The notes below the pieces were generated by a model. The model saw only the letters and a list, made by a program, of their open reading frames with translations, ran no database searches and was not told the DNA's origin. DNA of 64,000 bases from Leptolyngbyaceae cyanobacterium (GTDB lineage Bacteria > Cyanobacteriota > Cyanobacteriia > Cyanobacteriales > Aerosakkonemataceae): NCBI GenBank assembly GCA_036703985.1, contig DATNQN010000079.1:1-64000 (forward strand). The letters are read 5' to 3'. Position numbers and translations under genes: made by a program. Positions 1 through 64,000 of this stretch are shown here, in pieces (position 1 is the first letter of the stretch; every line of letters starts with the position of its first letter).

Positions 1-101
1 GTGAGGGGGACTGGGGGATGGGGAGATGGTGGAGAATTCAAAATTCAAAATTCAAAATTCAAAATTAAATTCTTTTTGCTTCATCCTTGAGACTTCATCC
101 T
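1..101. repeat. Short tandem repeats at window edge
   Basis: G-rich low-complexity sequence (1-32) is followed at about 33-66 by four tandem copies of the heptamer TTCAAAA. No coding sequence is visible. It belongs to the short tandem repeat families scattered between genes elsewhere in this window. Confidence 0.6.
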
Positions 102-1553
102 TTAAACGATCGCCTTCAAGTCCACAGCCGCTTGATTTAGCCTTTGGATACCGACTCTCACTTGGGTAATGCCGCTGGCGGTTTCGACAGCATGACTGCT
201 GAGGGCATTCATGGCATCCAACACTTGTTGGACGGCTGTAGATTGTTGTTTGGCATTGAGTGAAATTTGCTGAGTGCCGATCGAAATATTATCGATCGCA
301 TCTATCACATCTTTGAAAGCAGTAGCAGATTCTTGTATAATTTTTAACCCTTGGGAGGCCGTGATCGTTCCCGTTTCGGTTTCCCTAATCGTGACATCGA
401 TCGCCCGATGAATATCTCCAACTAAATTATTAATACTTTCACCTGATTTTTTACTTTGGTCGGCTAATTTGCGAATTTCTGCTGCCACAACCGCAAATCC
501 CTTACCGTGTTCTCCCGCTCGCACTGCTTCGACAGCCGCATTCAAAGCTAGCATATTAGTTTGATTGGCTAATTCACTTACCAAGCTAGAAATATTGCCA
601 ATTTGATTGGTTTGTTCGCTTAAATGCCGGATTTGGTTGGCCAAGACCGTCACTTTTTGTTTCAATTCCGATATAGTTTGCAAGGTTAATTCAACTGCTT
701 GATTACCTTGATTGGCTCGCACTAAGGCTTGCTGGGCGTCAGATGCGGCGACGGTTGCTTGTTCGGCTGACTTGCGAGCCGATACATTTAATTCATCCAT
801 ACTAGTGGTAGTTTGATGGACGGAAATTGACTGCTGAGCAGCCATTTTTTCTTGCTGTTCGGCTGTGGCGGCAATTTCTGTGGAAGAAGCAGCCATCGTA
901 TTCACTGATTCGTTAATCGTGCGAGCTACGGTGGAGGAGATCCAAAAAGCGGCGAGTGCTGCGATCGCAAAAGTTAATAGGGCAATAATTACGATCGCCA
1001 TTAACAATGAATACAAGCTATCCTGAGCTTGCTTATTTTTTTCTTGCAATATTTTTAACTCGGCATTATTAAAATCTTGATTTACTTTGTCTAGTCGATT
1101 GACTAAGGTTTGTCCCTTACCTGTTTTAAAAAGTTGTATGGCCTGATTTATCTGATTTTTTTCGACTAGACTAATTACCTCCCTGTTAAATTCATTTAAT
1201 TGGTTGCCGAGTTCGATCATCTCGTTCAAGCGGACTTTCTGGGTGGGGTCTTCAATAATCTTTCCCAGGTTTTCACTTTCTTTTTGAAAGTATTGCCAGT
1301 TTTCCCTCGATTCCTGAATAAAAACCGGATTCTTATAAATTATATATCCACGCAAAGACCGAGATATTTTTACAGCATTAAGTGTCATCAGATCGCTACC
1401 GATAATAATTGTTTGCGATCTTTCTACTTGTTTAAAAGCATCCATAGTCTTGCTAATACCCGATGCCGCAATTCCACCCAAGACGAAAATTAAAGCAACG
1501 GGCAACGAATAGCCTGCTAAAACAGCCGTTCTTAGCTTGAGCTTACCGAACAC
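102..1553 (-). CDS. Methyl-accepting chemotaxis protein without HAMP domain
   Basis: Membrane chemoreceptor of 483 residues that should signal to a CheA/CheW-type complex. A first transmembrane helix (about 10-32) is followed by a helical periplasmic sensor resembling the four-helix-bundle MCP type (33-180), then a second transmembrane helix (181-205). The cytoplasmic signalling hairpin (about 215-480) carries the conserved tip [20 protein letters not shown] near residues 331-350, followed by [14 protein letters not shown]. Only about ten residues separate the second membrane helix from the signalling helices, so the roughly 50-residue HAMP linker normal in this family appears to be missing. 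No che genes lie next to it. The family call is firm; the ligand is unknown. Confidence 0.9.
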
Positions 1554-2036
1554 GAGATTTTATTTCCTTTTTCATATTTTGAGATATAATATCTAGCCTT
1601 TTTACTTTGATTACATCTACCGAAAGAAGGATTGTATCTTTTTACATCTATCAAAAGAGTGGTTTTAGCAGAAATTAAAAAAAGATAGAGTGCCTGCTTC
1701 TAAGGTTGAGAATTTTCTTATCGCAACCACATACTTAATTTTGTCGTTCTCAATGTCACTAAAACATTGATTCTAGACTATTCTTTTCCTAATTTTCAGT
1801 TATCACTAGTCAGTAAAAAATCTAGAAAACATACTTAGAGCATATACTTAATCAGCTATTCATAATTTCCCGTCCCAAACGATCGAAGCGTGCCACGGGA
1901 AGGTACAAAACTTATATTTAATTAATCAATAAATCTAACTTGGTAATTGGTAATTGATAATTGGTTTTCTTGCCGATTATCGATTACCCATTACCCATCA
2001 CTAAGTACCCACTTTCTGCAAATGATGACCCTGCAT
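1554..2036. other. Intergenic region, no gene seen
   Basis: AT-rich spacer upstream of the chemoreceptor (minus strand) and downstream of pnp. It has short imperfect direct repeats of the TAATTGGTAATTGATAATTGG kind (about 1940-1965) and ACCCATTACCCATCA (about 1985-2000). No RNA gene or ORF could be supported. Confidence 0.4.
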
Positions 2037-2084
2037 AAGATAGCAATTAGGTACGAGCTAATCCTAATTACTAATTGCTATCTT
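2037..2084 (-). terminator. Perfect 14-bp inverted repeat downstream of pnp
   Basis: AAGATAGCAATTAG at 2037-2050 is perfectly complementary to CTAATTGCTATCTT at 2071-2084 (20-nt loop). It begins 2 bp after the pnp stop codon on the minus strand. The stem is AT-rich and lacks a clear T-run, so it could be a weak terminator or a 3'-end stabilising hairpin. Confidence 0.5.
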
Positions 2085-2085
2085 G

Positions 2086-4242
2086 TTATCGCTTAGAATT
2101 ATTGCTGGCGCGTGCTGCTGCCGCTTCATCCGGGTGAATTCCCAAGCGCGTGAGATTGATGCGTCCCTTATTATCAATTTCGCGCACTTTCACGATTACT
2201 TCATCACCCACTGCCACTTCATCTTCTACCTTACCTACGCGGTAGTCTGCTAGTTGGGAAATATGAATCATTCCTTCTTTACCGGGCAGAAATTCTACAA
2301 AAGCGCCGATGGGGATAATGCGGGTAACTCGACCTGCGTAGACATCGCCTTCATTTAGCTTGCGTGTCATGTTGAAGATAATACTACGAGCGCGATCGGC
2401 TTTTTCCACATCCACAGCCGAGATCGTCACCGTACCGTCATCTTCAATGTCAATCTTAGCACCAGTATCTTCCGTAATACCCTTGATCGTTTTACCACCA
2501 GGGCCGATCACCGCTCCGATCATGTCCGGATCGATCTTGATGGTCAGCAGGCGGGGCGCAAAAGGTGACATTTCGTTGCGCGGTTTGTCAATGGTGGCCA
2601 GCATTTTTTCTAGGATATGCAGCCGCGCTGGACGCGCTTGATGGATTGCTTTGGCAATGGTCTCCATATTCAGACCGTTGATTTTCATATCCATCTGCAA
2701 AGCTGTAATCCCGGAATCGGTACCGGCCACCTTAAAGTCCATATCTCCCAAGAAGTCTTCAATACCTTGAATATCCGTGAGAATCCGAACTTCATCCCCT
2801 TCTTTAATCAATCCCATCGCTGCACCGCTGACCGGTTTGGAAATGGGAACTCCGGCATCCATCAATGCTAGGGTCGAACCGCAAACGGAACCCATCGAGG
2901 TGGAACCGTTGGAAGAAAGCACTTCCGAGACTACGCGAATGACATAAGGGAATTGTGCTTTGGGAGGCAGGATGGGCGTGATGGCTCGTTCTGCCAAAGC
3001 TCCGTGACCGATTTCCCGACGACCGGGGGCGCGTAACGGTTTGGTTTCTCCCACGGAGAACGGTGGGAAGTTGTAATGGTGCAGGTAACGTTTTTCGTCA
3101 TCTGGGTGCAAGTCGTCGGCGAGTTCTTGGGCGTCTCCCGGTGTTCCCAATGTTACTGCGGACAAGACTTGGGTTTGTCCCCGATTGAATAAACCGCTAC
3201 CGTGAACTCTGGGTGGTAAAAGTCCGACTCGGCAACTGACTGGGCGCACTTCGTCGAGTTTGCGACCATCTACTCGCACGCCGTCTTCGACGATTTGACG
3301 GCGCATCAGGTGCTTGGTGATATCTTTGAAGATGTTGCTGAGAGCTTTGCTTTCCTGAGTGGCGGCAACTCGGATCGGGTCTTCTTCTGGCAGTTCTGCG
3401 ATCGCGGTTTCGATCGAAGCTTTCACTTCATCTAAAGCAGCGTCTCGCTGGTTTTTATCCAGATCGAATTGGGTGAGAATAGTTTTGATCGATGCTGTAG
3501 CGCGATCGCGAATGAAGTTCTCTAATGTCGAGTCTACTTCTGGCGACGCTTCCTCGACAGCTTCCAAGTTAAGTTCTTTGATTAACTCTTCCTGTGCTGC
3601 GATCAAGTCCCGCACCGCTTCGTATCCGAAGTCGATCGCTTCGATGATGTCGGCTTCCGGCAACTCATTTGCCCCAGCTTCCACCATGATCACTCCATCC
3701 GGAGAACCTGCTACCACCAAGTCTAAATCTCCAGCTTCGATCTCCGCGTAAGTGGGGTTAATAATAAAATCATCTCCCACCAATCCCACGCGCACGGCTG
3801 CCATCGGCCCGTTAAAAGGTATCTTTGCTAACAGCACCGCAATGGAAGCACCAGTAACCGCCAGCACATCTGGCGGTACCTGCTCGTCCATCGACAAGGT
3901 GGTCGCTACAATTTGAATGTCGTCTCGCAACCAACTGGGAAACAGGGGACGTAGCGGCCTGTCGATCAAACGACCTGTTAAAATAACTTTCTCTGGCGGA
4001 CGGCCCTCCCTTCTCAAGAAACCACCGGGAATTCGACCAGCCGCATACATTCTCTCTTCGTAATCTACCAATAACGGGAGAAAATCGATATTTTCTCTAG
4101 CTTTAGAACGGGTTGCCGTCACTAATACGCAAGTATCTCCCGATTGAATTAAAACGGAACCGCCTGCCTGTTGCGCCAGTAGGCCAACCTTCAGCTTAAT
4201 ATCCCTTCCGTCAAAGGATATTGATTTGTCAATCTCTACCAT
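2086..4242 (-). CDS. pnp: Polyribonucleotide nucleotidyltransferase (PNPase)
   Basis: Phosphorolytic 3'-to-5' exoribonuclease and RNA-tailing enzyme of the cytoplasm, acting in mRNA decay. The 718-residue protein shows the family order: two RNase PH-like cores (N-terminal from [20 protein letters not shown]; second with [10 protein letters not shown] and the D-rich [10 protein letters not shown]), a KH domain ([15 protein letters not shown]) and a C-terminal S1 domain ([20 protein letters not shown]). A longer frame begins at a GTG at 4260, but the ATG at 4242 matches the usual N-terminus and has AAGGA four bases upstream, so 4242 is preferred. Transcribed alone, with a hairpin just after the stop. 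Confidence 0.97.
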
Positions 4243-4779
4243 TCGGTCCTTCTGTATCACAATTCTTTATCTGTGGCAATCCTAGCACTGATACACGGGT
4301 GCTGTTCGACTGGGAAAAGATGAAGTCTGAAGGCTAAAGGAGGAAGGATGAAGTAAAAAAACTTTCCCCGCGTCAGGCGCGTCTTCCTGTCCCCTCGTCA
4401 CCTTTTCTCCCCATCACCTCATTTGCTCAGTCTTCTACACGAACCGCTTTGGGAATGCCCCCAAATTGTTGAATTTTATATTATCTCATAATTTACGGGA
4501 AAAAATCTTAGCTTTTCACATAAAATGAAAGACTGGAGCCTATTAGTTAAGTTTCTGATTCAAATGGTGAACAGCAAAAAATTTTTACTTAATTTAATCT
4601 TAATATTGTAAGTTGCTCATTATAAAGTTGACCTCTTGTTCCTCTCTAATCTACTTTTTCAGTTCAATTTACAGAGGAAGTAAATTTTTAATAATCAGTC
4701 ATTTGGTCAATATTGATTCATTAATAACCAATGACAAATGACCGATGACAAATGACCAATAACAAACAGAAAATTAAGC
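4243..4779. other. Intergenic region with short repeats
   Basis: Divergent spacer between pnp and the SNF2 gene. It holds GAAGGATGAAG-type heptamer sequence around 4321-4355 and two copies of ATGACAAATGACC just upstream of the helicase start (about 4730-4760). No gene was seen and no promoter could be assigned with confidence. Confidence 0.45.
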
Positions 4780-7700
4780 ATGGCAATATTACACGGTAGT
4801 TGGTTAACTAAATCTCAGGGTGGTTGTTTATTTGTTTGGGGAGAAACTTGGCGCAGAATAGAACCCCTAGACTCTGCTCAACTTAACGACGTGCCAACTC
4901 ATCCATTAGCACTCAGCAAGCAGGAGCTAATAGATTTTTTGACATCTTTAGCATCCGTTCGTCAAGCCTTACCTGAAAATGTTCTCAATTCCGGAGAAAA
5001 TCCTCCAAAAAAGAACAAAAAGAAAAAAGAAGAAGAAACTATATCATTGGGCAGATGGCAAACTCAAACTGTAGCATTACCGACTAACATTAACTCCGAA
5101 AGCGATCGGCAAATTCTGCCCGTACATTCAGGTAATTTATTATCAGAAAATAACAATGAAGAAACTGCTGGATCTTCATATCTTTATCCCTGGCAAGTAG
5201 AAGGGTTTTGTTTGAATGCGCTAGAAGCGATCTCATTTTTAACCGCTTTACCACTCAGTTCTGTCAGCGATTCCGACTCCTATTTAGGCAGAGATTTGCG
5301 GTTTTGGGCGCATATTAGCCGATGGAGCATCGATTTACTAGCTCGCTCTAAATTTTTACCCGGATTAACCACAACTGAAGATAGCGTTTTTGTTGGTTGG
5401 CAACCATTATTAGATAGTGCCACAGATCAAGCTCGCCTGCAAAAATTTGCTCAACAAATGCCAGCCGCTTGTCGCACTTATCAAAATGAGGAAGACCTAA
5501 CCCCCCAACCCCCTTCCCTGCAAGGGAAGGGGGAGGAATCAAAACCTCTTTCCTTGCAGGAGAAAGGTTTTTTCAGCATTCAAATACCACCAGAACCCAA
5601 ACAATTGTTGAGGGAATTTTTAACCAATATTATCGATGCTCAAGTAAGAACTGTTGTCAGTAGTCAGTCTCCACCAAACACAGAACCGATAGTTGAACAA
5701 TGGTTGCAAGCATTAGGAAACGAGGCTGGTAAATTGGCAACAACTGCTGAAGTAACGGAACGCTTGCAAACAATTATTAATAGTTGGACAGCACCACTAC
5801 AACCATTTTTAGCCGGACAAAATTTGTTCCGTACCTGCTTTAAAGTACTTACTCCCGCAGCAGAAGAAAAAAATTGGAATTTAGAATATTGTTTGCAAGC
5901 AGTTGATGAACCAGAATTTTTGGTAGATGCAGTTACGATCTGGAATAACCCGGTTGAAAGTTTAGTTTTTCAAGGCAGAACGATCGAATTACCCCAGGAA
6001 ACATTACTGAGAGGTTTGGGATTAGCTTCTCGGTTAATGCCGATAATGGAACCGAGTTTAGAAACAGCTTCTCCCCGATTTTGTCAACTCGATCCATTAC
6101 AAGCTTATGATTTTATCAAAAATGGTGCTTGGCGTTTTCAAGACAGCGGATTAGGGGTAATTCTGCCACCCAGTTTAGCAAATCGGGAAGGTTGGGCTAG
6201 CCGTTTGGGGTTAAGCGTTCGCGCCGAAACACCAGAAATCAAAAAGAACGAACGTTTGAGTTTACAAAGTCTCTTGAATTTTAAATGGGAATTATCGATC
6301 GGCGGACAAAAACTATCAAAAAAAGAGTTCGATCGCTTAGTTTCCCTGAAAACTCCCTTAGTTGAAATTAACAACGAATGGGTAGAGTTACGACCTCAAG
6401 ATATCAAAGCAGCACAAACCTTTTTTGCAGGTCGCAAAGAGCAAATGTCTCTTTCTTTAGAAGATGCTTTGCGCCTCAGCACTGGCGATAGTCAAACTAT
6501 TGAAAAATTACCAGTAGTTAGTTTTGAAGCTTCTGGCGTATTGCAAGAATTAGTCACGACTCTCACCGGAAATAAAAAGTTAGAACCTATTCAAACTCCT
6601 ACTAGTTTCAAGGGAGAATTGCGTCCTTATCAAGAATTAGGTGCTGGTTGGTTAACCTTTTTGGAACGATGGAGTTTGGGTGCTTGTCTTGCTGATGATA
6701 TGGGATTAGGAAAAACGATCCAATTCATCGCTTTTATGCTGCATCTTCAAGAACAAAACGCATTGGAAAAGCCTACTCTGCTAGTTTGTCCGACTTCTGT
6801 TTTAGGTAACTGGGAAAGAGAAGTGAAAAAATTCGGCCCTAGCTTAAAAACTTTAGTACATCACGGTGATAAACGCGCAAAAGGAAAGGCATTTGCTAAG
6901 GCTGTACAGGATAAAAATTTAATCATCACCAGTTATGCTTTAGTTTTTCGCGATGCCAAAGATTTGCAGAGTGTTGCTTGGCAAGGTGTGGTTTTGGATG
7001 AAGCTCAAAATGTCAAGAATCCAGAGGCGAAACAGTCCCAAGCAGTCCGGCAATTAGATACTACATTTAGGATTGCGCTGACAGGAACTCCTGTAGAAAA
7101 TAGGCTGCAAGAATTGTGGTCTATTATGGATTTTCTCAATCCAGGATACTTGGGGCCACGCAATTTCTTTCAGCGAAGGTTTGCGATTCCGATTGAAAAA
7201 TATGGTGATACGGATTCTTTAAAAACTTTGCGATCGCTAGTGCAACCTTTCATTCTCCGTCGTCTGAAAACTGACCGAGATATCATTCAAGATTTACCAG
7301 AAAAACAAGAGATGACCGTATTTTGTGGTTTGACTACCGAACAAGCAGAAATGTACCAAAAACTGGTAGAAAACTCTCTGGCAGAAATTGAAGAATCGGA
7401 AGGTATTCAACGGCGAGGCATGATTTTGGCGCTATTGGTGAAATTAAAACAAATTTGCAATCACCCAGCGCAATTCTTAAAACAATCTGCTTTAGGAAAT
7501 GCCAATCGTTCTGGAAAATTGCAACGTTTGGAAGAAATGTTAGAAGAGGCAATTTCTGAAGGCGATCGCGCTTTAGTTTTCACTCAATTTGCTGAATGGG
7601 GGAAACTTCTCAAACCCCATTTAGAAAAACAACTCAATCGCGAAGTTTTCTTTTTATATGGCAGCACCAGCAAAAATCAAAGAGAAGAAATGATCGATCG

Positions 7701-8064
7701 ATTTCAACATGACCCGCAAGGGCCAAGAGTAATGATTTTATCCCTCAAAGCTGGTGGAGTTGGCCTTAATTTAACCCGCGCAAATCATGTTTTCCACTTC
7801 GATCGATGGTGGAATCCAGCAGTAGAAAATCAAGCAACTGACCGGGTATTCCGCATCGGTCAAACTCGCAACGTACAGGTACATAAATTTGTTTCTACTG
7901 GCACCTTGGAAGAAAAAATTCACGATTTAATTGAAAGCAAAAAAGCTTTGGCAGAACAAGTTGTCGGTGCTGGTGAAGACTGGTTAACTGGATTAGATAC
8001 CGACCAATTGCGCGATTTGCTATTGCTCGATCGCAGTGCAGTAATTGAAGAGGAGGCAGAATGA
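4780..8064 (+). CDS. SNF2-family DEAD/DEAH-box helicase
   Basis: Swi2/Snf2-type ATP-dependent DNA translocase of 1094 residues. The N-terminal half matches the bacterial SNF2-associated region; the motor follows from about residue 610. Walker A is LADDMGLGKT (about 636-645), motif II is DEAQ (about 738), motif III region is TGTPVENRLQELW (from about 767), and the C-terminal lobe ends with VFRIGQT (about 1023-1029). Residues 240-264 (LTPQPPSLQGKG then a related second half) are a palindromic repeat carried in frame within a variable region. The stop overlaps the start of the SWIM gene by 4 bp (ATGA), so the two products are probably co-translated and work together, perhaps in DNA repair or chromosome remodelling. 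The exact role is unknown. Confidence 0.93.
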   Translation: MAILHGSWLTKSQGGCLFVWGETWRRIEPLDSAQLNDVPTHPLALSKQELIDFLTSLASVRQALPENVLNSGENPPKKNKKKKEEETISLGRWQTQTVALPTNINSESDRQILPVHSGNLLSENNNEETAGSSYLYPWQVEGFCLNALEAISFLTALPLSSVSDSDSYLGRDLRFWAHISRWSIDLLARSKFLPGLTTTEDSVFVGWQPLLDSATDQARLQKFAQQMPAACRTYQNEEDLTPQPPSLQGKGEESKPLSLQEKGFFSIQIPPEPKQLLREFLTNIIDAQVRTVVSSQSPPNTEPIVEQWLQALGNEAGKLATTAEVTERLQTIINSWTAPLQPFLAGQNLFRTCFKVLTPAAEEKNWNLEYCLQAVDEPEFLVDAVTIWNNPVESLVFQGRTIELPQETLLRGLGLASRLMPIMEPSLETASPRFCQLDPLQAYDFIKNGAWRFQDSGLGVILPPSLANREGWASRLGLSVRAETPEIKKNERLSLQSLLNFKWELSIGGQKLSKKEFDRLVSLKTPLVEINNEWVELRPQDIKAAQTFFAGRKEQMSLSLEDALRLSTGDSQTIEKLPVVSFEASGVLQELVTTLTGNKKLEPIQTPTSFKGELRPYQELGAGWLTFLERWSLGACLADDMGLGKTIQFIAFMLHLQEQNALEKPTLLVCPTSVLGNWEREVKKFGPSLKTLVHHGDKRAKGKAFAKAVQDKNLIITSYALVFRDAKDLQSVAWQGVVLDEAQNVKNPEAKQSQAVRQLDTTFRIALTGTPVENRLQELWSIMDFLNPGYLGPRNFFQRRFAIPIEKYGDTDSLKTLRSLVQPFILRRLKTDRDIIQDLPEKQEMTVFCGLTTEQAEMYQKLVENSLAEIEESEGIQRRGMILALLVKLKQICNHPAQFLKQSALGNANRSGKLQRLEEMLEEAISEGDRALVFTQFAEWGKLLKPHLEKQLNREVFFLYGSTSKNQREEMIDRFQHDPQGPRVMILSLKAGGVGLNLTRANHVFHFDRWWNPAVENQATDRVFRIGQTRNVQVHKFVSTGTLEEKIHDLIESKKALAEQVVGAGEDWLTGLDTDQLRDLLLLDRSAVIEEEAE
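5497..5570 (+). repeat. In-frame palindromic repeat inside SNF2 gene
   Basis: Two adjoining hairpins lie inside the helicase reading frame. The first has an 11-bp perfect stem (5509-5519 with 5523-5533, loop GCA). The second pairs 5542-5554 with 5558-5570 with two mismatches. Together they encode the LTPQPPSLQGKG-type stretch that I recognise as a recurring insert in unrelated cyanobacterial proteins. Confidence 0.7.
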
Positions 8065-8900
8065 CCAATACTAATAGCTCTTTTCAAGTTAGTCGAGAAT
8101 GGTGGGTAGAACAATGGCTGGCATTATTAGATTCCTACCGGTTTAAAAAGCGTTTAGAAAGAGCGCGTGTTTATGCGCGAGAAGGAAACGTTCTCAGTAT
8201 TGAATTTAAAGACCAAAAAGTATTCGCCAGAGTGCAAGGAACCGATCCGGAACCTTATCAAGTTTCGATTTGGTTGGAAAACTTCACCGATGAAGAATGG
8301 CAATATGTCGTTGAAACCATGTCCGAAAAAGCGATATTTTCCGCTAAATTATTAGCAGGAGAAATGCCGACCAATATCGAAAAAGTGTTTACTGCTAATG
8401 GGTTGAACTTATTTCCCTTCAAACTTGATGATGTTCGCAGTCGATGCAGTTGTCCCGATAAAGCCAATCCCTGCAAACATATTGGAGCGGTTTATTATTT
8501 GTTAGCCGATCGCTTTGGCGAAGACCCATTTGTATTATTTCAGTTACGAGGACGAAGCAAAGAACAAATTCTGGAAATGCTCCGCCAGTTCAGAAGTAGG
8601 GGAGCAGAGGAGCAGGAGAACAAAGAAAAAACAGCTAGTTCCCGTTCTCAATATCCTTTAAAAATAGATGAGTTTTGGCAGTACGATCGGCCCTTAGAAT
8701 CTTCCCTCGTCGTAATCGTTCCGCCACCAAGCAGCGAAACCGTTTTAGATGTTTTGGGAACAATTCCTCTAGTGAATGATGCTACCGAAAATGCCGAATC
8801 AAAAACCGATTCAGCTAAAGAAGTGATGCAGTATTTAGATAATGTTTATAAGGCGGTGAGTCAGCAGGCAATAATTTCAGCAATGAAAGTAGGAGAGTGA
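8061..8900 (+). CDS. SWIM zinc-finger domain protein
   Basis: Protein of 279 residues with a SWIM-type zinc finger, Cys129-x-Cys131-x6-Cys138-x-His140, followed by a hydrophobic helix (IGAVYYLLADRF) as usual for this family. SWIM proteins of this type are commonly encoded with SNF2 helicases in bacteria and may bind DNA or the helicase. The start overlaps the helicase stop (ATGA, 8061-8064), which indicates translational coupling. Residues around 180-187 are encoded by an octamer tandem repeat (8598-8621) that seems to have been inserted in frame between the zinc-finger half and the C-terminal half. Function beyond zinc and nucleic-acid or protein binding is inferred. Confidence 0.88.
   Translation: MTNTNSSFQVSREWWVEQWLALLDSYRFKKRLERARVYAREGNVLSIEFKDQKVFARVQGTDPEPYQVSIWLENFTDEEWQYVVETMSEKAIFSAKLLAGEMPTNIEKVFTANGLNLFPFKLDDVRSRCSCPDKANPCKHIGAVYYLLADRFGEDPFVLFQLRGRSKEQILEMLRQFRSRGAEEQENKEKTASSRSQYPLKIDEFWQYDRPLESSLVVIVPPPSSETVLDVLGTIPLVNDATENAESKTDSAKEVMQYLDNVYKAVSQQAIISAMKVGE
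8598..8621 (+). repeat. Octamer tandem repeat inside SWIM gene
   Basis: Three 8-bp units, AGGGGAGC, AGAGGAGC and AGGAGAAC, in the coding sequence. The same units occur at 19107-19130 (non-coding) and 61201-61232 (inside narB). Confidence 0.6.
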
Positions 8901-8959
8901 AAAAAATGAAATAATTTGCTTAACTATAGCAATCCTAAATCATTTATTGGCGGACAAGC

Positions 8960-8992
8960 AGAGTCCCGATTTCTCTAAGCAGTCGGGACTCT
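8960..8992 (+). terminator. Inverted repeat after SNF2-SWIM operon
   Basis: AGAGTCCCGA at 8960-8969 pairs perfectly with TCGGGACTCT at 8983-8992 (13-nt loop), 60 bp after the SWIM stop. A T-rich stretch follows (AAGATTTT), but not a strong T-run. It may terminate the operon or be one of the dispersed palindromes. Confidence 0.45.
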
Positions 8993-9062
8993 TAAGATTT
9001 TGCTATTCACAAATTAAACTAGACAGCAGCCTACATTTTCTATCTAAACAACTCTGCAAAAC

Positions 9063-9965
9063 CTAATTAAACCTAGCCAACAATTCCGCACGGGACAAAT
9101 TAGATAATTGCAATAATAAAGCAGTAGAATCTGTCGGTGGCAATGCCAAAAAAGGCTCAATAATTGCCGTTAGTTCCTCATCCAATTCTCCAAATTTCGC
9201 TCGCAATAAATTTTCCACAAAAATTCGCTGTCCTTGCTCAATACCTTGCTCAATACCTTGCTGAGTAGCATCTGCTAAACGTTGCTCGTAAAGTGGTGAC
9301 AAACGCATAATTAAATCTCGCTCCTCTGGTTCTAAATTTTGGCTTACTTCTAATATAGTCTTGAGATTACTTAACAACTCCAACACCACACTCCGGAATG
9401 GATCATTTTCTGGAAGTGCTGCTAATTCATCAATTGCTTGTTGCTGCACTCTCCCCTTTCCTAAAATTCGTAACCAAAGCGTTTCTGGCGTTGGCGGTAA
9501 CTGGTGAATAACCACGATTGCCGTTTTTAAATGTGCAGGTAGAAAATAAATACCGCTCATCCAGTTATCTACATCAAGTGTAGCTGCAAAACCTGCCAGT
9601 AAAGACTCTGAGGCAGTGGGAGAAATTATCCACAGATGAGGTAAATCTGTCTCTTCAACACGGGTGCTATTTCGTCTTGCTTGACGTTCTAGTAAAGCAA
9701 AAATATCAAACAATTTTCCCATGCAGCTACGAACATCACCAAGATCGATCGCATTGCGAAAAGGTTCAAAAATCGCTGCCGTCGCTGCTAAACGTCCTAG
9801 TAATCCCAATTCAGTTACAGATGCAGCTTGCTCCCCAGGTGCAAACCAAACGTCGATTTCTCTAACTTCACCAGCAATATCACGGCTTGTTTCTACCTCT
9901 CCCAACGGTGATAGTAATTCTTTTAGATAGTCTTTGGCAAATTGGTCGTAAGGAAATACAGTCAT
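9063..9965 (-). CDS. DUF4351 protein, Rpn/PD-(D/E)XK nuclease-like
   Basis: Protein of 300 residues belonging to the cyanobacterial family with a C-terminal DUF4351 domain (about 250-300, VENLLRAKFGELDEELTAII onward). The N-terminal part (DQFAKDYLKELLSP, then GEVREIDVWFAP) resembles Rpn-type putative transposase/nuclease proteins; the D in EIDVWF could be a catalytic acidic residue, but the full active site is not clear to me. A linker of EQGI repeats (about 233-242) is encoded by a 12-bp tandem repeat at 9232-9262. Its paralogue starts 172 bp away in the opposite direction. Function is unknown; a mobile or DNA-processing role is only inferred. Confidence 0.75.
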   Translation of the reverse strand: MTVFPYDQFAKDYLKELLSPLGEVETSRDIAGEVREIDVWFAPGEQAASVTELGLLGRLAATAAIFEPFRNAIDLGDVRSCMGKLFDIFALLERQARRNSTRVEETDLPHLWIISPTASESLLAGFAATLDVDNWMSGIYFLPAHLKTAIVVIHQLPPTPETLWLRILGKGRVQQQAIDELAALPENDPFRSVVLELLSNLKTILEVSQNLEPEERDLIMRLSPLYEQRLADATQQGIEQGIEQGQRIFVENLLRAKFGELDEELTAIIEPFLALPPTDSTALLLQLSNLSRAELLARFN

Positions 9966-10137
9966 TCAATTTTAGATTTTGGATTTTAGATTGAAGAATT
10001 GTTTAAAATTAATTATAACAATAATTAAAAGCCCCTTTATTTGGTAAATTACTAATATTAACATTTTGAAGTTCTAATCTAATGAACACAAGCCATCCTA
10101 GTGGTCTAGTTGTTTTTAAACTCACCCAAATTATCAA

Positions 10138-11088
10138 GTGACAAGAAATTTTCACGACCAATTTGCCAAGCAATATCTCAGCGAACTATTAACGCCTCTG
10201 GGTGAAGTAATAGTCTCTCAAGAGGTAACTACTGAAGTTCGTCAGGTAGATGTTTGGTTTTCACCAGGAACAACACCTAAAACCAACTTAGAATTTTTGG
10301 GTTTGATTGCTAAAATGGCTACAACTGCCTGTTTGATCGAACCTTACCGCAATCCACCAAACTGGTCGGAAGTGCGGAAATGCCTAATTAAATTATTTGC
10401 CATGCAAAACGATTTCCAGCGTAAAGCAAGGCGAGAAGACCGATCTGTTACAGAGGATGAATTACCTCGTTTGTGGATTTTATCCCATTCCTGTTCTGAA
10501 AACGTACTAGATGCCTTTGGTGCAAAACTCGATCCAGAAGGAAATTGGCCAAGTGGGGTTTATTTTCTACCAGTAGGATTGAGAACTGCACTAGTAGCAA
10601 TTAATCAACTTCCTACCACAGAAGACACTGTTTGGTTGCGGCTTTTGGGACGCAAAAACATTCAGAAGCAAGCAATGGATGAGATAAATGCACTGCCAGA
10701 AAATCACCCTTTCAAGAGAAACATTTTGGAGGTTGTAACTAACTGGCGAATCGGCTTAGAAACGAGTCAAAATTTAAGTGAAGATGAAGAGGAATTGCTT
10801 ATGAACTTATCATCAGCTTATGTACGTTGGCGCGAAGATACTTTAAGAGAAGGTCGGATCGAAGGCAGATTGGAAGGTCGCCAAGAAGGTCGCCAAGAAG
10901 GTCGCCAAGAAGAACGGCGCGAGATGGTTGAAAACCTTCTGAGAGTTCGATTTGGTGCTTTGGATGAGCAACTAAACAGAACTATAATGCCTTTGTTGGA
11001 GTTACCCCCAAGTGAGTTAACTCTACTGCTGCTGACTCTTTCCCGTGAGGAAATCTTAGCTAGGTTTGGCGGAGAGTCTGGTAGCTAA
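10138..11088 (+). CDS. DUF4351 protein, Rpn-like (divergent paralogue)
   Basis: Paralogue (316 residues) of the gene at 9063-9965, matching it along its whole length: HDQFAKQYLSELLTPLGEV at the N-terminus, VRQVDVWFSPG, a central ALPENHPF segment, and a C-terminal DUF4351 domain. A GTG start at 10138 is chosen because it aligns with the ATG of the paralogue. No strong ribosome-binding site is visible. Before the last domain it carries a charged GRQE repeat from three exact 12-bp units (10876-10911), a site of likely length variation. The divergent arrangement suggests local inverted duplication. Function unknown. Confidence 0.75.
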   Translation: MTRNFHDQFAKQYLSELLTPLGEVIVSQEVTTEVRQVDVWFSPGTTPKTNLEFLGLIAKMATTACLIEPYRNPPNWSEVRKCLIKLFAMQNDFQRKARREDRSVTEDELPRLWILSHSCSENVLDAFGAKLDPEGNWPSGVYFLPVGLRTALVAINQLPTTEDTVWLRLLGRKNIQKQAMDEINALPENHPFKRNILEVVTNWRIGLETSQNLSEDEEELLMNLSSAYVRWREDTLREGRIEGRLEGRQEGRQEGRQEERREMVENLLRVRFGALDEQLNRTIMPLLELPPSELTLLLLTLSREEILARFGGESGS

Positions 11089-11119
11089 GGGAATGGAGGT
11101 GCGATCGCATTTCGTGAAA

Positions 11120-11152
11120 AGAAACCCGGTTTCTTCAAGAAACCGGGTTTCT
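11120..11152. repeat. Palindromic repeat AGAAACCCGGTTTCT
   Basis: AGAAACCCGGTTTCT (11120-11134) and AGAAACCGGGTTTCT (11138-11152) form a perfect inverted repeat with a 3-nt spacer; each arm is itself nearly palindromic. A single related copy lies at 43066-43078. This is a common cyanobacterial dispersed repeat and may also terminate the gene ending at 11088. Confidence 0.65.
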
Positions 11153-11237
11153 AGAGATCGCTTCATCCCCAATCTATAGCCTATGGAACCTATATCACTG
11201 ACGGCTAATGCGATCGTACTAAAGGAGCAGAAAAATA

Positions 11238-11555
11238 ATGAACACAAAACTTCTTGAATCTCTAGCTGAGATGATTTTGTCTCTTTCTGAAGAAGAAAGA
11301 GAATTTTTAGATACGAAAATCAAAACTTTTAAATCATCAACAGCATCTCAGCTAATTCAATCAGAAGTATTAGATTTAGAAAATCGTTTAAAAATATTTG
11401 AAAATCAATACAATATGTCATCTGATGATTTTTACCAACGCTTTCGAGCAGGAGAATTAGGTGACGGTATAGACTTCTTTGAGTGGAGTGTGTTCTATGA
11501 GATGCGGAAGACAGCCAGAAACCAATCAACATCTAGCGACTATAACCATACATAA
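11238..11555 (+). CDS. Putative antitoxin (TumA-like)
   Basis: Small protein of 105 residues, largely helical and acidic (LAEMILSLSEEEREFLDTKI), with no recognised DNA-binding motif. AAAGGAG lies about 11 bases before the ATG. Its stop codon overlaps the next start by one base (TAATG at 11553-11557), the tight coupling typical of toxin-antitoxin pairs. Identification as the antitoxin rests on position before a DUF6516/TumE-like toxin rather than on its own sequence. Confidence 0.55.
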   Translation: MNTKLLESLAEMILSLSEEEREFLDTKIKTFKSSTASQLIQSEVLDLENRLKIFENQYNMSSDDFYQRFRAGELGDGIDFFEWSVFYEMRKTARNQSTSSDYNHT

Positions 11556-11950
11556 TGGAACTTCTAGATTACATTGCTGTAGTTAAAACAAAACTCAATC
11601 AAAGTTCAGTAATTGATACTGTTGTCATTGTTGATGAGCGAACTTTACTCAACAGGGGATACTTTCGGGCGCGGTTGACACTTAGTAATGGTGATTTTCT
11701 AGAAATAGCTGAGTCTTTTACTATTTTAGAACGACGTTGTTTAAGCTTGGGCTATCGCTATCAATGGATGGATACAACCAAACAAATTTTAAAAAAACGT
11801 TGGGATAACGTAGAGCATTTCCCTAATTTACCTAACTTTCCACATCATGTTCATATTGGAGAAGAATCCAATGTTCATCCGAGCCAATCTCGTAATATTT
11901 TAGAGTTAATTGACTTAATTGAACAAGAAATTGCTGGCAATATGCTGTAA
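11555..11950 (+). CDS. TumE-like toxin (DUF6516 family)
   Basis: Protein of 131 residues that looks like the DUF6516/TumE toxin family. It has an N-terminal strand-rich part (VIDTVVIVDERTLLNRGYFRARLTL) with DFLEIAESFTI, then YRYQWMDTTKQILKKRWDN and the histidine-rich FPHHVHIGEES, followed by a C-terminal helix. The family is thought to act on RNA or translation; I know of no proven target here. It begins on the last base of the upstream antitoxin-like gene. The family call is from motif memory, so moderate confidence. Confidence 0.6.
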   Translation: MELLDYIAVVKTKLNQSSVIDTVVIVDERTLLNRGYFRARLTLSNGDFLEIAESFTILERRCLSLGYRYQWMDTTKQILKKRWDNVEHFPNLPNFPHHVHIGEESNVHPSQSRNILELIDLIEQEIAGNML

Positions 11951-11980
11951 TGAAAGATAGCTTCTCAACATTGTTAAAAT

Positions 11981-13732
11981 TTACTCGTGAGTCGTTCCAT
12001 CAGGCATAATTGCACCAGTAAGCTTTGCACCCTCAATATTAGCTCCACCTATCTTTGCTCCATTAAGATTTGCTCCAATTAAGTCTGCTCTACTTAAGTC
12101 TGCTGCACGAAGGTCTGCCGAAGTTAGGTCTGCCCCACCCAACGTAGCTCCTCGAAGGTTTGCACCACGCAAATCAGCACGATTCAATGTTGCTCCACTC
12201 ATATTTGCATATAACATTGCTCCAATCAAACTTGCATGTGATAAGTTAGCTGCCGTTAAGTTTGCAGACGACAAATTTGCTTTATTCAAATTAACGTTAG
12301 TCAGGTTTGCTCCGCTCAAATCTGCTGCACTCAAATCTGCTTCCATCAAATTAACTCCACTCAAATTAGCTCCACTCCAATTGGAAACAGACCGCTGCAT
12401 TTTTATTCCTTGAAGTTTTGCACCACTCAAGTTTGCACCACTCAGATTGATATTCGCCAAATTTGGTTCACTTAAGTTAGTTCCACTCAAATTGGCTCTA
12501 CTTAGATTAGCTTGACTTAAGTTGGTTTTACTCAAATTTGCTCCTTGTAAGTCCGAGCCAGTCAAGTTTGCTTTACTCAAGTCAAGCCCACTCAAATCAG
12601 CATTTTGAAGTGACACGCTTGGGGCAATCAAATAAGCTCCTGTCTTGGTAGCATCAAACTCTACAGGAAACCTAGTATTTTCGTCATAGACAGCTTGTTG
12701 CAAATTTGCTCCTTCAAAATTCACTCCTTGAAGATCTACAAACTTATCATTGTAGTGGCTATTTCCTCTTAAATTTGCTTTGGTTAGGTTCGCTCCATTA
12801 AAATTTGCATTCCTAAGTTTTGACGATCGCAAATCTGCGCGAACGAGGCTTGCTTTACTCAAATTAGCATTAGCCAAATTTGCTGCCATCAGTTTGGCTT
12901 TACTCAAATTTGCTTCACTCATATTAGCCGCACTTATGTCTGCATTATACAGATTGGTTTCACTGAAATTAGCTTTTATTAATATTGCTTTTTCTAGCTT
13001 TGCTGACTCTAGATTTGCCTGATAAAGGTCTGCATTTTCCATGTTTGCCTCACTCAGGTTTACCCTAGTAAAGCTGCCACCGCTCATATTTGCTCTAGTC
13101 AGGTTTGCTTTGCTGAGGTTAACATCCCAGAAAGCTTTTTTACTCAAATCGGCTCCAGCTAGATTAACACCCGTAAAATCTCTTTCACCCGCATTATACC
13201 GCTCCCAAAATTCCTCAGCACTGATCGGTAATTCCTGACTATCTTCTTCAGTATCATCTATTAACAGCAACATTCTTTCAATCTTAAATTCTTCATCACT
13301 GGAACCAGAATTTTTTTCGTCATTTGTTCCAGCCGTATCAATAATAAAAGTAGAAGTATTTATAAACGATTTATCAGGCTCTTGACATAGTTGCCGATCG
13401 ACTCTTTCAAAAAAGCCCTTTACTATTTCAGCATCATCGACATTTTCTGCTTCTTCTCCTATTTTCACATTAGTTAAAGACGGATCGATAAGTCCCAATT
13501 TATCCGTGCGCTCGTTCAAACCAGCTAATTTTTTTAAGTCCTTTTGCAAACTAGCAATTTCCCCTTGCAAATTTTCTACCATTTCTATTTGATGGCGATT
13601 TTTCAGGAGTTGGGTTATCTCATCTAATTGTTTTTTAATATCTATAGAATTGTTTTTTACACAAATAAGGTTTTGTTCGAGATTCTCAATCCTCGAAACT
13701 AGCGATCCTAAATTGAGTTCTTGCTCATCCAT
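11981..13732 (-). CDS. Pentapeptide-repeat protein with N-terminal coiled coil
   Basis: Protein of 583 residues. The first about 80 residues form a predicted coiled coil (NLGSLVSRIENLEQNLICV onward), an acidic low-complexity linker follows to about 160, and the rest is a long run of A(N/D)LXX pentapeptides expected to fold as a right-handed quadrilateral beta helix. One non-repeat interruption lies around residues 330-370 (YNDKFVDLQGVNFEGANLQQ and following). Such proteins can be scaffolds or DNA mimics, but neither is shown here. No signal peptide or transmembrane helix. It is monocistronic and converges on the toxin-like gene. Confidence 0.9.
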   Translation of the reverse strand: MDEQELNLGSLVSRIENLEQNLICVKNNSIDIKKQLDEITQLLKNRHQIEMVENLQGEIASLQKDLKKLAGLNERTDKLGLIDPSLTNVKIGEEAENVDDAEIVKGFFERVDRQLCQEPDKSFINTSTFIIDTAGTNDEKNSGSSDEEFKIERMLLLIDDTEEDSQELPISAEEFWERYNAGERDFTGVNLAGADLSKKAFWDVNLSKANLTRANMSGGSFTRVNLSEANMENADLYQANLESAKLEKAILIKANFSETNLYNADISAANMSEANLSKAKLMAANLANANLSKASLVRADLRSSKLRNANFNGANLTKANLRGNSHYNDKFVDLQGVNFEGANLQQAVYDENTRFPVEFDATKTGAYLIAPSVSLQNADLSGLDLSKANLTGSDLQGANLSKTNLSQANLSRANLSGTNLSEPNLANINLSGANLSGAKLQGIKMQRSVSNWSGANLSGVNLMEADLSAADLSGANLTNVNLNKANLSSANLTAANLSHASLIGAMLYANMSGATLNRADLRGANLRGATLGGADLTSADLRAADLSRADLIGANLNGAKIGGANIEGAKLTGAIMPDGTTHE

Positions 13733-13846
13733 ATAAGTATAGTTTGACCCTGAAATCTAATTTTTACTTTCGATTGAAAATGAGTATGCGATCGCACTCT
13801 TCAAAAAGCGATCGCAATTCCATCACTTACCTAATTAACCAACAAA

Positions 13847-14611
13847 TTACTTTTCCTTTTCCTCTATATCTTCCCTAATAATTTCTGCCTTTATCTCAAT
13901 CACTTCACGCGCAGGCGGTAAAGCATTACCTTCTCCCTCTATCTCTTCCGGTCGTTCTTTCAACTGTTCGGCAATATCTTGCGCCTTATCCTTTACCCTA
14001 GCAGCCATATCTTGAGCGCTTCGTTTGAAAACCTCTAAATCAGCTTGAGTTTTCTTATAATCTTCCTTAAGAACTTCCGTAACTTGATTAATTTTCTCCT
14101 GCCAACTACCGTATTGTTTAGCCTCTTCAACCGCCGCATTTTTCACAATCAATCTTTTGCTACCAATGCTAGTAATGTCTGATAGATCGAGCAAATAAGC
14201 AACATTTAATATTCCCTGCCAGCCATTGGAAACAAATAAATAATTAACTACGCCTCCCGTTTCTTGAACAAATAAATAATCAACTAATTTGCCTGCTTTA
14301 TTACCTGCTTCCGTCCACACTTCATGACCGATCAAAGAAAAAGCTTCCTCTGGTTTCTGGGGATCGGCAAAATCATCATGGTTGAAATTTACCATAATGC
14401 TATCAGCACCGATCGATTCTATTTGTCCCCAAGTAAAAGAGCGCTTTCTTCCACCAAACAATCCCGATTTACAGGTAAATCCTACCACTCGATGAGTTTG
14501 GGGAATTAACCATAGATAATCTACTCGACCGATTTCTTCAGCCGTGCGACGATCTAATACTAGCTTATTAACTAATTCGCTGTTTCTAAGTGTTGATGGT
14601 TGTGTATTCAT
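13847..14611 (-). CDS. PRC-barrel domain protein
   Basis: Protein of 254 residues with two PRC-barrel-like units: residues about 8-75 (ELVNKLVLDRRTAEEIGRVD) and about 92-155 (IGHEVWTEAGNKAGKLVDYL). A charged helical tail (about 165-254) resembles LEA/apolipoprotein-like stress helices (DYKKTQADLEVFKRSAQDMA). PRC barrels in cyanobacteria occur in RNA-processing, photosynthetic and envelope contexts, so the role cannot be set. AGGAG lies 8 bases before the ATG (on the minus strand), supporting the start. Confidence 0.85.
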   Translation of the reverse strand: MNTQPSTLRNSELVNKLVLDRRTAEEIGRVDYLWLIPQTHRVVGFTCKSGLFGGRKRSFTWGQIESIGADSIMVNFNHDDFADPQKPEEAFSLIGHEVWTEAGNKAGKLVDYLFVQETGGVVNYLFVSNGWQGILNVAYLLDLSDITSIGSKRLIVKNAAVEEAKQYGSWQEKINQVTEVLKEDYKKTQADLEVFKRSAQDMAARVKDKAQDIAEQLKERPEEIEGEGNALPPAREVIEIKAEIIREDIEEKEK

Positions 14612-14808
14612 AAGTTAACTCCTAATTCATTTGAATAATTGCCCCTATATCGTTTAAATTAAAATAACCAATTAAACGATGACCGCTATTTTAACCTAAT
14701 CTTGAAAAATTTTCTGTTCATTATATGCCAATTGAAAGCTCTCACTTAGCTTTGCTCCACCATCAACATATCACTCATCACCTACTGCCAGCAATAGAAT
14801 AACCAACA

Positions 14809-15495
14809 ATGCGTTATCTAAAAAAAATCCGTCGCCATTTTCTGATTTTTACTTTATCAATTTTCACTTTACTCACCATCGGTTACTTTATCCCTAGCAG
14901 ATGGTGTAATTCTGTCCGGGAAAATTGTCATTTGACTATTTGCGTTTCCAACACGGGAATCCATACCAATATCGTGACTCCAGTTAAAAATGCAGTTTTT
15001 GATTGGCAAAACTATCTAAAGATAGATGACATTGGAAACAGTAGTTTACCTAACTATAATTATTTAAGTTTCGGTTGGGGCGATCGCGAATTCTATATGA
15101 ATACCCCTAGCCTAGCCGATATAAATCTTGTTACTACCTTTAACGCCCTCTTTCTCCCCACCCCTTCCGTTATGGAGATACAAGGATATTCAGCTATTCC
15201 TCACAATATAGGAATTAAATGTGTAAAGATTAGCGAACAAGATTATTCAAATTTAATGCAATTTATTAAAAACTCTTTTCAAATAGATACAAATGGTAAA
15301 ACTATTCGGATTCGCCAAGGTCACTCATCCTACAGTAGCTTTTACGAAGCAAAAGGAAATTATTCTATTTTGAGAAATTGTAATTCTTGGACAGCAGAAG
15401 GATTAAGAAAAGCTAACGTAAATACACCCCTTTGGGCTGGACTCTCCTCTGCTATTATATTCCACGTGAAAAATAGTTGTCGATGCAGGGAGTAA
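14809..15495 (+). CDS. DUF2459 / TIGR02117 family membrane-anchored protein
   Basis: Protein of 228 residues with an N-terminal membrane anchor or uncleaved signal (about 11-28, FLIFTLSIFTLLTIGYFI). The remainder matches the TIGR02117/DUF2459 family: SNTGIHTNIVTPV, FGWGDREFYMNTP and the C-terminal NCNSWTAEGLRKA, whose Cys and His could form a hydrolase-type active site facing the periplasm (inference from conservation). No operon partner. The biochemical function is not established. Confidence 0.8.
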   Translation: MRYLKKIRRHFLIFTLSIFTLLTIGYFIPSRWCNSVRENCHLTICVSNTGIHTNIVTPVKNAVFDWQNYLKIDDIGNSSLPNYNYLSFGWGDREFYMNTPSLADINLVTTFNALFLPTPSVMEIQGYSAIPHNIGIKCVKISEQDYSNLMQFIKNSFQIDTNGKTIRIRQGHSSYSSFYEAKGNYSILRNCNSWTAEGLRKANVNTPLWAGLSSAIIFHVKNSCRCRE

Positions 15496-15587
15496 AGCAA
15501 GAAAGCATTTAAACGATCGCGCTATCACTTAGCATAACTTTCAATTTTTTAGCTCTTTCGAGAGATAGATGCACGCAGGCGATCGCA

Positions 15588-16007
15588 TCAAGGAATTTCA
15601 CTAGTCTTCTCTAGAGTACGGCTAGTCAGGAAAGTCTCTGATTCTCTAGGATTTCTCTCAGACGATACCTTATCTACATTTTTCTTGATAATTGCATCCG
15701 GATCGCCTTTTTTCAGCCAAATTTGAATTTTTGGCCCAGAACTGCCCAGACGAAAGATCATTCCGTCCTCTACTTTGGCTTGGGTAATTAGTTCATTATT
15801 CACATAAGTTCCGTTCGCTCCAAAACTCATAATTTCCCATTCGCGGCCATTGTTCCATAGCTCCACATGGTTGCGAGAAACCACAGCGCTATAGAGTATT
15901 ACGTCATTTTCTTTGGAACGGCCAATCCGGATCACTGGTTCACTTCCAAAAGTCCAACTTTGAACCGGCGTGGACTGGCTCGGATGCAGCAGAGTCAGGG
16001 TAATCAC
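15588..16007 (-). CDS. FHA domain protein
   Basis: Protein of 139 residues that is essentially one forkhead-associated domain (about 20-95), which binds phosphothreonine peptides. The key motifs are IRIGRSKENDV, SRNHVEL and GANGTYVN. A short polar tail follows. It closely resembles the protein at 18608-19042, including the opening MITLTLLHPSQS, so the two are duplicates flanking the CBS histidine kinase. It lies 135 bp downstream of that kinase and could be co-transcribed. No kinase of the Ser/Thr type is in the window. Confidence 0.9.
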   Translation of the reverse strand: MITLTLLHPSQSTPVQSWTFGSEPVIRIGRSKENDVILYSAVVSRNHVELWNNGREWEIMSFGANGTYVNNELITQAKVEDGMIFRLGSSGPKIQIWLKKGDPDAIIKKNVDKVSSERNPRESETFLTSRTLEKTSEIP

Positions 16008-16142
16008 CGTTATTAGATAAAAGAAATATTTAAGTTTTTAAACGATAAGATGGCTAGTCGTTTAGCTCCAGCATATCAACTAAAAAAAACCTCTGCAATT
16101 CCCCTTGATTTTATTACACAACTATGCTTATTAAAATTTAGC

Positions 16143-18290
16143 TTACCTTACTTGCTGCTGAATCGGAATTTCAATTACAAACTCACTACCCTGTCCTGGA
16201 GTAGAAAAACATTTCAGTTGACCGCCGTGCTTTTCTACCACAATTTGATAACTAATCGATAAACCTAAACCAGTGCCTTTACCAGGAGGCTTAGTAGTAA
16301 AAAAAGGATCGAAAAGTTTAGTAAGTACTGCCTCAGACATTCCCGGCCCGTTATCGCCGATATTAATCGCTACCCAGTCTTTATTCAGTAATTCCGTGCG
16401 GATGCGGATCGTGCCAAGCCGAATTTCTTCTGGCGGCAATCCCGGTTGACTATTTTGCTGAGAGTGAAAATTTTCGCTATTATCCACCGCATCAACTGCA
16501 TTACTCAGCAAATTCATAAACACCTGATTTAGTTGCCCAGCATAACACTCCACTGGTGGCAAATCCCCATACTCCTTAACTACCAAAATACCCGGATGTC
16601 CGGGTCTGGCTTTTAATCGATTTTGCAAAATCAGTAAAGTGCTATCCAATCCCTCATGAAGGTCAACAGGCTTCATTTCTGCTTGATCCAAGCGAGAAAA
16701 ATTCCGCAACGATAGAACGATTTGGCGAATCCGTTCCGCCCCCAACTGCATAGAAGCCAGCAACTTAGGTAAATCTTCTAGCAGGAAATTCAGATCGATC
16801 GCTTCTGCTTGCGCTTGAACTTCCTCCATCGGCTGAGGATAATGACGTTGGTAGAGATGTACTAAATGTAATAAATCTCGGACATACTGACTTGCATAAG
16901 GTAAATTTCCGTGGATAAAGCTAACTGGATTATTAATTTCGTGAGCCACACCAGCCACTAACTGCCCCAAACTAGACATTTTTTCCGTTTGAATCAATTG
17001 AGCTTGAGCCTTTTGCAATTCGTGCAGAGTAGCTTCCAATTGGTTAGCCTGTTGTCTGGACTGCGCCTCTGACTTCCGCAACGCTTCTTCTATTTGTTGG
17101 CGTTTGGCAATATCCTCTTTCAAAAGCTGATTAGCCGCTTGTAGCTCCGCCGTGCGTTCCTCCACCTGCTTTTTTAAATCATCGTGAGCTTTTTGCAATT
17201 CCTCTTCAGCTTTTACCCGAAAGGCAATTTCCCTCTGTAACTGCTCGTTAGTAGTTCTTAATTCAGCCGTTCGTTCGTCTACCGCTTGCTGTAAAGCCTC
17301 GATCACCCCATACATTTCTGTTGGGTCGAGTACTTGCAACAAACTAGTTTGAGAAACAATTCCCAGTAATTCTCCCTGGCTGCTAGCTACCACCAAACGG
17401 CGAATGTGCCGTCGTTGCATTTCCTGGTGGGCCACCCAGAGTGACTCTGACGGTTCCAGACAAAATAACGGCGCACTCATCACGTCTTGAGCTTGCAACT
17501 GAGACAAATTTAGCTCTAGGGCCTGAAATTTGACGACATCTCCCTCCGTCACAATGCCTATAGGCACTAAAAAGAACTGCCCTTTCAGATTTCTAGCCGT
17601 ATCTTGATAGGTAAAAGCTAAATCGCTCCCGCTCCTTTCCTCAACTCTCACCTCTCGTTCCTCAATCCTGGTAATCACCACGCAACTCACCCGATACTCC
17701 GCCATCAGCTGAGCTAAATTCATCACCGATGCAGTCATCGGTGCATGAATCACTTGAGTCGTCATCACATCCGCAACAGACCACAAGCGCGTCAGTAGAT
17801 TGGCAGGCTGCATCGAGGCGCGAATACTACCGGGGGTTAATATACCGATTAGCTCGCCTTCTCGATCTAAAATCGGCAAGTGGCGAATCCGATGTTGGCG
17901 CAAAATCGACAAAGCGCTGAAAATATCTTGGGAATCCGACTGAGTGAGGGTAATTACTGGTTTAGTCATCACCTCACCTATACAGTATCTTTTTAAATCA
18001 GTTCCAGCCGCCGTTAACCTAACGATATCTCGTTCTGTAAAGATACCGACTAACTGAGAACCTTCCATAATCAAGGCGCAGCTAGCTCGTTTGAGGTCTT
18101 CTAGGGAATAATTATTATTGGCTTGGCCTTCTGAAGATAGATGAGTATCCCTCACCGGGCAACTGCTTCTCACCTGTGCCATTGAGTATAGAACCTCTAT
18201 GACCGACAGATCTGGAGGAACAATTAAATGATGAGGATTGATGGCGCTTTTCAGAGATAGGGAATAGAAGGGCGGGCCGTTAAGCTGCAT
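16143..18290 (-). CDS. CBS-domain sensor histidine kinase
   Basis: Hybrid-free sensor kinase of 715 residues with no membrane segment. The N-terminal part carries two CBS pairs (about 15-165 and 170-330: motifs [49 protein letters not shown]), which commonly bind adenine nucleotides and may sense energy state. A long coiled coil (about 335-430) leads to the HisKA dimerisation helix with phospho-acceptor in [14 protein letters not shown] (His near 450). The HATPase domain has the N-box [11 protein letters not shown]1 DNGPGM and G2 GTGLGLSI. No response regulator is adjacent; FHA genes flank it on both sides, suggesting a shared signalling role (inference). Confidence 0.93.
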
Positions 18291-18607
18291 GGTGATTAAA
18301 TTGTGGTGATAATTGCCACATCACAACTTTCATGCGTCAATTGTATGCTGTTATACGACTAGCCTATCTTTATTCTTAATAATGTTAGTCACGAATTATC
18401 AAATTAAATAAAAAATTAGAGGAGATTTTTCCCTGGTTTTTTACTCTCCTCTTGTTGGAACTTAGTTTAGTTTTTACTGGCTTTTGCTCGGTCAAAACGA
18501 TCGGACTTACGCGATCGGTAAAAGGAATAAAGTGCCGAAAGCTTTACATAACAAAGCTTTTTTATTTGCCCTCTCACCCCCTCCTCCTTTGTTGCGTAAG
18601 TCCATAA
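18291..18607. other. Intergenic region with MITE-like inverted repeat
   Basis: Spacer of 317 bp between the CBS kinase promoter side and the FHA gene. GGACTTACGC (18503-18512) is inverted as GCGTAAGTCC (18594-18603), bounding a 101-bp segment that also contains an AAAGCTTT palindrome pair. A longer element with the same ends lies at 47184-47388. No coding sequence seen. Confidence 0.6.
18503..18603. repeat. MITE-like element, GGACTTACG termini (copy 1)
   Basis: The 10-bp perfect terminal inverted repeats GGACTTACGC and GCGTAAGTCC bound 101 bp without coding capacity. The same termini, one base longer at the outside, bound a 205-bp segment upstream of nirA. Confidence 0.55.
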
Positions 18608-19042
18608 TTAGCTATCTAATTGGGTGACATCCTCCCGGTCTTCCGATCTTGGATGAATTAGAGTATCTCTGGATTTATCGGGTTTCGGCTCCCCAGAAGA
18701 TGATTTTTGAGAAATTGATTTTTGCCCTTCTTGAGAGGTAGATGCCCCTAGTTGGACTTGGATCTGAGGGCCAGATCGAGCTAAACGAATCATGGCTCCA
18801 TCAGCTATAGGCGCTTCTGTAATGCGTTTACCTTCCAAGTAGGTTCCGTTTGCACCTAAATTAATAACTTCCCAACTACGACCGTGACGCCGTAATTCTA
18901 CATGGTGACGTGAGACTACGGCGCTGTAAAGAATAACATCATTATCAGTAGCTCGCCCAATCCGAATCACCGATTCCTCATCAAAAGTCCAGCTTTGAAT
19001 CGGGATCGACTGAAGTGGATGCAGCAGGTTTAAGGTAATCAC
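18608..19042 (-). CDS. FHA domain protein
   Basis: Protein of 144 residues made of one FHA domain (about 20-95; IRIGRATDNDV, SRHHVEL, GANGTYLEG) plus a polar C-terminal tail rich in Ser and Lys. It should bind phosphothreonine-containing partners. It is a near duplicate of the FHA protein at 15588-16007. It lies just upstream of the CBS kinase in the same direction, though 317 bp with a repeat element separate them. Confidence 0.9.
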   Translation of the reverse strand: MITLNLLHPLQSIPIQSWTFDEESVIRIGRATDNDVILYSAVVSRHHVELRRHGRSWEVINLGANGTYLEGKRITEAPIADGAMIRLARSGPQIQVQLGASTSQEGQKSISQKSSSGEPKPDKSRDTLIHPRSEDREDVTQLDS

Positions 19043-19106
19043 ATTGGCAGCGTCAATTTATTTTGAATGCTTTGGATGCAAGGACGTTTGCATTTTACTG
19101 CCTGCT

Positions 19107-19130
19107 AGGGGAGCAGGAGAACAGGGGTAT
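19107..19130. repeat. Octamer tandem repeat (non-coding copy)
   Basis: Three 8-bp units, AGGGGAGC, AGGAGAAC and AGGGGTAT, in the spacer between two FHA genes. Same family as 8598-8621 and 61201-61232. Confidence 0.55.
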
Positions 19131-19183
19131 CAACAATTCGATCGGTAATTCCCCATCGGTCAGTCAAGTTTAAGTACCGCTTA

Positions 19184-19981
19184 CTAAGAGAGTTGAAACA
19201 AAAATGTTACCAGATCTCCCTTTCCCAGACTAATGCGATCGCCCGGTCGCAAGCGATGCCGATTACCCTTTGGCAGGGGAGTATGGTTGATATACGTACC
19301 GTTGGAACTTCCCACGTCTTCCAAATAGTAAGCGTCCCCCTCCACGCGAATATCTGCATGAACGCGAGAAACTACTTCTGAGTTGGGAAACCCAGAAACA
19401 TCTATATCTGGTGGTATTTGGTCGTTTGGTTTGCCTAAATGTACGATCGGCAAATTTTGGGGTAGTTCGATTTCCGTTTTCGTTTGGACGTGCAGCAACT
19501 TGGCAGTTTGCTGCTGAATGCGCGTTACAGAACTACCATATTCTCTAGCTGGAGGCAGTGGAGGTGACGGCAAAGCGATATTTGCAGGTGCCGCTTCAGC
19601 CTGCGGACTGCTAAAACTTTGTGGTGGTGGCGGTGATGACTCGCTACCAGCAGATTTTTCGCTAGGATTGGCGGGTGTAGGCAATGCAGAACTCATCGGT
19701 AAAGGCTCTAGTTCCACCAAAGGGTCGGGTGCTACTAAATCGGGCATCGATCCTGATGGTGAGGATGCCATTGCCACTGTAGCCGGTGCTACTGTCTGTG
19801 CTTCACTTTTCACACTGGCATTCTGCAAGTTAAAACCGCATTGGCCGCAGAAACTGGCGTCTGTCTGCACCGTAGTGCCACAATTAGGGCAATTGGTCGT
19901 GGCTGGTAAGGGCGTGTAACAGGCTTCGCATTGAACTGCTCCGTCTGGATTTTGGTGATTGCAGTTTGGGCAAACAATCAT
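19184..19981 (-). CDS. Double zinc-ribbon and FHA domain protein
   Basis: Protein of 265 residues. The N-terminal 50 residues contain two zinc ribbons (CPNCNHQNPDGAVQCEAC, then CPNCGTTVQTDASFCGQCG). A long Pro/Ser/Ala-rich linker (about 55-160) leads to a C-terminal FHA domain (about 175-265; HLGKPNDQ, SRVHADI, SSNGTYINHTPL). It should recognise phosphothreonine partners, with the ribbons offering a second interaction surface. Third FHA gene in a row around the CBS kinase and likely part of the same regulatory group. Confidence 0.9.
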   Translation of the reverse strand: MIVCPNCNHQNPDGAVQCEACYTPLPATTNCPNCGTTVQTDASFCGQCGFNLQNASVKSEAQTVAPATVAMASSPSGSMPDLVAPDPLVELEPLPMSSALPTPANPSEKSAGSESSPPPPQSFSSPQAEAAPANIALPSPPLPPAREYGSSVTRIQQQTAKLLHVQTKTEIELPQNLPIVHLGKPNDQIPPDIDVSGFPNSEVVSRVHADIRVEGDAYYLEDVGSSNGTYINHTPLPKGNRHRLRPGDRISLGKGDLVTFLFQLS

Positions 19982-20062
19982 GAAGTTTTACCTTCCGTCG
20001 AGATAATCGTAGAGTAAGTGAGGTGAGACAGGGCAATACCCAATCAGATCTTAATAATTCCT

Positions 20063-20800
20063 TTAGTAGATTGAGTTGGCTAAATTCAGATTTCCTTTGG
20101 CAGATTCATCCAATATCCACCAAAGTTCTCCTTTGGGCTGAATTAAGCGGGAGGGGTAGCTCATTTCATCGGCCACAGGAGCGAACACCCGATCGAGAGC
20201 AGATTGTTTATTAGCACCAGCTACGATAAATATGACACACTCAGCTTGGTTAATTAAAGGTACGGTGAAGGTAAGACGAGGTTGACCGTCTTTATTCCCC
20301 ACGCTCACTAAGCGATCGCGCACTTGCAAAGCTCCCGTGTGGGGAAACAGGGAAGCTGTATGCCCATCATCTCCCATCCCCAGTAAAACAATATCAAAAA
20401 CTGGTATTTTTCCTTCCGGACACTCAAAAAATTCTCTCAGTTCTGCTTCGTGTTTTTTGGCATCTGCATCTGGGTCACCTCCATCCGTAGGTATGGGATG
20501 AATGTTAGTAGGTGGCATATCTACTTTATCTAACCAAGCCTGTCGAGCCATTCTTTGATTGCTATCTGGATGGTCTGGGGGTACGTAGCGTTCGTCACCC
20601 CAAAATACGTGAATTTTTTGCCATGCTAAGTTTTCTTTGGCGATTTCTTCATACAGTGCTTTCGGAGTACTGCCACCGGACAGGGCGATAGTACACTTAC
20701 CTCTGGCGAGGATTGCTGTATTAATTTTATCTAGTACCAGCTGTCGCGATCGCTCGATTAAGGCCGCCTGAGAAGGTAGTACTTCAATCTTTTTGGCCAT
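20063..20800 (-). CDS. pgl: 6-phosphogluconolactonase
   Basis: Hydrolyses 6-phosphogluconolactone to 6-phosphogluconate in the oxidative pentose phosphate pathway, the dark NADPH route in cyanobacteria. The 245-residue protein has the SugI/NagB-like fold motifs: ALSGGSTPKALYEE near the N-terminus, WGDERYVPPDHPDSNQRMAR, and the family signature GMGDDGHTASLFPH. The frame can be read from a GTG at 20812 (four extra residues), but the ATG at 20800 gives the usual MAKKIEVLP start. Downstream on the same strand is the zinc-ribbon FHA gene (81 bp), with no functional link evident. Confidence 0.94.
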   Translation of the reverse strand: MAKKIEVLPSQAALIERSRQLVLDKINTAILARGKCTIALSGGSTPKALYEEIAKENLAWQKIHVFWGDERYVPPDHPDSNQRMARQAWLDKVDMPPTNIHPIPTDGGDPDADAKKHEAELREFFECPEGKIPVFDIVLLGMGDDGHTASLFPHTGALQVRDRLVSVGNKDGQPRLTFTVPLINQAECVIFIVAGANKQSALDRVFAPVADEMSYPSRLIQPKGELWWILDESAKGNLNLANSIY

Positions 20801-21069
20801 TACTTTTTGCACCTAATAGCTTTTCTAGTTTCACAGTAAAGCATATATAAGATAGGAAGTAGCTAAGGGGTAAGAGCATCTCGCCAGAAAACTCCCTGAA
20901 TTCACCGCTCGAATCTGGGGAAATATAGAGTGGCGATCTGGCAAACAATTTTAAGATGGATATTTTACTAGATCTGGGCATAAAATATCCTGAATAGTCA
21001 ATGGATAGTTTAAATTAAAGAGTTAGGCAAAACGTCAGGCTCCGACATCAAGCAAATTGTCAACCAAAC

Positions 21070-21960
21070 ATGGTATATCTGAGAGATGAAATCGCAAAAC
21101 AAGCTCGCCAAGGAAGCGTGGCAGCGATTATCCAATTACTAAATGAAAACTTAGCTTCCTGGGGTGTGAGAACTAGAGCAGTGCGAGACAATGGAGTCTT
21201 GCAACTTCTGTGCGAAGCAGAAACAGCTGAAGAACTCGATCGAGCGACTTTAGTACCGCAAATTAAGGAAATTTTAGAGACAATAAGCCCTAAAAATATT
21301 CGTCGAGTAAAAATTAACTCTCGGATCGTGCGAGAGCAGCAATCTCTCTGGCTAGAAGAAATTAGCCGAGACCCACAAACCCATTTGTTGTGGTTTGAAG
21401 AAATCACTTTAGCAAGGAAAAATCCCTTCCAATATCTAGGTTCAGACGATCGAGAGCGTAAAGAGAAAGCAATCAAGCAATCCCTTGCCAAACCTTCATC
21501 TTCCCCTTTTGTACGCGATCGCAGACAATGGCAGCGAGGCATGATCGGGGGAGTACTGCTAACCGTATTACTCTTATTAATGGGCTGGGGTGCTTATAAA
21601 ATATTAGTGGCAAAGCAGATAGAACCATTGCAAGCGATCAAGCCAAAAACTTCGGTACAGCTAACTGGCAACCAACAAAATGGTAATTTATCGAATAATC
21701 TAAACAACCAAAGTACGCCCGATCGAACAGAAGATCCCTTTGCATCTGCGGTGCGAATTGCCGAACAAGCTTCTCTAGCGGGTAAAACAGCTAACACTCG
21801 TACTCAATGGTTAGAAATCGCGAACCGTTGGCAACAAGCTTCCGATCTGATGGCTCAAGTATCGGAACAAGATAGTCGTTACAAAACTGCACAAAACCGC
21901 AAAACACTTTATCGAAAGAATAGCGAATCTGCTTTGCGACAATTAGAAAAAAGACGTTAG
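21070..21960 (+). CDS. Conserved cyanobacterial membrane protein, function unknown
   Basis: Protein of 296 residues that I cannot assign. A soluble N-terminal region (about 1-110; GSVAAIIQLLNENLASWGVR) is followed by a basic stretch, one transmembrane helix (about 160-178, GVLLTVLLLLMGWGAYKILV), a Gln/Asn-rich linker and a helical C-terminal part resembling a single tetratricopeptide-like hairpin (IAEQASLAGKTANTRTQWLE). The basic residues just before the helix (RDRRQWQRG) suggest the N-terminus is cytoplasmic. Standalone gene. Confidence 0.75.
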   Translation: MVYLRDEIAKQARQGSVAAIIQLLNENLASWGVRTRAVRDNGVLQLLCEAETAEELDRATLVPQIKEILETISPKNIRRVKINSRIVREQQSLWLEEISRDPQTHLLWFEEITLARKNPFQYLGSDDRERKEKAIKQSLAKPSSSPFVRDRRQWQRGMIGGVLLTVLLLLMGWGAYKILVAKQIEPLQAIKPKTSVQLTGNQQNGNLSNNLNNQSTPDRTEDPFASAVRIAEQASLAGKTANTRTQWLEIANRWQQASDLMAQVSEQDSRYKTAQNRKTLYRKNSESALRQLEKRR

Positions 21961-22360
21961 CAGAAATTTTCTTCCAATAATTATAATGCAAGAAAGATAA
22001 TGGGGGATAAAAGCCAATTTGTGGCAAATTTAAAGTGCAATTGCTAGAAAAACTCAGAGATTAGCGCTGCCATCGGGTCCTGGTTAAGTAGTACCTATAC
22101 ATTTAATCGATCGGCTATTAAGCGATCGCGAACATTGTAGAGAAAACACGGATGCAAGATAGTCAGAGATAAAGATAATCTAGAGCCAGTTCACATCAGT
22201 TTAATGGGTACTGATGAAGCGATCGGGTAAAACTGACCTATTTGAGCGGCCATCCTGCTAAAAATCCGAAGTTATTGCGCTAATTGGCTAGTCACTAGGT
22301 TTCTGGCTAAGGTCTGTTGAGGGCAGGAGATCTCAAACACAGATTGGGGCTTTGAAGTTG
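21961..22360. other. Intergenic region, nothing identified
   Basis: About 400 bp upstream of the GAF kinase gene with several GCGATCGC/CGATCG sites. No ORF, tRNA, strong hairpin or tandem repeat was seen. Confidence 0.4.
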
Positions 22361-24427
22361 ATGAGAGATTCGCAGGACAAAAAAAGATTAGGCACTTACC
22401 GGAAGCGCCGCACGATTGTCAGCACAACATCTGAAAAGTCGATCGCTGCTTTATCGTCAAACGAGCCGGAAGTGGCTCTGTATCCGGAAAACTTAAATGA
22501 ATTTTGGCAATGCGAGGTTTATTCTCCCGATCTAGGCCATGAAATCGCCCATATCGTACTCGATAGCCCCAATGCAGAAATAGTGCTGCCTGAAATTAGC
22601 AAAGCTTTGCAAGAAACTTTCCAGGTAGAATACTGTCTGATTGCCGCAATGGTCAATGATGGGACTCTCGTGCAAAACGCTTATTGGTATCCCGATCGAG
22701 ACCAATCATCTTCGCTGGGAAACCCCAGTCATCTGCTCGGGCATTTGCATCAAGCCGCATTATTGAGTATATCTGACCCATTTGCGATCGCGGATGTCAC
22801 TGCTGTTGAATCTCCTCTATCTGAGTTGAGCGGGTCTACAGAGTTTCCAGTCAGGGCTATTTTAGCGATCGAGACTAGGTTTCAAGGTCGCGTTAACGGG
22901 ATAGTCGCCCTGATGCGTTCCGCAGTCCACCATTGGACTGCATCCGAAAAACGACAACTGCAAGCCCTGTCAGATTCAATCGCAATGGCAATCTCACAAG
23001 TTCAACTTCAAAGACAGGTGAAAGCTTCCTCAGGCTACCAAGCTTTCCTCAACCAATTAACGATGGCCATCCGCAGTTCTACGGAACTCGAACAAGTCCT
23101 CAAACTAGCATTAGATGGTACAGCCCGTAATCTTCAGGTAGATCGGGGTTTAATCCTGTTACTAAAATACACAGACCCGCTCCAGAAAAAAGGCAATTAC
23201 CAAAAAGCAATTCCGGAAGCCAAAGCGACGGTAGTTTCTGAATGGCTTTCCGTTGCTGCCTCCCCTGAAAACGAAAACCAGAAAAGTTGGTTAAATCAGT
23301 CATTCTGGTTGTCGGAATGCCAGTTATGTCAAGAAGGCTTTACCAACGCTCCCAACCAAATCGTTATCGCTGACAAAAGCTATTTTACCAGTAACAATAT
23401 CGATGATGGGATCGCCTCGGTTTTTGATTTAACTACAATGTCTGCCCTAGTACTAGTTCCTCTAGAAAGCCAAGGTACCGTATTGGGATTTTTAGGGCTA
23501 CAACAGCGTCAACCTCGTTCCTGGGTAAGAGAGGAACTCGAATTGGTGGAATTGGTCAGCGCCCAATTGAGTATTGCCATTCTCCAATTTCAAACACTGC
23601 GGCAAACTTCCGCTTTAGTGGAAGAACGGACAGCCCAACTCCAGTCTATTTTGCGAGTTCAGGCGAAGTTATACGAAACTACTCGCCAACACGTAGAACA
23701 ACTGCGTCATTTAAATCAAGTCAAGGATGAGTTTATCGACACCATGAGCGATCGGCTGCGAAATCCTTTGGCAAGTATGAGAATGGCAATTCGGATGTTA
23801 CGCCAACCAGGTATTTCCGCTGAGCGTCAAACAAAATATTTGGATATTTTAGAACAGCAGTGTACTCAGGAAATCAATTTAATTAACGATATACTTGCTC
23901 TTCAACAATTAGAATCTAAAAAATCGACCCTGCACCTCCAAAAAATCGACTTAAAACAGGTAATCGAGGCATTAGCTGCCTCTTTTTCCCATAAATGGGG
24001 AGTTAAGGGTGTAGATTTAGCAATGGATCTACCCAAGCGATCGCTGATGATCCAAAGCGATCCCGACAGTCTCGATCGCATTCTGGAAGAACTGCTCACT
24101 AATGCTGGCAAGTATTCCGATCCCGATACTACCGTTCACCTGGCAGCTGATTACCACGTTGAAGGAACAATTCCACAAATCGTATTGACATTTTCTAATA
24201 CTGGCCCCGGTATTTCTCCAGCCGAACAAAATTATATTTTTGAAAAGTTCCGTCGAGGTCAAGGAGTGAGCGAACAATTAATTCAAGGTACCGGACTGGG
24301 ACTGGCTTTGGTTAAATGCTTAGTGCAACACTTGAATGGTACGATCGCGGTTTCTAGCAATCCCATTAACGACTCCGATTCTTGGTTAACTTGTTTCACT
24401 GTTATCCTCCCCCAAATGCAAGGTTGA
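22361..24427 (+). CDS. GAF-domain histidine kinase-like protein lacking phospho-acceptor His
   Basis: Soluble kinase-like sensor of 688 residues. Two GAF domains occupy roughly 60-215 and 235-410, followed by a coiled coil and a HisKA-like helix. The H-box reads MSDRLRNPL where a functional kinase would have S-H-E-L-R-T-P-L, so the phospho-acceptor His is replaced by Asp464 (codon GAT, 23750-23752). The ATPase domain keeps the N-box (EELLTNAGKYSD) and G2 (GTGLGLALVKCL), but G1 reads SNTGPGI with Asn in place of the usual Asp. It may be a pseudokinase or signal through a partner. A TTG at 22352 could add three residues; the ATG is preferred. Confidence 0.88.
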   Translation: MRDSQDKKRLGTYRKRRTIVSTTSEKSIAALSSNEPEVALYPENLNEFWQCEVYSPDLGHEIAHIVLDSPNAEIVLPEISKALQETFQVEYCLIAAMVNDGTLVQNAYWYPDRDQSSSLGNPSHLLGHLHQAALLSISDPFAIADVTAVESPLSELSGSTEFPVRAILAIETRFQGRVNGIVALMRSAVHHWTASEKRQLQALSDSIAMAISQVQLQRQVKASSGYQAFLNQLTMAIRSSTELEQVLKLALDGTARNLQVDRGLILLLKYTDPLQKKGNYQKAIPEAKATVVSEWLSVAASPENENQKSWLNQSFWLSECQLCQEGFTNAPNQIVIADKSYFTSNNIDDGIASVFDLTTMSALVLVPLESQGTVLGFLGLQQRQPRSWVREELELVELVSAQLSIAILQFQTLRQTSALVEERTAQLQSILRVQAKLYETTRQHVEQLRHLNQVKDEFIDTMSDRLRNPLASMRMAIRMLRQPGISAERQTKYLDILEQQCTQEINLINDILALQQLESKKSTLHLQKIDLKQVIEALAASFSHKWGVKGVDLAMDLPKRSLMIQSDPDSLDRILEELLTNAGKYSDPDTTVHLAADYHVEGTIPQIVLTFSNTGPGISPAEQNYIFEKFRRGQGVSEQLIQGTGLGLALVKCLVQHLNGTIAVSSNPINDSDSWLTCFTVILPQMQG

Positions 24428-24506
24428 GGGGCTGAAAACAACAGCAAACCAAATAAGTCATGTACCATTTGGAATGGTGGTGGTGCATAAGCAAAAAACA
24501 ATCTCT

Positions 24507-26189
24507 ATGGCTATAACTGTTGCGCCTAAGCCACTACGCTGGCAACGGGCCAAATATTCGCCGCTATCGCGTCAGATGGATGTATTTACGGCGGCTGGAA
24601 AATTTTTATTCTTTTTAGGGTGGGATAAGCTATTTGCTCGTAATTCCCCATCACAAAAAAGGCGTCGGGCTAAGTGGTTAGTTCGTACTTTGCTGAATTT
24701 AGGGCCAACTTTTATTAAAATCGGTCAGTCTTTATCTACTCGCGCCGATCTGTTACCACCAGAGTATGTCAGTGCTTTAGCTCAGTTACAGGATAACGTT
24801 CCGGCATTTAGTAGTTCGGAAGCGATCGCTTTAGTTGAATCTGAATTGGGCAAACCTATTTATGCTTTGTATCGGGATTTTAATGAAATCCCGATCGCTG
24901 CTGCGAGTTTGGGACAGGTACACAAAGCATGGCTGCATACCGGAGAAGAAGTAGTTGTCAAAGTGCAGCGACCTCGACTGCAACAGTTATTTGACCTGGA
25001 TGTAAAAGCTGTTTATAAAATCATTCAGTTTTGTAAGCGCTATTTACCTGGGGCAAGAAAGTACGAGCTAGAAGCTATTTATCACGAATTTTTTACGATT
25101 CTTTATCAAGAAATAGATTACATTCAAGAAGCGAAAAATGCCGAGCGTTTTCGCTATAATTTTATGAATTATCCCGGTATTAGCGTACCAAAAGTTTATT
25201 GGGAATATACTACCCAGAAAGTTTTGACCGTGGAATATTTACCGGGAATTAAAGTTGACGATCGTCAAACCATAGAAGCTTGTGGCTTGGATGTGAAAAG
25301 AATTAATCAAATCGGTATTTGTTGTTATTTAAAACAACTGTTACTCGATGGATTTTTCCAAGCCGATCCCCATCCCGGAAATATGGCGGTCAATCCAGAG
25401 AATGGTAGCCTGATTTTCTATGATTTCGGCATGATGGCCGAGGTAAAATCTCTGGCTAAAGATCAGATGATCAGGACGTTTTTTGCCGTTCTCAGAAAAG
25501 ATACGGAAGAGGTACTGGATACTTTAATTAAAATGGGATTAATCGAGCCAGTCTCGGATATGACACCAGTCCGAAGGCTGATCTCGTTTTTACTGGAAAA
25601 ATTTACGGAAAAACCCGTAGATTTTCAGGCTTTTGCGGAAATAAAAAGCGAACTTTACGTTATGTTCGAGCAGCAACCTTTCCGTTTACCTGCACAAATG
25701 ACTTTTATTTTGAAGTCGTTGACTACGCTGGATGGAGTTGCTAGGGCGCTCGACCCTCAATATAATTTGGTGGCAGCGGCTCAACCTTTTATTAAAAGTA
25801 TTGCGGTTTCTAAAGGACGAGGAAGCGCGATCGGAGAACTGGCAAGACAAACTAAGAATTTTATTACCTATAAATTGCAGCACCCTAGTAAAACGGAAGT
25901 TTTGATTAGGGATTTAGAACGACGAATAGAAGATGGCGAACTACAGCTGCGAGTGCGATCGATCGAGAGCGATCGGATCTTCAAACGCATTTATTTAGCG
26001 ATTAAGAGCTTAGTGTATGCCTGCTTAACTGGTTTTACCTTATTAGCTGGGGCGATTCTCTTTGTAGAGGGATTTAAAGGGGTGGCTGTGGCTGCTTTTA
26101 CCCTGTCAGCTTTAGCATTGTTATTTTTGGTGCGCTCTTTGGTTAGCTTAGCTATGCGGGAAAAATTAGATAGCATCGCAGAAAAGTGA
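24507..26189 (+). CDS. ABC1 (AarF/UbiB/ADCK) family atypical kinase
   Basis: Atypical protein-kinase-like ATPase of 560 residues, of the group linked to quinone or prenyl-lipid homeostasis. Visible motifs: the family-specific KxGQ element in FIKIGQSLSTRADLLPPEY, an Ala-rich nucleotide loop in AAASLGQVHKAWL, the catalytic Lys in VVVKVQRP, the HRD-like segment QADPHPGNMAV and the metal-binding DFG in YDFGMMAEV. Two hydrophobic helices lie near the C-terminus (ACLTGFTLLAGAILFVEGF and the next segment), suggesting membrane attachment, probably thylakoid or plasma membrane. A longer GTG start at 24474 is possible; ATG 24507 gives the usual MAITVAPKPL start. The substrate is unknown. Confidence 0.92.
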   Translation: MAITVAPKPLRWQRAKYSPLSRQMDVFTAAGKFLFFLGWDKLFARNSPSQKRRRAKWLVRTLLNLGPTFIKIGQSLSTRADLLPPEYVSALAQLQDNVPAFSSSEAIALVESELGKPIYALYRDFNEIPIAAASLGQVHKAWLHTGEEVVVKVQRPRLQQLFDLDVKAVYKIIQFCKRYLPGARKYELEAIYHEFFTILYQEIDYIQEAKNAERFRYNFMNYPGISVPKVYWEYTTQKVLTVEYLPGIKVDDRQTIEACGLDVKRINQIGICCYLKQLLLDGFFQADPHPGNMAVNPENGSLIFYDFGMMAEVKSLAKDQMIRTFFAVLRKDTEEVLDTLIKMGLIEPVSDMTPVRRLISFLLEKFTEKPVDFQAFAEIKSELYVMFEQQPFRLPAQMTFILKSLTTLDGVARALDPQYNLVAAAQPFIKSIAVSKGRGSAIGELARQTKNFITYKLQHPSKTEVLIRDLERRIEDGELQLRVRSIESDRIFKRIYLAIKSLVYACLTGFTLLAGAILFVEGFKGVAVAAFTLSALALLFLVRSLVSLAMREKLDSIAEK

Positions 26190-26225
26190 ACTATACTTTG
26201 CACGGGTATAAACGTTTCTTTAGAG

Positions 26226-26256
26226 AAGGAGGGGCTAGGGACTAGGGGCTAGGGGA
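26226..26256. repeat. Heptamer short tandem repeats
   Basis: Near-perfect copies of CTAGGGG/CTAGGGA type heptamers in the spacer between the ABC1 kinase gene and tRNA-Glu. Confidence 0.5.
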
Positions 26257-26397
26257 AGAAATAGAAGGGAATAGAGAACAGTAATAGTAATCAGAGAATA
26301 TCAAAATTTAACTTCTCAATCTCCTAGCGTTCGATAGGGATTGTCTAAGATTTCGTTTGCTGTTTTAGGTAAGAAGTAAAGAAGAAGTGATAGATAG

Positions 26398-26435
26398 AAA
26401 AAAAAGGGCTTCAAGTTGGTAAACTTGAAACCCTT
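26398..26435 (-). terminator. Rho-independent terminator of tRNA-Glu
   Basis: On the minus strand AAGGGTTTCAAGTT pairs with AACTTGAAGCCCTT (14 bp including one G-U, 4-nt loop) and is followed by a run of eight T. It starts about 11 bases beyond the tRNA 3' end, so it should end the tRNA transcript. Confidence 0.85.
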
Positions 26436-26445
26436 CTTTTTTTAG

Positions 26446-26518
26446 TACCCCCAGGGGAATTCGAATCCCCGTCGCCTCCGTGAAAGGGAGGTGTCCTAGG
26501 CCTCTAGACGATGGGGGC
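26446..26518 (-). tRNA. trnE: tRNA-Glu (anticodon TTC)
   Basis: Reads on the minus strand from GCCCCCATCGTCTAGAGG. The anticodon stem CCTCC/GGAGG encloses the loop CTTTCAC with anticodon TTC, the T-arm is CGGGGATTCGAATTCCCC-like, and the acceptor closes with TGGGGGT and discriminator A, including the G1-U72 pair typical of cyanobacterial and chloroplast tRNA-Glu. CCA is not encoded. In cyanobacteria this tRNA serves translation and also supplies glutamate for 5-aminolevulinate, the start of chlorophyll and haem synthesis. Confidence 0.97.
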
Positions 26519-26767
26519 GCGTCGTGCGCTGTCGTTCGTCATCAGCACCTTTATAAACTTATCCAATATTTCCGAATCTGTCAACACCTAAATCAAAAAA
26601 TTTTTGATTTCGATCGCTTTAAGCGCTGAAAGACTTATGGGAAGGCTAGTTTAGAGCGGCAAAAAAGTTTGAAAGTCGAGGGTGAAGTCAAAAATTTTTC
26701 CGAGACTGCCGACCGGAAGAGTCAATATAGCAGGACTTGAGTGAAGCGATCGAGCATGGAAAGTTTG

Positions 26768-26806
26768 GGGCATTAACTCGGCCAACGGAAAGCCGAGTTA
26801 ATGCCC
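26768..26806. terminator. Perfect 15-bp hairpin downstream of TPR gene
   Basis: GGGCATTAACTCGGC (26768-26782) pairs with GCCGAGTTAATGCCC (26792-26806) around a 9-nt loop, 12 bp beyond the stop of the minus-strand TPR gene. There is no T-run on either side, so it may stabilise the mRNA end or terminate without a canonical tract. Confidence 0.55.
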
Positions 26807-26818
26807 TGAGTAATTTGG

Positions 26819-27682
26819 TTAGTTAACCCCGCCTTGTAATAAAGCTTGGAATTGCTGGTTTCCTCGGATTTGCTGAAAATCCGGATCGGTTTTTGCTAGT
26901 GTCTTATATTCGCTGGGATGAAGGCAGATGGCTTTTTGCAGGTTTTCGATCGCTAAATCGGCATTTCCCAGAATGGCATAGCAGCAAGCTTTGTTGTACC
27001 AGGCGTATTCGTCATCGGGTTGAATGGTTAAAGCTCGATCGTAACTCTCGATCGCGTCGGAGTAGCGTTTCAGGTAGCGCAGCACGTCACCGCGCTTGTA
27101 GAACGCCCAGAAGAGGTCGCCTTCTTCGTCTTTGAGTGCTTGTTCGTAGCTAGCGAGAGCTTCTTCGTAGCGCTCCATCAGGCGCAGGACATCGCCTCGC
27201 CTCAACCAGGCCAAAAAGTCTTGGCGTCGGGCGGCGATCGCTCGATCGTAGTTCAGGAGAGCTTCCTCGTAGCGTTTGAGGTGACGCAAGGCGTCGCCGC
27301 GCTTGAACCACGCCCAGAAGTCTCTGGGTCTGATTTCCAAGGCGCGATCGAAGTTGGCGATCGCTTCAGAAAAATCATCCAGATCGTCTAGGGCTACGCA
27401 TCCCCGGTTATACCAACTCCAGTAGTCGCTCGGGCGCACTGAAAGGGTTTTATCGAAGCTGGCGATCGCTTCTTCGTAATTGCCTAAAGCTTGTAGTGCC
27501 TTGCTGCGCTTATACCAAGCCCAATAGTCATCGGGTTGGATTTGCAGCGCTTTATCAAAGCTAGCGATCGCTTCGGAGTAAAGTTCTTGCTCCTCAAAGG
27601 TTTTCCCTTGCCAGTACCATTCCCAGTAGTCTCCTGGTTTTCCGTCGGCAGCTTTGCGATCGATCGTTACCATTTGATTCAT
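26819..27682 (-). CDS. Tetratricopeptide repeat protein
   Basis: Soluble repeat protein of 287 residues with about six TPR units of the type YEEAIASFDKALQIQPDDYW followed by AWYKRG. The repeats have an unusual conserved aromatic DYWAWY/DFWAWF at each turn. TPR superhelices mediate protein-protein contacts; no enzymatic domain is present. The frame could open at a TTG at 27700, but ATG 27682 has GAGAAG about ten bases upstream. It closely resembles the next TPR gene at 28459-29499, and the two probably arose by duplication. Confidence 0.88.
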   Translation of the reverse strand: MNQMVTIDRKAADGKPGDYWEWYWQGKTFEEQELYSEAIASFDKALQIQPDDYWAWYKRSKALQALGNYEEAIASFDKTLSVRPSDYWSWYNRGCVALDDLDDFSEAIANFDRALEIRPRDFWAWFKRGDALRHLKRYEEALLNYDRAIAARRQDFLAWLRRGDVLRLMERYEEALASYEQALKDEEGDLFWAFYKRGDVLRYLKRYSDAIESYDRALTIQPDDEYAWYNKACCYAILGNADLAIENLQKAICLHPSEYKTLAKTDPDFQQIRGNQQFQALLQGGVN

Positions 27683-27700
27683 ATTTTTGGAGCTTCTCAA

Positions 27701-28458
27701 AACAGATATTTTTAAACTTTTGCTCAGTTGTCAGTTTCTATCACTGAGCGATGGCGGCTTTGGATTAACATCATAGCCTAGCCTTTACTGTGGCACGGAA
27801 CATAGTTGCCTTGGCAGATAAAATACTATAAATTTTTCCCAAAACAAATCATCAGTCGTAAGTCATAAGACTCTTTTTTCAGATTAAGTATATTTATCTA
27901 TCAAGCTAATATCATTTTAACATTTCTGTTCTGTTAGTTTGACTGACATCTCCCTTTGCAATAAACCTATACTTATCTTGACGATCGCAGTTTTTTACAG
28001 AACTGTTTTATCCAAAGAGAATATATAACACAAAAAAAATATTTTGGTAGTAGTCTGTGTAACTAAATTCTGAAACCAGATAGAAACTTAAAGACCTTGA
28101 GGCTCCCTTACCTTTCTGGAGCCCGGTCATGCTGGGTTTTTAAGGGTTTGTCATTACCCATCACCACTATCAGCTGATGATTGATTGGGAATCCGAGCGA
28201 ACTATCTGCTTATGGCCTGATTTTTCTACAGCTACGGTAGCTAAAAGTAATTTTAATAATTGTTTGAACATCGTTTTATTTGTCAATGTTTTGAGTAGAT
28301 GGTACGTTTGTTATCTTTACCTTCTACTCAAAACGACATCAGGGTAACAGCTAAATTGGGTTTTGCTACATAATATTTGTGGCAGTTAATTAGAAGTTAA
28401 GGAAGGATTTTTATGGTAATTTTACAATTACCATTGTTCATTATCGATTCCTTTTTTT
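27701..28458. other. Long spacer between TPR genes; possible small RNA
   Basis: A 758-bp stretch without a supportable ORF. GGCTCC (28101-28106) pairs with GGAGCC (28118-28123), and immediately afterwards GCCCGGTCATGCTGGG is followed by TTTTT, together resembling a small structured RNA ending in a terminator on the plus strand. A second perfect 9-bp hairpin (ATGGTAATT with AATTACCAT, 28413-28434) lies just after the TPR stop. I do not recognise a known RNA family. Confidence 0.35.
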
Positions 28459-29499
28459 CTATTCACCATTAGTGATTAAAGCCAGAAATCGTTGATCCTC
28501 GCGAAGATGCTCGAAGTCCAATTCTTTTTGGGCCATTTCTCGATATTGTTCGGGATGTAAGTCAATTGCTTTTTGCAAACTTTCAATCGCCATCTCAATA
28601 TTGCCTTGTTGAGAATAACAACAAGCTTTGTTGTACCAAGCTCTATGTTCGTCAGGTTTAAATTGCAGAGCTTTGTCGTAACTGGCGATCGCTTCTTCTA
28701 AACGACCTACTTGTCTTAAAGCTAATCCTCTATTATACCAAGCCCAAAAGTCGTTGGGTTGAAATTCAAAAGTTTTGTCAAAAGCGGCGATCGCTTCCTC
28801 GTAGCGACCTAACTTCCACAAAGCTACTCCTTTGTTGTACCAAGCTTGATTGTAATCTGGCTTTAATTCCAGAACGCGATCGAAACTAGCCAGTGCTTTT
28901 TCATAATTTCCCCAGTCCCGTAGGGTAACGCCTCGGTTGTACCAAGCGTTAAAGCCATCGGGCTTAAACTCGATCGAGCGATCGAAACTATTGAGCGCTT
29001 CTGAGAAGCGTTGTAGCTTGCCGAGGGCAATGCCTCTGTTGTACCATGCCCAATAAGCATGAGGCTGCAATTGAACGGTTTTGTCAAAACAGATCAGGGC
29101 TTTTTCGTAGTTGCCCATGTCACTGAGGGTAATGCCTCGATTGTGCCAAGTATTAGCGGCATCCGGGTTAAATTCAAGGGCTTGGTCGAAGCTGTTAATT
29201 GCTTCTTCATACTTGCCCAATTTACCGAGTGCGATCCCTCGATTGTGCCAAATCCAGGCAGTATCGCGCTTAATCGCCACCGCTCGGTCGAAACTGATCA
29301 GTGCTTCTTCGTGGCGACCTAAATTTCCTAGTGCCAAACCGCGCTGACATAAGGCATTATGGTGATCGGGTTGAAATTTTAGGGCTGAGTCGAAATTAGC
29401 GATCGCTTCTTCATATTTTCTAGTTTCGTTCAGTCGTAATCCCTGATGGTAAAAAAATTCCGCTTCTAAACTAAGAATTTCGCTCATAACATCTGTCAT
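28459..29499 (-). CDS. Tetratricopeptide repeat protein
   Basis: Protein of 346 residues composed of about eight to nine TPR units (YEEAINSFDQALEFNPDAAN, then TWHNRGI and similar), with the same NRG and WYN motifs in each turn. The C-terminal cap AWYNKACCYSQQGNIEMAIE is almost the same as in the TPR gene at 26819-27682. It has no signal peptide or transmembrane segment. Likely an interaction scaffold; partners are unknown. Same strand as the other TPR gene but 758 bp upstream, so probably a separate transcript. Confidence 0.88.
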   Translation of the reverse strand: MTDVMSEILSLEAEFFYHQGLRLNETRKYEEAIANFDSALKFQPDHHNALCQRGLALGNLGRHEEALISFDRAVAIKRDTAWIWHNRGIALGKLGKYEEAINSFDQALEFNPDAANTWHNRGITLSDMGNYEKALICFDKTVQLQPHAYWAWYNRGIALGKLQRFSEALNSFDRSIEFKPDGFNAWYNRGVTLRDWGNYEKALASFDRVLELKPDYNQAWYNKGVALWKLGRYEEAIAAFDKTFEFQPNDFWAWYNRGLALRQVGRLEEAIASYDKALQFKPDEHRAWYNKACCYSQQGNIEMAIESLQKAIDLHPEQYREMAQKELDFEHLREDQRFLALITNGE

Positions 29500-30033
29500 C
29501 TCGCTTCAGGAAGATTTCTTTTTTCTTAAGATGCCCAAAAAACTACGGCAATTCAACAACCAAACTTGCCAATTCCAGGAAAGTGGGGCAAAAAACTGGG
29601 CTTTTACCTGGTGAAATCTACGCGCAGCAAAGAATATTAGGGCAATTGGTTGTTGAGACCGATCGAAGATGGCTATAAAAGTACAAATAGTGGTTAAAAA
29701 TGCCAATCAAACGCTATAAAAACTTATTTAAGCTAAAAACTAACCTGTAAATACCTATACCAAAAATAAACTACTGCTCATGCTATTTTATATAGTTTAA
29801 TGTTTGTTGACATTTTTCAAAATTTTTTAACTCTAGCATCCCGATATCGGAACAAAAAAGAATTTTTGAGGAGTCAGGAGCCAGAATGGAGAATTCAGAA
29901 TGCTTTTCTCTCCTGAATCCTCAATACTGACAAGCGAGAATTTTTTTCCCCGTACTGTCTTGGCTGACTGATAGCCTTTTTTGCTGTGGTCGTGGGACAA
30001 TCGCATCTGGACAAGGAAGCACCAAGTAGCAAC
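29500..30033. other. Intergenic region with short repeats
   Basis: Divergent spacer, AT-rich at 29700-29840. Around 29870-29930 it contains GGAGTCAGGAG- and CTCCTGAATCC-type sequences belonging to the dispersed CAGGAGTCAGAATT family. Short frames here lack ribosome-binding sites and were not accepted as genes. Confidence 0.4.
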
Positions 30034-31446
30034 ATGAGCGAATTATCAAACGCAGCTTACCGGATAGAAAAGGATTCAATGGGAGAACGGCAAATTCCTG
30101 CCGACGTTTATTATGGAATCCAGACATTAAGGGCGACGGAAAATTTCCCCATTAGCGGAATAAAGCCTTTACCCACTTATGTGGATGCTTGCGTGTTAAT
30201 TAAGAAGGCGGCGGCGATCGCGAATGGGGAATTAGGCTGCATACCCAAGGATATCTCTGAGGCGATCGTACAAGCAGCTGATGAAGTTTTGGCAGGAAAG
30301 TTGCGGGATCAGTTTGTGGTGGACGTTTACCAAGCTGGTGCAGGAACTTCCCACCACATGAATGTCAATGAAGTGCTGGCAAATCGGGCGCTGGAAATTT
30401 TAGGAGACGAGAAAGGTAATTACCAGCGAGTTAGTCCTAACGATCGCGTTAATTACGGACAATCGACAAATGATGTAATCCCGACGGCGATTCGGATTGG
30501 TGGATTGTTGGCTTTAGAAAGAACTTTATTTCCCGCTTTGTCAGATGCGATCGCGGCTTTAGATAACAAAGCCGAAGAATTCAAAGATATCGTTAAATCG
30601 GGTAGAACTCACCTTCAGGATGCCGTACCGGTGCGACTGGGAGAAAACTTCCGCGCTTGGGCGCAAATCCTCACCGAACATACGATTAGAATTGAAACTG
30701 CTTCCGGGGATCTCACTTTACTCGGTTTAGGCGGTAGTGCGGCGGGAACCGGATTAAATACTCATCCCCAGTACCGTTTTCGGGTAGCAGAAATTTTGGG
30801 ACAGTTAATTGAAAAACCTTTACGTCCCGCACCTCACATGATGGCGGCAATGCAAAGTATGGCCCCATTTGTCAACGTTTCCGGTGCTTTGCGGAATTTG
30901 GCCCAAGATTGCGTGAAAATTTCCCATGATTTACGGTTGATGGACTCTGGGCCAAAAACTGGCTTTAAGGAAATTCAACTACCCCCAGTTCAACCGGGTT
31001 CTTCGATTATGCCCGGTAAGTACAATCCGGTGATGGCAGAGATGATATCGATGGTTTGTTTTCAGGTGATGGGGTACGATTCTGCGATCGCTCTCGCTGC
31101 CCAAGCGGGACAATTAGAATTAAACGTGATGATGCCCTTAATTGCCTACAACTTAATTCAAAGTATTGAAATTCTCGGCAATGCTTTAGCCGCTTTAACT
31201 AATCAGTGTTTGGTAGGAATTACCGCTAATACTCAGCGTTGCAGAGATTACGCCGAAGGAAGTTTAGCTTTAGTAACCGCACTCAACACTCATATCGGTT
31301 ATCTCAATGCCGCAGCCGTTGCAAAAGAATCTCTAGAAATTGGCAAATCTTTACGTCAGATTGTATTAGAAAAAAATCTAATGAGTGAAGAAGAGTTAGC
31401 CAAAGTTTTAGATTTAGAAAAAATGAGCCAAATGCCCAGCGAATAG
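30034..31446 (+). CDS. aspA: Aspartate ammonia-lyase
   Basis: Fumarase/aspartase superfamily enzyme of 470 residues, predicted to convert L-aspartate reversibly to fumarate and ammonia. The opening YRIEKDSMGERQIPADVYYG and the TLRATENFPIS segment fit aspartase rather than fumarase C. The substrate-site elements are QAGAGTSHHMNVNEV, GRTHLQDAVP and the signature loop GSSIMPGKYNP with its flexible catalytic Ser. The longer frame begins with GTG at 29986; ATG 30034 gives a length close to other aspartases. Standalone gene. Superfamily call is certain; substrate call is strong but not absolute. Confidence 0.87.
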   Translation: MSELSNAAYRIEKDSMGERQIPADVYYGIQTLRATENFPISGIKPLPTYVDACVLIKKAAAIANGELGCIPKDISEAIVQAADEVLAGKLRDQFVVDVYQAGAGTSHHMNVNEVLANRALEILGDEKGNYQRVSPNDRVNYGQSTNDVIPTAIRIGGLLALERTLFPALSDAIAALDNKAEEFKDIVKSGRTHLQDAVPVRLGENFRAWAQILTEHTIRIETASGDLTLLGLGGSAAGTGLNTHPQYRFRVAEILGQLIEKPLRPAPHMMAAMQSMAPFVNVSGALRNLAQDCVKISHDLRLMDSGPKTGFKEIQLPPVQPGSSIMPGKYNPVMAEMISMVCFQVMGYDSAIALAAQAGQLELNVMMPLIAYNLIQSIEILGNALAALTNQCLVGITANTQRCRDYAEGSLALVTALNTHIGYLNAAAVAKESLEIGKSLRQIVLEKNLMSEEELAKVLDLEKMSQMPSE

Positions 31447-31447
31447 T

Positions 31448-31506
31448 TGGTAGTAAGGACTTCAATCCTCTCATTCTCAACAACTAAGGACTAAAGTCTT
31501 TACTAC
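31448..31506. repeat. Palindromic repeat (AGGACT...AGTCTT family)
   Basis: GGTAGTAAGGACTTCAATCC is mirrored by GGACTAAAGTCTTTACTAC near 31486-31504, forming a long imperfect hairpin. A related copy lies at 62846-62909. Confidence 0.5.
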
Positions 31507-31511
31507 AAACA

Positions 31512-31548
31512 TTGTAGGTTGGGTTTCGTTCCGCAACCCAACCTACAA
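31512..31548. repeat. Palindromic repeat TTGTAGGTTGGGTT
   Basis: TTGTAGGTTGGGTT (31512-31525) pairs perfectly with AACCCAACCTACAA (31535-31548) around a 9-nt loop. It lies between convergent genes and could act as a bidirectional terminator, but is a type of palindrome widely dispersed in cyanobacteria. Confidence 0.6.
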
Positions 31549-31589
31549 ATGATTAAATTCAGAATTCTGACTCCTGAATCGGAGAATTC

Positions 31590-34500
31590 TTACTTCTGAG
31601 CAGATGGCAAACTCAAATTATCTCTAAGAGTTTGTTCTTGTCTCCTCACTGCTGCCAATAATTCCGCATTTTGCAGAATCACCCCTACTTGATTATTAAA
31701 CACTTGCATATATTTCTGATCGTTCTCATCAAAACTGGTTTGAAAACAAAGTGGTACTTCAACGCCATAAATGGGGTGAAAATCTGCCAACTCACCAGGT
31801 ATTTTTTTATTAACTAATTGAGTAACACCGATCAGATCGCCATCGGGATTGCAAATTGGCATACAAAGTAAACTACAGGTGCGATATCCAGTTGTTCGAT
31901 CGGTCTTTTTAGCAGTATCCGAACCTGGGTAATCGTATAAATCGAAAGGAATATTAACTATTTCACCAGTGTCGGCAACTTTACCCGCATAACCCTGTCC
32001 TATTTGCAAGCGTAATTCTCTTTCCGTACCATCTTGAAAGGAGATTTTCGTCCATAGTTGTTTGGCTTCGCGATCGACTAACCAAAGCGTACTGCGATCG
32101 GCATTCATTAATTCTTTGGCGGCATCCATTACCCGCTTGAGAATTTCATCTAATTCTAAGCTACTTTGACTTACCGATCGAGTTGCTGCCATCAAAGCTG
32201 CTGCTACTCGTTGCCCTCTAGTTGTTTTATGATAAGTACGGAAACTTTCTAAAATCATTTGAATTAAAGATGCGTTTTCCGCAAATCTTTCTTCATCTGC
32301 TTGAGTAAATCCTTGCGGATCGATTCTTTCCGCTAAAGATGCAGATGATTCGTAAAATATCTTTAATTTATTAATTAATTGGACGACAGCTACTAAATTA
32401 CCTTGTTCGTTTAATAATGGTAAAGTTAACATTGTATAGGTACGATAACCATTTTTTTTGTCTTGTTCTTTAGCAGTAATCGAACGAGGGTCGTCGTAAA
32501 AATCATAAGGGATATTGACAGTTTGCTTGCGGGCAGCTACTTCACCAACAATTCCTTTATTAGCAGGTACGCGAATTTCTAAAGACTCGTTGCCTTCTGA
32601 TTCGGCAATAATTGACCAAAATTCATTTCGCTCTTCATCTAATAGAAAAATGGTCGTGCGATCGGCACTCATGGATTTACCCATTTTCAGGGTAATCGAA
32701 CGCAAAGTACTATCGAGAATATCATCAAAACCTTGACCGTCCATCACTTGAGTCAGCATTGCCAAAGTTTGGCTAACCACATTTTGCGGCTGACTTTCGG
32801 CACGTCTTTTTACTTCTGCAAATTCTCTAGCGTGCTGCAAAGCGACTCCCACTTGAGAATTAAATATTTGCATATATTTTTGGCTATTAGCATCAAAGCT
32901 ATCCTGAAAACATTCAGGTGCTTCTGGCCAATCATTGGGGTCGTATTCGGGAAAATCACCCTGTTTTCTTTTATTAATTAATTGGGTAACCCCCAGCAAT
33001 TCCCCATCGGGATTAAAAACCGGCATACAGAGTAAACTACAAGTACGATAACTTGTTTTGCGATCGGTTTGTTTGGCTGTTTCAGATTCGGGATGGTCGT
33101 ACAAATCGAAAGCTATATTTACAGGTTGACCCGTAGCTGCTACTTTGCCAGCAAAACCTTGTCCTATTTGTAATTCTAAAGGAATTACCGAACCATCTTC
33201 TTTAGTTATTTTTGTCCATAATTTACTTCTTTCTTCATTCAATAACCATAAGGTAGTGCGATCGGCATTCATCAATTTTTTGGCAGCTTCCATCACCCGC
33301 GTGATAATTCCTTCCGCATCTAAGCTACCCAGAGAAACTAACCGCGTAGCTTCAGTTAATGCTTCTGAAGCTTGCAATCTTTGAGTTAATTTATAGCAAT
33401 AATGGCATCCTTGTAAAATTCTCTGTAATTCCGGTGCGTATTCAGCTAATTGTTGTTTATCGGTTTCGGTAAAACCTTGTTTGTCAACTCTTTCTATAAA
33501 AGGTACGGCAGTATTATTAGGTTGCTTGACTTTGTTAACTAATTGAATAAAAGCAAATAAATCTGATTGAGCATTTGCTAAAGGCAAGGTAAATTCATTG
33601 TAAATTTTATAAGCGCTAATTCTATCTTGTTCTTGAGCAACAAAAGAATACCAGTTTTCCGATAAATGAGCGGGAATATTGACGGCTTTTTTATAAATCG
33701 TAACTCTGCCTGCGGTTTGGTTATTGGCAAGAATTTGAATTTTGGTTGGACTGCCATCTGCGGTTTGAGCGACGATCGACCAAAGTTCATTTTTTTCTTT
33801 ATCTATGAAAAAGATATTGATGCGATCGACGCTGAGTAATTCGCCCATTTTCAGGGTAATCGAACCCAATATTTCATAGAGAACGTCATCAAAATCTTTT
33901 CCTTCTTTGGCTTCAAGCAAGGAAAGGAGTTTTTGTTCTTGTTCGGCAACTAAGTGCTTGAAATCAGGTTGCAAAGTTGCCAATGCTTTATGCAGCCAAA
34001 AGGAGTTAAAAACTGCCGCGTAAATCCGGTTGTAAACTTTTAATTTACCTGCCTGTTTAACTACTACTCCAGAAAGACGCAATTCCATTTGTTCCCGGCT
34101 TTCGTCCGCAGGAATTTCGCCTCTTAGTAAGATTTCTTGATAAATTTTTAGTAGTGGCTTGGTGTTTTGTCCGATTCTGAGCAAGCGATCGCGAATTGTT
34201 TTCAGGTGTGCGGGTTCGTCTTGCGCTTCCCAATTTTCAATGATTTGAGTCTGGATTAGATTTTCTACCCACTCGACTTCGCTACCTGAGAGACCTAAAG
34301 ATTTAGAATTATATATTAAATTACAAATTTTTTGCGTGAGAAATGGTTGCCCTCCAGTCCAGGCTAAAATCGCGTCTAAAACTGCTTGGGGATTACTAAC
34401 TTTTCCGGCTAATCCTTGGGCGAGTGGTTGGGCTTCCGCGAATTTAAAACCGTGTAATTCGATCGCGCGACCGATATTAAAGGGAGTGCAGGTTTTATCT

Positions 34501-35090
34501 TGGATTAAATCGGAGGGAGTTGCCACTCCTAGTAAGGCAAAAGTGAGGCGATCGTATTCGTTGCACGAGCGAATAAATGCAAAAAAATCATCGTTACGAA
34601 AGGATAAACTGAGAGTACTATCAATTTCATCGATAAAAATAACTATTTTTTGACTGACGCATTCTAGCAATACTTGTTCGATAAATTCACTCAATCTTTG
34701 TACGGGGGAAATGAATTCGCGATCGCGCAACCACGATCGCAAATTTATTTGTAGCTGAAAACAAGTTACCAGCCGTCTCATCAATCCTGCATACCACTGA
34801 TCCGGCGTGATATCTTGGCTACCGATTTTGTTTAAATCGATCGCCGCGCAAGCAATTCCTTCTGCTTGCAAGCGGTGCATCGTTCGCACGCGCAGGCTAG
34901 TTTTTCCCATCTGGCGGGAATTGAGTACGTAACAAAATTCCCCTGCTTTTAACCCTTGATAAAGTTCGTCATCAGCTTGTCGCACTACATAAGTGGGGGA
35001 ATCTAAGGGTAAATGTCCCCCCACTTTGTAACTATAAGTCGAGTCTGGCTGTTCGCTCATTAATGGTTCTGGTTTTGTAGAAAACACCAT
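31590..35090 (-). CDS. AAA-like (AAA_35) ATPase with four GAF domains
   Basis: Soluble protein of 1166 residues. The N-terminus is an AAA_35-type P-loop ATPase (about 20-375) with Walker A variant NSRQMGKTS (57-65) and Walker B IFIDEID (151-157). Four GAF domains follow at about 400-560, 590-755, 790-950 and 980-1145. GAF1 resembles GAF3 and GAF2 strongly resembles GAF4, so a GAF pair has duplicated in tandem. GAF3 keeps the full cyclic-nucleotide NKFDE pattern (N906, K907, F928, D932, E933); GAF1 and GAF4 keep it partly. There is no catalytic output domain beyond the ATPase. The start lies 75 bp after the stop of the HTH-TIR-AAA_35 gene on the same strand, which suggests an operon. A second start at residue 11 is possible. 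Confidence 0.85.
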
Positions 35091-35165
35091 ATTGAATAAC
35101 TCAAGTTTCTGCTGACTGATTACGACTGAATATAAAATTTACTTTTGCGATCGATTAAGCTACAT

Positions 35166-37064
35166 CTAAATGCAGGACAATCCCGATCGCTTAATTACTA
35201 AGCGATCGCCAAAATACTGCCTGTATAATTCAAATCGAGGTGTTACTTCATTTCCCCGCAACTGCACCAATCCCAAACTATGTAATTTAAACGCTAACAC
35301 AGACTCTAGCTCCACAGGTTCCTTCGCTGTCACTACTTTAGCGAAAGCCGCCGCTAATTCAGGATGTTCTTGTAAATTCCACAAATGCCGCCGCAGATGA
35401 TCGCCATAAATTCCCGCTTCGGTAGGTGCAATTTCTAATAATTCTTCTAAAGTAATTTTTTGTAGGGCAGCATGATAAAAAGCTACCCTGATCAAATAAG
35501 GATGCCCACCTATAATACTCATTAATTTTTCAATATAATTGGTTTGCCAATCCAATCCATGCCGCTGCGCCAAATCGTAAACTTGCTGTTGGCTAAATTC
35601 CGACAATTCGATCGGCAATCCCACATTAAACGGCGATTGATTCACATTCAGGGGAATATAAACTTCCGTTGAATGTACTACTATTAATCGCAGTTTTTCC
35701 CATAAGAAACTGTCGCTATCACTATACCCCGCTTCTTCATACCACGCCCGCAACAAACCGAAAAAGTCATCAGCAATATTGGGATATTGAAAAACGCGAT
35801 CGACTTCATCCAAACCTAATACTAAAGGGCTATCTATTTGTGGCAAAATACAATCTTCAAAATAAGCAGTACAATTATCTTTACTGCCATAAGTATCCGT
35901 CCAATACTCATCTACTTGATTCGGTAATTTTAACTTACGAGAAATTTTCGTACAAAACCATCGCAGTAATTCGTTCAAATTCGTAAATACTGCCGTGTCT
36001 GCGTGTTGAAAACTTAACGGCACTGTACGATATCCTTGTTCTTTAGCTTGATAAAGAATTCTCGCCATTAACGAGGTTTTTCCCATCTGCCTGGGAGCTT
36101 TAATTCTAATCAAAGCCCCCGGTTGCATAATAGCTTTATAACATTGAATTTCATGAGGAAATCGTTCGATATAAAATGTAGAATCTAACCGAACTTGACC
36201 GTTTGGTAATTCTGGTTCTCCGACTGGTGAAGGAGAAGGAATTTTAGAGATTGTTTCTGATATTTCGCTAGAAGCAGTAAGGATAGGATCGGAGTTCGAT
36301 AAACTAATCTCGGTTTCCCATTCCTCATAACTTTCTACTCCCCATTCTCCCTCTTTTGTCAGTAAGTTGATAGTTTCTTGAATAATCTGGGGGGTGTCTT
36401 TAAGTGAAAACCATTCCCTTTTGCGCGTTTCATCCAAATAACTGCGTAAATCGTGATTTAAATTTAAATTAGCCGGACAGTTAATCCGCAATTGCAATAC
36501 CATAGGTTTACGATTTTGACGCGATTCGCGCAGTTCTTTAGCTCTTCTCAATTCCTCAATTACCATTTCGCTAACGGCAGCTTGGGGAGATAGCAATAGT
36601 AAAAAGTAATCGCATTGCTCTAATTGTAAATCGATTTTTGTCAGCCAATCGGGATCGCATTGTTGACCTGTTGCCACGTTAGCCATAAAAGCTTGATGTC
36701 CCGCACCTGAAATCGCTGCATAGAATTGTGCTGCTATATTAAAATCTAGTTCTAGGCTGCAATAACTAATAAAAACTCTGGAAATTTTTCCCTCTTCTTG
36801 CTTTCTTTGCCGTTCTATTACTCTTTCTATAGCGCCTCGAAACTTTTTTTTAGTAACTTTTTCGCCTAAAACTTGAGAAAGCTTTTGCCATAGTTTATAA
36901 CCGACGTATTTTTCTACGTATTCGGGGTTAAGTGGATAAATCTGCTCGTAAGTCTGCCCTAGCCAAGAACCAATGAAAACTTGCCTCTCTAAGTCATTCA
37001 AGTGTTTTCCGGTTCTACTGTGGATTAATTCGTCTAACAATTCTAAAGCTTCTTTAACTTCCAT
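35166..37064 (-). CDS. HTH-TIR-AAA_35 multidomain protein
   Basis: Protein of 632 residues with three parts. Residues 1-85 (ELLDELIHSRTGKHLNDLER, then a TYEQIY-type helix pair) match the N-terminal HTH seen in VMAP/vWA-MoxR-associated proteins. Residues 94-235 form a TIR domain (RVFISYCSLELDF, DYFLLLLSP) with a Glu at the expected NADase position (E171 in SEMVIEEL). Residues 285-625 form an AAA_35 ATPase with Walker A APRQMGKTS (323-331) and Walker B VLGLDEVD (415-422). TIR plus P-loop architecture is typical of bacterial conflict and immune proteins, so NAD-dependent signalling or cell-suicide activity is plausible but unproven. First gene of a likely operon with the GAF ATPase. Confidence 0.85.
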   Translation of the reverse strand: MEVKEALELLDELIHSRTGKHLNDLERQVFIGSWLGQTYEQIYPLNPEYVEKYVGYKLWQKLSQVLGEKVTKKKFRGAIERVIERQRKQEEGKISRVFISYCSLELDFNIAAQFYAAISGAGHQAFMANVATGQQCDPDWLTKIDLQLEQCDYFLLLLSPQAAVSEMVIEELRRAKELRESRQNRKPMVLQLRINCPANLNLNHDLRSYLDETRKREWFSLKDTPQIIQETINLLTKEGEWGVESYEEWETEISLSNSDPILTASSEISETISKIPSPSPVGEPELPNGQVRLDSTFYIERFPHEIQCYKAIMQPGALIRIKAPRQMGKTSLMARILYQAKEQGYRTVPLSFQHADTAVFTNLNELLRWFCTKISRKLKLPNQVDEYWTDTYGSKDNCTAYFEDCILPQIDSPLVLGLDEVDRVFQYPNIADDFFGLLRAWYEEAGYSDSDSFLWEKLRLIVVHSTEVYIPLNVNQSPFNVGLPIELSEFSQQQVYDLAQRHGLDWQTNYIEKLMSIIGGHPYLIRVAFYHAALQKITLEELLEIAPTEAGIYGDHLRRHLWNLQEHPELAAAFAKVVTAKEPVELESVLAFKLHSLGLVQLRGNEVTPRFELYRQYFGDRLVIKRSGLSCI

Positions 37065-37461
37065 ACCTACTCCTTTAAATAAAATTAAAATTCATATCCG
37101 TAGTATTTCGCAAAAATTAATAAGCTTTTATGAGGTTTTATGAGATTTCATGAGGTTTTAAACTAGATAATAAAACAGGTGATTTTGGAAAATGGTATTT
37201 ATCTCAAAAAAGCGAGCTAATTTATGAGCTTTTTTGGTTACTATTTCCGGAAATATCCGTAAAAATAATGATAGTTGTCACTATTCCATAAAGTGCAAGA
37301 TAAAAACATCAAACAGCGATCGCGGTTAAGCTAGTAGAAAGCTGAATATCCGCAGCGAATCGGTCATCTTAACTAATTCTCTGCTTTAACCAGCCCGTAA
37401 AAAAATTATCAATCTAAATACCAGCTATTTGCCAAACTCGGATTCGATCGGAGAAATGCTC
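37065..37461. other. Divergent promoter region of TIR and HD genes
   Basis: A 397-bp spacer with diverging genes on both sides. TTATGAGGTTT-type repeats lie at about 37129-37160. CAAAAAAGC (37205-37213) pairs with GCTTTTTTG (37228-37236), a hairpin flanked by A/T runs that could terminate or attenuate in either direction. The promoters of both signalling genes should be here, so shared control is possible. Confidence 0.45.
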
Positions 37462-38496
37462 ATGTTTAGTCTCACAGATGTCATAATTAATACCTGCATC
37501 GAACGCCTAGAAGCAGGTTACCGCAATACTTACGGCAACATTCAACCAGACTATACCGATCTTATCCGCTCGATCGCCTACATGGTATTGGACAATATAG
37601 CCACTAGCAACGCCCTTTATCACGATGTCGAACATACCGTCTTAGTAACCTTAGTGGGACAAGAAATACTGCGGGGTAAGCAAGTTCGCTACGGTAACGT
37701 TTCGCCTGAAGATTGGTTGCACGTCATCATTGCTTTGTTGTGTCATGATATCGGTTACGTTAAAGGAACTTGCGATCGAGACAACATTAGTGGAAAAATC
37801 TATGACAAGGGAATCGACGGCGAGATAATTTCTCTGCCAGAAGGTTCCACCGATGCTAGTTTTACTCCTTACCACGTAGACCGAGGAAAACAATTTATTG
37901 AAGAAAAGTTTTCCGGTCATCAATTGATTAATGTGGAGTCGATCAAACACTACATTGAATTAACCCGTTTTCCCGTACCCAAAGATGACGCCCATCAAGA
38001 TACTGCTAACTATCCCGGTTTAGTTCGGGCAGCTGATTTAATCGGTCAATTAAGCGACCCTCACTATTTAGAAAAATTACCTGCTCTATTTTATGAATTT
38101 GAAGAAACGGGAATGAATAAAATTTTGGGGAATCATCACCCCCAAGATTTACGAGCTAGCTATCCTAACTTTTTCTGGAATGTGGTTTATCCTTATATTC
38201 AAGAGGGATTGCAATACTTGCAAATGACGAAAGAAGGGAAACAAATCATTACTTATTTGTATCATAATGTATTGGTAGTAGAATTGGAAAATTTCGATAA
38301 TCAGAGTAAAGAGGTAATTCCCGATGAGATAGCATTTCCCTCCTTTCGGGGAATGATTGGTAAGCACGCAAAACCGAATATTTATGAAAAACCTAAGGTG
38401 GTCAGCCAGAAAATTAAGAGTATACCAATCTTATTTTTTCCGCAAAAAATCCGGAGAAATCGCAAAATAAAGACAAAATTATGTTCGTTTGAATGA
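37462..38496 (+). CDS. HD-domain phosphohydrolase
   Basis: Protein of 344 residues with a metal-dependent HD phosphohydrolase domain. The metal ligands are likely in YHDVEHT (His of the first helix), the doublet in LLCHDIGYVKG, and a distal Asp in RAADLIGQLSD. The pattern resembles cyclic-nucleotide phosphodiesterase-like HD proteins, but the substrate is not determined by sequence. A TTG at 37429 could open the frame; ATG 37462 is chosen because GGAG lies eight bases upstream. The C-terminus has a basic tail (KIRRNRKIKTK). It diverges from the TIR-AAA gene and ends in a strong terminator. Confidence 0.85.
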   Translation: MFSLTDVIINTCIERLEAGYRNTYGNIQPDYTDLIRSIAYMVLDNIATSNALYHDVEHTVLVTLVGQEILRGKQVRYGNVSPEDWLHVIIALLCHDIGYVKGTCDRDNISGKIYDKGIDGEIISLPEGSTDASFTPYHVDRGKQFIEEKFSGHQLINVESIKHYIELTRFPVPKDDAHQDTANYPGLVRAADLIGQLSDPHYLEKLPALFYEFEETGMNKILGNHHPQDLRASYPNFFWNVVYPYIQEGLQYLQMTKEGKQIITYLYHNVLVVELENFDNQSKEVIPDEIAFPSFRGMIGKHAKPNIYEKPKVVSQKIKSIPILFFPQKIRRNRKIKTKLCSFE

Positions 38497-38500
38497 AGAT

Positions 38501-38533
38501 AAAAAAAGAGTGGATATTTACCACTCTTTTTTT
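38501..38533 (+). terminator. Rho-independent terminator of HD gene
   Basis: AAAAAAAGAGTGG (38501-38513) pairs perfectly with CCACTCTTTTTTT (38521-38533) around a 7-nt loop; the 3' arm itself supplies the T-run. It begins 5 bp after the stop codon. Confidence 0.85.
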
Positions 38534-39193
38534 ATTTAATGAACAGCAACTATCTCTTTTTACAGCAGATTCCAGTGACTTGAAGTACAGGATAGAAAAC
38601 CGGTTTCTATTTACCACATTTACCTGGAAAGCGCTGTAATGGCTTTACTATTCAAATATAATGTTATGAAAAATGCCCGCCCTTATTTACATAGTCTCAA
38701 GCACAACGAAATTTGCAACTAAGCAGATAAATCATCATAGTCTTCCAAGACAATGCTACAGTGGATCATAGTCAACGTGTCCGACAACATGATCTGCGGA
38801 ACGCAGGGACAAGGATTATGCACAATACGATATTTGAGAGCGTTGAAGCGATATTGCATTTTTACATCTTGTCCGGTTGCATCTAGACATCTCCAGAAAT
38901 TAAAGGCGTGCTGCCTGTAACTCTCCTAGAGACGTTTCATCGAACGTCTCTACAAAGTTTTACCGTATGAGAAGAAGGTTTTGCGATCGGTTTATCTGTT
39001 GAAATCGAGAAAGATCGTCTAAACCTGCCTCTAAAATTAGACAACTTAATACAAGTTCGCTACTATCTGACGTGATATTACTCAATGAATAAATTCAGGG
39101 CTTGCGGATTGCGTGGTTATGTCAAAATTAATACAGCGTGACATCTGCTGCTCAAGCAGTTCTGTTAATACAAACTAATCAGGAGATTTTGCC
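38534..39193. other. Long intergenic region with palindrome and ORF remnant
   Basis: Contains TAGAGACGTT (38927-38936) paired with AACGTCTCTA (38943-38952), a recurrent cyanobacterial palindrome. On the minus strand, 38925-38719 is open for 69 codons and reads like protein (NFWRCLDATGQDVKMQYRFN then ALKYRIVHNPCPC), with an ATG only at 38859. It could be a small gene with an unusual start or a decayed fragment. Confidence 0.4.
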
Positions 39194-39466
39194 ATGTCTA
39201 GTGCTGACTATACTCAATTGACTTTTCATTTTCAAAACGGTCAGGCAGAATCCTTTAATCTTCCTCTCACTCCACAAGAATTACAGCAGCAACTTTTCTA
39301 TATTTTGGATAAACCTTTTGTAACGCTGCATCTGCGAGATCAAACTGTTGCGATCGCAACATCTCAAGTGGTGAAAGTAGAAGTGAAGCCTGCGTTGCCC
39401 GAACTGCAAGGAGAAGGAGTGTTCGCCAATTGCGAACGAGTTACTGCACTTAATCGCGGTCGATAA
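39194..39466 (+). CDS. Small conserved hypothetical protein
   Basis: Protein of 90 residues, soluble, with a beta-rich N-terminal half (YTQLTFHFQNGQAESFNLPL) and TLHLRDQTVAIATSQVVKVE, compatible with a small barrel. AGGAGA lies eight bases upstream of the ATG, and the frame ends 49 bp before the DUF362 gene, so the two may be co-transcribed. I do not recognise the family. Confidence 0.7.
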   Translation: MSSADYTQLTFHFQNGQAESFNLPLTPQELQQQLFYILDKPFVTLHLRDQTVAIATSQVVKVEVKPALPELQGEGVFANCERVTALNRGR

Positions 39467-39515
39467 GCTGGCTATAGTCAATTTACTTTGATTTACTTTT
39501 GGAGCGATCGAAATA

Positions 39516-40475
39516 ATGCCACCTGCTGTTAGTTTAATTCAGGCCAACTCCTACGACCTAACTTATCTGCGGGAATCTGTGGAAACTTTACTCGCACCGT
39601 TGGGAGGAATGGCATCTTTTGTGAAACCTGGGGCGCGTGTCCTGCTCAAACCTAACTTACTCACTGGGGCTCGTCCTCAAAACGAATGCGTCACCCGCCC
39701 CGAACTGGTATATTGCGTGGCCCAGATGGTACAACAAGCCGGTGGTAAGCCTTTTTTAGGTGATGGCCCTGCTTTTGGTAGTGCGCTGGGAGTGGCTAAA
39801 GCGAATGGTTATTTGCCTTTAGTCGAGGAACTGAAAATCCCGATCGTAGAGTTTCACGGTAACAGATACCAAACCATTAGCGAAAAATTCAATCACTTGC
39901 TGCTATCTAAAGAGGCGATGGATGCTGATGTAGTGATTAATTTGCCAAAAGTGAAATCCCACGTTCAATTAACCATGACGATGGGGGTAAAAAATCTGTT
40001 TGGCTGCGTCCCTGGCAAAATGAAGGCTTGGTGGCATATGGAAGCGGGAAAAGATGCTAACCGCTTTGGGGAAATGTTGGTGGAAACGGCACGGGCGATC
40101 GATCCCGATTTGACGATCCTCGATGGTATTATCGGTCATGAAGGAAATGGCCCCAGCAACGGTGACCCTCGCCAGTTGGGAATTCTGGCGGCGTCGCGGG
40201 ATGTGTTCGCCCTCGATCGCGCTATATTGGAAATCCTCAACGTCGATCCCAGCTTAGTACCGACTGTGGTGGCTTCCCAACTATTGGGCCTTTGTCCCGA
40301 ACTTGAGGCGATCGACTTTCCCCAATTACGACCGGCAGAGTTGCAAGTTTTGGATTGGAAACTACCAGAAGCCTTGATGCCCATAGATTTCGGTCTGCCA
40401 AGGGTTCTCCAATCTACCTTTAAGCACCTATATATCCGTTTCATCAAAGAACCCATGATAGGCGCTAGAGGCTAG
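39516..40475 (+). CDS. DUF362 domain protein
   Basis: Protein of 319 residues of the DUF362 family (RVLLKPNLLTGARPQNECVT, then RPELVYCVAQMVQQAGGKPF, INLPKVKSHVQLTMTMGVKN, LDGIIGHEGNGP). DUF362 members are often fused or linked to iron-sulfur modules; here no ferredoxin-type cysteine cluster is present. No membrane segments are evident. It probably follows the 90-residue gene in one operon. Molecular function is unknown. Confidence 0.85.
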   Translation: MPPAVSLIQANSYDLTYLRESVETLLAPLGGMASFVKPGARVLLKPNLLTGARPQNECVTRPELVYCVAQMVQQAGGKPFLGDGPAFGSALGVAKANGYLPLVEELKIPIVEFHGNRYQTISEKFNHLLLSKEAMDADVVINLPKVKSHVQLTMTMGVKNLFGCVPGKMKAWWHMEAGKDANRFGEMLVETARAIDPDLTILDGIIGHEGNGPSNGDPRQLGILAASRDVFALDRAILEILNVDPSLVPTVVASQLLGLCPELEAIDFPQLRPAELQVLDWKLPEALMPIDFGLPRVLQSTFKHLYIRFIKEPMIGARG

Positions 40476-40838
40476 AATGCCGGGGGGCGGAGGGCAGGGG
40501 AAAGGCAAAGAAAAAGGAAAGGGGAAAAAATAGTACAAATATATTTTCATGTTCATCTTTGCACCCGGAGCACCCCATCGTCCTTTCAATGGCGGTTGTC
40601 AATTCAATACCCCGACCAAGTGAAAATACTTATAAACTTTGATGGGACTAGGCAGCGCATAGTTGCCTAATCTCTTTCTTTAGGTAGGTTTACATTCAGA
40701 TTGTTTTCTAGGAGACAAACTTACGTAAGTTAATTGTTAAAATGATAAATAGAGGAACTGTACTAGTTCCCTCTCAATTCCTGCTCAACTTTTTATTTGG
40801 ACTGATTTGGTTGACAACTCAGTTAACGTACCATTTTT
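40476..40838. other. Intergenic region with purine-rich tract
   Basis: A G/A-rich low-complexity tract at 40480-40530 follows the DUF362 gene. GGAACT (40754-40759) and AGTTCC (40765-40770) form a short palindrome before the small membrane protein gene. No other gene was seen. Confidence 0.4.
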
Positions 40839-41024
40839 ATGAACTCTACTGAACAAGCTGCCAACTCTCCCGACCGCCCGCCCGCGAGGATGGCAGATAT
40901 TGTGGGAACATTCATTGCTTTGCTAACCTTGACTTTACCCATTTTTACGATCGCTCATTACTCTTCAAACAACGTCGAGGCTTTGCAGAATATCACATAT
41001 CCACTACCGAACCAAAGGGAATGA
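40839..41024 (+). CDS. Small single-span membrane protein
   Basis: Protein of 61 residues with a polar Pro-rich start (SPDRPPARMADIVG) and one hydrophobic helix (about 21-40, IVGTFIALLTLTLPIFTIAH). The charge pattern suggests a cytoplasmic N-terminus. No homologue is recognised; the ribosome-binding site is weak. It is accepted because composition and topology look protein-like and no larger gene occupies the region. Confidence 0.5.
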   Translation: MNSTEQAANSPDRPPARMADIVGTFIALLTLTLPIFTIAHYSSNNVEALQNITYPLPNQRE

Positions 41025-41316
41025 TGCTAGGAAACAGCCGATAGAATGGGTAGGGAAGAAGTAGGAATCTTCATTCCGAAATGATTATACGGCATCCCGA
41101 ACCAATTGCGATCGCCTTTTTCTGATTATTTTTATTGATGCCAACTCGCCAAGGGAGTAAGTTAACTCCCTACTCCGGTCATCAGTATACAGAATTCGCT
41201 AGGTAAAGGTTCGCCGTTACCCTTATTCCCATAGAATGCTACACGGGGGTGATGCGAACTCGATCGAGAGTACAACTCGCTTCACCCTATTTGCTGTTAA
41301 ATTGAGGAATTCCACA

Positions 41317-41835
41317 GTGGACTTAAACCGCATTCCCCCGCAACCAAAGCCTGGTTTGATTAACGTTTTGATTGAAATTCCGGCTGGTAGCAAAAATAAA
41401 TACGAGTTCGACAAGGATTTACAAGCGTTTGCTTTAGATCGGGTGCTGTATTCTTCCGTGCAGTATCCTTATGACTATGGTTTTGTACCCAACACCCTCG
41501 CTGATGACGGTGACCCGCTAGATGGTATGGTAATCATGGATCAACCGACTTTTCCAGGTTGCGTGATTGCGGCGCGTCCCATTGGGATGCTGGAGATGAT
41601 CGACGGTGGCGATCGCGATGAGAAAATTCTCTGCGTGCCGGATAAAGACCCGCGCTATGCTAAGGTAAAATCCCTGCAAGATATTCAATCCCATCGCTTG
41701 GACGAAATTGCCGAATTCTTCCAAACTTACAAAAATCTGGAAAAGAAAAAAGTGGAAATCTTGGGTTGGCAGGATGTTGATAAAGTAATGCCTTTGGTGG
41801 AAAAGTTCATTAAAGCTGGTAGCCAAAAAGGTTGA
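41317..41835 (+). CDS. ppa: Inorganic pyrophosphatase
   Basis: Soluble family I pyrophosphatase of 172 residues that hydrolyses PPi from biosynthetic reactions. It has the expected opening [20 protein letters not shown], the substrate and metal residues in KYEFDKD, the signature [10 protein letters not shown] and the C-terminal [15 protein letters not shown] longer frame begins at 41236, but the GTG at 41317 gives the normal N-terminus and has TGAGGAA eight bases upstream. Followed by a strong hairpin and then panD on the same strand. Confidence 0.96.
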
Positions 41836-41874
41836 GATTCATAGTTTAAAACTATTCAAATCAACCATCAACCA

Positions 41875-41936
41875 ATTTTAGATATAGATGGAAGATTGGG
41901 AGATAAATTGGCAAATCTTCCATCTATATCTAAAAT
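41875..41936. repeat. Perfect 23-bp hairpin between ppa and panD
   Basis: Positions 41875-41897 are perfectly complementary to 41914-41936 with a 16-nt loop; the arm core is TAGATATAGATGGAAGATT. There is no T-run after either arm. It may end the ppa transcript, regulate read-through into panD (start 31 bp later), or be a mobile palindrome. Confidence 0.7.
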
Positions 41937-41966
41937 CTAGGAAAGAAAATCTAATCTCCATTAGCC

Positions 41967-42395
41967 ATGCAGCGATCGCTTCTTTTAGCCAAAATTCACA
42001 ACTGCACCATCACCGATTCCAATCTCAATTATATGGGTAGCATCAGTATCGATCGCACCTTGTTAGATGCTGCGGGAATCTTGCCATACGAACAGGTGCA
42101 AGTTGTCAATACTGCCAATGGAGAAAGGTTTATTACTTACGCGATCGCAGCACCAGCCAATTCAGGTGCGATAGAATTAAATGGGGCAGCGGCGCGACTG
42201 GGAATGAAAGGCGATCGCATCATTATCATGACTTACGCACAATTCAGTCCAGAAGAAATCAAACACCATTCCCCTTCAGTAGTAATGGTAGACAAAGAAA
42301 ATCATCTTTTAGAAGTGCTGCGTTATCATGATATCCCTAGCAGATTCGATACTCCATCACCAGAAGTATTAGAAATGTTTGCTTCTCCTCATTAG
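41967..42395 (+). CDS. panD: Aspartate 1-decarboxylase
   Basis: Pyruvoyl enzyme that makes beta-alanine from aspartate for pantothenate and coenzyme A synthesis. The 142-residue proenzyme has the self-cleavage site between Gly24 and Ser25 (YMGSISID), preceded by the active-site Lys in [13 protein letters not shown]; the C-terminal [20 protein letters not shown] is also typical. Length fits the family (with a short C-terminal extension). A 23-bp hairpin sits just before the start. Confidence 0.95.
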
Positions 42396-42437
42396 AGGTA
42401 GGGCGATGGTAAAATTTTTTGTTTTAGACTTCAGACT

Positions 42438-43040
42438 TTAGCCTTCAGACTTCATCCTTTCTCGTAAATCGGTTAGGGTATTGCAATTAAAAAGCATATC
42501 TTTCCACTGTTCGCTAACAGGAATAGCTTGTACGGGAACTTGTGATAACCAAGTTTGAAAAGAACGTCCGCCTTGTTGAATAAATTTTTGCAATTCAGGT
42601 AAACTTTCTCGTCGATAAAAACCGCACATAGGTTGCCACAGTTCATCCTGACGCGGAACAAAAGCTAATACATTAGACGGTAAATCAGTTAATTGATTTA
42701 TCCAAGTTTGAATAATATTTTTTTCCAATATCGGTAAGTCACAAGCTAACAGTAATACCCAATTAGTATTAATTTGTGACATTCCTTCTGCTAAACCAAC
42801 TAATGGCCCTTGACCGGGGTTAGTTTCTAATATAAATTGACAATTTTCTGTAATTATATCTTGATAGCGTTCTTGCCAAGGAGTTAGCACGTAAACTTGT
42901 TGGCAACATTCCGATGCTACTTGGCATACTCTGGTTAACATAGGTATGCCCTGCCAAGGAATCAGGGCTTTGTCTTGTCCCATACGCGAACTTTTACCGC
43001 CAACGAGGATTAAGGCTGATGCAAGGAAATTTTTCTTCAT
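42438..43040 (-). CDS. mobA: Molybdenum cofactor guanylyltransferase
   Basis: Protein of 200 residues that attaches GMP to molybdopterin, giving the MGD cofactor used by nitrate reductase. The N-terminal nucleotide-binding loop LVGGKSSRMGQDKALIPW is the MobA form of the LxGGxSxRMGxDK motif; the metal-binding Asp lies in LLLACDLPIL. The position next to cnaT, ntcB and, across the island, narB fits supply of cofactor for NarB. It is transcribed away from cnaT in the same direction, separated by 231 bp with a short tandem repeat. Confidence 0.93.
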   Translation of the reverse strand: MKKNFLASALILVGGKSSRMGQDKALIPWQGIPMLTRVCQVASECCQQVYVLTPWQERYQDIITENCQFILETNPGQGPLVGLAEGMSQINTNWVLLLACDLPILEKNIIQTWINQLTDLPSNVLAFVPRQDELWQPMCGFYRRESLPELQKFIQQGGRSFQTWLSQVPVQAIPVSEQWKDMLFNCNTLTDLRERMKSEG

Positions 43041-43164
43041 TTACAACGCTTTTTAGGTGTGTATAGAAACCGGGTTTCTGAGTATACTTTGATTTTTTGA
43101 TTCTTGAAATTTGAGATCCTACTAAATTTCATATCTTAAATGTAAGTTTTGGGGATTTTTTTTA

Positions 43165-43205
43165 CCACAGATGTCCACAGATGAACACAGATGAACACAG
43201 ATGTA
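43165..43205. repeat. Tandem repeat CACAGATGAA
   Basis: Four imperfect copies of an 11-bp unit (CACAGATGAA(C/A)) between mobA and cnaT. Too short and irregular for CRISPR. Confidence 0.6.
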
Positions 43206-43271
43206 GATGAATATTGTTGGTTAGGATGCAGATAAATTAAGATATTGGTTATACTGCATTGCCTACCTAAT

Positions 43272-44339
43272 TTAATTTTGATAAACTAACTGGGTGGCAG
43301 TTACGGCTTGACTGATTTCTGATAATTTTTCTGCTGCTTTACCGCTAGTAAGGATATCTTTTGCTGCCTCGATACCGTCTTGCATATCCGCACAAACTCC
43401 GGCGTTCCATAATTGAAAACCGCCATTCCAAAGGGCAGATTCCATCATTTCGGAATCTTCGCCTTGTAATACGGATTGCATTTGTGCGATGAGTTGGGGA
43501 GTTGATTCTAGGGGAGGATTTTTACTACTAAAACCGTAATCTCCGTGGGCTAAAAGTAAGCGTTCAAATTCTTGTCCTGGTTTAGCAATTCCGATAATCG
43601 CAGTACGATCGCGCGGCAAGTCGCAACTTCCTTCTAATCCTTTGACGGTGGTAAAACGCTGCACTCCCCGCAATCCTAAAGCTTCTCGGAACATATTTTC
43701 GGTGGGAGGATGGACGAAACCACAAATAATATTAGCGTCTCCGGCGTAGGGACTCCACATTAATTCTAGGGTGGCAAAGGGTGGACGTTTTCCAATTTGA
43801 TCGCGATAGGGAACTAAATTAGCAGCGAGGGGAAAGTGTTTTGGGATGTAGATAAAACCTAAGCCGGTACTGTCAAAAATTTGTTGAGTTTGGCTAAGCA
43901 AAAGTTTAGTCCAATCAACTCCTAAATTTTGCCAAATTTCAATGAGGGGAATACCTTCTTTGGTGGGCATTCGATCGCCACCGTGCATAATGGTGGGAAC
44001 GCCTGCGGCTGTGAGGATTAATGCGGTTAATGGGCTAATTGGTGCAGTACGCGATCGACCATCATAAGGTATGCCCAAAACGATCGCTTGAGAACTAAAG
44101 CGGGTATTCGGGTGCAATTTTGGCCCCAATTCTTCATAAGCATCTAACATTCCCGCTAATTCTTCTCCGGTGGGGCGCTTGATGCGATGGGAAATCATGA
44201 AAGCGCCGATTTGGGCGGGAGTTGCTTCTTCTAGCAGCATCATTCGCGTTGCTTCTGCTGCTTCCAAGCGAGTTAAATTTTCTCCGGTATGGGTACCGCT
44301 ACCAACTTTTTTTAGCAGTTCTCGAAAAGCTTTACTCAT
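43272..44339 (-). CDS. cnaT: CnaT, anthranilate phosphoribosyltransferase-like nitrate regulator
   Basis: Protein of 355 residues with the fold of anthranilate phosphoribosyltransferase (NLTRLEAAEATRMMLLEEAT, then AGVPTIMHGG). The phosphoribosyl-diphosphate loop of true TrpD (GTGGD) is not seen; the corresponding region reads GIPYDGRSRTAP, so it is not the tryptophan enzyme. By established work in Anabaena, the CnaT gene next to ntcB is needed for expression of the nir operon; the same neighbourhood occurs here. The catalytic activity is unknown. Confidence 0.82.
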   Translation of the reverse strand: MSKAFRELLKKVGSGTHTGENLTRLEAAEATRMMLLEEATPAQIGAFMISHRIKRPTGEELAGMLDAYEELGPKLHPNTRFSSQAIVLGIPYDGRSRTAPISPLTALILTAAGVPTIMHGGDRMPTKEGIPLIEIWQNLGVDWTKLLLSQTQQIFDSTGLGFIYIPKHFPLAANLVPYRDQIGKRPPFATLELMWSPYAGDANIICGFVHPPTENMFREALGLRGVQRFTTVKGLEGSCDLPRDRTAIIGIAKPGQEFERLLLAHGDYGFSSKNPPLESTPQLIAQMQSVLQGEDSEMMESALWNGGFQLWNAGVCADMQDGIEAAKDILTSGKAAEKLSEISQAVTATQLVYQN

Positions 44340-44340
44340 A

Positions 44341-44425
44341 AATATTTGTCATTTGTCATTGGTCATTTGTCATTGGCCATTTGTCATTAGTTTGGCGGGA
44401 TGCAATGACTAATGACTGATCGCTA
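44341..44425. repeat. Short repeats of CATTTGTCATT type
   Basis: Repeated CATTTGTCATTGGT-like sequence on one side and ACTAATGACTGATCG-like on the other fill the cnaT-ntcB spacer. Related copies occur upstream of the SNF2 gene (4730-4760) and after nrtA (50904-50965). Confidence 0.5.
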
Positions 44426-44429
44426 ATGA

Positions 44430-45395
44430 CTAGATTGCGATACTCTTGGGTAGAGAAGCGGCGATATTAGTAGGTGACGAACTGGAGGATACTAAATCCG
44501 ATTGAATGCCGATTAATTTGTGAACTAAGTGGCGGAAATGCTGAATGGGTGGAATTTGAATGCGATCGCAAGTTGTCACCAATACTACTTGCCGTTTTAA
44601 AGTGGGTTCTGCTGTCGATCTTACTACCAAAGTAGGGTCGTATTGAGCATCGAGAACTGCTGTTTTAGGCAATAAGGCGATCGCGTTTCCTTGTCTCACC
44701 ATCCCTCGAAAAGCATCGAGAGTATTTAATTCCAATACCGCATTCATCGACGCCCCCAAACGCTGAAATTGTTCTTGCACTAAACGCTGCATTCCATAGC
44801 CCACTTTAAATACGATTTGGGGATAACGGGTAATTTCTACCCAAGGTACTCTTTCGTACTGACTCAAGGGATGATTGGCTGACATCAATACCTCTATTGG
44901 TTCACTGTAAAGCACGTCAACCACCATTTCCGGGCTAGCAGTTAAAAAGCGATTATTCATCACAATAGCAAGATCGACTAAGCCATCCTTGAGAACTTTC
45001 AAAGCGCGATCGCTTCCTAAAGAAGTCACTCGCAATTGTACGGCTGGATAATCTTGACAAAATTTTTCTAATACTGGGGGCAAATTATAAGCGCAGATGG
45101 AAGGAATCGCGGCGACGCAAAGTTCTGGTTGTTTTCCTGCCAATAATTCCGCTAATTCCTGGGTGGCATTTTCCCATTCCAGGCAGATTTTCCGGGCGCG
45201 GGGCAAAAACCTTTCTCCTGCTAATGTTAGCTTCGCCTGATTGCTTCTGTGAAATAAAGATAAACCAACATCCGCCTCTAAAGATTGGATTTGCCGACTG
45301 ATGGTAGATTGAGTAACCCCACATTTTCTGGCAGCTTGTTGAAAACTGCCTGTTTCCGCGATCGCTAGGAATGCCTGCAATTGCTCTAGCCGCAT
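44430..45395 (-). CDS. ntcB: NtcB, LysR-type activator of nitrate assimilation
   Basis: LysR-family regulator of 321 residues. The N-terminal winged helix-turn-helix (about 3-60, QAARKCGVTQSTISRQIQSL) binds DNA; the effector-binding domain follows (about 90-300). The N-terminal sequence MRLEQLQAFLAIAETGSF is characteristic of cyanobacterial NtcB, which activates the nir operon with NtcA when nitrite or nitrate is present. Its recognised DNA motif, TGCAN5TGCA, is found upstream of the second nirA at 55376-55388. Probably in one operon with the HEAT gene upstream and cnaT downstream. Confidence 0.93.
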   Translation of the reverse strand: MRLEQLQAFLAIAETGSFQQAARKCGVTQSTISRQIQSLEADVGLSLFHRSNQAKLTLAGERFLPRARKICLEWENATQELAELLAGKQPELCVAAIPSICAYNLPPVLEKFCQDYPAVQLRVTSLGSDRALKVLKDGLVDLAIVMNNRFLTASPEMVVDVLYSEPIEVLMSANHPLSQYERVPWVEITRYPQIVFKVGYGMQRLVQEQFQRLGASMNAVLELNTLDAFRGMVRQGNAIALLPKTAVLDAQYDPTLVVRSTAEPTLKRQVVLVTTCDRIQIPPIQHFRHLVHKLIGIQSDLVSSSSSPTNIAASLPKSIAI

Positions 45396-45498
45396 TTTGA
45401 TGTAGCCTGAATTATATATTTAAGGTCTTGCCATGACCTTAGCTTATTCGCTGACTCATTTTAGTAGATTTTGATACCGCTTGCACATTCGTTCATAA

Positions 45499-45545
45499 TT
45501 CAGGAATCTGAATTCAGGAGTCAGAATTCAGGAGTCAGAAGTTAG
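45499..45545. repeat. Tandem repeat CAGGAGTCAGAATT
   Basis: Two and a half copies of a 14-bp unit (two related heptamers) between ntcB and the HEAT-repeat gene. Similar sequence occurs at 29870-29900, 31555-31585, 51848-51880 and 59455-59485. Confidence 0.55.
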
Positions 45546-45576
45546 ACTTAACAAATTTTTCCCTTTCCCTTTTCCC

Positions 45577-46929
45577 TCAAAACTCTTGTAAAGCCAAAGC
45601 AACTCCTTGTCTTAATTGGGATGGCGAACTTTCATTGGCAATCAATTCTTTCAATTGTCCGATCGCAGTGGGAAATTTTTTCAATGCTGCGATCGCGTGC
45701 AGTCTTACTCCCAAATCTCGATCTACTAACAGGTGAATTAAAGAATCTATGCTTTCGGGAGTTGCCAGTTGCCCTAAGCTGACAGCGAAAGCTTGTCTGA
45801 TTTTATTATCTTCGAGCGCCGGATGTTGCGATCGCAAAGCAGCAATTAAAATTTGGCTAGCTGCTGGAGTTAAACTTTCTTTTTCCAATCGCCCCAAAAT
45901 TGTCACCACTTCTTGATACACGGGAAGCGATTCTAAGTTTAAAGCTTGTTGCAAATATTCTAAAGTTTGTGGTGTTTCCATCCAACCGAGCGATCGCACG
46001 CATTGCAATTGTAACGGTAGGGGAGTGTTTGGCGATCGCAAAACTTTAAACAAAGCATCGGCGGCGGCGTTAGTTCCCAAACGCGCCAGTGATTGAGCAG
46101 CCGCAGCGCAAACTTCTAAATTAAAATCCCAAAGTAAAGGAATAATTTGGTTACCCAAATCCAAATCTTCTCGCAATTCGGGACGCAATCCCAAACCGAT
46201 GACTGCTTCTTTTCTGACTGGTGCGGCGATATCCTTGAGAGCATCCAGCAAAACTGGTGGAATGCGAGAATCGTGGAAGCTACTAAGTGCTTCGATGGCT
46301 GCTACTCGCACGTAAATTTGCGGATCTTTGACAACAGTTAATAATGGCGTGATGGTTTCAGAACGGCGAATCGCCGAAAGACTGCGTACTGCCAATAAGC
46401 GAGTTTCTTCTGCTGTTAATAATTCCGTTAAGGCAGCGATCGCATTTTGTCCTAAATTAGCTAATGCTTCTGCTGCCATTGCCGTTAATTCTTCACTTTC
46501 CGATGTTTTGAGTATTTCTACCAAAACATGAATGACTTCTTGGGTGTTGAATTCTGCCAAGATTCGCACCACGAACCAGCGTAACTCTTCTTCTGCCTCT
46601 TCATCTTGTAAGATGTTAGTTAGGGGTGCGATCGCGATCGTACCTAAAGAAGGAAAAATCTTTACCACTTCCCAACGGTCTTGAAAATCACCCCATTCCA
46701 GAACTTCCAAAGCCCAATGGAGTATTTTTTTCCGATCGAGCGTGGCTTGAGACGTTCTGCCTTTTTCTTGCTCGATCGTTTGGCGCAGATAGTGATTTAA
46801 CAACGGCCAATTTTGTTGGTGCGATGCGATGTTTGCTTGTTCTAACACGTTCTCCATCATTAATTCAGATTTTTGGTTAATTTCAAGTAAATCGGTCATT
46901 TTATAACAATTTTTTTGATTATAATTCAT
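45577..46929 (-). CDS. HEAT-repeat protein of the nitrate cluster (nirB position)
   Basis: Soluble protein of 450 residues built of HEAT/PBS-lyase-like helical repeats (LRWFVVRILAEFNTQEVIHV, VRVAAIEALSSFHDSRIPPV, VRKEAVIGLGLR). It sits divergently from nirA and upstream of ntcB on the same strand. In Synechococcus PCC 7942 a gene called nirB occupies this place, precedes ntcB and is needed for full nitrite reductase activity. I make the link from position and do not claim a sequence match. Alternative start at residue 11. Its leader region contains a strong terminator (46996-47025). Confidence 0.8.
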   Translation of the reverse strand: MNYNQKNCYKMTDLLEINQKSELMMENVLEQANIASHQQNWPLLNHYLRQTIEQEKGRTSQATLDRKKILHWALEVLEWGDFQDRWEVVKIFPSLGTIAIAPLTNILQDEEAEEELRWFVVRILAEFNTQEVIHVLVEILKTSESEELTAMAAEALANLGQNAIAALTELLTAEETRLLAVRSLSAIRRSETITPLLTVVKDPQIYVRVAAIEALSSFHDSRIPPVLLDALKDIAAPVRKEAVIGLGLRPELREDLDLGNQIIPLLWDFNLEVCAAAAQSLARLGTNAAADALFKVLRSPNTPLPLQLQCVRSLGWMETPQTLEYLQQALNLESLPVYQEVVTILGRLEKESLTPAASQILIAALRSQHPALEDNKIRQAFAVSLGQLATPESIDSLIHLLVDRDLGVRLHAIAALKKFPTAIGQLKELIANESSPSQLRQGVALALQEF

Positions 46930-46995
46930 TAAATATTACCTCTTTAATTCACCAAAAACCATATTTAAATTACATTTAAAATTTAAGGTTTATAC

Positions 46996-47025
46996 AAAAA
47001 ATCGCCTCTCTTTTTAGAGGCGATT
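46996..47025 (-). terminator. Terminator-like hairpin in leader of HEAT-ntcB operon
   Basis: AATCGCCTCT (47000-47009) pairs perfectly with AGAGGCGATT (47016-47025), 6-nt loop. Read on the minus strand, the stem is followed by six T. It lies 67-96 bp upstream of the HEAT start, so it would stop a minus-strand transcript before the gene, consistent with attenuation or with a small RNA made upstream. Confidence 0.7.
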
Positions 47026-47183
47026 CTCTCTCACGTTTGAGGTTTGGAATAGGTCTGTTATTAACAAAAATATTTTTGAAATACTAAAATTTTTGTATTA
47101 AAAATTACAGAAAAATAAGTAGTATGCTATAAATAAATAATTTCCATGCAATATTTGCATCAAAAGCAAGCTCATATATCGAT

Positions 47184-47388
47184 CGGGACTTACGCAGCCA
47201 ATTGCAGAATTAGAGGCGGTTTTGGTAGTTTTTCCTAGTTCCCAGGCTGAGTCTGGGAACTAGAGCGCCTCGCTTAACAAGCGTGCCATTCTTTCACAAA
47301 TAGCCTTTTTTTCAAAACCGTTCGGCAGAAATCCAGGTGAAGCCCGCTCCGACAACCCTTAAACTCTCGTGATTTTCCGTAAGTCCCG
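47184..47388. repeat. MITE-like element, CGGGACTTACG termini (copy 2)
   Basis: Perfect 11-bp terminal inverted repeats, CGGGACTTACG (47184-47194) and CGTAAGTCCCG (47378-47388), bound 205 bp without coding capacity. Inside is an 11-bp perfect hairpin, CTAGTTCCCAG (47235-47245) with CTGGGAACTAG (47253-47263). The core ends match the 101-bp element at 18503-18603. Confidence 0.65.
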
Positions 47389-47523
47389 TTCATACTGATA
47401 TACAAAAAGACTGTTTTGTCAATATGCACAAAGAATAATTATTGATGTTTTAAGCGGATACTCTAAATCCGCTTTTTACATAATTGTAATTTTTCCAAAA
47501 ACTCATCTATCGAAAGATATAAA

Positions 47524-47536
47524 TGCAGTAAAAGCA
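47524..47536 (+). promoter_or_regulatory. Possible NtcB-binding site upstream of nirA
   Basis: TGCAGTAAAAGCA matches the NtcB motif TGCAN5TGCA with one mismatch. It lies 38 bp upstream of the NtcA box, a plausible place for a co-activator. Confidence 0.4.
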
Positions 47537-47574
47537 TTCTATCCATGCAAAAAAGTCATGTAAAGAAATATTTT

Positions 47575-47616
47575 GTAATAAAGGATACGAATTTACACAT
47601 TTAGTCCCAGTAGCGT
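47575..47616 (+). promoter_or_regulatory. NtcA-activated promoter of nirA
   Basis: GTAATAAAGGATAC (47575-47588) is a perfect NtcA box (GTAN8TAC). After exactly 22 nt comes TAGCGT (47611-47616), a -10 element of the TAN3T form. This is the canonical arrangement of class II NtcA-activated promoters; the predicted start is near 47623, giving a leader of about 170 nt. Confidence 0.85.
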
Positions 47617-47795
47617 TATAAGCAACAAACAGCCATCTAAAGAAAAGATGAAGGATGAAGTTTAAAGGCTGAAGTAAAAACTTTGAACGATTAATTTTTC
47701 ATTGTTTGTAGTTCATCTTTCATATTTCAAAAAGTTCTGGCTCTGTATAAACAGGCGGTGATATCTCAGCTATCAAAAAATTAAAGGGATAACAG

Positions 47796-49349
47796 ATGAC
47801 AAGCACGGCCACAGTAACGGCAAATTTGAACAAATTTGAGAAATTCAAAGCAGAAAAAGATGGCTTAGTAGTCAAAACCGAGCTAGAACAATTTGCCAGA
47901 ATGGGCTGGGAAGCGATGGATGAAACAGACCGAGAACATCGGCTCAAGTGGTTGGGTGTTTTCTTCCGTCCCGTCACCCCTGGTAAATTTATGATGCGGT
48001 TGCGGTTGCCCAATGGCATCATTACGACAGACCAAATGGTAACGCTGGCTGAAATAGTACAGCGATATGGCTCGGATGGTAGTGCTGATATTACTACCAG
48101 ACAAAACCTGCAACTGCGGGGAATTCACATCGAAGACTTGCCGGGTATTTTTCAAAAGCTGAAATCTGTAGGTTTAACTAGTATTCAGTCAGGAATGGAT
48201 AATGTTCGCAACATTACTGGCTCTCCGGTAGCGGGTATTGATGCGGATGAAGTGATTGATACGAGGGAGATTGCCCAGCAATTGCAGGATGAGATTACCA
48301 ATTGTGGAGAGGGAAATCGAGCTTTTACTAATTTACCTCGCAAGTTTAATATTGCGATCGCGGGATGTCGAGACAATTCCGTTCATGCCGAAATCAACGA
48401 TATCGCCTTTATACCCGCCTACAAAAACGGAATTATCGGCTTTAACGTCTTAGTAGGTGGTTTTTTCTCCGCCAAACGTTGCGAAGCTGCCATTCCCCTC
48501 AACGCTTGGGTCGCGCCAACAGAAGTTATCGATTTGTGCAAAGCCATCTTAGTAGTTTTTCGCGACTGCGGCTTGAGAGCAAATCGACAAAAAGCACGGC
48601 TGATGTGGCTGATAGATGAATGGGGTATCGACCTATTCCGAATCGAAGTCGAAAAAGCACTAGGTTACTCTCTGCAAACAGCCGCCGAAACAGATGAAAT
48701 TAGTTGGGAAAAACGAGATCACATTGGCATTCAACCACAAAAACAACCCGGCTTAAACTATATCGGATTGCACGTTCCAGTGGGACGACTTTACGCGCAA
48801 GATATGTTCGATTTAGCAAGAATCGCAGATGTTTATGGCCGTGGAGAAATTCGCCTAACAGTCGAGCAAAATATTATTATTACTCATGTTCCCAACTCTC
48901 GCTTAGAAACCTTCTTAACCGAGCCAATATTGCAGAAGTTTTCCATCAATCCAGAACCACTCAAACGCAGCTTGGTTTCATGCACGGGAGCGCAATTTTG
49001 CAACTTCGCTTTAATTGAAACTAAGAACCGGGCAGTCGAGATAGTTGACGAACTGAATGCAGAACTTTCCATTCCCAAACCAGTCAGAATTCACTGGACT
49101 GGTTGCCCTAACTCTTGCGGTCAACCCCAAGTAGCCGATATTGGTTTAATGGGTACGAAAGTCAGAAAAGATGGCAAAACCGTCGAAGGCGTTGACATTT
49201 ATATGGGTGGAAAAGTCGGTAAAGATGCGCGACTAGGCAATTGCGTAATGAAAAGTATTCCTTGCCATGACCTGAAACCTATTTTGCGAAATTTGTTAAT
49301 TGCCCATTTCGGAGCTAGCTTGTCAAAAAGCGTACTAATTCACGCCTGA
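47796..49349 (+). CDS. nirA: Ferredoxin-nitrite reductase (short form)
   Basis: Reduces nitrite to ammonium with six electrons from ferredoxin, in the cytoplasm. The 517-residue protein contains two ferredoxin-like halves and the cysteines binding [4Fe-4S]-sirohaem: Cys396 and Cys402 (CTGAQFC) and Cys437 and Cys441 (CPNSC). Other family motifs are ADITTRQNLQLRGI, NITGSPVAGIDADE and RKFNIAIAGCRDN. GGGATAAC precedes the ATG. It heads the nir operon (nrtA starts 200 bp later) behind an NtcA promoter. A longer paralogue with a ferredoxin domain lies at 55616-57601. Confidence 0.95.
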   Translation: MTSTATVTANLNKFEKFKAEKDGLVVKTELEQFARMGWEAMDETDREHRLKWLGVFFRPVTPGKFMMRLRLPNGIITTDQMVTLAEIVQRYGSDGSADITTRQNLQLRGIHIEDLPGIFQKLKSVGLTSIQSGMDNVRNITGSPVAGIDADEVIDTREIAQQLQDEITNCGEGNRAFTNLPRKFNIAIAGCRDNSVHAEINDIAFIPAYKNGIIGFNVLVGGFFSAKRCEAAIPLNAWVAPTEVIDLCKAILVVFRDCGLRANRQKARLMWLIDEWGIDLFRIEVEKALGYSLQTAAETDEISWEKRDHIGIQPQKQPGLNYIGLHVPVGRLYAQDMFDLARIADVYGRGEIRLTVEQNIIITHVPNSRLETFLTEPILQKFSINPEPLKRSLVSCTGAQFCNFALIETKNRAVEIVDELNAELSIPKPVRIHWTGCPNSCGQPQVADIGLMGTKVRKDGKTVEGVDIYMGGKVGKDARLGNCVMKSIPCHDLKPILRNLLIAHFGASLSKSVLIHA

Positions 49350-49549
49350 ATCTCCTGTATTTCCAGCTTTTGCGAACAAATTTACTCCAGACTTATAGAA
49401 AGAAAATGGAAGTAAAAAATACAACCTAATTTTTGCTACTTGTTATACCTTTCCATTGATTTTTTTTGTGTAGGCTTAATTCTCAATATTGCCACAACAG
49501 CCAGACAAAATTTACATTCAACAACTAATCAGCAACAGAGAAAGCGAAA

Positions 49550-50902
49550 ATGAGCAGACTATCTAGAAGACAATTCATCGTTACAGCCGGAGCAAGCGCA
49601 GCAGGTACTTTATTATTTCATGGCTGTACTTCTAACAACGCATCCACCACAAATGGTAACTCTACAACCGCTACCAGCCCGACTCCAAGTGCAGTACCAG
49701 CAGCTAATGTTAGCGCTGCCGATGCACCAGAAGTTACTACCGCTAAATTAGGATTTATTGCTTTAACTGATTCCGCTCCTTTAATTATTGCTAAAGAAAA
49801 AGGATTTTTTGATAAGTATGGTATGAAGGATGTGGAAGTTATTAAACAAGCTTCTTGGCCAGTAACTCGCGATAATTTAGAAACAGGTTCAGGTGGAGGA
49901 GGTATTGACGGGGCACACATTTTAACCCCCATGCCTTATTTTATGACTTTGGGACAAACCAAAACCAAACAGCCAGTACCGATGTATTTGTTGGCGCGGT
50001 TAAATGTCAACGGTCAAGCAATTTCTATTGCTAATAATTATAAAGATTTTAAAGTAGGTTTAGATAGCAAAGGGCTGAAAGATGCCTTTACGAAAGTCAA
50101 GGCAAGTGGCAAGAGCGATTTGAAAGCTGCTATGACTTATCCCGGTGGTACTCACGACCTTTGGATGCGTTATTGGTTAGCTGCTGGTGGTATTAACCCA
50201 GATCAAGACATTTCTGTAATTCCCGTACCACCAGCGCAAATGGTGGCGAATATGAAAACGGGTAATATGGAAACTTTTTGTGTAGGTGAACCTTGGAACG
50301 CGCAATTAATTAACCAAGGTTTGGGTTATACAGCTTTAATCACGGGTGAACTTTGGAAAGACCACCCAGAAAAAGCTTTTGCGATGCGTGCTGATTGGGT
50401 GGATAAAAACCCCAAAGCAGCTAAAGCACTTTTAATGGCAGTTCTAGAAGCACAGCAGTGGTGTGAAAAGGCAGAAAACAAAGAAGAAATGTGCCAAATC
50501 ATGTCTCAGAAAAAATGGACTAGCGTACCATTTAAAGATATTATCGAGCGCTCTAAAGGCAATATTGATTACGGTGATGGTCGTCAACCTTTGCAAAATA
50601 GCAACTTGTTCATGAAGTTCTGGGCAGATAACGCTTCTTATCCTTATAAGAGTCACGATACTTGGTTTATGACTGAGAATATTCGCTGGGGTTATATTCC
50701 GGCAGATACTAATGTTAAGGAATTAGTTGATAAAGTAAACCGAGAAGATTTGTGGAAAGAAGCAGCTAAGGCTATCGGTGTATCGGCAAGCGAAATTCCT
50801 ACTAGCACTTCTCGCGGAATAGAGACATTCTTTGACGGTACGAAGTTCGATCCTGAAAATCCACAAGAATACTTGAAGGGTCTCGCAATCAAAAAAGTTT
50901 AA
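49550..50902 (+). CDS. nrtA: Nitrate/nitrite-binding lipoprotein NrtA
   Basis: Substrate-binding subunit of the NrtABCD ABC importer, anchored outside the cytoplasmic membrane. The N-terminus combines a Tat-like twin arginine (Arg6-Arg7, SRRQFIVT) with a lipobox ending at Cys26 (LLFHGC). A Thr/Ser-rich tether (about 27-60) precedes the NrtA/SsuA-like binding domain (KLGFIALTDSAPLIIAKEKG, MTYPGGTHDLWMRYWLAAGG, CVGEPWNAQLINQG). The C-terminal half of NrtC carries a related domain. Second gene of the nir operon, 200 bp after nirA. Confidence 0.95.
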   Translation: MSRLSRRQFIVTAGASAAGTLLFHGCTSNNASTTNGNSTTATSPTPSAVPAANVSAADAPEVTTAKLGFIALTDSAPLIIAKEKGFFDKYGMKDVEVIKQASWPVTRDNLETGSGGGGIDGAHILTPMPYFMTLGQTKTKQPVPMYLLARLNVNGQAISIANNYKDFKVGLDSKGLKDAFTKVKASGKSDLKAAMTYPGGTHDLWMRYWLAAGGINPDQDISVIPVPPAQMVANMKTGNMETFCVGEPWNAQLINQGLGYTALITGELWKDHPEKAFAMRADWVDKNPKAAKALLMAVLEAQQWCEKAENKEEMCQIMSQKKWTSVPFKDIIERSKGNIDYGDGRQPLQNSNLFMKFWADNASYPYKSHDTWFMTENIRWGYIPADTNVKELVDKVNREDLWKEAAKAIGVSASEIPTSTSRGIETFFDGTKFDPENPQEYLKGLAIKKV

Positions 50903-51001
50903 TTAGTCATTAGTTATGGGTTATCGGTCATTTGTTAGTTGATTAGGTTCTTTGACAAATGACCTTTCTTAATCAACAGTCAAGATATGGAGGAAGGGGA
51001 A

Positions 51002-51844
51002 ATGACAGCGAAAATGGATATTAGAGGTAACAGGAGAAAGTTGCCAAACCCGATTAGTGTTTTTGTAGGTAAAAATTCCAACAAAGTAATTCGCCCACTG
51101 ATTGCATTAGTCATATTTTTAGTAGTTTGGCAATTACTTTGTTTGCCTGGTTCAAAAGGATTGCCCGGGCCTATTCAAGTAGTTACAGATACATTTAATC
51201 CTTACATTATTAATCCCTTTTTCGATAACGGCGGTATCGATAAAGGTTTGGCTTTGCAAATATTCGCCAGCTTACAACGGGTTGCCCTTGGTTTTTCGAT
51301 GTCTGCCATTGTTGGCATTGCAGTTGGTATTTTGATCGGTGCTAATAAATTTGCTTATGAAGCTTTAGATCCGATGTTCCAAGTTCTCCGAACTATTCCT
51401 CCTTTGGCATGGTTACCGATTGCCTTGGCAGCAATTAATCAAAACGAACCTTCGGCAATTTTTGTAATTTTTATTACTTCGATTTGGCCGATTATTATCA
51501 ACACGATGGTAGGAGTACAGAACTTGCCACAAGACTATCGAAATGTGGCTAGAGTGTTGCAACTTTCCGGTCATGAATACTTCTTTAATATTTTGTTCCC
51601 GGCGACGGTTCCCTACATATTTACTGGTTTGAGAATTGGGATCGGCTTATCTTGGTTGGCAATTGTGGCAGCGGAAATGTTGGTTGGTGGCGTCGGAATT
51701 GGCTTTTTTATCTGGGATGCTTACAATAATACGCAAATCAGCCAGTTAATATTGGCGCTGATTTACGTTGGTGTTGTCGGTTTGTTGCTAGATAAGTTTG
51801 TGGCATACATTGCTTCGATCGTGGTGCCAGCAGAACAAAAGTAG
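51002..51844 (+). CDS. nrtB: Nitrate/nitrite ABC transporter permease NrtB
   Basis: Inner-membrane permease of 280 residues with about six transmembrane helices (first VIRPLIALVIFLVVWQLLCL). The loop contacting the ATPases is around NTMVGVQNLPQDYRNVARVL, as usual for this permease type. A longer frame starts at 50987, but ATG 51002 is preferred because GGAGG lies exactly eight bases upstream. It pairs with NrtC and NrtD. Confidence 0.94.
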   Translation: MTAKMDIRGNRRKLPNPISVFVGKNSNKVIRPLIALVIFLVVWQLLCLPGSKGLPGPIQVVTDTFNPYIINPFFDNGGIDKGLALQIFASLQRVALGFSMSAIVGIAVGILIGANKFAYEALDPMFQVLRTIPPLAWLPIALAAINQNEPSAIFVIFITSIWPIIINTMVGVQNLPQDYRNVARVLQLSGHEYFFNILFPATVPYIFTGLRIGIGLSWLAIVAAEMLVGGVGIGFFIWDAYNNTQISQLILALIYVGVVGLLLDKFVAYIASIVVPAEQK

Positions 51845-51847
51845 AAG

Positions 51848-51880
51848 AAGAATTCAGGAGTCAGAATTCAGAATAAAAAA
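51848..51880. repeat. Short repeat CAGGAGTCAGAATTC
   Basis: A copy of the dispersed 14-bp family in the nrtB-nrtC spacer. Confidence 0.45.
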
Positions 51881-51994
51881 GTCAGGAGTTGTGGTAATCG
51901 CTAATCGGGTAGAAGGACAGAAAAACGCTAAATAGTTACCGATTACCACTATATTCCACATTTCCAATTCCCCATACCCCATACTCTATTAACT

Positions 51995-54031
51995 ATGTCT
52001 GTATTTGTTGAAATCGATCACGTCGATCGCGTTTACGATCTCCCCAATGGCGGTCAGTATGTTGCCCTGAAAAATATCGAACTGAAAATCAAACAGGGCG
52101 AGTTTGTTTCCTTAATCGGACACTCTGGTTGCGGTAAATCAACCTTGCTAAATATGATTGCTGGTTTGGATCTGCCCAGCAAAGGCGGGATTGTTTTAGA
52201 AGGGCGACAAATCACCAAACCAGGGCCAGATCGAATGGTGGTTTTTCAAAATTATTCTTTGTTGCCTTGGTTAACGGTAAGGGAAAATATCTCCTTAGCC
52301 GTGAATAGAGTGATGCGAAATCTACCCCCTGGAGAAAGACGGGGTATTGTGGAACATCACATTGATTTAGTAGGTTTGCGACTCGCGGCGGATAAAAAAC
52401 CCGGTGAGTTATCGGGGGGAATGAAACAGCGGGTTGCGATCGCAAGAGCGTTAGCGATCCGTCCTAAACTACTATTATTAGACGAACCGTTTGGCGCGTT
52501 GGATGCCTTGACGCGGGGTGGTTTGCAAGAACAATTGATGAAAATTTGCGAAGAAAGCCACGTTACCTGCGTGATGGTGACTCACGATGTCGATGAGGCG
52601 TTGCTATTGTCCGATCGCATCGTGATGCTGACCAATGGCCCACAAGCCCACATCGGTCAAATATTACAAGTTCCCATCCCCCGTCCCCGCCACCGTTTGG
52701 AAGTAGTTAATCATCCCAGTTACTACGATTTGCGTAACCAAATGATTAACTTCTTAAACCAACAAAAACGAGATAAGAAACGCAAAGCTACGCAAACATC
52801 AACTACTAAGCAACCTGCAAAAGTTGCTGGCGATTTAGAAAAGCGGAAATTAAATATTGGCTTTCTTCCCGTTACCGACTGTGCCCCATTGGTAGTTGCC
52901 AAAGAAAAAGGTTTCTTCCAAAAACATGGCATAGAAGAAGTCAATTTTGTTGTAGAAAAAAATTGGGATGCGATCGCGCAAGGTATCGCTACCGGACGGT
53001 TGGATGCTGCGCCGATGGTAGCGGGAATGCCTTTAGCCATGACTTTAGGTATGATGCCGATTAAAGGTGCCCAATTAGATGGAGTTCCCGTGATTACTCC
53101 TCTGGTTCTCAGCCGCAATGGTAACGCGATTACTTTAAGCAATCATTTCTTGGAAAAAGGGGTAAAAACGCTCAAGGATTTGAAACGCGCGATCGCGGAA
53201 ACTAAAGATAAAGTTTACACTTTTGGAATCGTGCATGAATCTTCTATGCACAATTTCCTTCTGCGTTATTGGTTAGCTTCCGGTGGTATCGATCCGGATC
53301 GAGATGTCAATTTAGTCGTAGTTCCACCACAACAAATGGTGAACCAACTAAAAGCCGGAAATATCGATGGTTACTGTGTTGGAGAACCTTGGAACTGTCG
53401 CGCTATTTATGAAGGGTTGGGTTTTGCGATCGCCACTGACTTAGATATTTGGCCGGGAAATCCCGATAAAGTATTAGGCGTGCGAGAAGATTGGGCAAAT
53501 CAATTCCCCCAAACTAATCTTGCTTTAGTAAAAGCGCTTTTAGAATCTGGTGAATATTGTGAAGACCGTCGCAACAGAGAAGGAATTGTCGATTTACTTT
53601 CTCAGCCCGAATATTTGGGAGTTTCTGCTGAATATATTCGGCCTGGATTCTTAGGACATTACAATCCAGGTACTGGTGCTCCCGCTCAAATCTTACCTCA
53701 CTTCAATCAGTTTCACTATGACAATACTAACTGCCCCGGTCGTGTAGAAGGGTTATGGATATTAACTCAAATGGCACGTTGGGGTTTAACTCCCTTCCCG
53801 AAAAACTGGATTGAAATCCTCGAAAGAGTGCGCCGGGTAGACTTGTTTGGCGAAGCAGCACGTCAATTGGGATGGCCTGACATAGAACCCGATCGCGCAC
53901 CTTTCAAACTGTTTGATGGCGTCACTTTCAACCCCGATGACCCCATTGATTATCTCAAGCATCTGGAAATTAAACGACCGATCCAATTAGAAGAAATTGC
54001 GATCGATCCGAGAACTACATCAGCAGCTTAA
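51995..54031 (+). CDS. nrtC: NrtC, ABC ATPase fused to NrtA-like domain
   Basis: ATP-binding subunit of 678 residues. The N-terminal ATPase (about 1-260) has Walker A GHSGCGKST, signature LSGGMKQ and Walker B LLLLDEP. A basic linker (about 250-285) connects to a C-terminal NrtA-like domain (about 290-660; LNIGFLPVTDCAPLVVAKEK, GSMHN-type HESSMHNFLLRYWLASGG, GYCVGEPWNCRAIYEG). In Synechococcus the C-terminal domain confers inhibition of uptake by ammonium; the same role is inferred. 150 bp after nrtB and 145 bp before nrtD. Confidence 0.96.
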   Translation: MSVFVEIDHVDRVYDLPNGGQYVALKNIELKIKQGEFVSLIGHSGCGKSTLLNMIAGLDLPSKGGIVLEGRQITKPGPDRMVVFQNYSLLPWLTVRENISLAVNRVMRNLPPGERRGIVEHHIDLVGLRLAADKKPGELSGGMKQRVAIARALAIRPKLLLLDEPFGALDALTRGGLQEQLMKICEESHVTCVMVTHDVDEALLLSDRIVMLTNGPQAHIGQILQVPIPRPRHRLEVVNHPSYYDLRNQMINFLNQQKRDKKRKATQTSTTKQPAKVAGDLEKRKLNIGFLPVTDCAPLVVAKEKGFFQKHGIEEVNFVVEKNWDAIAQGIATGRLDAAPMVAGMPLAMTLGMMPIKGAQLDGVPVITPLVLSRNGNAITLSNHFLEKGVKTLKDLKRAIAETKDKVYTFGIVHESSMHNFLLRYWLASGGIDPDRDVNLVVVPPQQMVNQLKAGNIDGYCVGEPWNCRAIYEGLGFAIATDLDIWPGNPDKVLGVREDWANQFPQTNLALVKALLESGEYCEDRRNREGIVDLLSQPEYLGVSAEYIRPGFLGHYNPGTGAPAQILPHFNQFHYDNTNCPGRVEGLWILTQMARWGLTPFPKNWIEILERVRRVDLFGEAARQLGWPDIEPDRAPFKLFDGVTFNPDDPIDYLKHLEIKRPIQLEEIAIDPRTTSAA

Positions 54032-54038
54032 AAAAGAT

Positions 54039-54172
54039 GAAGTGTAAAGGATGAAGGATGAAGTGTAAAGGATGAAATTTCAACTCTTATCTTTCATCAT
54101 TAAGCTTCCAACCTCATACTTCACACTTCATACTTCGTACTTCATACTTTAGCCTTCATACTTCATCATTCA
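54039..54172. repeat. Heptamer repeats between nrtC and nrtD
   Basis: AAGATGAAGTGTAAAGGATG-type sequence (54037-54075) is mirrored by CTTCATACTTCGTACTTCAT-type sequence (54113-54172). The halves are roughly inverted, so a long imperfect hairpin could form in the operon mRNA. Confidence 0.6.
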
Positions 54173-54176
54173 TATT

Positions 54177-55010
54177 ATGCAGATCCTCAACAATACTGCC
54201 GTTCAAGTAAAACAGCCAACTCAAAGCAACCCCTTGTTAACGATCGAGAATGTCTCGAAAGTATATCCCACACCAAACGGCCCTTACACAGTATTAGAAA
54301 ATGTCAACCTTACGGTACATGAAGGGGAATTTATCTGTTTGATCGGTCACTCTGGGTGCGGTAAATCTACTTTGCTGAACATGGTAGCGGGTTTTAACAA
54401 ACCAACAGAGGGGGAAGTATGCCTGCGGGGTTCTCGCATCACCAAACCCGGCCCAGATCGGATGATGGTATTCCAAAATTATGCCTTGCTGCCTTGGAAA
54501 ACAGCGTTTGAAAATGTTTACCTAGCCGTCAATACAGCTTATCCGGATAAACCCAAGCTGGAGAAAATGACCATCGTCAAGGAACATCTAGCGATGGTGG
54601 GATTGACGGAAGCAGCACACAAACGCCCCAGTCAACTCTCTGGCGGGATGAAACAGCGAGTTGCTATAGCCCGCGCCTTAGCCATCCGTCCGGAAGTCTT
54701 AATTCTCGACGAACCTTTCGGCGCACTAGACGCTATTACTAAGGAAGAACTACAAGAAGAACTATTGCAAATTTGGCGAGAACATCAAGTCACGGTTTTG
54801 ATGATCACTCACGATATCGATGAAGCTTTGTTCCTTGCCGATCGCATCATCATGATGACCAATGGCCCAGCAGCCACCATCGGCGAAATTATGGAAGTGA
54901 ACTTTCCTCGCCCTCGCAACCGCGCTGCCATCATGGAAGATTCCCATTATTACGAACTGCGTAACTACGCTTTGGACTTCCTGTTCCGACGCTTTGCACA
55001 TTTTGAATAA
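54177..55010 (+). CDS. nrtD: Nitrate/nitrite ABC transporter ATPase NrtD
   Basis: Second ATPase of the importer, 277 residues, without the NrtA-like extension of NrtC. Walker A GHSGCGKST, signature QLSGGMKQ, Walker B LILDEP and the H-loop in MITHDIDEA are present. It probably forms the ATPase heterodimer with NrtC under the NrtB permease. Preceded by heptamer repeats and followed by others. Confidence 0.95.
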   Translation: MQILNNTAVQVKQPTQSNPLLTIENVSKVYPTPNGPYTVLENVNLTVHEGEFICLIGHSGCGKSTLLNMVAGFNKPTEGEVCLRGSRITKPGPDRMMVFQNYALLPWKTAFENVYLAVNTAYPDKPKLEKMTIVKEHLAMVGLTEAAHKRPSQLSGGMKQRVAIARALAIRPEVLILDEPFGALDAITKEELQEELLQIWREHQVTVLMITHDIDEALFLADRIIMMTNGPAATIGEIMEVNFPRPRNRAAIMEDSHYYELRNYALDFLFRRFAHFE

Positions 55011-55036
55011 GGCTGAAGATGAAGGCTAAAGGCTAA

Positions 55037-55070
55037 AGGATGAAGGATGAAGGATGAAGGATGAAGGATA
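55037..55070. repeat. AGGATGA heptamer tandem repeat
   Basis: Four exact copies of AGGATGA (55037-55064) plus a partial fifth. Clearest example in the window of this dispersed heptamer family. Confidence 0.75.
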
Positions 55071-55375
55071 AATATAGAGCCTGAGAATAGGATATGCAGC
55101 TTGAGGCATCTTTAATCGATATTTCAGGCTTTATACTTGGTTTTCCAGGCTTTACATTTCATCCTTCATTTTTCATCTTTCATCCTCAAATGGCGATGTG
55201 ATGTAGAAATAGCATGAATCAAATGCGCTTAATTCATCGATTGCCATATTTTGTAACCAGAGATACTAAATTAACTGTTTTATCCTTTTAACTTAACTAC
55301 AAGAGGTAATCAAATAAACGCATTATTTAGGTTGCACAATGCAAATTTACAAAGGGCGGGCAAGCAGAAATAAAA

Positions 55376-55388
55376 TGCAAAAATTGCA
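55376..55388 (+). promoter_or_regulatory. NtcB-binding motif upstream of second nirA
   Basis: TGCAAAAATTGCA is an exact TGCAN5TGCA match, the reported NtcB target type. It lies 91 bp upstream of the NtcA box. Confidence 0.6.
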
Positions 55389-55479
55389 CGAGCAAGGCAA
55401 CTGTGCATCGCTCGTTTTTACCTCAAAGCAATCTTTCAGTCTTTCCAAAGATAGAAATGTAAAATTAAATGATTACTCG

Positions 55480-55521
55480 GTAACAAAGCATACAAATTTA
55501 CTCGAATGGTGCGACTAGCGT
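55480..55521 (+). promoter_or_regulatory. NtcA-activated promoter of second nirA
   Basis: GTAACAAAGCATAC (55480-55493) is a perfect GTAN8TAC box; exactly 22 nt later is TAGCGT (55516-55521). Geometry and -10 hexamer are the same as at the first nirA promoter, and the flank TAC(A/G)AATTTAC is shared. Predicted leader about 90 nt. Confidence 0.85.
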
Positions 55522-55615
55522 AACAGGTAATAAATAAATAAAGTTACGCCGAAAAGAATTTTAATTTGCTATATCAAATAGCTCTAAATAACAGGTATTT
55601 GAGGAGAATCAACGA

Positions 55616-57601
55616 ATGACCGGCACTGCCATATCCACAGTAACTCAAAACAAATTTGAAAAATTTAAAGCAGAGAAAGATGGTTTAGCTGTCAAAGCAG
55701 AACTAGCGCATTTTGCCCAAATTGGTTGGGAAGCGATGGATGAAACCGACCGAGATCATCGCTTGAAATGGATGGGAATTTTCCATCGTCCCGTTACTCC
55801 CGGTCACTTCATGATGCGGTTGCGGATACCGGGTGGAATTATCACCTCTTCTCAAATGCAAGTCCTGGCAGAAATCATCCAACGCTACACAAAATCGACA
55901 GGATTTCAATCTGAAGGAAACGCCGATATCACTACTCGGCAGAACATCCAAATGCGCGGAATTCGCATTGAAGATATTCCGGAAATTTTCGATCGCTTGC
56001 ACAAATGCGGTTTAACTAGCATTCAATCCGGTATGGATAACGTTCGCAACATCACTGGTTCTCCAGTGGCTGGAATTGATGCAGATGAACTAATCGATAC
56101 TCGCGGGATTACTTGCAATCTTCAAGACATGATTACCAACAACGGTGAAGGTAATCCAGAGTTTAGTAACTTACCCCGCAAATTCAACATTGCCGTGGCT
56201 GGTTGTCGCGATAATTCCGTTCACGCAGAAATTAACGATATCGCTTACGTACCTGCTTTTAAAAATGGCGCGATCGGTTTTAACGTTTTAGTGGGCGGTT
56301 TCTTTTCTGCCAAACGTTGCGATGCGGCGATTCCCCTTCACGCTTGGGTTAAGCCAGAAGACGTGGTACCCGTCAGTAGAGCGATTTTAGAAGTTTATCG
56401 CGATTTCGGATTGCGATCGAACCGACAAAAAGCCCGCTTGATGTGGCTGATCGATGAATGGGGCATGGAAAAGTTCCGTTCCGAAGTCGAAAAATATCTA
56501 GGGCATCCTCTGGAACGGGAAGCCGAAAAAGACGAAATTGAATGGGAAAAACGCGATCATGTAGGCGTTTATCGTCAAAAACAACATGGTTTTAACTACG
56601 TGGGCTTGCACGTTCCCGTCGGGCGGCTGTACGCTTCCGATCTGTTTGAATTGGCAAGGCTGGCAGAAGTTTACGGCAACGGAGAAATTCGGTTAACCGT
56701 CGAACAAAATTTAATTATTCCCTACATTCCAGATACTCGTCTGAAAGCTTTCTTAGCAGAACCCCTGCTACAAAAACTTACCATTAACCCCCCATCTCTA
56801 GAAAGAACATTAGTTTCTTGCACTGGTGCAGAATTTTGCAACTTCGCTTTAGTGGAAACTAAAAATCGAGCACTATCCTTAGTTAAGGAATTAGACAGGG
56901 AATTATCTTTTACCAAACCAGTGAGAATTCACTGGACTGGTTGCCCTAATTCTTGCGGTCAACCACAAGTAGCAGATATTGGATTGATGGGAACTAAGGT
57001 ACGCAAAGATGGTAAAACCGTCGAAGGCGTTGACCTTTATATGGGTGGAAAAGTAGGTAAGGATGCCCACTTGGGTAGTTGCGTGCATAAAGGAATTCCT
57101 TGCGATGATTTGAAACATTTTTTACGAGAAATTTTGATTGAAAAGTTCGGTGCTGCACCTAAAGAAGAAACGCCAAGCAGAATCGATAATTCCACCGAAA
57201 TAAAGGTAGAAGAACAAGAGTTTATGGCATCTTTCGGCATCGAATCCGGTTCTCAAAATGGTAAATCTCGATTTGTTTCTCAGCAAGTAGCAACGCCCCC
57301 GATTTCAGCCCCTACAACAACACCTGAATCTTCGCAACCAGCAGTAATCTCATTCGCTAAATCTGGTAAAGAAATCAATTGCGATTCAGAACAATTCATT
57401 CTTGACGTAGCCGAACTAGAAGGAGTTGATATCCCTAGCAGTTGTCGTTCTGGCAGTTGTGGAACTTGCAAACAAAAACTGCTAACAGGTGAAGTCAAGT
57501 ATGAAGGGGAACCCGATGCTCTTGATGATAGCGAAAAAGCACAAGGTTTTATTTTGACCTGCATCTCTCATCCCGTTGGCAAAGTAGTGATTGATGCTTA
57601 A
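55616..57601 (+). CDS. nirA: Ferredoxin-nitrite reductase with fused [2Fe-2S] ferredoxin domain
   Basis: Nitrite-to-ammonium reductase of 661 residues. Residues 1-515 parallel the first NirA, with [4Fe-4S]-sirohaem cysteines Cys402, Cys408 (CTGAEFC), Cys443 and Cys447 (CPNSC). A variable linker (about 520-575) leads to a C-terminal plant-type ferredoxin domain: Cys610, Cys615, Cys618 (CRSGSCGTC) and Cys649. A fusion of this type is known from Plectonema boryanum. It presumably delivers electrons internally or docks a reductase. GAGGAG precedes the ATG. It has its own NtcA promoter and leads nrtP and narB. Confidence 0.95.
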   Translation: MTGTAISTVTQNKFEKFKAEKDGLAVKAELAHFAQIGWEAMDETDRDHRLKWMGIFHRPVTPGHFMMRLRIPGGIITSSQMQVLAEIIQRYTKSTGFQSEGNADITTRQNIQMRGIRIEDIPEIFDRLHKCGLTSIQSGMDNVRNITGSPVAGIDADELIDTRGITCNLQDMITNNGEGNPEFSNLPRKFNIAVAGCRDNSVHAEINDIAYVPAFKNGAIGFNVLVGGFFSAKRCDAAIPLHAWVKPEDVVPVSRAILEVYRDFGLRSNRQKARLMWLIDEWGMEKFRSEVEKYLGHPLEREAEKDEIEWEKRDHVGVYRQKQHGFNYVGLHVPVGRLYASDLFELARLAEVYGNGEIRLTVEQNLIIPYIPDTRLKAFLAEPLLQKLTINPPSLERTLVSCTGAEFCNFALVETKNRALSLVKELDRELSFTKPVRIHWTGCPNSCGQPQVADIGLMGTKVRKDGKTVEGVDLYMGGKVGKDAHLGSCVHKGIPCDDLKHFLREILIEKFGAAPKEETPSRIDNSTEIKVEEQEFMASFGIESGSQNGKSRFVSQQVATPPISAPTTTPESSQPAVISFAKSGKEINCDSEQFILDVAELEGVDIPSSCRSGSCGTCKQKLLTGEVKYEGEPDALDDSEKAQGFILTCISHPVGKVVIDA

Positions 57602-57654
57602 TTAATAAGCTGCTACCCATTTAATTTTTTGTTTGTTGTGATGGTGATGGTGCG

Positions 57655-57681
57655 TTACGCTTCGCTAACGCACCCTACAAA
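57655..57681. repeat. Palindrome GTGCGTTACGC/GCTAACGCAC
   Basis: GTGCGTTA and TAACGCAC form an 8-bp stem around CGCTTCGC in the nirA-nrtP spacer. A common dispersed cyanobacterial palindrome; it could also act as a weak terminator after nirA. Confidence 0.5.
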
Positions 57682-57854
57682 TAGAGTAAGCCCCGGACAA
57701 ATTAGATGCGTGGCAATCGGATTGGATTTAATGTTTTTGGATTTTCGATTTAGTTAAAACTATAAAGATTGGATATATCTGTAGTCATAAGTCTAAAATC
57801 CGAATTCTAAAATCATTTGATTTTTTCTAGTTATTAAATTTTAGGAAGGCATTG

Positions 57855-59390
57855 ATGTTAAACGAACTGTGGTCTTTCCACGGACGCTACCGAATCTTGC
57901 ACCTGACTTGGTTTGCTTTCTTTCTTTCTTTCGTGGTGTGGTTTAATTTTGCACCCTTTGCAACAGCAGTGCAAGAGTCATTAAATCTTACTTCCGGTCA
58001 GATGAAAACGATCGCCATTTGTAATGTGGCACTAACTGTACCAGCCCGCATTATTATCGGCATGGTTTTGGATAAATACGGGCCGAGAATTACCTACTCT
58101 TTGCTGTTAATGTATGCAGCCATTCCCTGTTTGCTGTTTGCCTTTGCACAAGACTTTAACAGTTTGGTCATCAGTCGGTTGTTACTGAGTATTGTGGGTG
58201 CGGGTTTCGTGATCGGTATCCGCATGGTAGCGGAATGGTTCCCCCCGAAAGAAATTGGTTTAGCTGAAGGAATTTATGGGGGTTGGGGTAATTTTGGTTC
58301 GGCGGCAGCAGCATTTACCTTACCGACAATTGCGACAATTACTTCTGTAATGGCGGCGGGTCAAATTAACTGGCGATTTGCGATCGCTCTAACTGGGATC
58401 GTTGCTGCTATCTACGGTGCTACTTATTACTTCAACGTTCAAGATACCCCTACTGGCAAAGTTTATCAGCGCCCGAAACGTCACGGCGGCATAGAAGTTA
58501 CCAGCCGAAGAGATTTCTGGTTCATGATGGTGATGAATATTCCTCTGAGTGGTATTCTCGCCGTCCTAGCTTGGCGCTTAAACAAAGTAGGCTTTTTCAA
58601 CCAATCCCAACTCTATATCGCTTGGTTCCTGCTTTTTTGTCTGTACGCCTTTCAATCATATAAGTGCTGGACTGTCAATAAAGAATTAGTGATGGGTAAA
58701 AAACGTTACCCGGCAGAAGACCGTTACGAGTTTTCCCAGGTAGCGATGTTGGAACTCACCTACTTTGTTAACTTCGGTTCCGAACTAGCTGTAGTTTCCA
58801 TGCTGCCAGCCTTCTTTGAAAATACCTTTAGTTTAAGTAAGGTAATGGCTGGTGCGATCGCAGCTTCCTATGCTTTCATGAACCTAGCAGCACGTCCGGG
58901 CGGTGGCTTAATCTCCGACAAACTTGGTAGCCGCAAACTAACAATGACCGTACTGACAGGCTGTATGGGTATCGGTTATCTGATGTTTGGCAGCATCAAC
59001 AGCAGCTGGTGGCTACCGTTGGCAATCCTGATGACGATGGCTGGTTCGTTCTTCGTGCAAGCTGGGGAAGGTTCTACATTTGCGATCGTACCCCTGATCA
59101 AACGGCGAGTTACTGGGCAAATTGCGGGTAACGTTGGTGCTTACGGTAACGTGGGAGCAGTTGCCTATCTCACTCTCTACAGCTTGTTACCGGAAGGACA
59201 AGTGGGCAACACTATTTTCTTCCAAACTCTGGGTGTTGGCTCTTTGATCGTCACCTTCCTTTGCTGGTTTTTCCTCAAAGAACCAAAAGGTTCATTCTCC
59301 GCACATCATGAAGGGGAAGAAACAGAAATGGGAATGCAACAGCCAACTCTTCCTGCTATGTTGGCTTACGAACAAGAGCAAGGGGAATAG
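57855..59390 (+). CDS. nrtP: MFS nitrate/nitrite permease NrtP
   Basis: Major facilitator of the nitrate/nitrite porter group, 511 residues, about 12 transmembrane helices. The first is WFAFFLSFVVWFNFAPF, and the family signatures AGFVIGIRMVAEWFPPKEIG and, in the second half, FMNLAARPGGGLISDKLG are present. It would import nitrate and nitrite at high affinity. A TTG three bases upstream could also start the frame; ATG 57855 sits at a better distance from AGGAAGG. It follows the second nirA by 253 bp. This cluster therefore has both the NrtP and NrtABCD uptake routes. Confidence 0.93.
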   Translation: MLNELWSFHGRYRILHLTWFAFFLSFVVWFNFAPFATAVQESLNLTSGQMKTIAICNVALTVPARIIIGMVLDKYGPRITYSLLLMYAAIPCLLFAFAQDFNSLVISRLLLSIVGAGFVIGIRMVAEWFPPKEIGLAEGIYGGWGNFGSAAAAFTLPTIATITSVMAAGQINWRFAIALTGIVAAIYGATYYFNVQDTPTGKVYQRPKRHGGIEVTSRRDFWFMMVMNIPLSGILAVLAWRLNKVGFFNQSQLYIAWFLLFCLYAFQSYKCWTVNKELVMGKKRYPAEDRYEFSQVAMLELTYFVNFGSELAVVSMLPAFFENTFSLSKVMAGAIAASYAFMNLAARPGGGLISDKLGSRKLTMTVLTGCMGIGYLMFGSINSSWWLPLAILMTMAGSFFVQAGEGSTFAIVPLIKRRVTGQIAGNVGAYGNVGAVAYLTLYSLLPEGQVGNTIFFQTLGVGSLIVTFLCWFFLKEPKGSFSAHHEGEETEMGMQQPTLPAMLAYEQEQGE

Positions 59391-59505
59391 AAGATGGGGG
59401 GATGAAAGAGGGAAGATGGGGCAGGGGGAAAGGGAAAGGGAAAATTTGTAACTCTAACTTCTGACTTCTGACTCCTGAATTCTGACTTTATCCTTCATCC
59501 TTCCC
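59391..59505. repeat. Low-complexity repeats between nrtP and narB
   Basis: Purine-rich GGGGGATGAAAGAGGGAAG-type sequence followed by TTCTGACTTCTGACTCCTGA-type repeats. These belong to the dispersed families described elsewhere. Confidence 0.5.
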
Positions 59506-59539
59506 TAATAAATATTAGCCATATAGTTTAGATAAATTT

Positions 59540-61783
59540 ATGACTGACTCAACAAAAACACTTTGTCCTTATTGTGGTGTTGGCTGTGGCTTAGAAGTAT
59601 CGCCGCCAGCCCAACCTGGCAAACCTGTAAATCGAGACAGTCAAGGATTTCCTACTTGGAAAGTACAGGGCGATCGCGCACATCCTTCCAGTCAGGGTAT
59701 GGTATGCGTTAAAGGTGCAACCATTGCCGAATCTTTAAATAAAGATAGATTGCTTTATCCCATGATGCGGGAATCATTGGATAAACCTTTCGAGAAAGTT
59801 TCTTGGGATGATGCTTTGGAAGCGATTGTCAATCGCATCCAAACCGTGCGGTTTACCCAAGGGGTAGAAGCCATTTGTATGTACGGCTCCGGTCAATTTC
59901 AAACCGAAGATTATTACATAGCCCAAAAACTATTAAAAGGATGTCTCGGCACTAATAATTTCGATGCTAATTCCCGCTTATGTATGTCTTCTGCCGTCGC
60001 GGGTTACATCCAAAGTTTTGGTGCTGATGGCCCACCTTGCTGTTACGACGATTTAGATTTAACTGATTGTGCTTTTTTAATCGGTACTAATACGGCTGAA
60101 TGCCACCCGATTATTTTTAATCGACTGCGAAAACATCACAAAAAAAATAACGGCAAAGTCAAAATGGTAGTAGTCGATCCGCGTCGCACTACTACGGCTG
60201 AAGCTGCCGATTTACACTTAGCAATTAATCCCGGTACCGATATTGATTTATTAAATGGTATTGCCCATCTGCTAATGCAATGGGGTTATATTGATAGCAT
60301 TTTTATTGATGAATGCACCAGCGGTTTTCCAGCTTATGCGGAAGTGATTCGCGAATATACACCAGATGTAGTTGCTCGCAAGTGCGGGATCGGAGTCGAG
60401 CAATTGGAAACCGCCGCCCGATACTGGGGCGAATCGCAACGGGTGTTGTCATTGTGGTCGATGGGAGTTAATCAATCTTCGGAAGGAACGGCGAAAGTCC
60501 GCACGATTATTAACTTGCACCTGATGACCGCCCAGATCGGTAAGCCGGGGGCTGGGCCATTTTCTCTGACCGGCCAACCGAACGCTATGGGGGGAAGGGA
60601 AGCTGGCGGTCTTTCCCACTTATTACCGGGCTATCGCGTGGTGAAAAATCCACAACATCGGGCAGAATTAGAGCAATTTTGGGGATTACCAGCCGGAAGA
60701 ATCGTACCGGACAGGGGTTTGACGGCATGGGAAATGATTACTGGTTTAGAAACTGGGGAAGTCGGTTTTTTGTGGATTGCGGCGACTAATCCGGCTGTTA
60801 GTATGCCGGATGTCGATCGCACGAAAAAAGCTTTGTTGCGATCGCCTTTTACAGTTTATCAAGATGCCTACTATCCCACGGAAACTGCCAATTACGCTCA
60901 CGTTTTGCTACCTGCTGCCCAATGGAGCGAAAAAACTGGGGTGATGGTGAATTCCGAACGCAGGATCACCCTTTGTCCGGCATTTCGCGATCGACCCGGA
61001 CAAGCCAAAGCCGACTGGGAAATCTTCGCAGAAGTCGGACGCCGCTTGGGTTTTGTCGAGCAATTTCCCTTTACTAACTCAGCCGAAGTTTATGCCGAAT
61101 TCGCCCAAATCACCAAAGGGCGTCCTTGCGATCAAAGTGGTGTCAGTCACGCAAGGCTAGATAAAGATGGCCCACAGCAATGGCCTTGCCCCTTAGATGC
61201 AGGGGAGCAGGGGAGCAGGGGAGCAGGGGAGAACTCGGCTTTATCGAAAAGGCTTTACACCGAGCTAAAATTTCATACTCCAGATGGACGCGCCCGTTTC
61301 GGTGCTTATCATTCCAAGGGATTAGCAGAACCGCCCGATCCCGATTATCCCTTTGTTTTGACGATCGGCAGGCTCTACGGTCACTGGCACACCCAAACGC
61401 GCACCGGGAGAATCGATAAAATTCGCCAAATGCACCCCAATCCTTTTATCGAAATTCATCCCCGCGATGCTGGCAAACTCGGTATCAAAGAAGATGATTG
61501 GGTAGAAGTCCGCAGTCGTCGCGGTAAAGCCAGATTTCCCGCCAAAGTAACATCGGCGATTTGCCCCGGTACGGTATTTGTCCCCATGCACTGGGGCGAA
61601 CTCTGGGCAGACTCGGCAGAAGCTAACGCGATGACACATCCAGAGTCTTGTCCGGATTCCCTGCAACCGGAGTTAAAAGCTTGTGCTGTCCAATTAGTGC
61701 CGATCGCAGCCAATGTAAATGCCACCGAGTCTTTGCTACAGACCCCAAAATCTAGTATCCTCTCAGCATCGCCTTCTGTTTAA
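59540..61783 (+). CDS. narB: Ferredoxin-nitrate reductase NarB
   Basis: Molybdenum bis-MGD enzyme of 747 residues reducing nitrate to nitrite with ferredoxin electrons. The N-terminal [4Fe-4S] cluster is bound by Cys9, Cys12, Cys16 and Cys56 ([14 protein letters not shown]). Cofactor contacts are visible in [29 protein letters not shown] and [13 protein letters not shown]; the C-terminal domain ends in the usual barrel ([14 protein letters not shown]). Residues 553-564 come from an octamer tandem repeat (61201-61232) that keeps the frame, just before the conserved [12 protein letters not shown]. It lies after nrtP and before the PsiE-like gene and narM. Confidence 0.95.
61201..61232 (+). repeat. 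Octamer tandem repeat inside narB
   Basis: Three exact units of AGGGGAGC followed by AGGGGAGA. They encode a [10 protein letters not shown] stretch in a variable loop. The same units occur at 8598-8621 and 19107-19130. Confidence 0.75.
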
Positions 61784-61794
61784 AGTTAAAACAA

Positions 61795-62265
61795 ATGGGG
61801 TTTTTCAGGGACATAGGTAGCAAGATCGGTCGTGCTGGAGAAGATCGGGAATTTCTAGGCTTCATCAAAATGATTGAAAGCCTAGTCTCTAAATTCCTAT
61901 CTCTAGCAATGGTTTTCGTTATTTTGGTAGCAGTAGGAGACCTGATTATCTTTCTGTTCAGAGATGTAGCTACTGAACCAATCGGGTTTTTTAACACTAC
62001 TTTAATTCAGCTTTTTGGCTTGTTTCTAAATATTTTAATTGCTTTAGAATTACTAGATAACATTACAGCTTACCTGCGAAAGCACGTCGTTCAAGTTGAG
62101 TTAGTAATCGTTACTTCTTTAATTGCCGTTGCCAGAAAAATCATTATCTTGGATTTAGATAAAGTAGATGGTACTGAATTAATTGGTTTATCCCTAGCCA
62201 TTTTTGCCCTTTCTATCAGCTACTTATTAGTGCGATTTATCAATACGAAACTTCACGATGAATAA
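61795..62265 (+). CDS. PsiE-like membrane protein
   Basis: Membrane protein of 156 residues with about four transmembrane helices (FLSLAMVFVILVAVGDLIIF first) and motifs of the phosphate-starvation-inducible E family (LIALELLDNITAYL, VTSLIAVARKIIILDLD). The function of PsiE proteins is not established. It begins 11 bp after the narB stop, so it is likely co-transcribed with narB. Confidence 0.8.
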   Translation: MGFFRDIGSKIGRAGEDREFLGFIKMIESLVSKFLSLAMVFVILVAVGDLIIFLFRDVATEPIGFFNTTLIQLFGLFLNILIALELLDNITAYLRKHVVQVELVIVTSLIAVARKIIILDLDKVDGTELIGLSLAIFALSISYLLVRFINTKLHDE

Positions 62266-62388
62266 TCAATTTTTTACGCGATCCGTCTCAGACGAGACCC
62301 TTACAATAAGTTAATCCAGCATTCGGGACTGAGAATAATTCATCAATTCTCACTCCTGACGGCTAACCGAGAATACACTATTCGAGTT

Positions 62389-62841
62389 ATGAGTAATTTT
62401 TTTGAATTTGAAGCAGATTTTGTTGAGTCCTTACGCTGCATTCCCATGCAGGTGCGTTACAAATTGGATACCTGCGGTATCAAATTAAAGTTATCCGATT
62501 GGAATCATTTTACTCAAGCAGAAAGGGAAGGCTTGGTAGAAATGCCCTGTACTACCCCGGCAGAAATTCAAACTTATCATCAATTTCTACATGATTTAGT
62601 TGTGGAAAAAACAGGTACGCCTGCTAGTGAATTGCCCGTGGAATCTCACCCCGCTTGGATGGATAGCACTACCGTACCTGTTAATGTCGAACAAAAAGCG
62701 CGAGAGTTTGGTGTAATTTTAACGCCGGAAAAATGGGCAAATCTCGCACCTTTACAGCGCTTTGCTTTGATTAAACTCAGTCGTTCCAGTCATGAAAATA
62801 GCAACTTTTTGCCAGCGATGAAAGAATTTAACTTGATTTAA
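62389..62841 (+). CDS. narM: Nitrate reductase associated protein NarM
   Basis: Protein of 150 residues of the nitrate-reductase-associated family (TIGR02664 type). It opens FFEFEADFVESLRCIPMQVR and contains KLKLSDWNHFTQAEREGLVE and GVILTPEKWANLAPLQRFAL. In Synechococcus PCC 7942, NarM is needed for an active NarB, probably in assembly or cofactor insertion. Location two genes after narB fits. Its cysteines are few, so it is unlikely to carry an iron-sulfur cluster itself. Confidence 0.9.
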   Translation: MSNFFEFEADFVESLRCIPMQVRYKLDTCGIKLKLSDWNHFTQAEREGLVEMPCTTPAEIQTYHQFLHDLVVEKTGTPASELPVESHPAWMDSTTVPVNVEQKAREFGVILTPEKWANLAPLQRFALIKLSRSSHENSNFLPAMKEFNLI

Positions 62842-62845
62842 AAGT

Positions 62846-62909
62846 TCGTAGTGAGGACTAAAGTCTTCAAATATCGGGTAGAGGAAAGTACTGAAGTCCT
62901 TACTACAAA
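62846..62909. repeat. Palindromic repeat (AGGACT family, copy 2)
   Basis: GTAGTGAGGACTAAAGTCTT is mirrored by TACTGAAGTCCTTACTAC. Same family as 31448-31506. It may end the narB-narM transcript. Confidence 0.5.
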
Positions 62910-62997
62910 AAAATTTTAGGAGATCAGCCGTAAGCTAGAAGTGGAAAATATTCCAAATCGAGTATGAAGGATGAAGTATCAAATTTATCCTTACTAG

Positions 62998-63909
62998 ATG
63001 ATCGATAAAAAAGCTACTCAGGGATCGTGCAAGCTGGATGGAGGGCGATCGCTAATTAGATCCCTAAAAGAGTACTTACGGGGTATGGTTGGGGGACTGA
63101 TGTTTAGTTTGCCACTCCTTTATACGATGGAGGTGTGGTGGGCGGGTTTTACATTACATCCTTTCCGAATTTTCATTTACGTTCTAGTTACTTTTACTCT
63201 CTTGCTTGGTTACAATCGTTACGCGGGGTTGCGGCAGGATGCCAGTTCCCTAGAAGTAGTAATCGACTCGGTAGAAGAGTTAGGGTTAGGGTTATTAGTT
63301 GCTGCGGCTTTTCTGTGGTTGCTGGGGCGCATCACTTTTGATATGACAACTGAGGAGATTGCAGGCAAAATCATCGTAGAAGCGATGACGGTAGCCATTG
63401 GCGTCTCTGTAGGTACAGCGCAACTCGGCAGTAATTCTAACGAGGAAGAGGAATGCGATACTGGTATCGATCGAGATATCGGACAATCGCGTTCTCTTAC
63501 TCCTGGGGAAAGTCATACAAATTTCTGGGGGCAAATGACGATCGCTTGTTGCGGTGCGGTGCTATTTGCTGCCAACATCGCACCCACCGAGGAAATAATT
63601 ACGATCGCGGTGGAAATTACTTCTGAAAGGCTGCTGGGACTATCGTTACTTTCAATTCTTCTCGGTGCGCTGATCCTTTTTTATAGCGATTTTATCGATG
63701 CCAAGCGGTTTACTCGCCACGAAGGGATATATACGATCGTCTCCGGTACAGTGATGACTTATGCGATCGCGCTCGTCGCTTCTGCCACCATTCTTTGGAT
63801 CTTCGGACGCTTTGACGGGCTTGCACTGATTACCTGTTTGGCACAAACAGTAGTACTGGGAATGCCTGCTACATTAGGCGCATCTGCGGGAAGGCTATTA
63901 CTACAATGA
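62998..63909 (+). CDS. TIGR02587 family integral membrane protein
   Basis: Membrane protein of 303 residues with about seven to eight helices and a hydrophilic loop near 145-175. It fits the TIGR02587 family (LKEYLRGMVGGLMFSLPLLY, TMEVWWAG, GMPATLGASAGRLLLQ). The start of the next gene overlaps its stop by 4 bp (ATGA), which suits the usual pairing of TIGR02587 and TIGR02588 genes. Function unknown. Confidence 0.82.
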   Translation: MIDKKATQGSCKLDGGRSLIRSLKEYLRGMVGGLMFSLPLLYTMEVWWAGFTLHPFRIFIYVLVTFTLLLGYNRYAGLRQDASSLEVVIDSVEELGLGLLVAAAFLWLLGRITFDMTTEEIAGKIIVEAMTVAIGVSVGTAQLGSNSNEEEECDTGIDRDIGQSRSLTPGESHTNFWGQMTIACCGAVLFAANIAPTEEIITIAVEITSERLLGLSLLSILLGALILFYSDFIDAKRFTRHEGIYTIVSGTVMTYAIALVASATILWIFGRFDGLALITCLAQTVVLGMPATLGASAGRLLLQ

Positions 63910-64000
63910 CTAAGCTCCAAAAAAATTGGCTGGAATGGTTGATTTTTGCGATCGGTTTTATACTTCTAGTTTCCACCTTTGGATACCTAGTTTACGATGC
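63906..64000 (+). CDS. TIGR02588 family protein (partial, cut by window end)
   Basis: Starts MTKLQKNWLEWLIFAIGFIL, a short polar stretch then a transmembrane helix, and runs off the window after about 31 codons. The ATGA overlap with the preceding gene and the N-terminal pattern fit the TIGR02588 partner of TIGR02587. Only the N-terminus can be judged. Confidence 0.65.
   Translation, partial: MTKLQKNWLEWLIFAIGFILLVSTFGYLVYD

Follow-up and report, generated by a model that had tools for sequence, protein, structure and literature searches.

Control of a TIR protein by a cyclic nucleotide is an idea familiar from Pycsar, in which a dedicated cyclase lies adjacent to an effector with a cNMP-binding domain, and the TIR fold itself is found in the NADases SPARTA TIR-APAZ, SARM1 and AbTIR. 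The GAF domains of the adenylyl cyclase CyaB2 (1YKD) hold cAMP through contacts given in PMC4411481 as R291, T293, I308, D356 and N359, and the output of that protein is a PAS-cyclase. XssQ of Synechocystis, a STAND protein, is presented in PMC8205485 as an ATPase whose N-terminal DNA-binding domain (an HTH) reads single or tandem short sites, with a phosphorelay as partner. AAA_35 joined to a sigma-70 protein is listed for cyanobacteria in PMC11119718, as a domain count in which AAA_35 genes are not paired as sensor and output.

We analysed a window of 64,000 nucleotides (the whole stretch of DNA studied) from a Leptolyngbyaceae cyanobacterium, in which three neighbouring genes, here called the trio, share some features with these systems and differ from them in others. 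Where CyaB2 couples its GAFs to a PAS-cyclase, here an AAA_35 ATPase carries four GAFs; unlike in Pycsar, the sensor is a protein separate from the TIR protein, and an HTH-like domain and DNA repeats are present. An HMM from two cyclase seed sequences gave no match (threshold E<=1e-4) anywhere in the window that could stand for the adjacent cyclase of Pycsar. The HTH-bearing protein is like XssQ in combining an ATPase with an N-terminal DNA-binding domain, whereas its partner would be the GAF-AAA_35 protein. XssQ was also considered as a homologue and rejected, as it matched neither our two HTH HMMs nor the AAA_35 HMMs. Literature searches on the gene combination and on AAA_35 listed no paper that we recognised as describing the trio or AAA_35 pairing. 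We give about an even chance to the reading of the trio as a regulatory module responsive to a cyclic nucleotide, most likely cAMP; in all that we infer of its function, it looks like a cyclic-nucleotide feedback circuit, not a proven antiviral weapon. If true, a single regulated circuit, with an operator that can be named, would bring together TIR domains, STAND-like ATPases and signalling by cAMP, and the many proteins annotated as 'AAA-like domain' would gain a suggested function.

Gene order and its conservation

The ORFs, Pfam and our own HMMs confirmed the architectures and the arrangement first read from the sequence. The AAA_35b-GAFx4 gene (31590..35090, minus strand; 1166 aa), a predicted cyclic-nucleotide-sensing ATPase by its domains and CyaB2 similarity, lies 75 bp from the ORF of the HTH-TIR-AAA_35a protein on the same strand (35166..37064; 632 aa), a predicted output or DNA-binding ATPase. 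Divergent from them is a gene of the Npun_R2479 HD-domain family (37462..38496, plus strand), a predicted cyclic-nucleotide phosphodiesterase by family and fold. The HD ORF as called spans 37429-38496 with a TTG at 37429; translation more probably begins at the ATG at 37462, where five of seven aligned relatives start.

The HD gene is divergent from the TIR gene at 26 of 27 unique loci, and the AAA_35-GAF gene lies downstream of the TIR gene at 24 of the 25 loci with sufficient sequence, being split in two of them. The exceptions are one genome (G009) in which the TIR and GAF genes are separated and one locus (L070) from which HD is absent. Two loci were recognised as repeats of others (L001 of L057, and L002 of L060), and L002 was removed from the final counts. 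Flanking genes differ at most trio loci; within the window's family they are also conserved, on both sides in G003, G004 and G007 and on one side in G009. Because the three-gene order recurs amid mostly different flanks, the trio is a real unit, beyond chance. The initial annotation had proposed such a module and a co-occurrence search as its check; this search was run, and the genes proved not to be independently scattered. The HD family is present in 22/22 genomes with the module, versus 55/100 genomes overall.

Predicted cyclic-nucleotide sensing and hydrolysis

Pfam recognised AAA_35 (91.9 bits) and GAF/GAF_2 in the 1166-aa protein, reporting three GAF stretches, and an HMM built from the protein itself delineated four (residues 400-560, 588-752, 786-947 and 975-1140). 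The AAA_35b domain (residues 21-375; 33966..35030, minus strand), placed by HMM and motif conservation, carries Walker motifs, of which Walker B reads IFIDEID. Against CyaB2 1YKD, the whole sequence gave a match with E=5e-159, which covers two stretches: residues 621-765, in GAF2, and residues 767-1037, comprising GAF3 and the beginning of GAF4. The CyaB2 contacts listed in PMC4411481 were placed on the four minus-strand GAFs by motif. The pocket of GAF1 (33411..33893) is degenerate; GAF2 (32835..33329) and GAF4 (31671..32168) have four of the five contacts, with N359 replaced by T; and GAF3 (32250..32735) has all five in the window protein, together with a full NKFDE motif. Among 23 full-length orthologues, the R, T/S, I/V/L and D contacts are nearly always present in GAF2-4, the N359 position of GAF2 and GAF4 is T or S, and NKFDE is complete in GAF3 (D in 23/23, E in 21/23) and partial in the other GAFs. 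The AAA_35b-GAFx4 protein would accordingly bind cAMP through GAF2-4, a prediction that we consider well supported.

The HD protein strongly fits NCBIfam NF045583 ('Npun_R2479 family HD domain-containing metalloprotein'; 458 bits, cut-off 400), a family name under which we found no literature. Pfam returned nothing above cut-off (HD at E=0.12) and no PDE family at E<=10; single-sequence and profile searches against the PDB gave nothing useful, with no PDE at E<=10 in the profile search. The predicted structure (mean pLDDT 68) had a weak Foldseek match (E 8e-3), and all 50 VIA-align matches listed were PDE10A or PDE5, with Z of 15.8-17.2 over 219-230 residues and rmsd of 3.7-4.2. Residues H65, H69, H106 and D107 occur in 26/26 orthologues, and D203 in 24/24 with letters at that position. 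These H..H, HD and D elements would correspond, by motif, to the metal and general-acid residues of class I phosphodiesterases. The protein resembles class I cyclic-nucleotide phosphodiesterases such as PDE10A and PDE5 in predicted fold and in the YHxxxH / HD / D motif, which makes cNMP hydrolysis its predicted activity. It differs from them in being stand-alone and only 12-16% identical, in having no sequence-profile match and in that purine-clamp residues were not identified.

Two kinds of parallel module repeat this logic with other parts. In one, an HD gene faces AAA_35a / AAA_35b-GAF2-PAS genes, and the single AAA_35a examined there has an HTH of LuxR type; in the other, a GAF2-PAS-adenylyl cyclase gene faces HTH-AAA_35a / AAA_35b-GAF4 genes. 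The TIR domain is absent from these modules, and the HTH is kept.

Substrates of the HD superfamily are diverse, and the HD protein might act on another nucleotide or phosphate ester, and be linked to the other two genes only because the HTH protein controls their transcription in common. This would agree with the lack of a sequence-level PDE match and with the invariant HD columns, where inspection by eye showed nothing that clearly corresponds to the purine-binding glutamine of PDEs. We consider it unlikely, given that the structural matches listed were PDE10A or PDE5 throughout and that another kind of module also sets this HD family opposite GAFs resembling those of CyaB2. The HD family is not dedicated to the module, since paralogs exist without any AAA_35 neighbour. 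The suggestion of the initial annotation that the GAF domains bind a cyclic nucleotide and the HD enzyme hydrolyses it thus gained support from the CyaB2 similarity, the pocket conservation, the class I PDE fold and the parallel modules.

A cyclic-nucleotide feedback circuit might operate as follows. With cAMP bound by GAF2-4, the STAND-like AAA_35b ATPase would act on its partner, the AAA_35a domain of the HTH-TIR protein, so that sensor and output halves form one switch. The HTH of the output half would bind 10-bp repeats between the TIR and HD genes, as the cis-elements there suggest, and control both the operon that encodes it and the HD gene. The HD protein, judging from fold and motif, may then hydrolyse the cyclic nucleotide and close the feedback loop.

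The TIR domain and a possible role in phage defence

In the 632-aa protein, Pfam found AAA_35 (510 bits) and TIR_2 (45.5 bits). The AAA_35a domain (residues 285-621; 35202..36212, minus strand) has the Walker A sequence APRQMGKTS and the Walker B sequence LDEVD. The full-length model is of low confidence (pTM 0.34, AAA_35 fold unresolved), for which reason the analysis was confined to the TIR region; there the TIR domain (residues 95-229; 36378..36782, minus strand) matches SPARTA and SARM1 TIRs with Z of about 14-16. The fold is shared with those NADases and with AbTIR, but their catalytic residues are not conserved in the trio family. The catalytic-position Glu (E171, aligned with AbTIR and Cat1) is present in 19/27 proteins and lost in 8/27, and the Trp of WxxxE is replaced in every one, by Met in 26/27 and Ile in 1/27. 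These counts do not support the earlier view of the TIR domain as a conserved NADase or signal source. TIR catalysis is doubtful, and the domain is most likely one for assembly or signalling; NAD cleavage is possible in certain orthologues, not as a conserved function.

In an anti-phage or abortive-infection scenario, infection or stress would alter cAMP, the GAF-AAA_35b protein would release the effector HTH-TIR-AAA_35a, the TIR domain would deplete NAD and HD would limit the signal. STAND-like ATPases are common in immunity, the TIR fold is genuine and near those of SPARTA and SARM1, and the window protein has both Glu171 and Glu170. In certain other genomes, the TIR and GAF genes have between them genes that pass the Pfam cut-offs as AbiGi-like, REase-like or RusA-like, a mild pointer toward defence. 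Against this stand the catalytic positions just described, the lower conservation of TIR (57%) than of HTH (72%) and AAA (79%) in a set that includes the duplicate L002, and the absence of TIR from the parallel modules. PADLOC matched 0/3 trio proteins, and its matches on ten neighbours in the window were weak or generic only; a search with the TIR protein alone found no phage relatives. Evidence for phage defence is thin, a defence role as initially envisaged gained little support, and we hold this scenario to be decidedly unlikely. Domain content alone appears a poor ground for calling TIR genes defence genes. Relatives occur in plasmid records (52 for the TIR protein, 43 for the GAF protein); at 80% coverage in one place, these fall to seven for the TIR protein, all below 60% identity, and none for the GAF protein. 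AAA_35 pairs are present on plasmids, and the trio was not seen there.

The TIR domain could instead make a cADPR-type messenger that the GAFs sense and HD destroys, in a self-contained circuit; in its favour is the presence of TIR, GAF and HD in one conserved unit. This is very improbable: the residues lining the GAF pocket are the ones by which the adenine of cAMP is read, the TIR catalytic residues are not conserved, and the parallel modules have related GAFs beside adenylyl cyclase or HD but no TIR.

Direct repeats and AAA_35 pairing

The N-terminal HTH-like domain (residues 1-86; 36807..37064, minus strand), which we label HTHv, is helical in the model, has no Pfam match even at E<10, and recurs N-terminally on other ATPases of the same genome. 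The interval between the HD and TIR genes holds a predicted direct-repeat operator of three 10-bp units, ATGAGGTTTT/ATGAGATTTC/ATGAGGTTTT (37130..37159, plus strand), preceded by a degenerate unit (37120-37129, plus strand). A single extra unit, TGAGCTTT (37225..37232, plus strand), is separated by 74 bp from the closest unit of the array; its helical phasing proved weak (Rayleigh p between 0.015 and 0.07 according to the period, with lineages that are not independent). A perfect tandem pair occurs in 18/26 HD-TIR intervals and is missing in 8/26, versus no interval in 300 shuffled sets that include the duplicate L002, and the tandem pattern is found nowhere else in the 7.68-Mb draft genome. 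An operator with two mismatches is present in 26/26 intervals after removal of the duplicate, a count without a null model that we do not use as evidence.

Direct repeats precede 5/10 genes with HTHv in the same genome (the window's gene included), versus 7/138 controls, and 5/11 AAA_35a genes with HTHv outside the trio, versus 3/42 without it; about half of the tested HTHv genes have no such repeats. The HTH-TIR protein is probably DNA-binding. Two genomes that belong to one genus also have the operator pattern upstream of an HD paralog that stands alone. Outside the HD-TIR interval, it occurs at 46 places in 100 genomes, versus 23 for a reversed control; at 7 of 11 such places that were inspected, our own HMMs recognised neither an HTH gene nor an HD gene within the stretch, and another (L132) adjoins an AAA_35 pair without HTHv. 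That the genes have stayed neighbours through vertical descent alone, without working together, is scarcely credible and already disfavoured: the conserved flanks in the window's family would fit it, but elsewhere the flanks differ while the trio persists, the parallel modules repeat its logic and the repeats are shared.

The initial annotation did not include the DNA operator, the pairing of AAA_35 sensors with outputs, or the retention of an HTH in parallel modules that have no TIR. An AAA_35 'output' gene followed by an AAA_35 'sensor' gene was found at 32/49 loci, which suggests an undescribed two-protein signalling class. This rate does not come from a random sample, as loci other than our own were picked by hand in roughly rank order, some skipped, after partner positions had been seen. 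Five loci picked in the knowledge of a nearby partner (L095 and L098-L101) were removed, which lowered the count from 37/54, and three fetched in the knowledge of a same-contig partner (L080, L082 and L086) were not counted as pairs. We give somewhat less than even chances to a broader reading in which cyanobacteria would possess a modular sensor/output AAA_35 class with two-component-like logic, whose HTH outputs often read private 9-10-bp promoter direct repeats, and of which the trio would be the cyclic-nucleotide-feedback version. Under this two-protein reading, the sensor would join AAA_35b to GAF, WD40 or CHASE2 and be encoded just downstream of the output gene, and the output would join AAA_35a to HTH, sigma-region-4, LuxR-HTH, TIR, cyclase or GGDEF. 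The genome studied here has 10 output-type and 15 sensor-type AAA_35 copies.

A conserved gene trio

The trio is a real, conserved unit, and ORF calls, Pfam and NCBIfam bore out the initial annotation of its genes and domains: an HTH-TIR-AAA_35a gene (35166-37064, minus strand), an AAA_35b-GAFx4 gene (31590-35090, minus strand) and a divergent HD gene of the Npun_R2479 family (37462-38496, plus strand), for which the ATG at 37462 is the probable start. AAA_35a and AAA_35b denote the ATPase domains of output-type and sensor-type genes respectively. The HTH (residues 1-86 of the 632-aa TIR protein) had no Pfam match and was defined through homologous N-terminal regions in other proteins encoded in the window's genome, and the four GAF domains were identified with an HMM built for this analysis. 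The two neighbours run against Pfam were a TPR protein and an aspartase/fumarase-type lyase.

In a search of 100 genomes, the window's own and 99 related ones from its family or order, full-length TIR and GAF orthologues occurred in 22 and 21 genomes, respectively. Members of the HD family were present in 55, among them every one of the 22 genomes with a TIR orthologue. The other 21 TIR loci were combined with seven from GTDB; two were duplicates (L001 of the G009 locus, L002 of the G093 locus), leaving 26 unique loci plus the window. The TIR and HD genes adjoined and diverged in 26 of these 27 (locus L070 is the exception), and in 24 of the 25 loci with sufficient sequence the AAA_35b gene lay downstream of TIR in the same orientation. 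It was interrupted in L106 and L006, and in genome G009 the GAF gene was on a different contig from TIR. The genes that flank the trio in the window recurred only within the window's family, on both sides in G003, G004 and G007 and on one side in G009; flanks differed at the remaining loci. In some genomes, the TIR-GAF interval contained DUF4058, RusA-like, REase-like, AbiGi-like or pentapeptide genes.

Nucleotide-related domains and the TIR domain

By homology, the GAF protein is predicted to bind a cyclic nucleotide, most likely cAMP. GAF2 (residues 621-765) and a stretch running from GAF3 into the start of GAF4 (767-1037) resemble the tandem GAF of CyaB2 (1YKD, E=5e-159), whose structure contains cAMP contacted by R291, T293, I308, D356 and N359 (PMC4411481). 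When these contacts were placed on the window protein by motif and scored in 23 full-length orthologues, the R and D contacts were unchanged in GAF2, 3 and 4, the T contact was T/S (a single A, in GAF3) and the I contact I/V/L (a single N, in GAF4). The N359 position was N in GAF3 of 22/23 and T/S in GAF2 and GAF4, and the contact positions of GAF1 were degenerate. The AAA_35b Walker A motif was retained in the four variants listed, and the six commonest Walker B variants all share an IDEID core.

The HD model (mean pLDDT 68; at least 70 for 205 of the 355 residues) resembled class I phosphodiesterases: the 50 matches listed were PDE10A or PDE5 throughout (Z 15.8-17.2, 219-230 aligned residues, 12-16% identity), on a scale where helical folds attain Z 13 through common arrangement. 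Foldseek gave a weaker match (E 8e-3), with further HD-type proteins ranked below, and PDE matches were absent from the sequence-profile search. The HxxxH, HD and D residues were unchanged in every orthologue where present. Hydrolysis of cNMPs by the HD protein is thus plausible, though not certain.

The TIR domain has a genuine TIR fold (SPARTA Z 16.5, SARM1 14.8, from a low-confidence model). In a profile of the window TIR and four paralogues, residue 171 aligns with the WxxxE Glu of AbTIR and Cat1, the catalytic residue. A conserved NADase role is unlikely, because position 171 varies (Glu in 19/27 TIR proteins; M, I, K, L or A in 8/27), none of the 27 keeps the Trp, which is replaced by Met or Ile, and the TIR is less conserved (mean identity to the window 57%) than the HTH (72%) or AAA_35a (79%), in a set with L002 counted. 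The adjacent E170 was invariant in the 27 orthologues.

Direct repeats and the HTH

Between the divergent TIR and HD genes lie 10-bp direct repeats (window 37130-37159; ATGAGGTTTT and variants), a predicted operator. A perfect tandem pair of TGAGNTTT was found in 18 of 26 TIR-HD intervals (19/27 with a duplicate locus counted) and in none across 300 dinucleotide shuffles of the interval set. The operator pattern is unique to this interval in the 7.68-Mb draft genome; across the 100 genomes 66 occurrences were counted, of which 20 fell in the TIR-HD interval (15 genomes), compared with 23 for a reversed control pattern. Outside the interval, it stood upstream of a stand-alone HD paralog, 67-68% identical to the window's HD, in G020 (perfect) and G087 (one mismatch), which belong to one genus (loci L102, before HD 6388-7392, and L103). 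Apart from these, 11 further out-of-interval places were examined: three were upstream of other genes bearing the window's HTH (two at no more than 70 bp, both in one genus, and the third at about 1.1 kb), one was at a contig end and seven had no HTH or HD gene near. At L132, the pattern stood beside an AAA_35 pair lacking the window's HTH. The G008 trio has no adjacent HD, and a perfect array close to the end of a contig, about 130 bp away (L139:4221-4248, G008:C6), possibly reflects rearrangement or an assembly break.

In the examined stretches of the window's genome, strong repeats of 9-11-bp period within 200 bp upstream of genes of at least 200 aa accompanied 5/10 HTH genes (window's own counted) vs 7/138 others (Fisher p=3e-4), and three of those seven share an intergenic region with an HTH gene. 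At an equal threshold within 450 bp, AAA_35a genes outside the trio were positive in 5/11 cases with the HTH vs 3/42 without, the five not being independent because four belong to one adenylyl-cyclase module; 18/24 AAA_35a genes of the trio passed. The repeat units are near the form YGANNTTTT, as judged by eye. Repeats upstream of HTH genes are the main evidence that the HTH may bind DNA.

Four other loci of the window's genome (L152, L154, L155 and L148; contigs C57, C103, C26 and C72) encode the window's HTH at the N-terminus, each with its own kind of 9-10-bp direct repeat some 60-125 bp upstream of the start codon; three are NB-ARC/AAA-type ATPases and L148 is a short 169-aa ORF. Short tandem TTCATCTGTG repeats within 200 bp upstream of window gene 42438-43040 (minus strand) approximate the reverse complement of those at L097 and L053, and are dispersed and unrelated to the operator. 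XssQ, a DNA-binding STAND protein (PMC8205485), was rejected as a homologue and is an analogue only, because neither the HTH nor the AAA_35 HMMs matched it.

A proposed circuit and related AAA_35 modules

From the observed gene order, domain homology and repeats, we infer each functional step of a circuit in which GAF2-4 would bind cAMP (or cGMP), AAA_35b would then alter the state of AAA_35a, the HTH would act on the repeats, transcription of HD and the operon would shift, and HD would remove the nucleotide. The sense-signal-degrade circuit of the initial annotation is plausible, as a regulatory rather than a defensive device and a variation on STAND-type and cAMP signalling.

There are two kinds of parallel module. 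One, without TIR, is present in G090 and G050, which belong to one genus (L098:4082-10629, L099:3903-10359): an HD gene of the trio's HD family diverges from AAA_35a, and AAA_35b-GAFx2-PAS comes next downstream; the G090 AAA_35a (L098), the one tested, carries a LuxR-type HTH. In the window's genome, G085, G081 and G004, HTH-AAA_35a precedes AAA_35b-GAFx4, with a divergent GAF2-PAS-adenylyl cyclase and 9-bp repeats near CTGAATTTT upstream of HTH-AAA_35a (L044:7077-14664 on G000:C25; L095, L100, L101); the HTH-AAA_35a C-terminus is cyclase-like in G085 and G081. Thus, in three arrangements an AAA_35a / AAA_35b-GAF pair lies opposite a cyclic-nucleotide-making or probably -breaking enzyme, and what varies is the TIR.

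The window's genome encodes 10 AAA_35a (417-538 bits) and 15 AAA_35b domains (95-130 bits), and 7 of the 10 AAA_35a genes have an AAA_35b gene within 3 kb downstream on the same strand. Outside the trio, pairing was seen at 37/54 loci (32 within 1 kb), or 32/49 minus five loci chosen for pairing, in a hand-picked list biased to TIR-protein relatives rather than a random AAA_35a sample. Outputs on AAA_35a comprised TIR, sigma-region-4-TIR, cyclase-TIR, GGDEF and HTH; sensors on AAA_35b comprised GAF and WD40, with CHASE2 on an unpaired AAA_35b. The evidence allows, but does not prove, the larger claim of a two-protein AAA_35 signalling class, which we hold tentatively as falling somewhat short of probable. 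A cyclase-homology domain N-terminal to TIR-AAA_35a, a possible candidate enzyme-TIR-ATPase fusion, occurs at L043:13006-15183 and at L116, L117, L118, L119, L120, L123 and L131. A Nostoc sp. TCL26-01 plasmid (L158) carries four consecutive 'AAA-like domain-containing' genes, one adjacent pair of which matches AAA_35a then AAA_35b.
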